This document shows, one piece after another, positions 1-35,241 of a stretch of DNA of 35,241 nt. The DNA lies in the NCBI GenBank assembly GCA_017624715.1, contig JAGAMN010000047.1:1-35241 (forward strand), written 5' to 3'. The notes under the pieces were generated by a model. The model worked only from the letters and a program-made list of their open reading frames with translations. It was not told the DNA's origin and did no database searches. Origin of the DNA: Oscillospiraceae bacterium. Lineage in GTDB: Bacteria > Bacillota > Clostridia > Oscillospirales > Oscillospiraceae. Every line of letters starts with the position of its first letter. Position 1 is the stretch's first letter. A program made the translations under genes and the position numbers.

Positions 1-49
1 CAAGTTTTTGTTCCTTTGTCCATACTCGTTTTCTTTGGCCTTTTCTCAT
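1..49 (-). CDS. Possible transposase/HTH protein, N-terminal fragment (cut by window edge)
   Basis: Sixteen codons run off the left edge on the minus strand, beginning with an ATG that is preceded by a good ribosome binding site (GGGGGTG, about 6 bases upstream). The visible peptide starts MRKGQRKRVW and is very basic. This resembles the beginning of IS3-type OrfA helix-turn-helix proteins, but the fragment is too short to be sure. It lies just beyond the dus terminator, so it is probably a separate unit. Confidence 0.4.
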   Translation of the reverse strand, partial: MRKGQRKRVWTKEQKL

Positions 50-87
50 TTCTTCACCCCCTGTTACTCTGATTTTAGCATAAAGAA

Positions 88-125
88 AAGGTAGACACAC
101 GGGTTCTTTTCCGTATGTCTACCTT
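88..125 (-). terminator. Intrinsic terminator downstream of dus
   Basis: A near-perfect 15-bp inverted repeat (AAGGTAGACA-type arms, one mismatch) with an 8-base loop. On the minus strand it is followed by TTTTCTTTA, so it fits termination of the dus transcript. Confidence 0.75.
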
Positions 126-155
126 TAGTTTACACCTTCACAAGGACGGTTCTTT

Positions 156-1079
156 TTATTTTCTTTGCAAAGTGTGGAAAATTTCCTTTGTAATGCTCCG
201 GTACTCAGCCAGATCCGTGGTTTTCCGCAGCCGTTTCCACAGCTTTTCGCTGTTTTCGAAATGGCCGATTAGAAATCCCCAGTTCTCTTTCAGCCGGAAC
301 ATGGCGTTGCGGCTGCCGCCAAATGCCACCAGATAAGCTTCCAGCAGTTCATCGCAGAATGCTTCCAGCTTTTGGATGTCCGTACCGTTGGGGCTCAGCA
401 TGCCAGGGTCGCCGACGAGCCCTCTGCCGATCATCACCGATTCCACCTGAGGGAATTCTGCCCGGATCTTCTCTGCATCCGCAACACTCAGAATATCTCC
501 GTTATAGCACAGGGGTTTTTTGCTGTTCTCCACCGCATAACGAAATTGCTCCATATCCACGCCACAGGTGTAGAATTGCTTGCGCACCCGGGGATGGACG
601 ATCAACTCCTTGATGGGATAGCGATTGTAGATTTCCAGCAATGCCGGAAATTCCTCGCTGTCCGTCACACCCAAACGGGTTTTTACCGATATCGGCAGGG
701 GCGCAGTCGAGAAAATACTGTCCAGAAATCGGTCTAACCCATCCAAATCGGAGAGCATACCGCTTCCCTTTCCCTTTGCGGTGACCGTGCCGGACGGACA
801 GCCAAGATTGAGATTGACCTCCTCATAGCCTCGGTCTTTGATGACCTGTGCCGCCCAAAGAAAATCCTCCGGCACTTTGGTCAGCAGCTGGGGGACGGCA
901 GCAAAGCATTCCGTGTCCGCAAAAGGCAGCTCCCGTTCCTCCCGACCCGTCAGGGTTCTGTGCATCGTGGGAGAAATAAAAGGCATATAGTAGCGGTCAA
1001 CGCCGGAGAAATATTTACGATGCAGACGGCGGTAGATGCTGTCCGTCAAGCCCTCCATGGGCGCAAAATAATAGCGCAT
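156..1079 (-). CDS. dus: tRNA-dihydrouridine synthase (Dus family)
   Basis: FMN-dependent reduction of uridine to dihydrouridine in tRNA D-loops (family knowledge). The 307-residue protein starts MRYYFAPMEG; this N-terminal APMEGxTD pattern is typical of Dus FMN-binding barrels. The catalytic cysteine is C94 in NLNLGCPSG, followed by the glycine/lysine-rich segment. A further conserved stretch is VMIGRGLVGDP near residue 230. The start at 1079 was chosen because AGGAGA lies 5 bases upstream; a longer in-frame reading to 1151 runs into the upstream repeat and has no ribosome binding site. It lies downstream of rnj on the same strand but behind a terminator. No clear promoter is seen, so it may depend partly on read-through. 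Confidence 0.93.
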   Translation of the reverse strand: MRYYFAPMEGLTDSIYRRLHRKYFSGVDRYYMPFISPTMHRTLTGREERELPFADTECFAAVPQLLTKVPEDFLWAAQVIKDRGYEEVNLNLGCPSGTVTAKGKGSGMLSDLDGLDRFLDSIFSTAPLPISVKTRLGVTDSEEFPALLEIYNRYPIKELIVHPRVRKQFYTCGVDMEQFRYAVENSKKPLCYNGDILSVADAEKIRAEFPQVESVMIGRGLVGDPGMLSPNGTDIQKLEAFCDELLEAYLVAFGGSRNAMFRLKENWGFLIGHFENSEKLWKRLRKTTDLAEYRSITKEIFHTLQRK

Positions 1080-1116
1080 AGCGTTCTCCTGTAATATAAA
1101 ATGAGGGTTGCGTACC

Positions 1117-1241
1117 CCTTGCCTCTCCCTTTGGGAGAGGTGCCGAGGCAAATGCCGAGGCGGAGAGGGCTATGCCGCACACAGCACCCTCTCAGTCAAA
1201 AATCTGCGATTTTTGCCAGCTCTCCCAGAGGGAGAGCCAAG
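1117..1241. repeat. Intergenic repeat, family A (full copy)
   Basis: A structured element with ends CCTTGCCTCTCCC and GGGAGAGCCAAG, built of two inverted halves. Each half holds a CTCCC/GGGAG hairpin followed by a second small stem. Related copies are at 10961, 17994 (truncated) and 22056. It occupies the gap between the rnj terminator and dus and contains no credible gene. Confidence 0.75.
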
Positions 1242-1263
1242 AATTTCAACCCCATTATCCCAC

Positions 1264-1293
1264 AAAAGCCGCCCTTTTGCAAGGGCGGCTTTT
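1264..1293 (-). terminator. Intrinsic terminator downstream of rnj
   Basis: Stem AAAAGCCGCCC / GGGCGGCTTTT with loop TTTTGCAA. It lies 3 bases beyond the rnj stop codon, and the arm itself supplies the T tract. It is symmetric, so it could also act on plus-strand transcripts. Confidence 0.85.
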
Positions 1294-1296
1294 CCA

Positions 1297-2952
1297 TCAG
1301 ATCTCCATGATAACAGGCAGGATCATCGGATTACGCTTAGTAGTCTTATACAGATAGCCGGACAGGTCATTTTTAATGGCAGACTTGATGGTTGTCCAAT
1401 CCCGACTGCGACGGCGGCTGCAGCGCTCAATAGCCTCCAAGGCCACTTCCCGCAGCTCATCCATCAGTTCCTCAGATTCCTTCACATAAATGAAACCTCT
1501 GGTGATGATATCAGGGCCCGAGATCACGCTGCCATCCTGGCTGCTCAAGTTTACGCAAACCACGATCATACCGTCCTGAGCCAGGTGCTTCCGATCCCGA
1601 AGTACCACGCTGCCCACGTCGCCAACGCCGGTACCGTCCACATAGACCTTGCCGGCAGGCACGGTGCCGGAAACCTTGCAGGTTTTGGCAGACAGTTCAA
1701 AGACAGTACCGATCTCGCCAATCATCACATGGCTGGGTTTGGTGCCCATCTGCTGCGCCAGCTTGCCGTGAATTTGCAGCATCCGCTGCTCACCATGGAC
1801 AGGGATAAAAAACCTGGGTTTACACAGAGCATGAACGATTTTCAGTTCTTCCTGGCAAGCGTGGCCGGAAACATGCAGACCTTCGCTCTTTTCGTAGACC
1901 ACATCCGCACCCTTGCGGTACAGCTCGTTGATGATCTTGGAAACCGCTTTTTCGTTGCCTGGGATGGCAGAAGCGGAAATGATGATCCGATCACCGGCGG
2001 TGATATCCACCTGCTTGTGGGTGGAAAAGGCCATCCGGTACAGGGCGGACATATTTTCGCCCTGGCTGCCGGTGGACACGATGACCACCTTATTTTTCGG
2101 CAGGCTCTTGATAGCCCCCAGCTCCACGATGGTGCCGGGCTTGACCTTCAGATAGCCCAACTCCTGGGCGACCTTCAGCATATTCTCCATGCTCCGTCCG
2201 GTAACAGCGACCTTTCTGCCATAGCGCTGGGCGGTAGCCAAAACAGCCTGGATCCGGTGCATATTGGAAGCAAAGGTGGTCACAATGATCCGCTGATCGC
2301 AGTTTTTAAACTGCCGGTCCAGGCTCTCGGCCACCACATTTTCGCTGGGGGTATAGCCGCCCCGTTCCACATTGGTTGAGTCGCACAGCAGCGCCAGAAC
2401 GCCCTTGTTGCCCAGTTCACCCAGACGGGCCAGATCGGTCATGCCGCCCTGGGCGGTGGGGTCGATCTTAAAGTCACCGGTCATAACCACCGTACCCACC
2501 GGTGTATGGATAGCAAAAGCCACCGCATCGGCAATAGAGTGGTTCACGTGGATAAACTCCACGGTAAAGCAGCCGGCTTTGACGCAATCACCGGGCTTGT
2601 GCGTTATCAGCTTGACGGTATCCGCCAGCCGATGCTCCTCCAGCTTCAGTTTGATGAGGCCATTGGTCATGGCTGTGCCATGAATGGGACAATTGACCTG
2701 CTGCATGCAGTAAGGAATAGAACCGATATGGTCCTCATGTCCGTGGGTAATAAAGATGCCCCGCAGCTTCTTTTGGTTTGCCACCAGATAGGAAAAGTCC
2801 GGGATCACCAGATCCACGCCGTACATTTCCTCATCCGGGAAGCCCACACCGCAGTCTACCACAATCATATCTTTTCCGTATTCCAGGACGGTGATGTTTT
2901 TGCCGATCTCATCCAAACCGCCCAGGGGGATAATTTTCAGTTTTTCAGCCAA
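1297..2952 (-). CDS. rnj: Ribonuclease J
   Basis: RNase J is a metallo-beta-lactamase/beta-CASP ribonuclease with 5'-3' exonuclease and endonuclease activity, central to mRNA decay and rRNA maturation in Bacillota (family knowledge). The 551-residue length is typical. The zinc-binding motif is H70-G-H-E-D-H75 in FITHGHEDHIG. Later motifs include MTGDFKIDP, the beta-CASP region (CDSTNVERGG) and the C-terminal HVSGHACQEE and PVHGEQRML motifs. The start is TTG at 2952; AAAGGAG lies about 12 bases upstream, a slightly long spacing, and no in-frame ATG nearby fits better. Transcription probably starts near 3100, giving a structured leader of about 150 bases. Confidence 0.96.
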   Translation of the reverse strand: MAEKLKIIPLGGLDEIGKNITVLEYGKDMIVVDCGVGFPDEEMYGVDLVIPDFSYLVANQKKLRGIFITHGHEDHIGSIPYCMQQVNCPIHGTAMTNGLIKLKLEEHRLADTVKLITHKPGDCVKAGCFTVEFIHVNHSIADAVAFAIHTPVGTVVMTGDFKIDPTAQGGMTDLARLGELGNKGVLALLCDSTNVERGGYTPSENVVAESLDRQFKNCDQRIIVTTFASNMHRIQAVLATAQRYGRKVAVTGRSMENMLKVAQELGYLKVKPGTIVELGAIKSLPKNKVVIVSTGSQGENMSALYRMAFSTHKQVDITAGDRIIISASAIPGNEKAVSKIINELYRKGADVVYEKSEGLHVSGHACQEELKIVHALCKPRFFIPVHGEQRMLQIHGKLAQQMGTKPSHVMIGEIGTVFELSAKTCKVSGTVPAGKVYVDGTGVGDVGSVVLRDRKHLAQDGMIVVCVNLSSQDGSVISGPDIITRGFIYVKESEELMDELREVALEAIERCSRRRSRDWTTIKSAIKNDLSGYLYKTTKRNPMILPVIMEI

Positions 2953-2984
2953 GTAAAATCAATACTCCTTTCGTTTTTTGCCAT

Positions 2985-3053
2985 GCAAAAGCAGGCACCC
3001 GCCCCTTCCCGGTCCGGCCCCGTATCGCCCTTCCGGTCAGAAAACGCCTGCTT
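2985..3053 (-). promoter_or_regulatory. Structured rnj 5' leader, attenuator-like hairpin
   Basis: In the rnj leader the arms AAGCAGGC (3053-3046) and GCCTGCTT (2996-2989) are exactly complementary and enclose a GC-rich loop with internal CCGG/CCGG pairing. The 3' arm runs into TTTTGC. Immediately after it TTTTGC-ATG-GCAAAA can form a second hairpin next to the ribosome binding site. Pairing is seen directly; a regulatory role is inference. Confidence 0.4.
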
Positions 3054-3108
3054 GATTATGTGTTTGAAATATGCCCGGGGTCAGCCCATCCCGGCGCATT
3101 GTACAAAT

Positions 3109-3117
3109 ATTATAGCA
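3109..3117 (-). promoter_or_regulatory. Extended -10 promoter for rnj
   Basis: Minus-strand TGCTATAAT (extended -10). The -35 region is poor. It lies about 155 bases upstream of the rnj start, within the 468-base divergent gap between rnj and gdpP. Confidence 0.55.
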
Positions 3118-3183
3118 CATTTTCTAGAAAAGTACACATTTATTTTTCGCCCACCCTTGACAAACCTCGCAACGCTTCCTTCC

Positions 3184-3286
3184 TGTCATTCTGAGCGAAA
3201 TGAAATAGTGTCGAAGGATCGTTCTCTTTACACGAAAAACGGATTCTTCGACTTCGCAGCCTACGGCTGTTGCGCTCAAAATGGCA
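3184..3286. repeat. Intergenic repeat, family B
   Basis: An element with inverted ends TGTCATTCTGAGCG and CGCTCAAAATGGCA. Internally it has GTCGAAGGATC and AAACGGATTCTTCG. A second copy with better matching ends is at 18050-18181. It carries no gene and looks like a small non-autonomous element. It lies between the rnj and gdpP promoters. Confidence 0.75.
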
Positions 3287-3336
3287 GCCCCCTTCCGCAA
3301 GGATTTGAGATTTTTTATTTATATTGTGAAAACCTG

Positions 3337-3365
3337 TTGCACCTTTGCTTTTCATTTGCTATAAT
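3337..3365 (+). promoter_or_regulatory. Promoter of the gdpP-ftsH operon
   Basis: TTGCAC, a 17-base spacer and TATAAT, ending 55 bases upstream of the gdpP ATG. It is the only strong plus-strand promoter seen before ftsH, so it probably drives the six-gene operon. Confidence 0.8.
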
Positions 3366-3420
3366 ATCGGGTAAGATGAAGATACTATCGGCTTTATGCC
3401 CTTTTTAAGGAGGCGCGAAT

Positions 3421-5397
3421 ATGAACAAGAAGCTGGGAAGACTGTTTTGGCCCGGACTTTGGGTCTACTTTATTTTCATGGCCGGATTTGTGGTGGCCGC
3501 TGCATTGTTCCAGCAGTATGTATTAGCTGCTGTTGAAGGCGCAGTAATGCTTTTGGTCATTGCTTTTTACATCTACTGTCGGGCCAAGCGGCATCGCACC
3601 ATTCAGCACTTTGTAAAGTCCGCCTTCAATTCCTACGAATCCGTCAGCGGTACGGACACCCCCTTCCCCATGGCGCTCATCCGCCTGGGCGACAACAGTC
3701 TGATTTGGGCAAACGATCGGTTCAGCCAGATCACCGGCTATCAGCCCCGGTATCTGGAGCAGCCGCTACACCGCATTCTGCCTAACCTGACTACCGATTG
3801 GCTGGCTTCCGGCAAGCATGAGTATCCCTACGATATGACCATTGGAGGCCGTCGTTACCGCATTTACGGCACCACTACCCGGGCAGACGATCCGGAGCAG
3901 ACGGTGCTGGCTATGCTGTACTTCAGCGACCTGACGGAGCTGTACCAGGTTCGTGACGAGTATATCCGTTCCCGCCCCGTGGTTTCCATCATCCTCATCG
4001 ATAATTATGAGGAACTGATCAAGAACCTCTCCGAAAGCGCTATTTCCAACATGAACGCCAAGATCAATGATGTGATCACCAAGTGGTGTGAGCCCTGCCA
4101 CGGTCTGCTGCGTAAGATGGAGCGCAATCGCTTCCTGTTTGTATTCGAAAAGAAGGACTTACAGCGTGCGATCGAGGATAAATTCTCCTTGCTGGAGGAT
4201 ATTCACGAAGTCACCAGCCCCTCCGGCCTTGCCGCATCCATTTCCATGGGTATCGGTGTAGACGGCAGCAATTTCGACGAAAGCTACAACTTCGCAGCTC
4301 TGTCCATCGAAATGGCCTTAAGCCGCGGTGGTGACCAGGCCGTTATCAAGGATCGGTTTAACTTCACCTTCTACGGCGGCATTGCCAAGGAAGCCGACCA
4401 CAGAAGCAAGGTTCGTTCCCGTGTTACCGCCAACTCCCTCATGGAACTCATTGGCCATAGCAGTCAGGTGTTCATCATGGGTCACAAAAATGCGGACATG
4501 GATGCCGTAGGCGCTGCCATGGGCATCAGCTGTATGTGCCGCAAAAAGGGCAAGCAGCCTTATATCGTCCTGGATCTGGAAAACAATTCTGCCGAGCGAC
4601 TGATCGAAGAGATCCGCCAGGTGCCGGAATACCGGGATGTGTTCATCTCCGGTCAGGAAGCCTTGCTTTTGGCCGACAACCACAGTACCCTGGTCGTGGT
4701 CGACACCAACCGTCCCGACCAAGTGGAGAGCAAACCCCTTCTGGAGGCCATTTCCAAGGTCTGTGTGGTGGATCATCACCGCAGAGCTGCGGATTATATT
4801 AACCCCGTGGTGGTTAACCTCCACGAACCTTATGCTTCCTCCGCCGCAGAACTGGTTACGGAGCTGCTGCAGTATTCTGTGGAAAAGACTGACGTTCTGC
4901 CCATCGAAGCCAAGAGTCTGCTGGCAGGCCTGTTTCTGGACACCAAGAGCTTTAACGTCCGTACCGGCGAGCGTACCTTTGAGGCTGCCGCCGTTCTGCG
5001 TCAGTGGGGTGCTGAGACTGTGGAGGTCAAGCGGCTGATGCAGTCCGATTTCCAGGACACCATGGCCAAGTACCAGATCATCAAGGCCGCCCGGCTGTAC
5101 CGTCAGGACATTGCCATCGCTGCCCTGAACAGCTCCACTTCCCGTACTCTGGCAGCCCAGGCTGCGGACGAACTGCTGAACATTTCCGGCATTTCCGCTT
5201 CCTTCGTGCTGTATCCCGATGAGGATCAGGTATTTGTTTCCGCCCGTTCCATCGGTCAAACCAATGTACAAATGATTCTGGAGCCCCTGGGTGGCGGCGG
5301 CAATACCGCCACAGCCGGTGCACAGATCCGCAACACCACCGTCAAGGATGTGCTGGATAAGCTGGTGGCATCCATTGACCAATTCTTTGAAGAATAA
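3421..5397 (+). CDS. gdpP: Cyclic-di-AMP phosphodiesterase GdpP (DHH family)
   Basis: Hydrolyses c-di-AMP to pApA and so influences wall and potassium homeostasis (family knowledge). The 658-residue membrane protein has two N-terminal membrane segments (about 10-30 and 36-53), a PAS-like domain (about 80-170), a degenerate GGDEF domain (about 185-315; no GGDEF signature) and a C-terminal DHH/DHHA1 module. Catalytic motifs are GHKNADMDA (D359, D361), VVVDTN (D428), DHH at 451-453, FLDTKSF (D508) and the GGGGN loop near 624-628. This domain order is diagnostic for GdpP/YybT. The ribosome binding site AAGGAGG lies just upstream of the ATG. It is the first gene of the operon and is followed 12 bases later by rplI, the usual Bacillota arrangement. 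Confidence 0.96.
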   Translation: MNKKLGRLFWPGLWVYFIFMAGFVVAAALFQQYVLAAVEGAVMLLVIAFYIYCRAKRHRTIQHFVKSAFNSYESVSGTDTPFPMALIRLGDNSLIWANDRFSQITGYQPRYLEQPLHRILPNLTTDWLASGKHEYPYDMTIGGRRYRIYGTTTRADDPEQTVLAMLYFSDLTELYQVRDEYIRSRPVVSIILIDNYEELIKNLSESAISNMNAKINDVITKWCEPCHGLLRKMERNRFLFVFEKKDLQRAIEDKFSLLEDIHEVTSPSGLAASISMGIGVDGSNFDESYNFAALSIEMALSRGGDQAVIKDRFNFTFYGGIAKEADHRSKVRSRVTANSLMELIGHSSQVFIMGHKNADMDAVGAAMGISCMCRKKGKQPYIVLDLENNSAERLIEEIRQVPEYRDVFISGQEALLLADNHSTLVVVDTNRPDQVESKPLLEAISKVCVVDHHRRAADYINPVVVNLHEPYASSAAELVTELLQYSVEKTDVLPIEAKSLLAGLFLDTKSFNVRTGERTFEAAAVLRQWGAETVEVKRLMQSDFQDTMAKYQIIKAARLYRQDIAIAALNSSTSRTLAAQAADELLNISGISASFVLYPDEDQVFVSARSIGQTNVQMILEPLGGGGNTATAGAQIRNTTVKDVLDKLVASIDQFFEE

Positions 5398-5409
5398 GGA
5401 GATTCCATT

Positions 5410-5856
5410 ATGAAAGTTATTTTGCTGCAGGATGTCAAAGGCAAAGGCAAGAAAGGCCAGATGCTGGAAGTTTCCGACGGCTATGCCAGAAACTTTATGC
5501 TGCCCAAGAAGCTGGCCATCGAGGCCACCCCTGACGCCATCAACACCATGCGTATGAACGACAAAGCAACCCAGGAGCGCATCGCCAAAGAAAAGGCTGA
5601 AGCACTCTCACTTTCCAAGCAGCTGCGGGAAATGACCCTGGTGGTCACCGCCAAGGGTGGTGGCGCAGGCCGCTTGTTTGGCTCTGTTACCAACCAGGAA
5701 ATCGCTGATGCCCTGAAGGCCAAGTCCGGCATCACCCTGGACAAGCGGAAGATCGTCATCTCCGACCCTATTAAGGCCGTGGGCACCTACACCGTCAACT
5801 GCAAGCTGGGCTACGAGATCACCGCCCCTCTGACCGTAAAGATCGAGGAAGCTTAA
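5410..5856 (+). CDS. rplI: 50S ribosomal protein bL9
   Basis: Large-subunit ribosomal protein that binds 23S rRNA near the L1 stalk and helps keep the reading frame (family knowledge). The 148-residue length is standard. The N-terminal signature is present: [16 protein letters not shown] followed by [15 protein letters not shown] long central helix connects to the C-terminal domain, which carries the LFGSVT segment. The ribosome binding site AAGGAG overlaps the end of gdpP. The gdpP-rplI-dnaB order is the common one in Bacillota. Confidence 0.97.
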
Positions 5857-5890
5857 TCACTCCATAACAAAAAGAGAGAGGAGAATCCCC

Positions 5891-7231
5891 ATGGATGAAG
5901 AACTGCTGAATGGGCAACCGCCCCATTCTTTGGAGGCAGAACAGTCTGTTTTGGGATCTATTTTGATTGACAGCCAGTGCGTGGCGGATGTGATCGGCAT
6001 TGTCCGTGCGGATGATTTTTATCTGCAGCAGAACCGGGAGATCTATCAGACGATCTACACCATGTTTAATTACTCCCAAGTTATCGACCCGGTCACCGTG
6101 CTGGATAAGATGAAGGAACTGGGCTTCTATACCGACAAATCCCGGGATTACATTCTCCAGCTGATGGAGATTACTCCCACCGCGGCCAATGTGGTGCGCT
6201 ATGCCAATATTGTCCGGGAAAAATCCATGCTACGGGGTCTGAAGAAAGCCGGCACCGAGATCGTCGAATTGGTATCTTCCGAAACCGGCTCCCCTGCTGA
6301 GATGCTGGAACTGGCAGAAAAGAAGATCTATGCTCTGCGTAAAGGCGAGCGGGAAGACTCCCTGGAGCATATCGGCACGGTTCTGCACAAGGTCTTCGAC
6401 CGGCTGACCGAACTGAGCCAGTCCGACTCCGCAATACCCGGTCTTTCCTCCGGTCTGCGGGACTTAGACCACAAGATCAACGGCTTGAACAAGTCCGACC
6501 TGTTGCTGGTTGCCGCCCGTCCTGCCATGGGCAAATCCGCATTTGCCCTGAACCTGGCTGTGAATGTAGCCAAAAAATACAAAAAGACCGTGGCGATTTT
6601 CAACCTGGAAATGTCCCGAGAGCAGCTGGCAATGCGACTGCTTGCCAGTGAGAGCTTTATCGAACTGCAAAAGCTGGCCACCGGTAAACTCAGCGAGGAA
6701 GAGTGGAGCAAACTGTGCATGGCCTCCGCTGCCCTGAGCCAGGTGGACATCCGCATTGACGACAATCCCTCCGTTACCGTCGCTGACATCAACGCCAAGT
6801 GCCGCCGTTTGGGCGACGACTTGGGTCTTGTGGTCATCGACTACCTACAGCTGATGCAGGGCTCCGGTTACGGCAAAAACAGCGAAAACCGTGTCACTGT
6901 GGTCAGCGATATTTCCCGTAGCTTGAAGATCATGGCCAAGGAACTGAATGTTCCTGTTGTCTGCCTGAGCCAGCTTTCCCGTGCTGTGGAAAGCCGTACC
7001 GACAAGCGGCCCATTCTGTCCGACCTCCGGGAATCCGGTGCCATCGAACAGGACGCCGACTCCGTTATGTTCCTGTACCGGGATGAGTACTACAACGAAA
7101 ATTCCGAAGAAAAAGGCATTGCCGAATGCATCGTAGCCAAGAACCGTCACGGTGAGACCGGCCCGGTAAAGCTGCAATGGTTCGGCCAGTACCAAACCTT
7201 TACTGACCGGGAGTGGAAGCATGCTGAATGA
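5891..7231 (+). CDS. dnaB: Replicative DNA helicase (DnaB type)
   Basis: Hexameric 5'-3' replication-fork helicase (named DnaC in Bacillus). The 446-residue protein has the N-terminal helical primase-interaction domain (about 10-110), a linker and a RecA-like motor. Walker A is ARPAMGKS at 209-216 and Walker B is LVVIDYLQL at 313-321. Near 370 is SDLRESGAIEQDAD, and the C-terminal AKNRHGETG carries the arginine finger. No intein or insertion is present. The ribosome binding site GAGAGGAG lies about 7 bases before the ATG. Its stop codon lies within tilS, an 11-base overlap that suggests translational coupling. Confidence 0.97.
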   Translation: MDEELLNGQPPHSLEAEQSVLGSILIDSQCVADVIGIVRADDFYLQQNREIYQTIYTMFNYSQVIDPVTVLDKMKELGFYTDKSRDYILQLMEITPTAANVVRYANIVREKSMLRGLKKAGTEIVELVSSETGSPAEMLELAEKKIYALRKGEREDSLEHIGTVLHKVFDRLTELSQSDSAIPGLSSGLRDLDHKINGLNKSDLLLVAARPAMGKSAFALNLAVNVAKKYKKTVAIFNLEMSREQLAMRLLASESFIELQKLATGKLSEEEWSKLCMASAALSQVDIRIDDNPSVTVADINAKCRRLGDDLGLVVIDYLQLMQGSGYGKNSENRVTVVSDISRSLKIMAKELNVPVVCLSQLSRAVESRTDKRPILSDLRESGAIEQDADSVMFLYRDEYYNENSEEKGIAECIVAKNRHGETGPVKLQWFGQYQTFTDREWKHAE

Positions 7232-8501
7232 CCTGCTGCGGCAACTCCGTAGCTATGATATGGTGCAACCCGGGGATACGGTATTTGTAGCCGTTTCCGG
7301 CGGTGCAGATTCTATGGCGCTGCTGTGGAGCATGTACCTGCTCCGGGAAAAATTGGGCATTGTCCTGAAGGCTGCCCATTTTAATCATCACCTTCGTGGG
7401 GAAGAATCCGATGGAGACGAGGCATTCGTCCGGGAATTCTGCGACCGATGGGAAATTCCGCTTTCCGTAAGTGGCGGTGAAATCCAGCCCGGCAAAAAGG
7501 GCCTGGAAGCTGCAGCCCGGGAGGCTCGATATGCCTTTTTGCGCAGCCTACCCGGCAAAGTTGCCACCGCCCACACTGCCGACGACAACGCCGAAACCCT
7601 GCTGATGCACCTGATTCGGGGCACCGGATTAAAGGGTCTTGGCGGTATCAGCCCCATGAATGGCACCGTAATTCGCCCCATGCTGGGCATCACCCGGCAG
7701 CAGGTGATGGAATTTCTGGAAGAAAACCACATTCCTCATGTAGAAGACAGCTCCAATGCCGGCGACCGCTTTTTGCGCAACCGCCTGCGGCACGATATTA
7801 TGCCCCTGCTTGTGAAAGAAAACCCCCGGCTGGCAGAAAATCTGTCCGCCACCGCCCAACGGCTACGGCAGGACGAAGCGGCTCTGGCTGCACTTTCCCA
7901 ATTTGAGGAGTTGCCCACCGTATCCGCACTGAAAGAAATATCCCCTGCCCTGCGCAGCCGCATGCTGGAACAGTTTTTGCGCCAATGCGGCGTGCCCGAA
8001 CCGGAAGCCAGCCACATTGCCTTGGCAGAACGCTTGGTTTTTTCTTCCAACCCTTCCGCCACCGCACAATTCCCCGGCAATGTGACCCTCTGCCGTAATT
8101 ACGACCGGCTGGTAAATGCCCCGCAAACCGCTGCATTGCCACAAATCCCCTTGCCGGAATGCGGCACTGTGCAGCTGCCGAAACTTGGTCTTCGGGTCAC
8201 CTGTAGTCCGGCCACAGAAATCATCAACACCGCCGATACCTTCACCGTCTGCCCGGAAGGCCAATTGTTCCTGCGCAGCCGACAAAGTGGTGATGAGATC
8301 CGCCTTTCCGGCGGTACAAAATCCCTGAAAAAGCTATTTATTGACCGTAAGATCCCTGCTGCCGACCGGCAGCAGATCCCCATCCTTTGCGACCGCAAAG
8401 GTATCCTAGGCGTGTACCGTATTGGCAACCATTTAGACCGGACTGCCGACACCTTACCCGCCGTGACCGTCCGTTTTGAACCCCTGCAACACGACATATA
8501 G
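7221..8501 (+). CDS. tilS: tRNA(Ile)-lysidine synthase TilS
   Basis: Converts the wobble cytidine of tRNA-Ile(CAU) to lysidine using ATP and lysine (family knowledge). The 426-residue protein has the N-type ATP-pyrophosphatase loop SGGADS at 26-31, then FNHHLRGEES and TAHTADDNAET, all typical of TilS. The C-terminal TilS domain is recognisable from the basic substrate-binding stretch GTKSLKKLFIDRKIP. The start overlaps the dnaB end by 11 bases, and the ribosome binding site lies inside dnaB. Order tilS-hpt-ftsH is widely conserved in Bacillota. Confidence 0.95.
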   Translation: MLNDLLRQLRSYDMVQPGDTVFVAVSGGADSMALLWSMYLLREKLGIVLKAAHFNHHLRGEESDGDEAFVREFCDRWEIPLSVSGGEIQPGKKGLEAAAREARYAFLRSLPGKVATAHTADDNAETLLMHLIRGTGLKGLGGISPMNGTVIRPMLGITRQQVMEFLEENHIPHVEDSSNAGDRFLRNRLRHDIMPLLVKENPRLAENLSATAQRLRQDEAALAALSQFEELPTVSALKEISPALRSRMLEQFLRQCGVPEPEASHIALAERLVFSSNPSATAQFPGNVTLCRNYDRLVNAPQTAALPQIPLPECGTVQLPKLGLRVTCSPATEIINTADTFTVCPEGQLFLRSRQSGDEIRLSGGTKSLKKLFIDRKIPAADRQQIPILCDRKGILGVYRIGNHLDRTADTLPAVTVRFEPLQHDI

Positions 8502-8512
8502 AAAGGCTAGTT

Positions 8513-9055
8513 ATGGACAACGATATTCAGAACATTTTGCTGACCGAAGAGGATATCCAAAGCCGCATTGCTGAGCTGGGCCAAATCCTCACCGAGGACT
8601 ATGCAGGCAAAGATCCTGTGGTGATCGGTGTTATGAAGGGCGTAGTAGTTTTCTACGCCGACATGATCCGGCAGATCAAAACCCCTTGCGAAATGGAATT
8701 CATGTGGATCTCTTCCTACGAGGGCACCGATTCCACCGGAAATCTCATCGTCCGCAGAGATATCAATGCGGATATTGCGGGTCGCCATGTGCTGATCCTG
8801 GAGGACATTTATGACACCGGCAACTCTTTGACTTTTGTCCGGAATCACCTGTTGCAGAAAAAACCTGCATCTTTGAAGATCTGCACCTTGCTGGACAAGC
8901 CTTCCCGTCGCAAGCCCGGCATCACCCTGAAGGCAGACTATGTGGGATTTGAAGTGCCCAACGAATTTGTGGTGGGCTACGGTCTTGATTACAATGAACA
9001 TTACCGGAATCTGCCCTACATCGGCATACTGAAACCGGAAGTTTACGCTGATTAA
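8513..9055 (+). CDS. hpt: Hypoxanthine phosphoribosyltransferase
   Basis: Purine salvage: hypoxanthine or guanine plus PRPP gives IMP or GMP. The 180-residue protein has the PRPP-binding motif VLILEDIYDTGNSL at 93-106, the N-terminal VIGVMKGVVVFYADM and the C-terminal base-contact segment DYVGFEVPNEFVVGYGLDY. The 11-base gap to tilS carries AAAGG as a modest ribosome binding site. It sits between tilS and ftsH as in most Bacillota. Confidence 0.95.
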   Translation: MDNDIQNILLTEEDIQSRIAELGQILTEDYAGKDPVVIGVMKGVVVFYADMIRQIKTPCEMEFMWISSYEGTDSTGNLIVRRDINADIAGRHVLILEDIYDTGNSLTFVRNHLLQKKPASLKICTLLDKPSRRKPGITLKADYVGFEVPNEFVVGYGLDYNEHYRNLPYIGILKPEVYAD

Positions 9056-9068
9056 AGGAGAACCTGAT

Positions 9069-10952
9069 TTGAAGAAAAGACGCTCTTTTCCTATCATTCT
9101 GTATATTGCGATTTTGGCCCTGGCCTTTTCGCTGTTATTCGGAATTTTTGGTAACGGCACAGACAATGTGCCTTACTCCACCGTGGTCAAGCTTCTCGAA
9201 AATGGCCAGGTGAAGAGTTTTGTGGTGGAAGGCAACCGAATTGCCCTAACACTTCACACCACTTACGACGGCAAAAGCGAGCTGATCTGCGAGCTGGCGG
9301 ATGTGGCCAGCTTCCGGGCCGAAGTGCAGCACATTTTGGATGCCCATACCGCTTCCGGTCGTCTGGAATCCTATCATTTCGTCCCTGCCCAACCTTGGTC
9401 CGCTTTCGAGCTGGTACTGCCCCTGCTGATCGTAGGTCTGGTGCTGCTGATTCTGTGGTTCCTGCTGATGAGCCGGGCCCAGGCAGCCAGCGGCGGTGGC
9501 CCTGCCAATAATTTCGGCAAAGCCCGCACTACCCTGGGTGTCCCTGGGGACAAAAAGGTCACCTTTGACGATGTAGCCGGTGCAGACGAAGAAAAGCAGG
9601 AACTGCAGGAAGTGGTAGACTTCCTCCGGGATCCTGAGAAATTTACCAAGATCGGTGCCCGAATTCCTCACGGCATCCTGCTGGTCGGCCCTCCCGGTAC
9701 CGGTAAGACGCTGCTTGCACGAGCCGTGGCCGGTGAAGCCAATGTCCAGTTCCTGTCTATTTCCGGCTCTGATTTTGTCGAACTGTATGTCGGCGTTGGT
9801 GCCAGCCGTGTCCGTGACCTGTTTGAGCAGGCAAAGAAAATCGCGCCGGCCATCATCTTTATCGATGAGATCGATGCGGTGGGCCGCAAGCGCGGCTCCG
9901 GCCTGGGCGGCGGTCACGACGAAAAAGAGCAGACGCTGAACCAGCTGCTGGTAGAAATGGACGGCTTCGCCCGTACCGAGGGCGTTATCGTCCTGGCTGC
10001 CACCAACCGCCCCGATATTCTGGACCCCGCCCTGCTTCGTCCCGGCCGTTTTGACCGGCAGATCTATGTGGGTGCTCCCGATTCCAAGGGTCGTGAGGAG
10101 ATTTTGAAGGTCCATGCCCGGAACAAGCGGTTGGACAGCACAGTGGATCTGAAGGCCATCGCCCTATCTACCTCCGGCTTTACCGGTGCGGATTTGAGTA
10201 ACCTTTTGAACGAAGCTGCCATCCTGGCAGCCCGGGACAATCGCCCGGTGATCAATATGCAGGATCTGAACGAGGCCATGATGAAGATCCTGGCCGGCCC
10301 CGAAAAGCGCAGCCGCGTCCGACTTACCAAGGACCTGCGGATCACCGCCATCCACGAAGCCGGTCACGCTGTGGCAATGTACAACCTGCCCACCCATGAC
10401 CCGGTGAAGCAGATCTCCGTGGTGCCCCGCGGTCAGGCATTGGGCTTGACCTGGAGTATGCCCAAGGAGGAGTCCTCCCACCTGACCCGGAACGAAATGT
10501 ACGAGCAGATCGTTTCCCTGCTGGGTGGCCGTGTGGCTGAGGAGCTGTTCCTGGGTGATATTTCCACCGGTGCTTCCAACGATATCGACCGGGCATCCAA
10601 GCTTGCCCGGGATATGGTAGCTCGCTACGGCATGAACAAGAACCTGGGCACCGTTTCCTATCTGGGCGGCGGTGAAGTGTTTATCGGTCGGGATTACCAG
10701 ACCACCAAGAGCTACTCCGAGCGGGTAGCAGGTTCCATCGACGAAGAAGTGAAGTTGCTCATCGACAAGGCCTATCAGCACTGTTCCGACATTCTCAAGG
10801 CCAACGAAGAAAGGCTCATGCAGGTAGCGGATTACCTGGTAGCCAATGAAACCATGACCGGCGACCAGTTCGTCGATTGCATGGAAGACCGCGAAATTCG
10901 CGAGGCTTCCGCCACCTCTCTGTTCGACGATCACATTTCGACCAAAGAGTAA
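9069..10952 (+). CDS. ftsH: ATP-dependent zinc metalloprotease FtsH
   Basis: Membrane-anchored AAA+ protease for quality control of membrane and regulatory proteins. The 627-residue protein has membrane segments at about 8-27 and 113-135 enclosing an external domain. The AAA module follows, with Walker A GPPGTGKT at 207-214, Walker B IIFIDEID near 262-269 and a second region of homology ending RPGRFDR. The zinc site is HEAGH at 429-433, with a third ligand likely in the [12 protein letters not shown] region. The start is TTG at 9069, with AAGGAG 8 bases upstream; no better ATG exists. It ends the operon. Between the stop and the terminator at 11091 there is an inserted family A repeat. Confidence 0.96.
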
Positions 10953-10960
10953 TCTTATCG

Positions 10961-11071
10961 CCTTGCCTCCCTCCATGAGGGAGGTAGCTCGCCGACCGGC
11001 GAGACGGAGGGAGTAAACTCCCCCAGTCAGTGTCTTGCGACACTGCCAGCCCCCTCAAAGAGGGGGCCAAG
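10961..11071. repeat. Intergenic repeat, family A (full copy)
   Basis: Ends CCTTGCCTCCC and GGGGGCCAAG, with two inverted half-elements, each made of a CCCTC/GAGGG hairpin plus a second stem (for example GTGTC-TTGC-GACAC). It lies between the ftsH stop and the terminator at 11091, so ftsH mRNA would carry it in its 3' end. Confidence 0.8.
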
Positions 11072-11090
11072 ATGATAGCCACTACAAACG

Positions 11091-11127
11091 AACCCCCGGC
11101 AGATAAAATCTGCCGGGGGTTGTTTTT
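11091..11127. terminator. Shared convergent terminator (ftsH / CooT-like gene)
   Basis: A perfect 14-bp stem AACCCCCGGCAGAT / ATCTGCCGGGGGTT with loop AAA. On the plus strand GTTTTT follows. The CooT-like stop codon overlaps the T tract, so the stem also follows that gene directly on the minus strand. Confidence 0.85.
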
Positions 11128-11317
11128 ATGCAGTTTCCTGTACGATGACGAAGCCGTCCACCAGATTGGCGCTGACGAGATAACCTTCAATCACCACGCT
11201 GCGCTCCATCAGGTCGGTGAGGATTACACAGCCGTCCTTGCACTCCAGGGCCATGACGTTCTTCATAACCACCGTCTCAGGGCTTTTGGTGTTCTTGTAA
11301 ACTGTGGAAAGGCACAT
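11126..11317 (-). CDS. CooT-like small metal-binding protein
   Basis: A 63-residue protein starting MCLSTVYKN, with VMKNVMALECKDG, ILTDLMER and a C-terminal ANLVDGFVIV. It matches the pattern of the small CooT family, whose Rhodospirillum rubrum member binds nickel through Cys2. Here Cys2 is kept, and C26 and C30 are further thiols. The ATG follows a GTGAGGA ribosome binding site and lies 10 bases after the stop of the His-rich gene. The two genes thus form a transcription unit with one promoter and one terminator. That pairing supports nickel or another transition metal, but no nickel enzyme is visible nearby, so the role is inference. Confidence 0.75.
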   Translation of the reverse strand: MCLSTVYKNTKSPETVVMKNVMALECKDGCVILTDLMERSVVIEGYLVSANLVDGFVIVQETA

Positions 11318-11327
11318 GGCAGTTTCC

Positions 11328-11765
11328 TCACTTTACATCCAGGCTGCTGAGCACGACGCTCAAACGCATGTTGCCCTTTTCAAAATCAGACACAGCGGCC
11401 ATGACCTGCTCGTAAGCAGTGTGGCTGCCGGCCTTCTCCAGCTGGGCGGCCAAATCGGCCAATTCCTTGGCATGGGCGGCATTGTGGCCCACCATGTACT
11501 TCATCAGTGCCACCAGCTCCTCCATGGGGGTATGGTTGCAGCCACCGCCGCAGCTGCTGCAGCAATCGCCATTGCAATCATGGGAATGGTGATGGTCAGC
11601 ACCATGTTCATGCAGATGATCATGCTCATGGGGATGGACATGGTCATGGTCGTGGCAATGGGCGTGGGGATGGGAGTGGGCAACACCGTCGTGGGTGTGC
11701 TCGTGGGTATGGGTATGCTCGTGGTCATGGCTGTGACCGCCGATATGATCGTGATGCAGATGCAT
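11328..11765 (-). CDS. His/Cys-rich metal-binding protein
   Basis: A 145-residue protein of two parts. Residues 2-62 alternate His with Asp, Glu, Thr or Ser and contain 29 histidines, a metal-sequestering tail like those on nickel or zinc chaperones. A cysteine cluster follows (C64, C68, C69, C72, C76). The remaining part (about 79-145) is predicted helical and has no motif I recognise. No signal peptide or membrane segment is present, so it should be cytoplasmic. The ATG has AAAGGAG about 8 bases upstream and its own strong promoter. It is co-transcribed with the CooT-like gene. Storage or delivery of Ni, Zn or Co is inferred; the metal cannot be told from sequence. Confidence 0.82.
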
Positions 11766-11792
11766 AAGATTCGCTCCTTTGTTTTTTCTTTT

Positions 11793-11821
11793 ATTATAAC
11801 GGCTCTTACGCTTAAAGTCAA
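11793..11821 (-). promoter_or_regulatory. Promoter of the His-rich/CooT unit
   Basis: On the minus strand TTGACT, a 17-base spacer and TATAAT, about 27 bases upstream of the His-rich ATG. No obvious metal-repressor palindrome overlaps it. Confidence 0.82.
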
Positions 11822-11834
11822 ATTGCAGTTTTAT

Positions 11835-11870
11835 AAAATACCGGCAAGCATCTGTGCCTGCCGGTATTTT
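11835..11870 (-). terminator. Intrinsic terminator downstream of folT
   Basis: A 15-bp stem AAAATACCGGCA... / ...TGCCGGTATTTT with one mismatch and a 6-base loop, 5 bases after the folT stop. The arm supplies the T tract. Confidence 0.85.
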
Positions 11871-11875
11871 CGGTG

Positions 11876-12934
11876 TTACTTTACATATTCGATTTCGTAA
11901 GACAAGACCTCACCGGTTTTGTTATCTGTTACAATGGTTGCAGTGCCCAGACGGATCAAATTCTTGTCCTTGCTGGCGGGTGTTTTCTTAAGACTCCACA
12001 TATACTCCTGCACTTCTGCGCCTTCCACGACCTGGTACAATGCCACGGTGTAGGTGGTTTCCTTATCCAGGAAGGGCTTCTTGGCGTACTCGACAACCGC
12101 TACGGTCTTATCCTTAACTACAGCGGATTCCTTTTGGCAGATAATGTCGTGCATAGCGTGGTTGGTATCCACAACCTCCTCGGCGGTGTAATCCTTGGTG
12201 ATGGAGTTGTTGTCGTAGTAGTAATTCAGATAGCTAACGGAAGTAACACCACCCACCAACACCAGGCAAATCATGGTGATGATGACGCCCTTGCTGAATT
12301 TCATATCCTCCGCAGATCCATAGGTCAGCCCCATTCGGGTAGTCACCGGCATCAAAGCCTTTAAGAACAGGGTCAGCACCACAGATTCAATGGGGAAGAA
12401 AAACAGGTTCTTAAACAGCCGGGCCATGGTAGTAATACCCATAATCGCATCTTTTGCCTTGTCGGGATTGCCCAGGTATGTATACTGCCAAGCAAAAATT
12501 AGCTGCTGCAGCACTACATTGACCAGGAAGCAGATGAAGAATCGGCTCAGCATCACCCGCATGGGGGTGGTCTTTGCCCGGTACAGACACAGGGCATAGA
12601 TCATGGTGCTGGCGATCTCTGTCAGCATAAAGGGCAGGAAATAGTCACCCGTGGGGAAGATCATAAAGCCGATGGTATCGGAGATCATTGCCGCAGGAAT
12701 GGCTACCACCGGTCCGAAGATCATGGCTCCCAATGCCGTTGCCAGCATAGCGGTCTGGATGCTCATCTGGGGTCCCAGGGGAATCGCCAGGGGTTTCAGT
12801 GCCACGCGCAGAGCGATCATCAATGCAGTGATCACCAGCATTTTGATGTCCTTGAGCTCGGCGGTGGCATCGCGCCAGTAGGCTTTTGAGAAAGGATGTG
12901 CGTACAGTGCAGTGGATTTTTGCGTTCTTGCCAT
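11876..12934 (-). CDS. folT: Folate-type ECF transporter S component with C-terminal extension
   Basis: Substrate-binding membrane subunit that works with a shared ECF module to import folate. The core (about 30-200) has the family pattern [16 protein letters not shown] followed by [10 protein letters not shown] and six hydrophobic segments. The folate assignment is supported independently by the THF riboswitch in its leader. The protein is unusually long: 352 residues against about 170-200 for typical S components. It has an extra hydrophobic segment at about 216-238 and a soluble C-terminal domain of about 110 residues that I do not recognise. AAGGAGG precedes the ATG. No EcfA or EcfT genes are adjacent, as expected for group II ECF systems. 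Confidence 0.87.
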
Positions 12935-12996
12935 AAAAATAGCCTCCTTTTTGTAGTGGCTGGATACACCGGCAAGTCTTTATCCGGGCAGCAGAA

Positions 12997-13027
12997 ACAA
13001 AAATCCCCTACGCCAACGCGTAAGGGA
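12997..13027 (-). terminator. Riboswitch-controlled terminator in the folT leader
   Basis: On the minus strand a 10-bp stem TCCCTTACGC / GCGTAGGGGA with loop GTTG is followed by TTTTTG. It lies between the THF aptamer and folT, so it is the probable expression platform. Nearby TTGTAGTG (13045-13038) is fully complementary to CACTACAA (12958-12951) next to the ribosome binding site, giving an alternative long-range pairing. Confidence 0.75.
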
Positions 13028-13121
13028 GTTTATCTTGCACTACAACCGGGAAAAGACAGCAATACTGCCGGCCTATTCGCCCGACCGAGTATCGTTGCTA
13101 CATAAAGGAGGTTTTCCTATA

Positions 13122-13222
13122 TGCAACAGCGGGTGCGGTGACCCCATCGCGGAATACGATCCTTCGTCCTCCGGGCAACTCCCCGTCCCGGTGGCACTTC
13201 ACGCGAGGTCTCCTACTCTGTT
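13122..13222 (-). promoter_or_regulatory. THF (folT-motif) riboswitch
   Basis: The minus strand matches the tetrahydrofolate aptamer consensus in order: AGUAGG, CGCGU-GAAGUG, GGGACGGG, ACGAAGG, CGCG and finally CGCACCCGCU. Closing helix P1 is AACAG / CUGUU. The P2 region pairs GACC-CGCG with CGCG-GGUC. It lies directly after a promoter and upstream of a terminator and the folate-type transporter, which is the classical context. High THF is expected to reduce folT expression. Confidence 0.88.
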
Positions 13223-13229
13223 CCCGATT

Positions 13230-13258
13230 ATCATACACGAAAAGACAGAATTTGTAAA
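13230..13258 (-). promoter_or_regulatory. Promoter of the riboswitch-folT transcript
   Basis: On the minus strand TTTACA, a 17-base spacer and TATGAT. Transcription would start within about 10 bases of the THF aptamer. Confidence 0.8.
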
Positions 13259-13292
13259 TACCCTTTTTTCAACGGCAACAAAACCCTTTCTT

Positions 13293-13319
13293 CCGCCCGA
13301 AAGCTGTCGGGCGGTTTTT
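13293..13319 (+). terminator. Terminator-like hairpin upstream of the Noc-like gene
   Basis: A perfect stem CCGCCCGA / TCGGGCGG with a 6-base loop, followed by TTTTT on the plus strand. There is no plus-strand gene between here and the divergent folT leader, so it either blocks antisense transcription or shields the next gene. Confidence 0.6.
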
Positions 13320-13360
13320 CATTTCCCGTGCCTGTTTCGCTAGGTTTCCCATTTCCCGGA
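13320..13360 (+). promoter_or_regulatory. Possible Noc-binding half-sites upstream of the Noc-like gene
   Basis: Two copies of ATTTCCCG (starting 13321 and 13351) and a third TTTCCC (13345) lie within 40 bases, just before a TACAAT-like -10 (13364-13369) without a clear -35. The known Bacillus Noc site is the palindrome ATTTCCCGGGAAAT; these are half-sites, the second extended by GG. Autoregulation is inference. Confidence 0.35.
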
Positions 13361-13400
13361 CCGTACAATGTCATTACCGTGAACAAAAGGAGGAGTGGCA

Positions 13401-14183
13401 ATGCAATGCCAAAAATTGAAAACCTATATGGAAACCGGACGGGTGGTCTTTTTGCCCGACCGTGCCATAAAACCAAACCCCGCCCAGCCTCGGAAGATTT
13501 TCCGGCAGGAAGCTTTGGAGGAGCTGGCCGATTCCATCCGGCAGCATGGGATCCTGCAGCCTTTGTCCGTACGCCGGGTAGGGACAAGCTACGAACTGAT
13601 CGCCGGAGAACGGCGGCTTCGGGCTGCCCAACTGGCAGGTCTTCGGGAGATTCCCTGTATCGTAATGACCATGGACGAACGGGAATCCTCCATGGCCGCC
13701 ATGGTGGAAAACCTGCAGCGGCAGGACCTGGATTTTATCGAGGAAGCCACCGGCATTGCCCGGCTGATGGAACAGTTTAATATGAGTCAGGAGCAGGCCG
13801 CCCGGCTGTTGGGTAAAAGCCAAAGCGCCGTCGCCAACAAATTGCGGTTACTGCGCCACTCCGACCCGGTGTTGAGAGCCTTGCGGGAAGCCGATCTCAC
13901 CGAGCGCCACGCCCGGGCTCTGTTGAAATTAAACTCTGAACCCGAAAAAATGGCCGCCATAGCCGTCATTGCCCAGCACGGTATGAGTGTAGCACGAGCT
14001 GAAGCCTACATAGAAGAATTATTGGCCGGTAACCCCGGCAAAAACCGCAAGGTGAACTTAGGATTATTCCTCAATCACCTGAACCAAACCCTCCAGCGGA
14101 TCCAGCTTTCCGGGATCCCGGCGGTGTCCGAGCGCAAAGAAACCGACAGCCAGATTGTGCTGACAATCACCATCCCAAAATAA
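13401..14183 (+). CDS. noc: ParB-family nucleoid occlusion protein (Noc-like)
   Basis: A 260-residue ParB/Noc-type CTP-dependent DNA clamp. Motifs are GILQPLSVRR (50-59), the CTP-binding GERRLRAA (69-76) and ENLQR (103-107), and the helix-turn-helix near 128-151. The recognition helix LGKSQSAVANKLRLL resembles Bacillus Noc (GQSTIANKLRLL) more than Spo0J/ParB (SRPHIANHLRLL), and no parA is adjacent. Noc coordinates division with the chromosome (family knowledge). The ATG at 13401 is chosen because AAAGGAGG ends 7 bases upstream; an in-frame GTG at 13395 is too close to it. A ParB paralogue cannot be excluded. Confidence 0.83.
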   Translation: MQCQKLKTYMETGRVVFLPDRAIKPNPAQPRKIFRQEALEELADSIRQHGILQPLSVRRVGTSYELIAGERRLRAAQLAGLREIPCIVMTMDERESSMAAMVENLQRQDLDFIEEATGIARLMEQFNMSQEQAARLLGKSQSAVANKLRLLRHSDPVLRALREADLTERHARALLKLNSEPEKMAAIAVIAQHGMSVARAEAYIEELLAGNPGKNRKVNLGLFLNHLNQTLQRIQLSGIPAVSERKETDSQIVLTITIPK

Positions 14184-14206
14184 GTTTTTTCTTTTCCCCA
14201 AAATCA

Positions 14207-14235
14207 TTGCCAAAGCCGACTATATGTGCTATAAT
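14207..14235 (+). promoter_or_regulatory. Promoter of the ABC exporter pair
   Basis: TTGCCA, a 17-base spacer and TATAAT, with a TGC extension before the -10, ending 39 bases upstream of the first ABC gene. Confidence 0.82.
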
Positions 14236-14274
14236 TCCGTGTAACTAGACTCTTTTAGAAAGGATGCACAAAAC

Positions 14275-16056
14275 ATGATATTCGGCAAGCATATCAACCG
14301 GTATTATTTGAAGTATGCCGGCTGGCTGATTTTGGGTTTGCTTTCTCTTGTTATGGTGGATTCCCTCCAGTTGATCATCCCCAGATTGTATGGCATGGTC
14401 ATCAACGGCATGAACGACGGCTTCGTGATGGTGGACGGTGTAGAAACCCCCTTTGACCTGGATTTTCTGATGGATACCATCTGTATGCCCATGGTAATGG
14501 TGATTCTGGCCATGGTCTGCGGCCGTTTCCTGTGGCGTATTTGCTTCTTCGGTTCTGCAGTGCGTCTTGAAGAGGATCTTCGCAACCGGATGTTCTCCCA
14601 TGCCAAGGATCTGAGCCGGGAGTACTACCAGGTCAACAAGGTGGGCGATCTGATGAGCCTCTTTACCAACGACCTGGACACCGTTCAGGAGTGCTTCGGC
14701 TGGGGCGTTATGATGTTCTTTGATGCACTGTTGCTGGGCATTCTGGCTATTTGGGAAATGCTCCAGATGGACCCCATGCTGACTTTGCTTTCCATGATTC
14801 CCATGGTCTTCCTGTTGGCCTCTGCCACCATCGTAGGCAAGCAGCTGACCAAAAAGTGGGATATTCGCCAGGAGGCTTACTCCCGGCTGTCCGACTTCTC
14901 CCAGGAAAGCTTCTCCGGCATCGCCGTAATCAAGGCCTTCGTCAAAGAAGGCAAGGAGCTTTGGGCTTTCAAGAAGCTGAACCAGGAAAACGAAGAAGCC
15001 AACATGGATCATACCAAGGCCTCCGTCCTGTTCCGGGTGCTGGTAACCATGTTCGTCGAAAGTGTCATCTGTGTGATTTTGGGCTACGGCGGTTACCTGG
15101 TCTATAAGGGCGATTTTAACGCCGGCCAGCTTTTGGAGTTCATCGGCTACTTCAACGCCGTGATCTGGCCCATTATGGCCGTTTCTGAGCTGATCGATAT
15201 GGCCAGCCGCGGCAAGGCCTCCCTGGCTCGCCTTGGCGACCTGCTGGATGCCCCCATCACCGTACAGGACAAAGAAGGTGTGGAAGATCTGGAGAATGTC
15301 CGTGGTGACATTGAATTCCGTGACCTGACCTTCCGCTACCCCGACGGCGAGTTCGATGCCCTGCAAAACATCAGCTTCACCATCAAAGCCGGCGAAAATG
15401 TGGGTCTGGTGGGTAAAACCGGTTCCGGCAAGACCACCCTGGTGGACCTGATCCTGCGTACATACAATGTTGCAGACGGCTGCCTGTTTGTAGACGGCAA
15501 GGATGTCAACGATGTTTCCATCCGTTCCATCCGGGACAACTGCGCTTATGTGCCCCAGGATAATTTCCTGTTCTCCGACACCATTGAAAATAATATTGCC
15601 TTCGGTGTAACCAATCACAACATCCAGTCCGTTACCCAAGCAGCCCGACAGGCTGACATCCACAGCAATATCAAGGAATTCAGCCAGGGTTACGGCACGG
15701 TGCTGGGCGAACGGGGTGTCACCGTTTCCGGCGGACAGAAACAGCGTATCTCCATCGCCCGAGCCCTAATGAAGGATGCGCCCATCCTCATCCTGGACGA
15801 CAGCGTTTCCGCGGTTGATACCAAGACCGAACGCACCATCCTGGAAAATCTGCGGTCTACCCGTGAAGGCAAGACCACCATTCTCATTGCCCACCGGATC
15901 AGCACCATCGAGAAGATGGACAAGATCATCTTTATCGAGGACGGCAAACTAGCCGCGGTTGGCAAGCACGAGGCGCTTTACCAGACCACCCCGGCATACC
16001 GGAAAATGGTAGACCTCCAAAAGCTGGAAGAGGAAGGAGGCGAGCATAATGGTTGA
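14275..16056 (+). CDS. ABC exporter half-transporter, degenerate-site subunit
   Basis: A 593-residue protein with a six-helix transmembrane domain (about 15-315) fused to an ATPase. Walker A is GKTGSGKT at 380-387, the Q-loop is Q428, the signature VSGGQ is at 484-488, Walker B is ILILDD at 504-509, and the switch histidine is H540. The catalytic glutamate after Walker B is Asp (D509), while the signature is canonical. This pattern marks the degenerate-site subunit of heterodimeric type IV exporters such as BmrCD or TM287/288. The next gene starts 8 bases before this one ends and has the complementary pattern, so the two should form one transporter. Substrate is unknown; multidrug or lipid export is plausible. 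Confidence 0.92.
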   Translation: MIFGKHINRYYLKYAGWLILGLLSLVMVDSLQLIIPRLYGMVINGMNDGFVMVDGVETPFDLDFLMDTICMPMVMVILAMVCGRFLWRICFFGSAVRLEEDLRNRMFSHAKDLSREYYQVNKVGDLMSLFTNDLDTVQECFGWGVMMFFDALLLGILAIWEMLQMDPMLTLLSMIPMVFLLASATIVGKQLTKKWDIRQEAYSRLSDFSQESFSGIAVIKAFVKEGKELWAFKKLNQENEEANMDHTKASVLFRVLVTMFVESVICVILGYGGYLVYKGDFNAGQLLEFIGYFNAVIWPIMAVSELIDMASRGKASLARLGDLLDAPITVQDKEGVEDLENVRGDIEFRDLTFRYPDGEFDALQNISFTIKAGENVGLVGKTGSGKTTLVDLILRTYNVADGCLFVDGKDVNDVSIRSIRDNCAYVPQDNFLFSDTIENNIAFGVTNHNIQSVTQAARQADIHSNIKEFSQGYGTVLGERGVTVSGGQKQRISIARALMKDAPILILDDSVSAVDTKTERTILENLRSTREGKTTILIAHRISTIEKMDKIIFIEDGKLAAVGKHEALYQTTPAYRKMVDLQKLEEEGGEHNG

Positions 16057-17950
16057 GTTCGTTATGGAATACCTTCCCGTAATTATTGTAGCCGCCATTA
16101 TTGGCGCCTTCGCTCTGGCCTTTATTTTCGCATGGATCGCCCTGCGTAAGCACAAAGAAGAAGGCGATGACCGGGAACGGAATGTGCCCGACAGTGTGAT
16201 CATCAAACGTCTGGCGCACTACGCCATCCCCCATTGGAAGAGCTTTATCGGCATTTTCTTCATCATGCTCTTCTCCATCATCTACGATCTGCTGTCTCCC
16301 CTGCTGGTGGGCGACATTCAGAATCTGATCAAAGACAAATTTGCCCTGGAAGACCTGTTCCTCCGGGTCGGCATTTATGCCGGTATCCTGGTCGTTTCTC
16401 TGATCTGCACCTATCTGCAGGCCATGATCCTGCAGAAGATCGGTCAGAAGATCTTGTCCCAAATCCGCCTGGATGTGTTCACACACATTGAATCCCTCAG
16501 CCATGAGCAGCTGAATAACATCCCCGTGGGCAAGCTGGTGACCCGTGTTACCAACGACCCTAACCGCATTTCCTTCATGTTCACCAACATCCTGGTGACT
16601 TTGATCAAAAATAGCATGGTCATTGTGGGTGTGCTGGGCGCTATGTTGGTGCTCAACTACGCGCTAACACTGATGGTTCTGTGTTTCGTGCCTTTCGTGG
16701 TACTGTTTACGGTGATCTTCCGGCAGTTTTCCCGTCGGGTCCACCGGCAGGTCAGCAATGCCACCACCGACATCAACACCTACCTGTCTGAGAATCTTTC
16801 CGGTATGAAGATCACCCAGATCTTCAACCAAGAGGGTCAGAAGCTGGACGATTTCATGGCTCGCAGCCAGAAGCTGAAAAAAGCCAAGCAGAACCGTATG
16901 TTCGTGTTCGGCATCTTCCGCCCCATGGTGTATATGCTCTTCGTAGGCAGCCAACTGTGCCTGTTCTACTTCGGTGCCAAGGGTCACATCCAGAACACCG
17001 AATTCCTGGGTCAGGTCATTGACTCTGCTACCGTAGTTTCTTTCTATATGTTCATCTCCCGGTTCTTTAACCCCATCCAGACCTTGGCCGAGCAGTTTGA
17101 TATGCTGCAGCAGTCCTTCGCCGGTGCAGAAAAGATCTTCAGCATCCTGGACTTGGTTCCCGAGGTTGTTGATGAGCCCGATGCCATTGAACTGGATGAG
17201 ATCAAGGGTGAAATCGAGTTTAAGGATGTTTGGTTTGCTTACAAGCCCGACGAATGGGTCCTCAAGGGCGTTTCTTTCCATATCAGCCCCAAGCAGACCG
17301 TGGCTTTCGTTGGCTCTACCGGCTCCGGTAAGACCACCATTTTGAGCCTGATCTGCCGTAATTACGATATTCAAAAAGGCCAGATCCTCATTGACGGCAT
17401 CGACATCAAGAAGATCAAAATTGCTTCCTTGCGTAAGCACTTCGGCCAGATGCTCCAGGATGTGTTCCTGTTCTCCGGCGATATCCGCAGCAATATTGTG
17501 CTCCGCAAGGACGATGTCACCGACGAGGAAGTTTGGCAAGCCTGTAAGTATGTCAACGCCGATTCCTTCATCAGCAAGCTGGAGAAGGGCCTGGACGAGC
17601 CCGTCCGGGAGCGGGGCAACAACTTCTCCGCCGGCCAGCGGCAGCTGCTGAGCTTCGCCAGAACCATCCTGCACAAGCCCAGCGTCATGATCCTGGACGA
17701 AGCCACCGCCAACATCGATACCGAAACCGAGATCCTCATTCAGGATTCTCTGGAAAAAATGAAGAACATCGGCACCATGCTGATCGTTGCTCACCGGCTG
17801 TCCACCATTCAGCACGCAGACAACATTATTCTGCTGTCCCACGGACAGATCATCGAGCAAGGTAACCATCAGGAGCTGCTGAAGCTGAAGGGTCGCTACC
17901 ATCAGCTCTACACTCTCCAGTTTACCAAGCAACAGCTGCAGAACAGTTAA
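16049..17950 (+). CDS. ABC exporter half-transporter, catalytic-Glu subunit
   Basis: A 633-residue partner of the preceding gene, overlapping it by 8 bases. It has an extra N-terminal membrane helix (about 8-32) and a charged linker before the six-helix domain (about 60-345). In the ATPase, Walker A is GSTGSGKT at 422-429, Walker B is VMILDE at 546-551 with the catalytic E551, and the switch histidine is H582. The signature is non-canonical (FSAGQ at 526-530), as expected for the subunit that pairs its Walker motifs with the partner's canonical signature. The AGGAGG ribosome binding site lies inside the upstream gene. A terminator follows 6 bases after the stop. Confidence 0.92.
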   Translation: MVEFVMEYLPVIIVAAIIGAFALAFIFAWIALRKHKEEGDDRERNVPDSVIIKRLAHYAIPHWKSFIGIFFIMLFSIIYDLLSPLLVGDIQNLIKDKFALEDLFLRVGIYAGILVVSLICTYLQAMILQKIGQKILSQIRLDVFTHIESLSHEQLNNIPVGKLVTRVTNDPNRISFMFTNILVTLIKNSMVIVGVLGAMLVLNYALTLMVLCFVPFVVLFTVIFRQFSRRVHRQVSNATTDINTYLSENLSGMKITQIFNQEGQKLDDFMARSQKLKKAKQNRMFVFGIFRPMVYMLFVGSQLCLFYFGAKGHIQNTEFLGQVIDSATVVSFYMFISRFFNPIQTLAEQFDMLQQSFAGAEKIFSILDLVPEVVDEPDAIELDEIKGEIEFKDVWFAYKPDEWVLKGVSFHISPKQTVAFVGSTGSGKTTILSLICRNYDIQKGQILIDGIDIKKIKIASLRKHFGQMLQDVFLFSGDIRSNIVLRKDDVTDEEVWQACKYVNADSFISKLEKGLDEPVRERGNNFSAGQRQLLSFARTILHKPSVMILDEATANIDTETEILIQDSLEKMKNIGTMLIVAHRLSTIQHADNIILLSHGQIIEQGNHQELLKLKGRYHQLYTLQFTKQQLQNS

Positions 17951-17956
17951 TCTCTG

Positions 17957-17984
17957 AGCAGGCACGCGCCGCGTGCCTGCTTTT
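17957..17984 (+). terminator. Intrinsic terminator of the ABC exporter operon
   Basis: A perfect 11-bp stem AGCAGGCACGC / GCGTGCCTGCT with a 3-base loop, followed by TTTCT. Confidence 0.88.
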
Positions 17985-17993
17985 CTGTCAACG

Positions 17994-18040
17994 CCTTGCC
18001 TCCCTCTCTGAGGGAGGTGGATCGCCGTCAGGCGTGACGT
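17994..18040. repeat. Intergenic repeat, family A (truncated half)
   Basis: It starts CCTTGCCTCCCTC and holds the first hairpin (CCCTC/GAGGG) and the second stem region, then stops. A family B element begins 10 bases later. Only one of the two halves of family A is present. Confidence 0.65.
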
Positions 18041-18049
18041 ATGAAGGCC

Positions 18050-18181
18050 TGTCATCCTGAGCGAGCCGTAGGCGAGTCGAAGGATCCGCACCCTTGGCGG
18101 TGCATAGCACTGCGCCGCCTTTGGCGGCAAGAGAAAACGGATTCTTCGGCTCCAGGCATTCGCCCTCCGCTCAGAATGACA
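18050..18181. repeat. Intergenic repeat, family B (132 bases)
   Basis: Terminal inverted repeats TGTCATCCTGAGCG and CGCTCAGAATGACA (13 of 14 match). Internally it has GTCGAAGGATC, a GGCGGTGC/GCACTGCGCCGCC structure and AAACGGATTCTTCGG, as in the copy at 3184-3286. The rest of the gap up to the tdk promoter (18182-18267) shows nothing. Confidence 0.8.
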
Positions 18182-18267
18182 GCCGGACGTACCATGCCCA
18201 CCCTAAATCTATTACTGTCCATGCCATAATAGATTCGCAAGAATTGTATACTTTGCACGGAATATAC

Positions 18268-18296
18268 TTGCAAATTTTCCTTAGTTTTGGTATAAT
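18268..18296 (+). promoter_or_regulatory. Promoter of tdk and the deo cluster
   Basis: TTGCAA, a 17-base spacer and TATAAT, ending 30 bases before the tdk ATG. No DeoR-like operator palindrome was evident. Confidence 0.8.
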
Positions 18297-18326
18297 ATAA
18301 AGACATCGGCAGGAGGAAAGAGAGAA

Positions 18327-18929
18327 ATGGCCAAACTGTATTTTAAGTACGGCGCTATGGGTTCCAGCAAGACTGCCCAGGCGTTGATCACCAAGTATAA
18401 TTACGAAGAAAACGATATGTCCGTCTGGCTTATCAAGCCCAGTGCCGACACCCGGGACGGTGCGGATATCATGCGCAGCCGCATCGGATTACAGGCAAAA
18501 GCTGAGGTCATGACCCCGGATATGGATATTTACAAGCGCTTCTGCGACACCTGCGCCAACCGCTGCCATGCGGTGATCGTCGACGAATGTCAGTTTCTGA
18601 CCCCCGCACAAATTGACCAGCTGCGAACCATCGTGGACGATTACGACATTCCTGTCATGTGCTTCGGCCTGCGGACCGACTTCCAGACCAAGCTCTTCCC
18701 CGGCAGTCTGCGGCTCATGGAGCTGGCAGATTGCATTGAAGAAATTAAGACCATGTGCGACTGCGGCTGCAAAGCCACCGTCAATGCCCGTATCAGCGAC
18801 GGCTACATCGTCACAGAAGGTGCCCAGGTGCAGCTGGGCGGCAACGACAGCTACATCGCCATGTGCCACAGGTGCTACATCAAGGGCATCCGGGAACATA
18901 GAAAAATCAAACTCCACGGACAAAATTAA
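18327..18929 (+). CDS. tdk: Thymidine kinase
   Basis: Phosphorylates thymidine to dTMP (type II thymidine kinase). The 200-residue protein has the P-loop GAMGSSKT at 9-16, the Walker B-like VDECQF at 85-90, and zinc-binding cysteine pairs CDCGC and CHRC. The lasso-loop contact [13 protein letters not shown] is near the C terminus. The ribosome binding site AGGAGG is about 10 bases upstream. The start of deoC follows 22 bases later, so it leads the deoxynucleoside salvage cluster. Confidence 0.95.
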
Positions 18930-18951
18930 CCATAAAAGGAGATCATATATT

Positions 18952-19620
18952 ATGGAACTGAAAGATATTCTGGCAAAATGCGACCACACCCTGCTGGCAC
19001 AGACCGCTACCTGGGAAGAGATCAAGGCCATCTGTGACGACGGCATGAAGTACGCCACCGCTTCCGTCTGCATCCCTGCCTCTTTTGTAAAGCAGGCTAA
19101 GGATTATGTTGGTGAAAGATTAGCCATCTGCACCGTCATCGGCTTCCCTAATGGCTACGCCACCACCGCTTCCAAGTGCTTCATGGCTTCCGACGCTGTG
19201 GACAACGGCGCTGACGAGGTGGATATGGTCATCAACATCGGCTGGGCCAAGGAAGGCAAGTTTGATGCCATCACCGCTGAGATCGCTGCCATCAAGGCTG
19301 CCTGCAAGGGTAAGCTCTTAAAAGTCATCATCGAAACCTGCCTGCTGACCGATGACGAGAAGATCGCCCTGTGCAAGTGCGTCACCGACGCCAAAGCTGA
19401 CTATATCAAGACCTCCACCGGTTTCAGCAAGGCCGGCGCTACCTTTGCCGATGTGGAGCTGTTTGCCAAGCACATCGGCCCCGATGTGAAGATCAAAGCC
19501 GCCGGCGGTATCTCCAGCCTGGAAGATGCCGAGAAGTTCATCGCTCTGGGCGCTGATCGCCTGGGCACCAGCCGTGTAGTCAAGATTGCCAAGGGCCTTG
19601 CCAACGACGGCACTTATTAA
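18952..19620 (+). CDS. deoC: Deoxyribose-phosphate aldolase
   Basis: Cleaves 2-deoxyribose-5-phosphate to glyceraldehyde-3-phosphate and acetaldehyde. The 222-residue barrel protein has the Schiff-base lysine K153 in DYIKTSTGF, the [10 protein letters not shown] segment near 88-97, VIIETCLL and the phosphate-binding GGIS. The ATG at 18952 has AAAAGGAG about 9 bases upstream; an in-frame extension upstream lies entirely inside tdk and is not real. It is followed 25 bases later by deoD. Confidence 0.95.
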
Positions 19621-19645
19621 TTCTAAAATTCAGGAGGAATACACT

Positions 19646-20398
19646 ATGTCTAACTTCCCCACCACTCCCCATATCAATGTACAGGACGATATCGGCTTCG
19701 GCAAAACCGTGCTGATGCCCGGCGATCCCCTGCGCTCCAAGTTCATCGCTGAGAATTTCCTGGAAAACCCTGTTCTGGTAAACAACGTCCGTGGTGTCCA
19801 CGGCTACACCGGTTACTATAAGGGTGTTAAGGTTTCCGTCATGGCCTCCGGCATGGGCATGCCCGCCATCGGTATCTACTCCCACGAGCTGTTTAACAAC
19901 TTCGGTGTGGAAAACATCATCCGTGTGGGCTCCGCCGGTTCCATCCAGGAGCATATCGACCTGTATGACATCGTCATCGCCCAGGGTGCCTGCACCGACT
20001 CCAATTTCGCCGCCCAGTTCCACTTCCCCGGCACCTTCGCCCCCATTGCTTCCTACGAGCTGCTGAGCGAGGCTGTTAAGGCCGCGGAAGCCAATGGCGC
20101 AAGATACCATGTCGGCAATGTTAACTCCTCCGATGTATTCTATGGCGACCACGCCGAAGTTCCCTACGGCCTGGACACCCTGTACAATCAGAAGAAGATG
20201 GGCGTCATGGCTCTGGAAATGGAAGCCGCCGCTCTGTATATGAACGCCGCCCGTTACGGCAAGCGCGGTCTGTGCATCTGCACCATTTCCGACCACATCC
20301 TCAAGGGTGTGGAGACCACCGCTCACGAGCGTCAGACCGCCTTCACCCAGATGATGAAAATCGCTCTGGATGTGGCTGTCGCTATGGAGAACAAATAA
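19646..20398 (+). CDS. deoD: Purine-nucleoside phosphorylase (DeoD type)
   Basis: Phosphorolysis of purine (deoxy)nucleosides to base plus (deoxy)ribose-1-phosphate. The 250-residue protein is a hexameric-type family member: MPGDPLRSKFIAE (phosphate-binding loop), SGMGMPAIGIYSHEL, RVGSAGS and the C-terminal MALEMEAAALY with SDHIL. The ATG at 19646 has CAGGAGGAA upstream; a longer in-frame reading back into deoC is not supported. Together with deoB and deoC it funnels purine deoxynucleosides into central metabolism. Confidence 0.96.
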   Translation: MSNFPTTPHINVQDDIGFGKTVLMPGDPLRSKFIAENFLENPVLVNNVRGVHGYTGYYKGVKVSVMASGMGMPAIGIYSHELFNNFGVENIIRVGSAGSIQEHIDLYDIVIAQGACTDSNFAAQFHFPGTFAPIASYELLSEAVKAAEANGARYHVGNVNSSDVFYGDHAEVPYGLDTLYNQKKMGVMALEMEAAALYMNAARYGKRGLCICTISDHILKGVETTAHERQTAFTQMMKIALDVAVAMENK

Positions 20399-20421
20399 TA
20401 ACCGTAAATCGCTCATAAAGC

Positions 20422-20439
20422 CTTCTCCTTGAGGAGAAG
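20422..20439 (+). other. Hairpin between deoD and deoB
   Basis: A perfect CTTCTCC-TTGA-GGAGAAG stem-loop with no T tract, in the 94-base gap between deoD and deoB. It may be an mRNA processing or stability element or a degenerate repeat remnant. Confidence 0.4.
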
Positions 20440-20492
20440 CCATGGTAGAACCCTACTAATTTTTTGATATTCGAAAGTAAGGTGATTTCTTA

Positions 20493-21656
20493 ATGAAACG
20501 CGTATTTTTATTTGTTTTGGACTCTTTCGGCATCGGTCAGATGCCGGACTCCCCCGCCTTTGGCGATGTGGATGTGAACACCCTGGCCTCCTGTGCCAAG
20601 TCAGAACACCTGCACATTCCCAACATGATCGCCGCAGGCCTGGGAAATATCGACGGCGTGGAGTGCCTCCCCAAGGTCGAAGGCCCCACCGGTGCGTATG
20701 CCCGGCTGTCAGAACGCTCTATGGGCAAGGACACTACCATCGGTCACTGGGAAATCGCCGGTATCGTTTCCCCTGATCCCCTGCCCACCTATCCCAATGG
20801 CTTCCCCGAGGAAGTTCTGGCACCCTTCCGTGCCGCCACCGACCGGGGTGTGCTGGCAAATGCCCCCTGGAGCGGTACTGCTGTCATTGACACCTACGGT
20901 GAGGAGCACATGAAAACCGGCGATCTGATCGTCTATACTTCTGCCGACTCCGTATTCCAGATCGCCGCCCACGAGGACATCGTTCCTCCGGAGCAGCTGT
21001 ACGAATACTGCCGCATCGCCCGAAATATCCTGCAGGGCAAGCACGGTGTGGGTCGCGTCATTGCTCGTCCCTTCATCGGTACGCCCGGCAACTTCAAGCG
21101 CACCGCCAACCGCCACGATTTCTCCCTGGAGCCGTCCTCTGACACGCTGCTGGATGTGCTGAAAAAGGCCGGCAAGGCCAGCATTGGCGTGGGCAAGATT
21201 TATGACATTTTTGCCGGCCGTGGCACCACCGACCATGTGTACAACAAATCCAATGCCAACGGCATGGAGCATACGCTGCACTATGCCGACCAGGATTTTG
21301 AGGGTCTGTGCTTCGTCAACCTGGTGGATTTTGACATGAACTTTGGTCACCGCCGGGATATCGATGGCTATGCCAAGGCCTTGAGCGAATTTGATGCCTG
21401 GCTGCCCAGCCTACTGGAAAAACTGGGCGACGAGGATGTGGTGATGATTACCGCCGACCACGGCTGTGACCCCGGCTATGCTGCCACTACCGACCATACC
21501 CGGGAATATGTGCCTCTGCTGATCCTGGGCAAACAGGTCAAGCCTGTGAACCTGGGTACTCGCAGCAGCTTTGCGGACATTGCTGCAACCGTAGCCGAAA
21601 TGCTGAATGTATCTTTGGACACTCCGGGTGAGAGCTTTGCGGAGGTGATCCTATGA
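20493..21656 (+). CDS. deoB: Phosphopentomutase
   Basis: Interconverts (deoxy)ribose-1-phosphate and (deoxy)ribose-5-phosphate, linking DeoD to DeoC. The 387-residue alkaline-phosphatase-superfamily protein has the metal site FVLDSFGIG at the N terminus, the phosphorylated threonine region KDTTIGHWE, and the C-terminal metal motifs ITADHGCDP and DHTREYVP. The ribosome binding site is AAGGTG. Its end overlaps the cdd start by 4 bases (ATGA), indicating translational coupling. Confidence 0.96.
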   Translation: MKRVFLFVLDSFGIGQMPDSPAFGDVDVNTLASCAKSEHLHIPNMIAAGLGNIDGVECLPKVEGPTGAYARLSERSMGKDTTIGHWEIAGIVSPDPLPTYPNGFPEEVLAPFRAATDRGVLANAPWSGTAVIDTYGEEHMKTGDLIVYTSADSVFQIAAHEDIVPPEQLYEYCRIARNILQGKHGVGRVIARPFIGTPGNFKRTANRHDFSLEPSSDTLLDVLKKAGKASIGVGKIYDIFAGRGTTDHVYNKSNANGMEHTLHYADQDFEGLCFVNLVDFDMNFGHRRDIDGYAKALSEFDAWLPSLLEKLGDEDVVMITADHGCDPGYAATTDHTREYVPLLILGKQVKPVNLGTRSSFADIAATVAEMLNVSLDTPGESFAEVIL

Positions 21657-22045
21657 CCCCTGAAAAGCTGGTAGAACTGGCCAAAGAGGCCATGACTCAC
21701 GCCTATGCTCCCTACTCCGGTTATAAGGTTGGCGCGGCGCTGCTCTGTGCCGACGGTACGGTATACCAGGGTTGTAACATCGAAAACTCCGCTTACAGCC
21801 CCACCAACTGTGCTGAGCGCACCGCCTTTTTCAAGGCCGTGTACGACGGCCACCGGGATTTTTCCGCCATTGCTATCTGCGGCGGCAAGGACGGCGTGAT
21901 CACCGGGGCTTTCCCACCCTGCGGTGTCTGCCGCCAGGTGATGCGGGAGTTCTGCAAGCCGGATTTTCTGGTCTATATCATTAACGCTGAGGGTTACGAA
22001 ACCCAAACACTGGCAGACCTTCTGCCCCATAGCTTCTCCCTATAA
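21653..22045 (+). CDS. cdd: Cytidine deaminase
   Basis: Zinc-dependent deamination of (deoxy)cytidine to (deoxy)uridine. The 130-residue length is typical of the tetrameric form. Catalytic motif TNCAER supplies the zinc ligand C53 and the proton-shuttle E55; PCGVC supplies C90 and C93. N-terminal APYSGYKVGAAL is also typical. It overlaps deoB by 4 bases and ends the salvage cluster. A repeat and a convergent terminator follow. Confidence 0.96.
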   Translation: MTPEKLVELAKEAMTHAYAPYSGYKVGAALLCADGTVYQGCNIENSAYSPTNCAERTAFFKAVYDGHRDFSAIAICGGKDGVITGAFPPCGVCRQVMREFCKPDFLVYIINAEGYETQTLADLLPHSFSL

Positions 22046-22055
22046 CAAAGACCCC

Positions 22056-22176
22056 CCTGCCTCTCTCTACGAGGGAGGTGCACGGCGTCAGCTGTGACGG
22101 AGGGAGTTTGCGCGTGTAAGACTCCCCCAGTCTTTTTGCTACGCAAAAATCCAGCCCCCTCTAAGAAGGGGCCAAG
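22056..22176. repeat. Intergenic repeat, family A (full copy)
   Basis: It starts CTGCCTCTCTC and ends AGGGGCCAAG, with two inverted halves and a central spacer between GGAGGGAG and CTCCCCC. It lies between the cdd stop and the terminator at 22179, the same position as the copy after ftsH. Confidence 0.78.
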
Positions 22177-22178
22177 AC

Positions 22179-22209
22179 AAAACCGCACCGGAAGTTCCGG
22201 TGCGGTTTT
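22179..22209. terminator. Shared convergent terminator (cdd / GH3 gene)
   Basis: A perfect 15-base arm AAAACCGCACCGGAA facing TTCCGGTGCGGTTTT. Symmetric ends give T tracts on both strands. It lies directly after the GH3 stop on the minus strand. Confidence 0.87.
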
Positions 22210-22211
22210 AT

Positions 22212-24632
22212 TTATTTCTCTTTCTTGACCTTTAGAGATTGTTTGAATTGCTTTGCGGCTTTTCTGCCCCGGAAGAAATCCCTGAAGAAGCGGTATAAGC
22301 CCTTGAAGCCGTGGCCGTTGACCCACAGCAGCAGATCCTGCGCCATCTGCCGGGTGATGTAACCCTGGGTCATTTGGGCCAGTCCCCGGATTGGCAGATT
22401 GTACACATACAGCATGGTCGGGGCAGGGTCACCCTTTGCCCGGGCCTTTTCAATGCTTCGTCCCACAGACCGGCCGATCCGCCGGGCCAAAGGATTCTTG
22501 GCATCCACGAACCGGCTGACGGTGTCGAGAATGGTCAGTTCCTCACCGAAATTTCCATTGGGAACAGGTCGACCCAGCAGAGCGGCAAAGTCCTCATCGG
22601 AAACATTTTTGATGTCGGCTGTCTGGTAACATTCCGGAATTTCCGGCACCGGTGCATCTGTACCAAAGACCCGAACCGTGGTGCTCAGCTGAATATCCCG
22701 GACGCTGGAGCCCACGGAAATCTCGTAATTGGCGGTTTCCGTTTCAAAGCGGTTCGTCACTGTATTGAAATAGCGGAAAGCCTTGTCATCCAGAAGTATT
22801 GTAATACGGCGGCTCTCACCGGGTTCCAAGAATACCTTTTGGAAACCCTTCAGTTCCTTTTTCGCCCGAAAAAGCTTTCCTGTGCGGCAGGAGATGTATA
22901 CCTGCGCCACCTCCGCGCCGGCATTAGCACCGGTATTGGTCAGCGTAAAGGACACCTTCTGTCCGTCAGCCTGGAGGTCAGAATAATCAAATGTGGTATA
23001 GCTAAGACCGTGACCAAAGGGATACCGCACCGGCACATTGGCAGTTTCATAATACCGATATCCAACGTAGATGCCCTCCCGATGTTCAGCGGTAAAGTTT
23101 TTGCTGGGGAAATTACCGGCAGTGGGAGTATCCGCCAACGCCAGGGGCCATGTTTCCGCCAGATGACCGGAGGGGTTGACTTCACCCACCAGCGCCCGGG
23201 CCATAGCCGCAGCACCAGCCTGACCGCCTAAGTAACCGTGGATCACAGCCCGATAGCTGTTTCTTGGCAGTACAAAGGGACTTCCGCCGGAAAGCACCAG
23301 CACCACATTGGAATTGGCCTTGCATACCGCATCCAACAGCGCCAGCTGTGGCTTTGGCAGCTCCATATGCTCCCGGTCCGCGCCTTCGCTTTCAGCAGTT
23401 TCGTCCAAACCGATGCACAGCAGCACCGTATGGGCCTTCTTTGCCGCTTCCACCGCCTGGTCAAGCATTTGGGGATCAGTATCTTTTTGCCCCCGGCGGT
23501 AACCGGGCACATACTCTGTCATCTGGAGGGAAGTCTGATGGAGCCAGTCACGCAAATTGGTCAGCATATTGGGATTGACCAAGGAAGAGCCGGCACCTTG
23601 ATACCGGGGCTTTTCAGCAAAATCACCGATGACCGTTACGGATGTATTGGGCTGCAGTGGCAGAATGCCGTCATTTTCAAGCAAGACGATAGACGCTGCG
23701 GCACATTTTTCCGCCAGGCGGTGATGGCCATGGCGGTCATAGATCTTGGCCGCATGAACCACCGCCTCATTGATGTCAAATACCACCGTCAGCAGCTCAC
23801 GAATCCGCTGATCCAGCACCGATTCGTCAATCTTACCATCCCGAACCGCCTGAATCAGTGTCAGAGCAGAATCCGGACCAGGATAAGGCATCTCCAAAGA
23901 AGATCCCGCTCGAACACCCTCCACGTGGTCGTTATTGCCGCCCCAGTCGGTCATTACAAAGCCGTTAAAGCCCCATTCTCCCCGGAGAATATCCTGCAGC
24001 AGATGGGCATTTTCATTGGCATATGTACCGTTCACGGAGTTGTAGCTGGTCATAATTGCCTTGGGATCACCCTCTTTGACCGCAATTTCAAAGCCCGTCA
24101 GATAGATTTCCCGCAAAGTACGTTCATCCACAACAGCGTCCACAGACATCCGCCGCAGTTCCTGTGAGTTCACGGCAAAATGCTTGGGACAAGCACCCAC
24201 GCCATTTTCCTGGATACCCCGGATATAGGCTGCTGCCATTTTGCCGGCCAGGTAGGGGTCTTCGGAAAAATACTCAAAATTCCGGCCGCACAAGGGACTG
24301 CGCTTCATATTCAGGCCCGGACCAAGCACCACATGAACATCGTTGGCCGCGGCCTCCTGGCCCAAAGCTCTGCCCAATTCCTGACCCAAGTCCGGATCCC
24401 AGGAATTGGCCATGGTAGCCGCTGTGGGGAAGCAGGTAGCCGGCACCGATTCATTCAGGCCCAGATGATCCTCTGCCCCGGCTTGCTTGCGCAGGCCGTG
24501 GGGGCCGTCGGACAGGAAGATCGACGGAATCTCCAGCCGGGGAATGTTAAACGTGGTCCAGTTAGACTTACCCTGGAGCAAAGCCGTCTTTTCCTGGAGT
24601 GTCATTTTTTGAATACAGGTATCGATTGTCAA
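22212..24632 (-). CDS. Glycoside hydrolase family 3 (beta-glucosidase-like)
   Basis: An 806-residue GH3 enzyme acting on beta-linked sugars; substrate not predictable here. The N-terminal barrel has SDGPHGLRKQ, the substrate lysine/histidine motif PKHFAVNSQE and the nucleophile D229 in VMTDWGG. The second domain carries ESEGADR near residues 414-420, where the family's acid/base glutamate usually lies. A fibronectin III-like domain follows (about 600-680), then a basic C-terminal region. There is no signal peptide, so it is probably cytoplasmic, hydrolysing imported oligosaccharides. The start is TTG at 24632, with AAGGAG 9 bases upstream. It is monocistronic with its own strong promoter. Confidence 0.92.
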   Translation of the reverse strand: MTIDTCIQKMTLQEKTALLQGKSNWTTFNIPRLEIPSIFLSDGPHGLRKQAGAEDHLGLNESVPATCFPTAATMANSWDPDLGQELGRALGQEAAANDVHVVLGPGLNMKRSPLCGRNFEYFSEDPYLAGKMAAAYIRGIQENGVGACPKHFAVNSQELRRMSVDAVVDERTLREIYLTGFEIAVKEGDPKAIMTSYNSVNGTYANENAHLLQDILRGEWGFNGFVMTDWGGNNDHVEGVRAGSSLEMPYPGPDSALTLIQAVRDGKIDESVLDQRIRELLTVVFDINEAVVHAAKIYDRHGHHRLAEKCAAASIVLLENDGILPLQPNTSVTVIGDFAEKPRYQGAGSSLVNPNMLTNLRDWLHQTSLQMTEYVPGYRRGQKDTDPQMLDQAVEAAKKAHTVLLCIGLDETAESEGADREHMELPKPQLALLDAVCKANSNVVLVLSGGSPFVLPRNSYRAVIHGYLGGQAGAAAMARALVGEVNPSGHLAETWPLALADTPTAGNFPSKNFTAEHREGIYVGYRYYETANVPVRYPFGHGLSYTTFDYSDLQADGQKVSFTLTNTGANAGAEVAQVYISCRTGKLFRAKKELKGFQKVFLEPGESRRITILLDDKAFRYFNTVTNRFETETANYEISVGSSVRDIQLSTTVRVFGTDAPVPEIPECYQTADIKNVSDEDFAALLGRPVPNGNFGEELTILDTVSRFVDAKNPLARRIGRSVGRSIEKARAKGDPAPTMLYVYNLPIRGLAQMTQGYITRQMAQDLLLWVNGHGFKGLYRFFRDFFRGRKAAKQFKQSLKVKKEK

Positions 24633-24668
24633 ACAAAATCGCTCCTTATTTGTTCCGTTTTCCTATGC

Positions 24669-24697
24669 ATTATAGCAAAAAATCCCAGTTTTTTCAA
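24669..24697 (-). promoter_or_regulatory. Promoter of the GH3 gene
   Basis: On the minus strand TTGAAA, a 17-base spacer and TATAAT, with TGC before the -10. It lies 36 bases upstream of the TTG start. Confidence 0.82.
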
Positions 24698-24746
24698 CCA
24701 CAAAATATAGACCTGTTACAGCCTATGCCCGGCTTGCCTCACCTAT

Positions 24747-24780
24747 GCAAAAACGGCCACCGCAAAAGCGGTAGCCGTTT
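24747..24780 (-). terminator. Intrinsic terminator downstream of the Ldh_2 gene
   Basis: Stem AAACGGCTACCGC / GCGGTGGCCGTTT on the minus strand (one mismatch) with a TTTT loop, followed by TTGC. It lies 4 bases after the stop codon. Confidence 0.8.
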
Positions 24781-24784
24781 CTCA

Positions 24785-25831
24785 TTAAAATTCTAAACCG
24801 CAGGAGGCAAATGCAGCCTCCAGACTCTCCCAAGTCGATTGCAGCAAGCTAACCTTGTCGCCAGCCTGATCGGCACGGCGCTGCTCCAGCTCGCCGGGAT
24901 AGTAAATCTCACTGATACCCTCAGCCTTTTTTGCGTTCTTGAACTGCTCGATCATGGTCTCCACAGAATGGACATAATCGCCCAGATCCATCATCTTGGA
25001 AATGTCCATAGCCATAAACAGGTGGCCGGTATTGCCGCAGTGGCCGGGGATCTCATTCCAGGAGTTGATCTCGTGGGTCAATGCCGCGCCGGACATAATG
25101 CCAGCCATGCATTCGACCATAACGGACAGGCCATAGCCCTTGTGCGCACCAAAGGGCAGCAGCACGCCGCCGTCCAAGTACTCATCCGGCACATTGGTAG
25201 GATTGCCGTTTTTGTCCAGCACGCAACCGGGATCCAGAAGCTTGCCCATGGATTTGAGCACCCGAATCTTGCCGTCAGCCACAGCGCTCATAGCCACATC
25301 CATCATCAGCGTGCCGTACTTACCTGCCGGCACGGCATAGGCAAAGGGGTTGTTGCCGATGGTAGCCTCACAGCTTCCGGTTACTGCCATGATGGGATTG
25401 CCGGTGCTCATAACCATGCCGATCATGCCCTCTTTGGCGATCATATCCGCATAGACACCTTCTGCGCCGTTGTGATGGCTTTGCCGCAGATTTACGATAG
25501 CAATGCCGTGTTCCTTAGCAAGCTTAATGACCAACTCCGTTGCCTTGCAGCTGGCAGGAATGCCCAGACCACCGTTGCCGCTGGCGCGGACCCAACCGCC
25601 GAATTGCTGATCCACCGTAAATTCCGCATCCGGCAAAATACCGCCGGACTGCAGGCAGCGCACATACCGCTCCACGCGCATAACGCCATGGGAAGCAACG
25701 CCCCACTGGTCGGCCTTGATCAGGGTATCCGCCACCATCCGGGCATCTTCCAAACTGACACCCAGCTTTTGGAACAATGCCAGCAGCTTATCTGTCAATT
25801 CCTGCCGGCTAATTTGCTTCATTTCGCTCAT
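24785..25831 (-). CDS. Ldh_2-family NAD(P)-dependent 2-hydroxyacid dehydrogenase
   Basis: A 348-residue member of the malate/L-lactate/ureidoglycolate/sulfolactate dehydrogenase family, a fold distinct from classical LDH. Conserved segments are ASHGVMRVERYV (about 46-57), QSHHNGAEGVYA (about 119-130, with the likely catalytic His), TGNPIMAVTGS, NNPFAYAVP and PFGAHKGYGLSV. The exact 2-oxoacid is not predictable. The ATG follows GGAGGG. The gene is transcribed away from a divergent FCD-type GntR regulator with palindromes in the shared 181-base region, so it is probably induced by the regulator's ligand, likely a hydroxyacid (inference). Confidence 0.9.
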   Translation of the reverse strand: MSEMKQISRQELTDKLLALFQKLGVSLEDARMVADTLIKADQWGVASHGVMRVERYVRCLQSGGILPDAEFTVDQQFGGWVRASGNGGLGIPASCKATELVIKLAKEHGIAIVNLRQSHHNGAEGVYADMIAKEGMIGMVMSTGNPIMAVTGSCEATIGNNPFAYAVPAGKYGTLMMDVAMSAVADGKIRVLKSMGKLLDPGCVLDKNGNPTNVPDEYLDGGVLLPFGAHKGYGLSVMVECMAGIMSGAALTHEINSWNEIPGHCGNTGHLFMAMDISKMMDLGDYVHSVETMIEQFKNAKKAEGISEIYYPGELEQRRADQAGDKVSLLQSTWESLEAAFASCGLEF

Positions 25832-25861
25832 AAGAGTCCCTCCATATCATCAGATGACTCT

Positions 25862-25889
25862 ATTATACTACGAAAAAACACGTTCGCAA
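25862..25889 (-). promoter_or_regulatory. Promoter of the Ldh_2 gene
   Basis: On the minus strand TTGCGA, a 16-base spacer and TATAAT. The palindrome at 25895-25907 lies just upstream of its -35. Confidence 0.65.
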
Positions 25890-25894
25890 GTTGT

Positions 25895-25907
25895 ATTGTT
25901 GAACAAT
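25895..25907. promoter_or_regulatory. Candidate GntR operator 1
   Basis: A perfect palindrome ATTGTT-G-AACAAT, itself inside a wider TTGTA...TACAA pair (25891-25914). It is placed between the divergent promoters, next to the dehydrogenase -35. Confidence 0.5.
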
Positions 25908-25948
25908 CCTACAATATTCTTTTTGTGATTTTTGCCGGAAATATACAA

Positions 25949-25983
25949 ACCACTTGCAAAACGCCCCCTGTAAGTGGTAAAAT
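25949..25983 (+). promoter_or_regulatory. gntR promoter overlapped by an inverted repeat
   Basis: The promoter is TTGCAA, an 18-base spacer and TAAAAT. The inverted repeat ACCACTTGCA / TGTAAGTGGT (9 of 10 pairs, 25949-25978) covers the -35 and reaches the -10, so a bound protein would block transcription. This fits autorepression by the regulator (inference). Confidence 0.5.
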
Positions 25984-26012
25984 ATCGAAAATAAGACGAT
26001 AGAGGTGCGCCC

Positions 26013-26672
26013 ATGAACTCCGTGCAACTGAATTTGATCTCCGCTGTGGACGCAGTCTGCGCAGCTTTGGAAAACGATATACTGAATTTGCATTTTGCCC
26101 CCGGTGCAAAAATCACGGAAAGCGTACTGGCGGAGCGTTACGGTGTCAGCCGTAATACGCTCCGGGAAGCAGTCGCCCATCTGATTGCTCAGGGTTATCT
26201 TACAAAAATTGCCAATAAGGGCGTTTATGTCCGTCAATTCACCTCTGCAGACGCCCAGGATATCTTCCATCTGCGGGCATTGCTGGAATTGGAGGCAGTA
26301 AACAAGATTGCCGCATCCGGTATTTTTCCCGCCTTCCTTTCAGAAGTCTTGCAACAGCTGGAATCCTTTGACCGGGTTACCCAATGGGATGATTATGTTC
26401 GCCTGGACATCCAATTCCATACCGGTCTGGTTGCCGCTGCCAACAGCCCCAGGCTGTCGCGGTTGTATGACACCATCCTGAACGAGGTCAAGCTCTGCAT
26501 TTATCAGACCCGTAACTATGTGACCATCCCTGCCGGTACCGATGCCTCCCACAGACAGATTTTGGATGCTCTGTATGCCCGGGAATATGATGCTGCCGCC
26601 AATCTTTTACGGCAGCACATCGAGCAAGTCATTACCCGCTACTGCAACGGCCTGGAAGCCATGAAAAAATAA
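26013..26672 (+). CDS. GntR-family transcriptional regulator, FadR/FCD subfamily
   Basis: A 219-residue repressor-type protein. The winged helix-turn-helix is at about 12-75, with ITESVLAERYGVSRNTLREAV and the wing GYLTKIANKGVYV. The C-terminal FCD domain has the metal/ligand residues D132, H136, H180 and H202, as is usual for regulators of organic acid metabolism. The ATG follows GAGGTG. It is divergent from the Ldh_2 dehydrogenase and most likely controls it. A terminator follows about 50 bases downstream. Confidence 0.9.
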   Translation: MNSVQLNLISAVDAVCAALENDILNLHFAPGAKITESVLAERYGVSRNTLREAVAHLIAQGYLTKIANKGVYVRQFTSADAQDIFHLRALLELEAVNKIAASGIFPAFLSEVLQQLESFDRVTQWDDYVRLDIQFHTGLVAAANSPRLSRLYDTILNEVKLCIYQTRNYVTIPAGTDASHRQILDALYAREYDAAANLLRQHIEQVITRYCNGLEAMKK

Positions 26673-26721
26673 AAAAGCTAGGCTTTAGGGCGATGTCCTT
26701 AACGGGTAACTGCATAAAACT

Positions 26722-26752
26722 ACTGGCAGGTTGCTATCACCTGCCAGTTTTC
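26722..26752 (+). terminator. Intrinsic terminator downstream of gntR
   Basis: A perfect 10-bp stem ACTGGCAGGT / ACCTGCCAGT with loop TGCTATC-like, followed by TTTC. Confidence 0.8.
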
Positions 26753-26856
26753 ATATGTATGTGGGTTTGTACGACTTCCCGCTCTTTGCATTCGGTGAAC
26801 AGCCGGATGCTCTACTTGCCACAAGCAAAGCATATGAGTGTAAATATCAATCATCC

Positions 26857-26913
26857 CAAAGGCTCCCTTGTGTAAAGGGAGCTGTCACGCCAACAGCGTG
26901 ACTGAGGGATTGT
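26857..26913 (+). repeat. Half-element repeat (family C), left copy
   Basis: Two hairpins in a row, CTCCCTT/AAGGGAG and GTCACGC/GCGTGAC, then TGAGGGATTGT. Its architecture equals one half of the family A elements. Confidence 0.75.
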
Positions 26914-26939
26914 CATTGCAAAACTTACTCTGCTATGAT
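26910..26939 (+). promoter_or_regulatory. Promoter of the AT-rich cassette genes
   Basis: TTGTCA, an 18-base spacer and TATGAT with a TGC extension. The -35 begins at the inner edge of the left repeat, so the repeat appears to contribute part of the promoter. Confidence 0.55.
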
Positions 26940-26987
26940 AATATGTTGTAAAATAGATTATAAACTTTAATTACTAGAGGTGTCACA

Positions 26988-27341
26988 ATGTATCATTCTT
27001 ATGTTATGGGGGTCGATGACTCAATAAGGGAATTAACGGTGGAAGGGTTTGAAATTAAAAATGATGGTAACAACTATATGGTTGCCTTTCCCAAAGAAAA
27101 ATCTTCTGTCTGGGAAGCATTTATATCGGCTCATCTTGAATTGGGTTACTGGAATGAATACTTAACTGAATACGGAGTCGTATTTCTTTTTCACCTTGAA
27201 GATGGAATAAAGCGGTATGAAGTATATGATTTCAATAACAACGAAGTCCTTTCCTTGTGTGAGAAATTGTGCGAATGCAAATTTGAATCTCTCAAGCATA
27301 TGTTGACAGGAAACCACTACTATAGAGAAATAATCGGATAA
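26988..27341 (+). CDS. Unknown protein, 117 residues, AT-rich
   Basis: I do not recognise this protein. It starts MYHSYVMGVDDS, is rich in aromatic and acidic residues (GYWNEYLTEYGVVFLF), has no signal peptide or membrane segment, and is probably a small soluble protein. Codons are strongly A/T-ending (AAA, GAA, TTT), unlike the GC-ending codons of genes on both sides, which suggests transfer. The ribosome binding site GAGGTG precedes the ATG. The YjbR-like gene follows after 7 bases, so the two form an operon inside the repeat-bounded cassette. Confidence 0.75.
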   Translation: MYHSYVMGVDDSIRELTVEGFEIKNDGNNYMVAFPKEKSSVWEAFISAHLELGYWNEYLTEYGVVFLFHLEDGIKRYEVYDFNNNEVLSLCEKLCECKFESLKHMLTGNHYYREIIG

Positions 27342-27348
27342 TAGGATT

Positions 27349-27714
27349 ATGAGAGCAGAAGATATTAAAGAATATTGCTTAAGTAAGCATAAGGCATATG
27401 AAACACTCCCATTTGGTGAAGTTCCCATATGCTACAAGTTAAATGGTAAAATATTCGCACAACTCTATCCATATGAAAGGGATTACAAAATTACACTTAA
27501 GTGTACCGCCGATGTGGGAGATTTTTATCGACAGATATACCCTAACAAAGTAGTTCGGGGATATCATTGTCCGCCAGCACAGCAGCCATATTGGAATACT
27601 ATCTATTTAAAAGATTTTCCGGATGCTGAGCTTTTGCATATGATAGATCTTGCTTATGAAACTGTGCTTCATAGCTTTAGCAAGAAAGTACAAGCAGAGA
27701 TTATGTTAGATTGA
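27349..27714 (+). CDS. MmcQ/YjbR-family protein
   Basis: A 121-residue protein with the family pattern YCLSKHKAYETLPFGE at the N terminus, a central KINGKIFAQL-like strand (CYKLNGKIFAQLY) and the C-terminal region NTIYLKDFPDAELLHMIDLAYE. The family has a CyaY-like double-wing fold and is often called DNA-binding, but its role is not established. AT-rich codon use matches the preceding gene and differs from the rest of the window. It probably moves and is expressed together with its neighbour. The stop is 41 bases before the right-hand inverted repeat. Confidence 0.85.
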   Translation: MRAEDIKEYCLSKHKAYETLPFGEVPICYKLNGKIFAQLYPYERDYKITLKCTADVGDFYRQIYPNKVVRGYHCPPAQQPYWNTIYLKDFPDAELLHMIDLAYETVLHSFSKKVQAEIMLD

Positions 27715-27755
27715 TAACTACAAATTCCCTTTTTCTATATCGACGCTGCTGTAAA

Positions 27756-27809
27756 ACAATCCCTCAGTCAGCTTCGCTGACAGCTCCCTTTACACAAGGG
27801 AGCCTTTCG
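27756..27809 (-). repeat. Half-element repeat (family C), right copy, inverted
   Basis: The reverse complement matches the left copy except in the second hairpin, whose arms have changed to GTCAGC/GCTGAC. The stem is retained despite sequence change, which suggests that the structure matters. Confidence 0.75.
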
Positions 27810-27832
27810 CCCTCCTGTCGCTGTATAAAAGA

Positions 27833-27872
27833 AATGCCTGCTCAACACCCACTGAGTGTCTGTGCAGGCATT
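27833..27872 (-). terminator. Intrinsic terminator downstream of dapF
   Basis: A 9-bp stem AATGCCTGC / GCAGGCATT with an inner ACAC/GTGT pairing. On the minus strand it is followed by TCTTTTAT. It lies about 22 bases after the dapF stop. Confidence 0.8.
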
Positions 27873-27894
27873 CATTTTTACCTTGTGCTTTTTC

Positions 27895-28671
27895 TTATAC
27901 TTCCATGATCTTTACAACTTCAGTAGGGCCTTCCAGGAACAGCTTATCTACCTTGCCCTCCCGGCCCATCACCGTCACAGCCAGGTCACCGCCCCGGTTT
28001 TTCACCGTCAGATAGCCCCCAGGGAGCTTGCCATCTGCCCACAGTGCAACGGCCACGCTGCCGCTGCCGGTGCCGCAGGCCAGGGTGTAATCCTCTACGC
28101 CCCGTTCAAAAGTCAAAATCCGCACGGTTGTTTCATCCAACCAGCCATAGAGATTGGCATTTGCTCCCTTGGGGAAAGCCGGATCGAATCGCAGCGCCCT
28201 GGCCATTTCCCAGAGCGCCGGGCCTTGTTCCCAGGTAAGGCCGGGTATTTCCTTTACCGCGTGAGGAACGCCAGGGTCGCCCAACTCCACATAGGCCGCA
28301 TCTTCTTTCCGATGCAAATCCACAATACTTGGTTTGTTCAGCTGCACCTTATACTGATTTTCGTTCAGCCGCCAACCGGGGACCAGGCCGGCATCGGTCT
28401 GCACCACCATTTCCTCTCCGGCGATGCCGTTGTCATAGGCGAACCGGCAGATGCACCGGGCTCCGTTGCCGCACATCTCGCCCCGGGAACCGTCGGAATT
28501 GTAAAAGTGAAGCCGGAAATCCGCCACATCAGAATAATCAACAGCCATAAAGCCGTCAGCGCCGGTGAGCTTACAATACTCCACCGCCATGGATTTCAAA
28601 TTCAACTCCAGGCCACGGGCATCGATCACCATGAAATCATTACCCGCGCCATTCATATACCAAACTTTCAT
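27895..28671 (-). CDS. dapF: Diaminopimelate epimerase
   Basis: Converts LL-DAP to meso-DAP for lysine and peptidoglycan. The 258-residue protein has the two catalytic cysteines C67 (MCGNGARC) and C199 (LACGTGSG), and the N-terminal MNGAGNDF signature. The ATG at 28671 has AGGAG 4-5 bases upstream; a longer in-frame reading back through dapB to 28788 is rejected. It is the last gene of the minus-strand operon DUF2461-dapA-dapB-dapF, with a 10-base gap from dapB. Confidence 0.96.
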   Translation of the reverse strand: MKVWYMNGAGNDFMVIDARGLELNLKSMAVEYCKLTGADGFMAVDYSDVADFRLHFYNSDGSRGEMCGNGARCICRFAYDNGIAGEEMVVQTDAGLVPGWRLNENQYKVQLNKPSIVDLHRKEDAAYVELGDPGVPHAVKEIPGLTWEQGPALWEMARALRFDPAFPKGANANLYGWLDETTVRILTFERGVEDYTLACGTGSGSVAVALWADGKLPGGYLTVKNRGGDLAVTVMGREGKVDKLFLEGPTEVVKIMEV

Positions 28672-28681
28672 TATTCTCCTC

Positions 28682-29401
28682 TTATCCCAGCAGGTCATCC
28701 ATGTTGTAGAAGCCCACAGCCTTGCCTTCCATAAACCGGGCGGCATCCACCGCACCTTCGGCAAGCATAGCCCGGTTACCGGCTTCATGCCGCAGGGTCA
28801 GGGTCTGGCTGGGGGTGCAGATATGCACCTCGTGGATACCCACCACATTGCCCATCCGCAGAGAAGCGATGCCGATCTCATTTTGTTTGCGCTTGCCTTC
28901 CCCTGCCCGACCGCAGGCCTCTACAGCCTCAGGGCGAACCTCACGAATGGCGTTAAACAGCATGTGGGCCGTACCGCTGGGAGCATCCACCTTCCGGTTG
29001 TGATGTACTTCCACGATCTCGATATCCGCATCGGGAAAACAAGCGGCAGCCTGCCGTGCCAAGCGGCACAGCACCGCAATGCCCAGGCTCATATTGCCGG
29101 AGAAGAACACCGGCAGTTCCTTGGCTGCTTGGTAGATCAGTTCTTTCTCCTCGGGGGTGTGTCCGGTCGTGCCGATCACCAGGGCGCAGCCCTGCTTTTT
29201 ACCGTAGGCAATCACCTCTGCCACCGCGCTGTGGTGGGAAAAGTCGATGATCACATCGGCCTTCACATTGCCCAACTCGGCAAAGGTCTTGGGTACGCCG
29301 TTTTCACCGTCGATGCTGACACGGCCCACCACTTCATCGCCTAAAATTCCGCAAATCAGTTTACCCATAGCGCCGTTGGCGCCACAAATAATCGCTCTCA
29401 T
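28682..29401 (-). CDS. dapB: 4-hydroxy-tetrahydrodipicolinate reductase
   Basis: NAD(P)H-dependent second step of the DAP pathway. The 239-residue protein has the dinucleotide motif CGANGAMGK at 6-14, IDFSHHSAV, the IGTTGHT segment, and the active site EVHHNRKVDAPSGTA with H133, H134 and K137. The length is slightly below the usual 250-270. It overlaps the dapA stop by 4 bases, so translation is probably coupled. Confidence 0.95.
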   Translation of the reverse strand: MRAIICGANGAMGKLICGILGDEVVGRVSIDGENGVPKTFAELGNVKADVIIDFSHHSAVAEVIAYGKKQGCALVIGTTGHTPEEKELIYQAAKELPVFFSGNMSLGIAVLCRLARQAAACFPDADIEIVEVHHNRKVDAPSGTAHMLFNAIREVRPEAVEACGRAGEGKRKQNEIGIASLRMGNVVGIHEVHICTPSQTLTLRHEAGNRAMLAEGAVDAARFMEGKAVGFYNMDDLLG

Positions 29402-30288
29402 ACGTCGATTCCCTGCTTTCTCATCTCTTCATACAGCTTTGCCCGAGTCGCGTCTTCCATCCGGGACAAGGGCATTCTCACATTTTCTTCACCGAAGCCC
29501 ATGGCCGCCACCGCAGCCTTGGCAGGAATGGGGTTGACTTCGCTAAAGAGTGCCTTGATCAGCGGCAGCATTTCGCACTGCAGCGCAGCGGCTTTTTCGT
29601 AATCACCGGCCAGGGCTGCATCGGTCATTTCCACAGCCTTGGCAGGAACCACATTGGACAGCACGCTGATAGCGCCCTTGCCGCCCATTGCCATAATGGG
29701 CACATTCAAAGCATCCTCGCCGGAGTAGATGTCGATCTTATCGCCGCACAGGGCAGCCAGCTCCACCACCTGGGCCATATTGCCGGCGGCTTCCTTGATG
29801 CCAACGATATTGGGGTGCTCCGCCAGCTTGGCTACCGTCTGGGGCAGCAGATTGCAGCCTGTACGACCAGGCACATTATAAACGATCACCGGCACGGTGG
29901 AAGCATCCGCCACCGCCGTATAGTGGGCGATCAAGCCGTTCTGGGTCGCTTTGTTATAGTAAGGGGTCACGACCAAAATCGCATCAGCGCCAACCTCACA
30001 GGCATTCTTTGTGTACTCCAGCACATGGAGGGTATTGTTCGTACCGGCACCCGCAATGACCGGAACCCGACCGGCAACCCGCTCCACTGTAAAACGGATC
30101 ACTTCCTTCTGCTCCCAAGGCTCCAAAGTAGCACTTTCGCCGGTGGTACCAACTGCCACAATGGCATTGATGCCGTTTTCGATCTGAAACTCGATGAACC
30201 GGCCCAGGGCTTCATAATCCACAGATTTATCCGCCTTCATGGGGGTAACGATGGCGGTAGCCATTCCCTTAAAAATCGTCTTTTTCAT
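29398..30288 (-). CDS. dapA: 4-hydroxy-tetrahydrodipicolinate synthase
   Basis: Condenses pyruvate with aspartate semialdehyde, the first committed DAP/lysine step. The 296-residue barrel has GTTGES at 47-52, the YNVPGRTG segment (Y137) and the Schiff-base lysine K165 in VGIKEAAGN. The ribosome binding site AAAAGGAG is upstream of the ATG. Spacing to the upstream DUF2461 gene is 14 bases. dapA-dapB are fused by a 4-base overlap. Confidence 0.96.
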   Translation of the reverse strand: MKKTIFKGMATAIVTPMKADKSVDYEALGRFIEFQIENGINAIVAVGTTGESATLEPWEQKEVIRFTVERVAGRVPVIAGAGTNNTLHVLEYTKNACEVGADAILVVTPYYNKATQNGLIAHYTAVADASTVPVIVYNVPGRTGCNLLPQTVAKLAEHPNIVGIKEAAGNMAQVVELAALCGDKIDIYSGEDALNVPIMAMGGKGAISVLSNVVPAKAVEMTDAALAGDYEKAAALQCEMLPLIKALFSEVNPIPAKAAVAAMGFGEENVRMPLSRMEDATRAKLYEEMRKQGIDV

Positions 30289-30302
30289 AGGCGTTCTCCT
30301 TT

Positions 30303-30950
30303 TCAGACCTTAAATTTGTTAAAGTAATCGTACAGCGGTATCAGCTGATCAAAAAATCCGCTGACTCTGCTTGCCAGCTCCGGTGTAAAGGTATTCGGTC
30401 CAAAATCCTCATGACGGATACAGCCGATGGCCTTTTTCCAGGCGAAGAACCGCTCTAAGCGGGAATCGTCGGTTTTTTCCGGGCGCTTATAATTCTCCGC
30501 TGTGATGGTCATGCCCGTGTCCTTTTCCACTTTTTCAATCATTTTCAAAAAGGGTTCCGGTCTTGCGGCAATATCCCGATGGAATTCCTTCAGTACCGCC
30601 ACCCGGGGCTGCCAGATAAAGAAACCGTAATCCACGCCCTCAGGATTGATCTCAAAAAACAGGCAGGGATTCTCTGCCCACCACTCCACATCCTGCCGGA
30701 TACAGATCCAAAGGCTCTCCTTGTAAGGCAGCGGATGGTGCATCCGGGCATCCCGGTAAATGCGGCTGACCTTCAGCAGCTCACCGGGCTTGTCCACAAA
30801 GGGCTGAAACAGCGCCGCACCCAAAGCCTTCATGGGCTCATACAGCTCTTTGACATATTGCTTTTTGTTCTGCATAAACCATTCCCGGTTGTTATTCAGC
30901 CGGATTCCCCACAGAAAATCTACCGTTTCCGGGGTGAAGCCCTGGAACAT
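30303..30950 (-). CDS. DUF2461 family protein
   Basis: A 215-residue protein with the family's N-terminal pattern FTPETVDFLWGIRLNNNREWF, a central KVSRIYRDARMHHPLPYKESLW and the C-terminal RHEDFGPNTFTPEL. The biochemical function of DUF2461 is not known to me. It is probably cytosolic, with no signal or membrane segment. It is the promoter-proximal gene of the dap operon, but this linkage may only be positional. Upstream GGCGGTG serves as a weak ribosome binding site. Confidence 0.85.
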   Translation of the reverse strand: MFQGFTPETVDFLWGIRLNNNREWFMQNKKQYVKELYEPMKALGAALFQPFVDKPGELLKVSRIYRDARMHHPLPYKESLWICIRQDVEWWAENPCLFFEINPEGVDYGFFIWQPRVAVLKEFHRDIAARPEPFLKMIEKVEKDTGMTITAENYKRPEKTDDSRLERFFAWKKAIGCIRHEDFGPNTFTPELASRVSGFFDQLIPLYDYFNKFKV

Positions 30951-30989
30951 ATTGTCACCGCCCTTTCGTGCACATTTCGATACACTTAT

Positions 30990-31018
30990 ATCATAACCAA
31001 TTTTCCGTCATTTTGCAA
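30990..31018 (-). promoter_or_regulatory. Promoter of the DUF2461-dapABF operon
   Basis: On the minus strand TTGCAA, a 17-base spacer and TATGAT, 40 bases upstream of the ATG. No lysine riboswitch is present; the leader is too short. Confidence 0.78.
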
Positions 31019-31086
31019 CTAAAATCTATACTCCTGCCGGGCTGGCGTATTTCTGTAAAAATATCTGTTTTTTGTCAAAAAAGAGG

Positions 31087-31123
31087 TTGACATTTTCGAA
31101 AAAGAGTGGTACACTCTCTTTCG
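31087..31123 (+). promoter_or_regulatory. Second promoter with a palindrome over its -10
   Basis: TTGACA (31087), a 17-base spacer and TACACT (31110). The inverted repeat CGAAA-A-AGAGTG / CACTCT-C-TTTCG (31097-31123, one mismatch, GTA centre) covers the spacer and -10. It could be a repressor operator or a 5' hairpin. No gene starts within the next 90 bases; CCGG...CCGG with an inner GCAGA/TCTGC stem then TTTTTATT (about 31161-31197) might end a short RNA. Confidence 0.5.
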
Positions 31124-31209
31124 GTACGGATTTATCGAATTAATTTTGTGCAACTTCCGGTGCAGAAGAAGAATGTCTGCCCAATCCCGGTTTTTATTAC
31201 CGTTTATTC

Positions 31210-31238
31210 TTGACAAAAAGTAGGAGTTGCGTTACAAT
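31210..31238 (+). promoter_or_regulatory. Promoter of the ZTP-riboswitch operon
   Basis: TTGACA, a 17-base spacer and TACAAT. Transcription would begin around 31245, exactly at the start of the aptamer. Confidence 0.85.
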
Positions 31239-31245
31239 AAGAAAG

Positions 31246-31316
31246 GCATCACACGACTGACGGTTACGCGGAGCACTGCGGGGGAATGTGATGTTATAGT
31301 AGCCGACCGTCTGGGC
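31246..31316 (+). promoter_or_regulatory. ZTP riboswitch (pfl motif)
   Basis: Helix P1 is CAUCACA / UGUGAUG (7 bp). Inside are CGACUGACGG, a CGC/GCG stem and GGGGGA. The conserved 3' domain AGCCGACCGUCUGGGC follows after a short linker. GACGG and CCGUC form the pseudoknot. These are the conserved parts of the ZTP aptamer, and the downstream fhs-fchA-folD genes are its classical targets. ZTP binding, a sign of 10-formyl-THF shortage, should switch the operon on. Confidence 0.9.
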
Positions 31317-31348
31317 AATTCGATTCCGCAGAATCGGGTTGCTTTTTT
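31315..31348 (+). terminator. Riboswitch expression-platform terminator
   Basis: Stem GCAATTCGATTC / GAATCGGGTTGC (12 pairs, two GU), loop CGCA, then TTTTTT. Its first bases are the last bases of the aptamer's CUGGGC, so ligand-bound aptamer and terminator compete, as is usual for ZTP switches. Confidence 0.87.
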
Positions 31349-31373
31349 CATTTTTACCCCAAGGAGCACTGCT

Positions 31374-32318
31374 ATGAGCTTTACATACAAGGGCCTGCAG
31401 GCCCAAATGAGCCGCCACATCATCACCGACGAGGAAATCGACCGCCAGATTGAAAAACTGCGGGAGTCTAATCCCCGGATCGCCCTGGTCAACGACCGTC
31501 CCACGGAAGTGGGAGACGAAGTCGTCCTGGACTATGCCGGTTTCTGCGATGGCGAACAGTTTGTAGGCGGCACTGCCGAGAACCAGACCCTGGTGCTGGG
31601 TAGCGGTATGTTCATCCCCGGTTTTGAAGAGCAGCTGGTGGACAAGGTCCCCGGTGAAAAGGTTATCGTTAAGGTCACCTTCCCCACCGAATACCACGCG
31701 GAAAACCTGGCTGGTAAGGAAGCTGAGTTCCACTGCACCATTCATCAGATCCGTGTGAAGACCGCTTATGACTTAGACGACACCTTCGCTCAGGAGGTCG
31801 GTGGCTGCTACACCTTTGAGGAAATGCGCACCGAGCTAGGCAAGAGCCTCCAGGCTTATGTGGACGAACGGGGCGAGATGGATCTGCAGGATCAGCTCCT
31901 GCGTCAGGCCGCTTCCACACTTGACTTCACCATTACCGAGGAAGCTCTGGAAGCAGCTGTCACCGAGCAGATCCATAATCTGGAAGCACAGCTGGCTCGC
32001 CAGGGTCTGACCCTGGATATGTACTGCAGCTTTACGAAATCTACTGTAGAAGACCTGCGCAAGGATGCCTCCTCTGCCGCCGAAGTCGCCCTGCGGACTC
32101 AGGCAACTGTGGATAAGATCGTGGAGCTGGAAAATCTCACCGCATCCGAGCAGGAGATCGGTGAAGCCCTGGCTGTGATTGCAAAGCAGAACAACATGAC
32201 TGTTGAGCAGATCAAGCCCTACTATGATGCCGAATTTGAACAGGCAATCATCAAAAGTGTACTCACCAGCAAGGTCATGCACCTGATTCGGGATGCAGCT
32301 GATATTGCAGTGGTATAA
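31374..32318 (+). CDS. Trigger-factor-like chaperone lacking the ribosome-binding domain
   Basis: A 314-residue protein that matches trigger factor from just before its peptidyl-prolyl isomerase domain to the C terminus. The FKBP-like domain is at about 46-126, with GDEVVLDYAGF, GSGMFIPGFEEQL and VTFPTEYHAENLAGKEAEF. The helical chaperone arms occupy about 127-314. The normal N-terminal domain of about 110 residues with the GFRxGxxP ribosome-docking loop is absent. This is not a mis-called start: AAGGAG sits 8 bases before the ATG, and the riboswitch terminator lies immediately upstream. It is the first gene of the ZTP-controlled folate operon; its client may be an operon product (inference). 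Confidence 0.87.
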   Translation: MSFTYKGLQAQMSRHIITDEEIDRQIEKLRESNPRIALVNDRPTEVGDEVVLDYAGFCDGEQFVGGTAENQTLVLGSGMFIPGFEEQLVDKVPGEKVIVKVTFPTEYHAENLAGKEAEFHCTIHQIRVKTAYDLDDTFAQEVGGCYTFEEMRTELGKSLQAYVDERGEMDLQDQLLRQAASTLDFTITEEALEAAVTEQIHNLEAQLARQGLTLDMYCSFTKSTVEDLRKDASSAAEVALRTQATVDKIVELENLTASEQEIGEALAVIAKQNNMTVEQIKPYYDAEFEQAIIKSVLTSKVMHLIRDAADIAVV

Positions 32319-32337
32319 CATAAACACATTAATCATT

Positions 32338-32354
32338 GTGCCGCACCGCGGCAC
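32338..32354 (+). other. Intercistronic hairpin before fhs
   Basis: A perfect 7-bp stem GTGCCGC-ACC-GCGGCAC without a T tract, 11 bases before the fhs ribosome binding site. It may protect or separate the highly expressed fhs message. Confidence 0.45.
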
Positions 32355-32377
32355 CTAAAACAAGGAGGAAACTTACT

Positions 32378-34189
32378 ATGGCAATCGTTTTTGACGAAAA
32401 TGGCAAGTACGTGGACGAAAAGGGCTTCACTAAGCTGGATCCCACCAAGTTCGCTGACTGGCAGATCGCCGAAGAGGCCGAAAAGTCCCTGCCCTCCGTG
32501 GAATTCTTCCGCGAGAAGCTGGGCCTGCTGCCCGAGGAGATCATCCCCTACGGCAAGACCCCCAAGATCGACTTTATCAAAGTTATGAACCGTCTGAAGG
32601 ACAAGCCCGACGGCAAGTTCATCGAAGTCACCGCTGTTACCCCCACCCCCTTCGGTGAAGGTAAGTCCACCGTTTCTCTGGGTCTGATCGAAGGCCTGGG
32701 CTACATCGGCAAGAATGCCGGCGGCGCTCTGCGTCAGCCCTCCGGCGGCCCCACCATGAACGTTAAGGGTACCGCAGCTGGCGGCGGCAACGCTCTGCTG
32801 ATGCCCATGACCGAGTTCTCCCTGGGCCTGACCGGCGATATCAACGATATCATGAACGCTCACAACCTGGCTATGGTCGCTCTGACTGCCCGTATGCAGC
32901 ACGAGCGCAACAACACCGATGAGTGGCTGGCTAAGAAGGGCCTGAAGCGTCTGGACATCGACCCCAAGCGTGTGGAGATGGGCTGGATCATCGACTTCTG
33001 CGCACAGAGCCTGCGTAACATCATCATCGGCATCGGCGGCCGTCTGGACGGCTTCATGATGGAGAGCAAGTTCGGCATCGCTGTCGGTTCCGAGCTGATG
33101 GCTATCCTGGCTGTTGCTAAGGACCTGAAGGACCTGCGCGAGCGTATCGGCAAGATCGTTGTGGCTTACTCCCGCACCGGCGAGCCCGTTACCTGTGAGG
33201 ATCTGGATGTTGCCGGCGCTATGACCGCTTGGATGCGTAACGCTATCAACCCCACCATGTGCTACTCTGTCGAGCATCAGCCCGTGCTGATCCACGCCGG
33301 TCCCTTCGCTAACATTGCTATCGGCCAGTCCTCTGTTATCGCTGACCGCCTGGCTCTGAAGCTGTTCGATTACCACGTCACCGAGTCCGGCTTCGCTGCC
33401 GACATCGGCTTCGAGAAGTTCTGGAACGTTAAGACCCGTCTTAGCGGCCTGACTCCCAACGTTTCCGTTCTGGTTGCTACCGTTCGCTCCCTGAAGATGC
33501 ACGGCGGCGGCCCCAAGGTCACTCCCGGCGCACCCCTGCCCAAGGAGTACAAGGAAGAAAACCTGGAGCTGCTGGAGAAGGGTACTTGCAACCTGTTCCA
33601 CCATGTCAACACCATCAAGAAGTCCGGCATCAACCCCGTTGTCTGCATCAACCGCTTCTACACTGATACCGACGCTGAGATCGCCCTGCTGAAGAAGATG
33701 TGTGCTGAGCGCGGTGTCCGTTGTGCCGAGTCCAACCACTGGCGTTACGGCGGCGAAGGCGCTGCTGAGCTGGCCCGCGTGGTCGTTGAGGCTTGTGAGG
33801 ATCCCGTGGAAGTCAAGTTCCTGTACGATCTGGAGATGCCCCTGCGTCAGCGCGTTGAGCTGATCGCTAAGGAAGTCTACGGTGCTGACGGCGTTATCTG
33901 GCAGCCCCTGGCTGTGGAGAAGGCTCAGCGCTTCGAGTCCGATCCCAAGTACGCTGACTACTGCACCATGATGGTTAAGACCCACCTGTCCCTGTCCGAC
34001 GATCCCACCAAGAAGGGCGTGCCCACCGGTTGGAAGCTGACCGTCCGCGACATTCTGGAGTACGGCGGCGCTAAGTTCCTGTGCCCCATGGCCGGCACCA
34101 TCTCCATGATGCCCGGTACCGCTGCTGACCCCGCATACCGCCGCGTTGATGTGGACACCGAGACCGGTAAGGTTTCCGGCCTGTTCTAA
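32378..34189 (+). CDS. fhs: Formate-tetrahydrofolate ligase, MTHFD1-like type
   Basis: ATP-dependent synthesis of 10-formyl-THF from formate and THF. The 603-residue protein is longer than the usual bacterial 555-560, with about 35 extra N-terminal residues. The P-loop is [10 protein letters not shown] at 89-98. Several motifs follow the eukaryotic MTHFD1 ligase domain as I remember it rather than the Moorella/Clostridium form: LRQPSGGP (not LREPSLGP), [27 protein letters not shown] and [17 protein letters not shown]. Codons are highly biased (GCT, CGT, GTT, CTG), indicating strong expression. The ATG follows AAGGAGG. It is the second gene of the ZTP-controlled operon. Confidence 0.94.
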
Positions 34190-34204
34190 TTCCTATTTCC
34201 ATTC

Positions 34205-34232
34205 AAGCACAGGCAGGAAACTGCCTGTGCTT
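34205..34232 (+). terminator. Hairpin after fhs (weak terminator)
   Basis: A perfect 12-bp stem AAGCACAGGCAG / CTGCCTGTGCTT with GAAA loop, but no T tract follows. It may allow partial read-through to fchA, lowering downstream expression relative to fhs. Confidence 0.5.
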
Positions 34233-34255
34233 GTGTGGCATTATTTATCCCTTCA

Positions 34256-34327
34256 TGTAGGGCGGGGGCTTGCTCCCGCCGCGAACACAACCGAACTGAA
34301 ACGGCGGGAGTAAACCCCCGCCCTACA
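34256..34327. repeat. Intergenic palindromic repeat, family D
   Basis: A 72-base element with long inverted arms TGTAGGGCGGGGGC... and ...CCCCCGCCCTACA, also CTCCCGCCG/CGGCGGGAG, enclosing a loop of about 20 bases. It is present once here, between fhs and fchA, 26 bases before the latter gene's ATG. Confidence 0.78.
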
Positions 34328-34352
34328 ACATAATTTCAGGAGATTATACAAC

Positions 34353-34973
34353 ATGGATATGACATTAGCATCCTGCCGTGAGTTTGTCACGGTTCTGGCA
34401 TCCGATGCTCCCGCCCCCGGCGGCGGTGGCGCTGCTGCTCTGGTTGGCGCTATCGGCACCGCTCTGGGTAACATGGTGGGCTCTCTGACCGTCGGTAAGA
34501 AGAAGTACGCCGAGGTTGAGGCTGAGATCATTGCCCTGAAGGCCAAGTGCGACGCACTGCAGACGGAGCTGCTGAACCAGGTGGAAGCCGACGAAGTCAA
34601 CTTCCTGCCCCTGGCCAAGGCCTACGGCATCCCCAAGGACGACCCCAACCGGGATCAGATCATGGAGGAAGCAACCATCATCGCCTGCTCCACCCCCATG
34701 CACATCATGGAGCTGTGCTGCGAGGCTATTGAGTACATCAGCGTATTTGCCGCCAAGGGCAGCCGCCTGGCTGTTTCCGATGCCGGCTGCGGCGCTGTTT
34801 GCTGCAAGGCCGCTCTGCAGGCCGCTTCTCTGAACGTGTTTATCAACACCAAGAGCCTGAAGAACCGGGAAGTCGCTGAGGAAATGAACGCCAAGGCCAA
34901 CGGCATGCTGAATAAGTACTGCGCCATGGCCGACGAGATCTTCAACACCGTTAAGGCCGGTTTCGGTCAGTAA
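34353..34973 (+). CDS. fchA: Cyclodeaminase/cyclohydrolase family protein (FchA-like)
   Basis: A 206-residue helical protein of the formimino-THF cyclodeaminase/methenyl-THF cyclohydrolase family. The signature is APAPGGGGAAAL at 20-31. A VGKKKYAEVE segment and EADEVNFLPLAKAYG follow, then an alanine-rich helical C terminus typical of the family. In this operon it most likely interconverts 5,10-methenyl-THF and 10-formyl-THF or releases ammonia from formimino-THF; the sequence alone cannot separate these. The ribosome binding site AGGAG is present. It lies between two repeat elements but is clearly part of the folate cluster. Confidence 0.88.
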   Translation: MDMTLASCREFVTVLASDAPAPGGGGAAALVGAIGTALGNMVGSLTVGKKKYAEVEAEIIALKAKCDALQTELLNQVEADEVNFLPLAKAYGIPKDDPNRDQIMEEATIIACSTPMHIMELCCEAIEYISVFAAKGSRLAVSDAGCGAVCCKAALQAASLNVFINTKSLKNREVAEEMNAKANGMLNKYCAMADEIFNTVKAGFGQ

Positions 34974-34980
34974 AATTACC

Positions 34981-35077
34981 GTCATTGCGAACCAGTGACC
35001 GATGTCACTGGTGTGGCAATCCCCCAATGATTTATAGCTTTTGGAGATTGACGCGTCGCTTTGCTCCTCGCAATGAC
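34981..35077. repeat. Intergenic repeat, family E
   Basis: Terminal inverted repeats GTCATTGCGA / TCGCAATGAC, with inner CCAGTGACCGATGTCACTGG stem and TGGCAATCCCCC/GGAGATTG halves. It resembles widespread short repeats that end in ATTGCGAGGAG. It fills the gap between fchA and folD. Confidence 0.78.
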
Positions 35078-35107
35078 ACCTACACTACATATCTGGAGGA
35101 AATAGAA

Positions 35108-35241
35108 ATGGCCAAGAAATTGCTGGGTAAGGAAGTCAACGAGGCTCTGGTTGCCTCTCTGCAGACCCGTACCGCTGCCCTGCGGGAGAAGGGCGTTGTC
35201 CCCACTCTGGGCATCATCCGTCTGGGCGAGAATCCTTCCGA
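35108..35241 (+). CDS. folD: Methylene-THF dehydrogenase/methenyl-THF cyclohydrolase FolD, N-terminal part
   Basis: The first 44 residues are visible; the gene runs off the right edge. The sequence AKKLLGKEVNEAL and the conserved GVVPTLGIIRLGENPS match the FolD N terminus (catalytic domain strand 1). FolD interconverts methylene-, methenyl- and 10-formyl-THF, completing the one-carbon set with fhs. The ATG at 35108 has TGGAGGA 7 bases upstream. Confidence 0.92.
   Translation, partial: MAKKLLGKEVNEALVASLQTRTAALREKGVVPTLGIIRLGENPS

Follow-up and report, generated by a model that had tools for sequence, protein, structure and literature searches.

A trigger factor without the ribosome-binding domain accompanies a divergent formate-tetrahydrofolate ligase in Oscillospiraceae

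The window, a 35,241-nucleotide stretch of DNA from an Oscillospiraceae bacterium, carries, just upstream of fhs-D, a gene for a trigger factor (sTF) whose N-terminal ribosome-binding domain is missing; fhs-D is the gene for a divergent formate-tetrahydrofolate ligase (FTHFS) that we call FHS-D. In the genus of the window, 19 of the 21 genomes with sTF were found to have FHS-D, and sTF was absent from all 14 genomes having the canonical FTHFS. Trigger factor is usually viewed as a general ribosome-bound chaperone. Judged from gene content and gene order, sTF most likely acts as a foldase after the ribosome and is coupled either to FHS-D or to one-carbon enzymes. Our best explanation, to which we would give somewhat less than an even chance, is that sTF is a ribosome-independent trigger factor with FHS-D as its main client, that the two genes form a cassette, and that in the window the cassette is under ZTP control.

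The sTF ORF encodes 314 aa and runs on the + strand from an ATG at 31374 to the stop at 32318. The gene had been described, from its letters alone, as beginning at the isomerase domain and lacking the ribosome-docking domain, and profile searches agreed with that description. The protein scored 248.4 bits against the trigger factor model TIGR00115 (cut-off 180.2), matching model positions 110–409 only, and it contained both an FKBP_C isomerase domain (53.5 bits, cut-off 21.1; residues 44–119) and the C-terminal substrate-binding arms, Trigger_C (89.2 bits, cut-off 22.7; residues 147–305). The Pfam Trigger_N match was 11.3 bits, below the cut-off of 22.2, and involved only the last 26 model positions; the GFRxGxxP ribosome-docking motif was absent from sTF. 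Residues Y54, F63, I81, F84, Y107 and F119 were invariant in 20 aligned orthologues and align with F168, F177, I195, F198, Y221 and F233 of E. coli trigger factor, which we take to be the isomerase pocket. An AlphaFold model of sTF had a mean pLDDT of 89.9 and a pTM of 0.63, so that the domain arrangement is less sure, and its best PDB matches were trigger factors.

The start of the gene, which the original prediction had set by the ribosome-binding site, was upheld: AAGGAG is read at 31361–31366 (+), and both the start position and an upstream purine-rich stretch were constant across the 21 genus sTF copies compared, the G024 copy being cut at a contig end. Intact orthologues, 57–70% identical and without internal stops, were present in 20 of the 36 further genus genomes; hence the gene is not a sequencing artefact. 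In a tree built from 33 short factors and 15 full-length ones, the sTFs stood apart as one group with support of 100/97, and because the short factors lie on one side of the branch, sTF is an old separate lineage and did not arise lately by breakage of the tig in its own genome. The window genome does have a second, full-length tig, as was to be checked; there is one (G000:C5), with a Trigger_N match of 140.7 bits and the ribosome-docking motif GFRKGKAP, and sTF is 31% identical to it over the shared part. On a codon index built from fhs, sTF scored 0.43, the full tig 0.70, fchA 0.61, rpoB 0.58, and four other window genes 0.23–0.34. This suggests that sTF expression is moderate, below that of full tig, rpoB and fchA, a level more in keeping with a catalytic helper than with a stoichiometric subunit. 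Elsewhere in the order, distant trigger-factor-like genes (G053:C5, G043:C14, G043:C19, G047:C8 and G039:C18), with 25–30% identity and frames of 372–381 aa, represent a different kind of extra copy.

Downstream of sTF, a small hairpin, GTGCCGC-ACC-GCGGCAC, without a T run, occupies 32338–32354 (+), and small hairpins of like kind occur in intergenic regions of some relatives. Next comes fhs-D (32378–34189, +), whose 603-aa product matched PF01268 with 720 bits and NF010032 with 1048 bits (cut-off 938). It is followed by a gene for an fchA-like cyclodeaminase/cyclohydrolase at 34353–34973 (+), with 200 bits against PF04961 and 172.9 bits, below the cut-off of 275, against NF045657, and by the start of a folD-like gene at 35109–35241 (+), an open ORF cut by the end of the window. 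The latter falls in the same homologue cluster as a complete copy at L039:8589–9536, in which the two Pfam domains typical of folD enzymes were both found. The FTHFSs of the genus are of two types, FHS-D of 603 aa with a PF01268 score of about 720 bits when complete, and the canonical enzyme of about 557 aa with about 920 bits. The N-terminus of FHS-D is about 20 residues longer than that of solved FTHFSs, residue 27 aligning with residue 7 of 4ioj. The idea that this extension is a tag for sTF was weakened to a lead only. In one FTHFS set the extension was present in 26 of 27 sTF rows, the 27th, RUG14340, having a different one, and in 3 of 17 rows without sTF; the rows without the extension form one clade, and in the family sample many FHS-D matches starting at query position 1–8 come from genomes without sTF. 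In eight genomes (G027, G030, G033, G021, G032, G026, G014 and G028) a contig ends within fhs-D; strong conservation of the gene among related strains may have made assembly fail at this point.

The genus sample consisted of 37 genomes (G000–G036). sTF was found in 21, and FHS-D was identified in 19 of those, 18 by search and one, G016, by eye from the start region right after sTF. Of the other two, G024 has an unassigned FTHFS fragment and G004 gave no FTHFS match. Among the 16 genomes without sTF, 14 have canonical FTHFS, 11 of them checked by sequence and three (G003, G005 and G020) assigned from the profile score alone; G025 yielded a tiny fragment and G008 nothing. Regular adjacency to fhs had been proposed as a check, and it was found: fhs-D is the next homologue after sTF in 17 of the 19 genus copies with a long enough contig (the sTFs of G004 and G024, at contig ends, were left out), with gaps of 32–624 bases where measured. 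In the remaining two genomes, G001 and G011, sTF and fhs-D lie at separate places. In G001 a deoxycytidylate-deaminase-like gene is found 3' of sTF; in L058 and L061 (from G022 and G035), canonical fhs comes after grpE, dnaK, dnaJ and a deoxycytidylate-deaminase-like gene, as assigned by Pfam on the L058 copies.

Beyond the genus, a family sample of 400 genomes from 106 genera was searched for sTF at E ≤ 1e-60. Eighteen genomes in eight genera were positive, and 16 of these had FHS-D, that of G120 coming from a separate search and that of G414 being a fragment. In 12 of the 16 genomes with both genes, fhs-D lies 3' of sTF on the same strand. As for the other two sTF genomes, G131 has a distant orthologue (40%) beside URO-D and CobW-like genes, together with a canonical FTHFS, and in G242, which is 70% complete, there was no FHS-D match at E ≤ 1e-145. 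FHS-D itself was found in 71 family genomes, 68 at E ≤ 1e-145 plus G120, G414 and G447 from fragments. At least 55 of the 71 lack sTF, a lower bound given that fragments were taken into account only for G120, G414 and G447, and the notion that every FHS-D requires sTF was therefore rejected. A Fisher test of 16/71 versus 2/329 gave p = 2e-11 (5e-10 on earlier numbers), which serves as a guide only since the genomes are related. Among the 80 loci listed from a contig scan, 8 had short factors and 72 had none classed as short; two of the eight, L073 and L075, were taken to be the G001 and G131 copies. The suggestion in the original prediction that sTF might be a dedicated chaperone for Fhs thus stands as a possibility and fails as a general rule, given that sTF goes with one FTHFS isoform in the genus and that most family genomes with FHS-D do without it.

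Comparison of gene trees and gene sites indicated that sTF and fhs-D are exchanged together. On a tree of full-length trigger factors with 28 genus rows, half of them (14) from genomes with sTF, eight changes of the sTF label are required (7–9 in bootstraps), of which at least three are forced by well-supported branches. The corresponding figures for an RpoB tree, in which 26 rows are labelled, G007 is only 35% filled and many forks are weak, were seven changes (6–8), at least four of them forced. In both trees label C means that no sTF was found, and in the full-length-factor tree C includes G025, the genome with the tiny FTHFS fragment. Label shuffles gave as few changes in 91–92 of 500 cases for the full-length-factor tree and in 186–199 of 500 for RpoB; shuffled labels often being as good, the sTF states are close to random on both trees. 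G010, with sTF and FHS-D, and G034, with canonical FTHFS and no sTF, are sisters on both trees. At a site marked by a DUF2461 neighbor, G012 has ZTP–sTF–fhs-D where G006 has canonical fhs, and at a second shared site G013 has sTF–fhs-D where G029, G009 and G036 have canonical fhs; at both, fchA and a folD-like gene come next where the stretch reaches. Replacement at two shared sites means that sTF and fhs-D move as a cassette. The same seems to hold between genera. In genus g120 (G439 and G414) the sTFs are 68–69% identical to that of the window and have a ZTP aptamer 5' of sTF, and the FHS-Ds are 95% (G439) and 88% (G414, a 115-residue fragment) identical to that of the window, as expected if whole cassettes had crossed genera.

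Cassette movement has the consequence that linkage accounts for part of the co-distribution, and the two genes, being usually adjacent, may be exchanged jointly from linkage alone. A functional tie is better supported by the genomes in which sTF and FHS-D both occur and lie apart, namely G001, G011, G400 and G150; that only these four were seen counts against FHS-D as the client. The sTF of G001 falls among the copies from its own genus, while the FHS-D of G001 pairs with that of G088 from another genus, which suggests that sTF stayed through an exchange of fhs.

The leader of sTF in the window contains a ZTP/ZMP (pfl) riboswitch aptamer (RF01750) at 31243–31323 (+), which scored 57.5 bits where 39 is the gathering score. 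The original prediction of an aptamer with an overlapping terminator agrees with what was found: 31313–31344 (+) forms an intrinsic-terminator-like hairpin that has 14 pairs, a T-rich tail and 11 bases in common with the aptamer's 3' end, so that the putative expression platform, by which termination is predicted, overlaps the end of the aptamer at 31323. The minimum-energy fold of 31243–31352 includes this hairpin, and the whole fold of that leader had a slight advantage over shuffles (z -1.71; 12 of 200 equally good). A hairpin scan of 30900–32450 gave four sites versus 1.6 expected from shuffles, weak evidence by itself; the site at 31313–31344 has 14 pairs and the other three have five each. 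A probable promoter, TTGACA-17-TACAAT, agreeing with 11 of 12 consensus positions, precedes the aptamer at 31210–31238 (+); the promoter scan, with four sites versus 1.3 expected from shuffles, gave also an upstream promoter-like site at 31087–31115 (+). The firm part of the leader is the aptamer match, rather than the hairpin, promoter or fold results. By eye, an inverted repeat, TTCGGTACGGATTTATCGAA, was seen at 31120–31139 (+), 3' of the upstream promoter-like site and upstream of the ZTP promoter, where it might be an operator, and repeats with the pattern (T)ACCGATAA-n-TTATCGAT or TTCGGTA-n-TACCGAA were seen near the promoters of several fhs-D and canonical fhs genes. The version in the window would then be a possible shared operator. 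Other riboswitches were encountered as well: a THF riboswitch (RF01831, 87.3 bits) at 13125–13222 (-) of the window, and on another contig of the window genome, L067, a second ZTP aptamer at 5202–5281 (-) and a glycine riboswitch at 6918–7006 (+); about 4 kb from them the contig ends in part of a second fchA-like frame (92% identical).

Regulation is not uniform among sTF loci. A ZTP aptamer was found 5' of sTF in 13 of 40 scanned loci, that is, in 7 of 21 in the genus, in 3 of 9 additional loci (L068–L072, L074, L075, L148 and L149) and in 3 of another 10. A regular pfl neighbor, the other half of the proposed check, was accordingly not borne out, and the ZTP switch was dropped as a constant partner: what stays constant beside sTF is fhs rather than the riboswitch. 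G102 has a ZTP aptamer directly 5' of fhs-D and no sTF between them. In G014, G016, G017, G032, G033 and SIG474, a divergent gene of one homologue cluster faces sTF; one copy (G017; L044) is LysR-type by Pfam, and this context suggests regulation other than by ZTP. Between sTF and the divergent gene (L033, L037, L041, L044, L048 and L069), a CTATAGATA-AAACTATA-like stretch was seen by eye to recur.

The fhs genes have RNA leaders of their own. Canonical fhs is led by the FTHFS RNA, RF02981, in 10 of 11 scanned loci from the genus (L062 is without it); RF02981 was found neither in the window at the gathering score nor in 20 genus sTF loci at E ≤ 1. A two-hairpin RNA leader precedes fhs-D in some genomes, whether or not they have sTF, and ends just 5' of the ribosome-binding site; it was seen at L150:4912–4991 (+), L149:4959–5040 (-), L148:4920–4999 (+) and L052:5038–5117 (+), and also at L040, L043, L046, L034 and L167. 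There was no Rfam match in the eight fhs-D leader loci searched, to E = 5 for L040, L043, L148, L149 and L150 and to E = 0.1 for L250, L252 and L253. A covariance model built from five sequences and run on 62 sources gave ten matches, of which nine, including the five training sequences, stand before fhs-D; the tenth, at E 0.17, was taken as chance. In the family sample the model matched 17 of 400 genomes in six genera, the five training genomes included, and all ten loci inspected (four being training sequences) lay directly before fhs-D. In an alignment of 14 distinct leader sequences, pairing is kept in 96.4% of cells, and both sides have changed in 8 of 18 pairs; shuffles averaged 3.2 and none of 500 was as high, but the number of further pair types was reached by 53 of 500. 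The alignment had been fitted to the structure, which favors the latter. The fhs-D leader is a candidate for a new cis-regulatory RNA or riboswitch for FTHFS.

The metabolic setting of these genomes was examined through acsB. An acsB-type match (acetyl-CoA synthase, PF03598, above the cut-off) was found in 34 of the 37 genus genomes, 22 of them with two, some partial; of 23 genomes from elsewhere in the order, one had such a match. The genus thus looks like an uncultured gut lineage with Wood-Ljungdahl genes, acetogen-like in character. sTF was rejected as a mark of Wood-Ljungdahl genomes, since 13 of the 14 canonical-FTHFS genus genomes have an acsB-type match and no sTF. In G090 and G154, sTF ends an acsB–RACo–DUF3786 run and is followed by fhs-D, which points to other clients.

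Under our best explanation, sTF would be a cytosolic proline isomerase with substrate-binding arms and without ribosome attachment, and it would fold or help assemble clients once they are off the ribosome, the main one presumably being the neighboring FTHFS isoform FHS-D, which it would accompany as a cassette moving between genomes. For the window, build-up of ZMP/ZTP, a sign of 10-formyl-folate shortage, would lead to sTF and FHS-D being made together; by analogy with the published class, ligand bound to the aptamer would prevent the terminator from forming and turn expression ON. A cytosolic post-translational foldase follows from the domain content, the behavior of published factors lacking the N-domain, and the linkage. 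The direct observations behind this explanation are the domain content, the linkage and the co-distribution, together with the switch in the sequence and the structure model. Against it stand the FHS-D genomes without sTF (at least 55 of 71), the G131 copy, in a genome with canonical FTHFS, the acsB run of G090 and G154, and the moderate expression suggested by codon use. A narrower version is rather unlikely in our estimate: sTF would be a private, FHS-D-specific foldase, perhaps acting via the N-terminal extension, in a cassette inherited and swapped between acetogens. Purine-alarmone control, present in some lineages, would then raise the enzyme together with its chaperone at formyl-folate shortage.

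Among the rival explanations, we consider it possible, with a probability well short of even, that sTF works more broadly, as a ribosome-free foldase of several one-carbon or Wood-Ljungdahl enzymes, FTHFS being only one client and a neighbor by convenience. Its clients might then, with the same reserve, be CODH/ACS, corrinoid methyltransferases and folate enzymes. The acsB–RACo–DUF3786–sTF run, the position of the G131 copy beside URO-D and cobW genes, and the prevalence of acsB-type matches in the genus all agree with such a role, but the canonical-FTHFS genomes with acsB and without sTF do not, nor does G150, which has sTF and FHS-D and no acsB match at 95% completeness. We think it less probable still that sTF is a general trigger factor paralogue, relieved of dosage limits by loss of the N-domain and carried as a passenger in a mobile fhs cassette. 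Such paralogues with varied roles have been published (PMC11559001), most FHS-D genomes are without sTF, and upstream regulation varies among ZTP, a LysR-type neighbor and the acsB run; against a mere passenger speak the four genomes with sTF apart from fhs that still have FHS-D, the genus sample, in which no sTF was seen with canonical FTHFS, and the conservation of sTF at 57–70% identity with an intact isomerase pocket. That sTF is a truncated tig pseudogene, a frameshift or an assembly error is very improbable and was rejected: the ORF is short compared with a full tig, but it is intact in many genomes, has a conserved start and its own group in the tree (100/97, 33 versus 15 rows), and coexists with a separate full tig.

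If the best explanation is true, sTF would be a rare client-specific trigger factor, free of the ribosome, that follows one metabolic enzyme through repeated exchange; the function of the chaperone arms without the ribosome would become testable, a folding factor would join the ZTP regulon, and the finding would bear on FTHFS production in uncultured gut bacteria with Wood-Ljungdahl genes.

Extra trigger factors as such have precedent. According to the main text of Wan et al. (2024; PMC11559001), 390 of 15,241 genomes bearing trigger factor have several copies, the ribosome-binding motif is on only one copy in 367 of the 390, and Clostridia make up 209 of the 238 multi-copy Firmicutes genomes. 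The shortened Myxococcus factors described there did not bind ribosomes or prevent aggregation and kept the ability to aid refolding; the failure to prevent aggregation counts against our best explanation for sTF. Folate, riboswitches and operons are not mentioned in the main text of that paper, and in the open-access literature we found no link of trigger factor to ZTP riboswitches or to FTHFS as a partner. The kind of protein is thus already known, and what is new is only the fhs/ZTP context.

In sum, sTF can be set against four known systems. Like the full-length factors of TIGR00115, it scores above that model's cut-off, has the FKBP isomerase domain and C-terminal arms, and finds trigger factors as its PDB matches; unlike them, it begins at model position 110, without the ribosome-binding N-domain or GFRxGxxP. 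Like the N-deficient homologues of Wan et al. (PMC11559001), it is an extra copy that has lost the N-domain and stands beside one complete tig, but the main text on those homologues gives no folate, riboswitch or operon context. The FTHFS RNA RF02981 is likewise a leader RNA 5' of fhs within the same genus, whereas fhs-D comes with ZTP–sTF, with a context of some other sort, or with the two-hairpin RNA leader, which is unlisted. Finally, ZTP riboswitch targets listed in the literature include fhs and folD (PMC2864571), and the window resembles this pfl regulon in having an RF01750 aptamer and an overlapping terminator-like hairpin 5' of a formyl-folate operon, yet differs from it in that the first gene of the operon encodes a chaperone-like protein.
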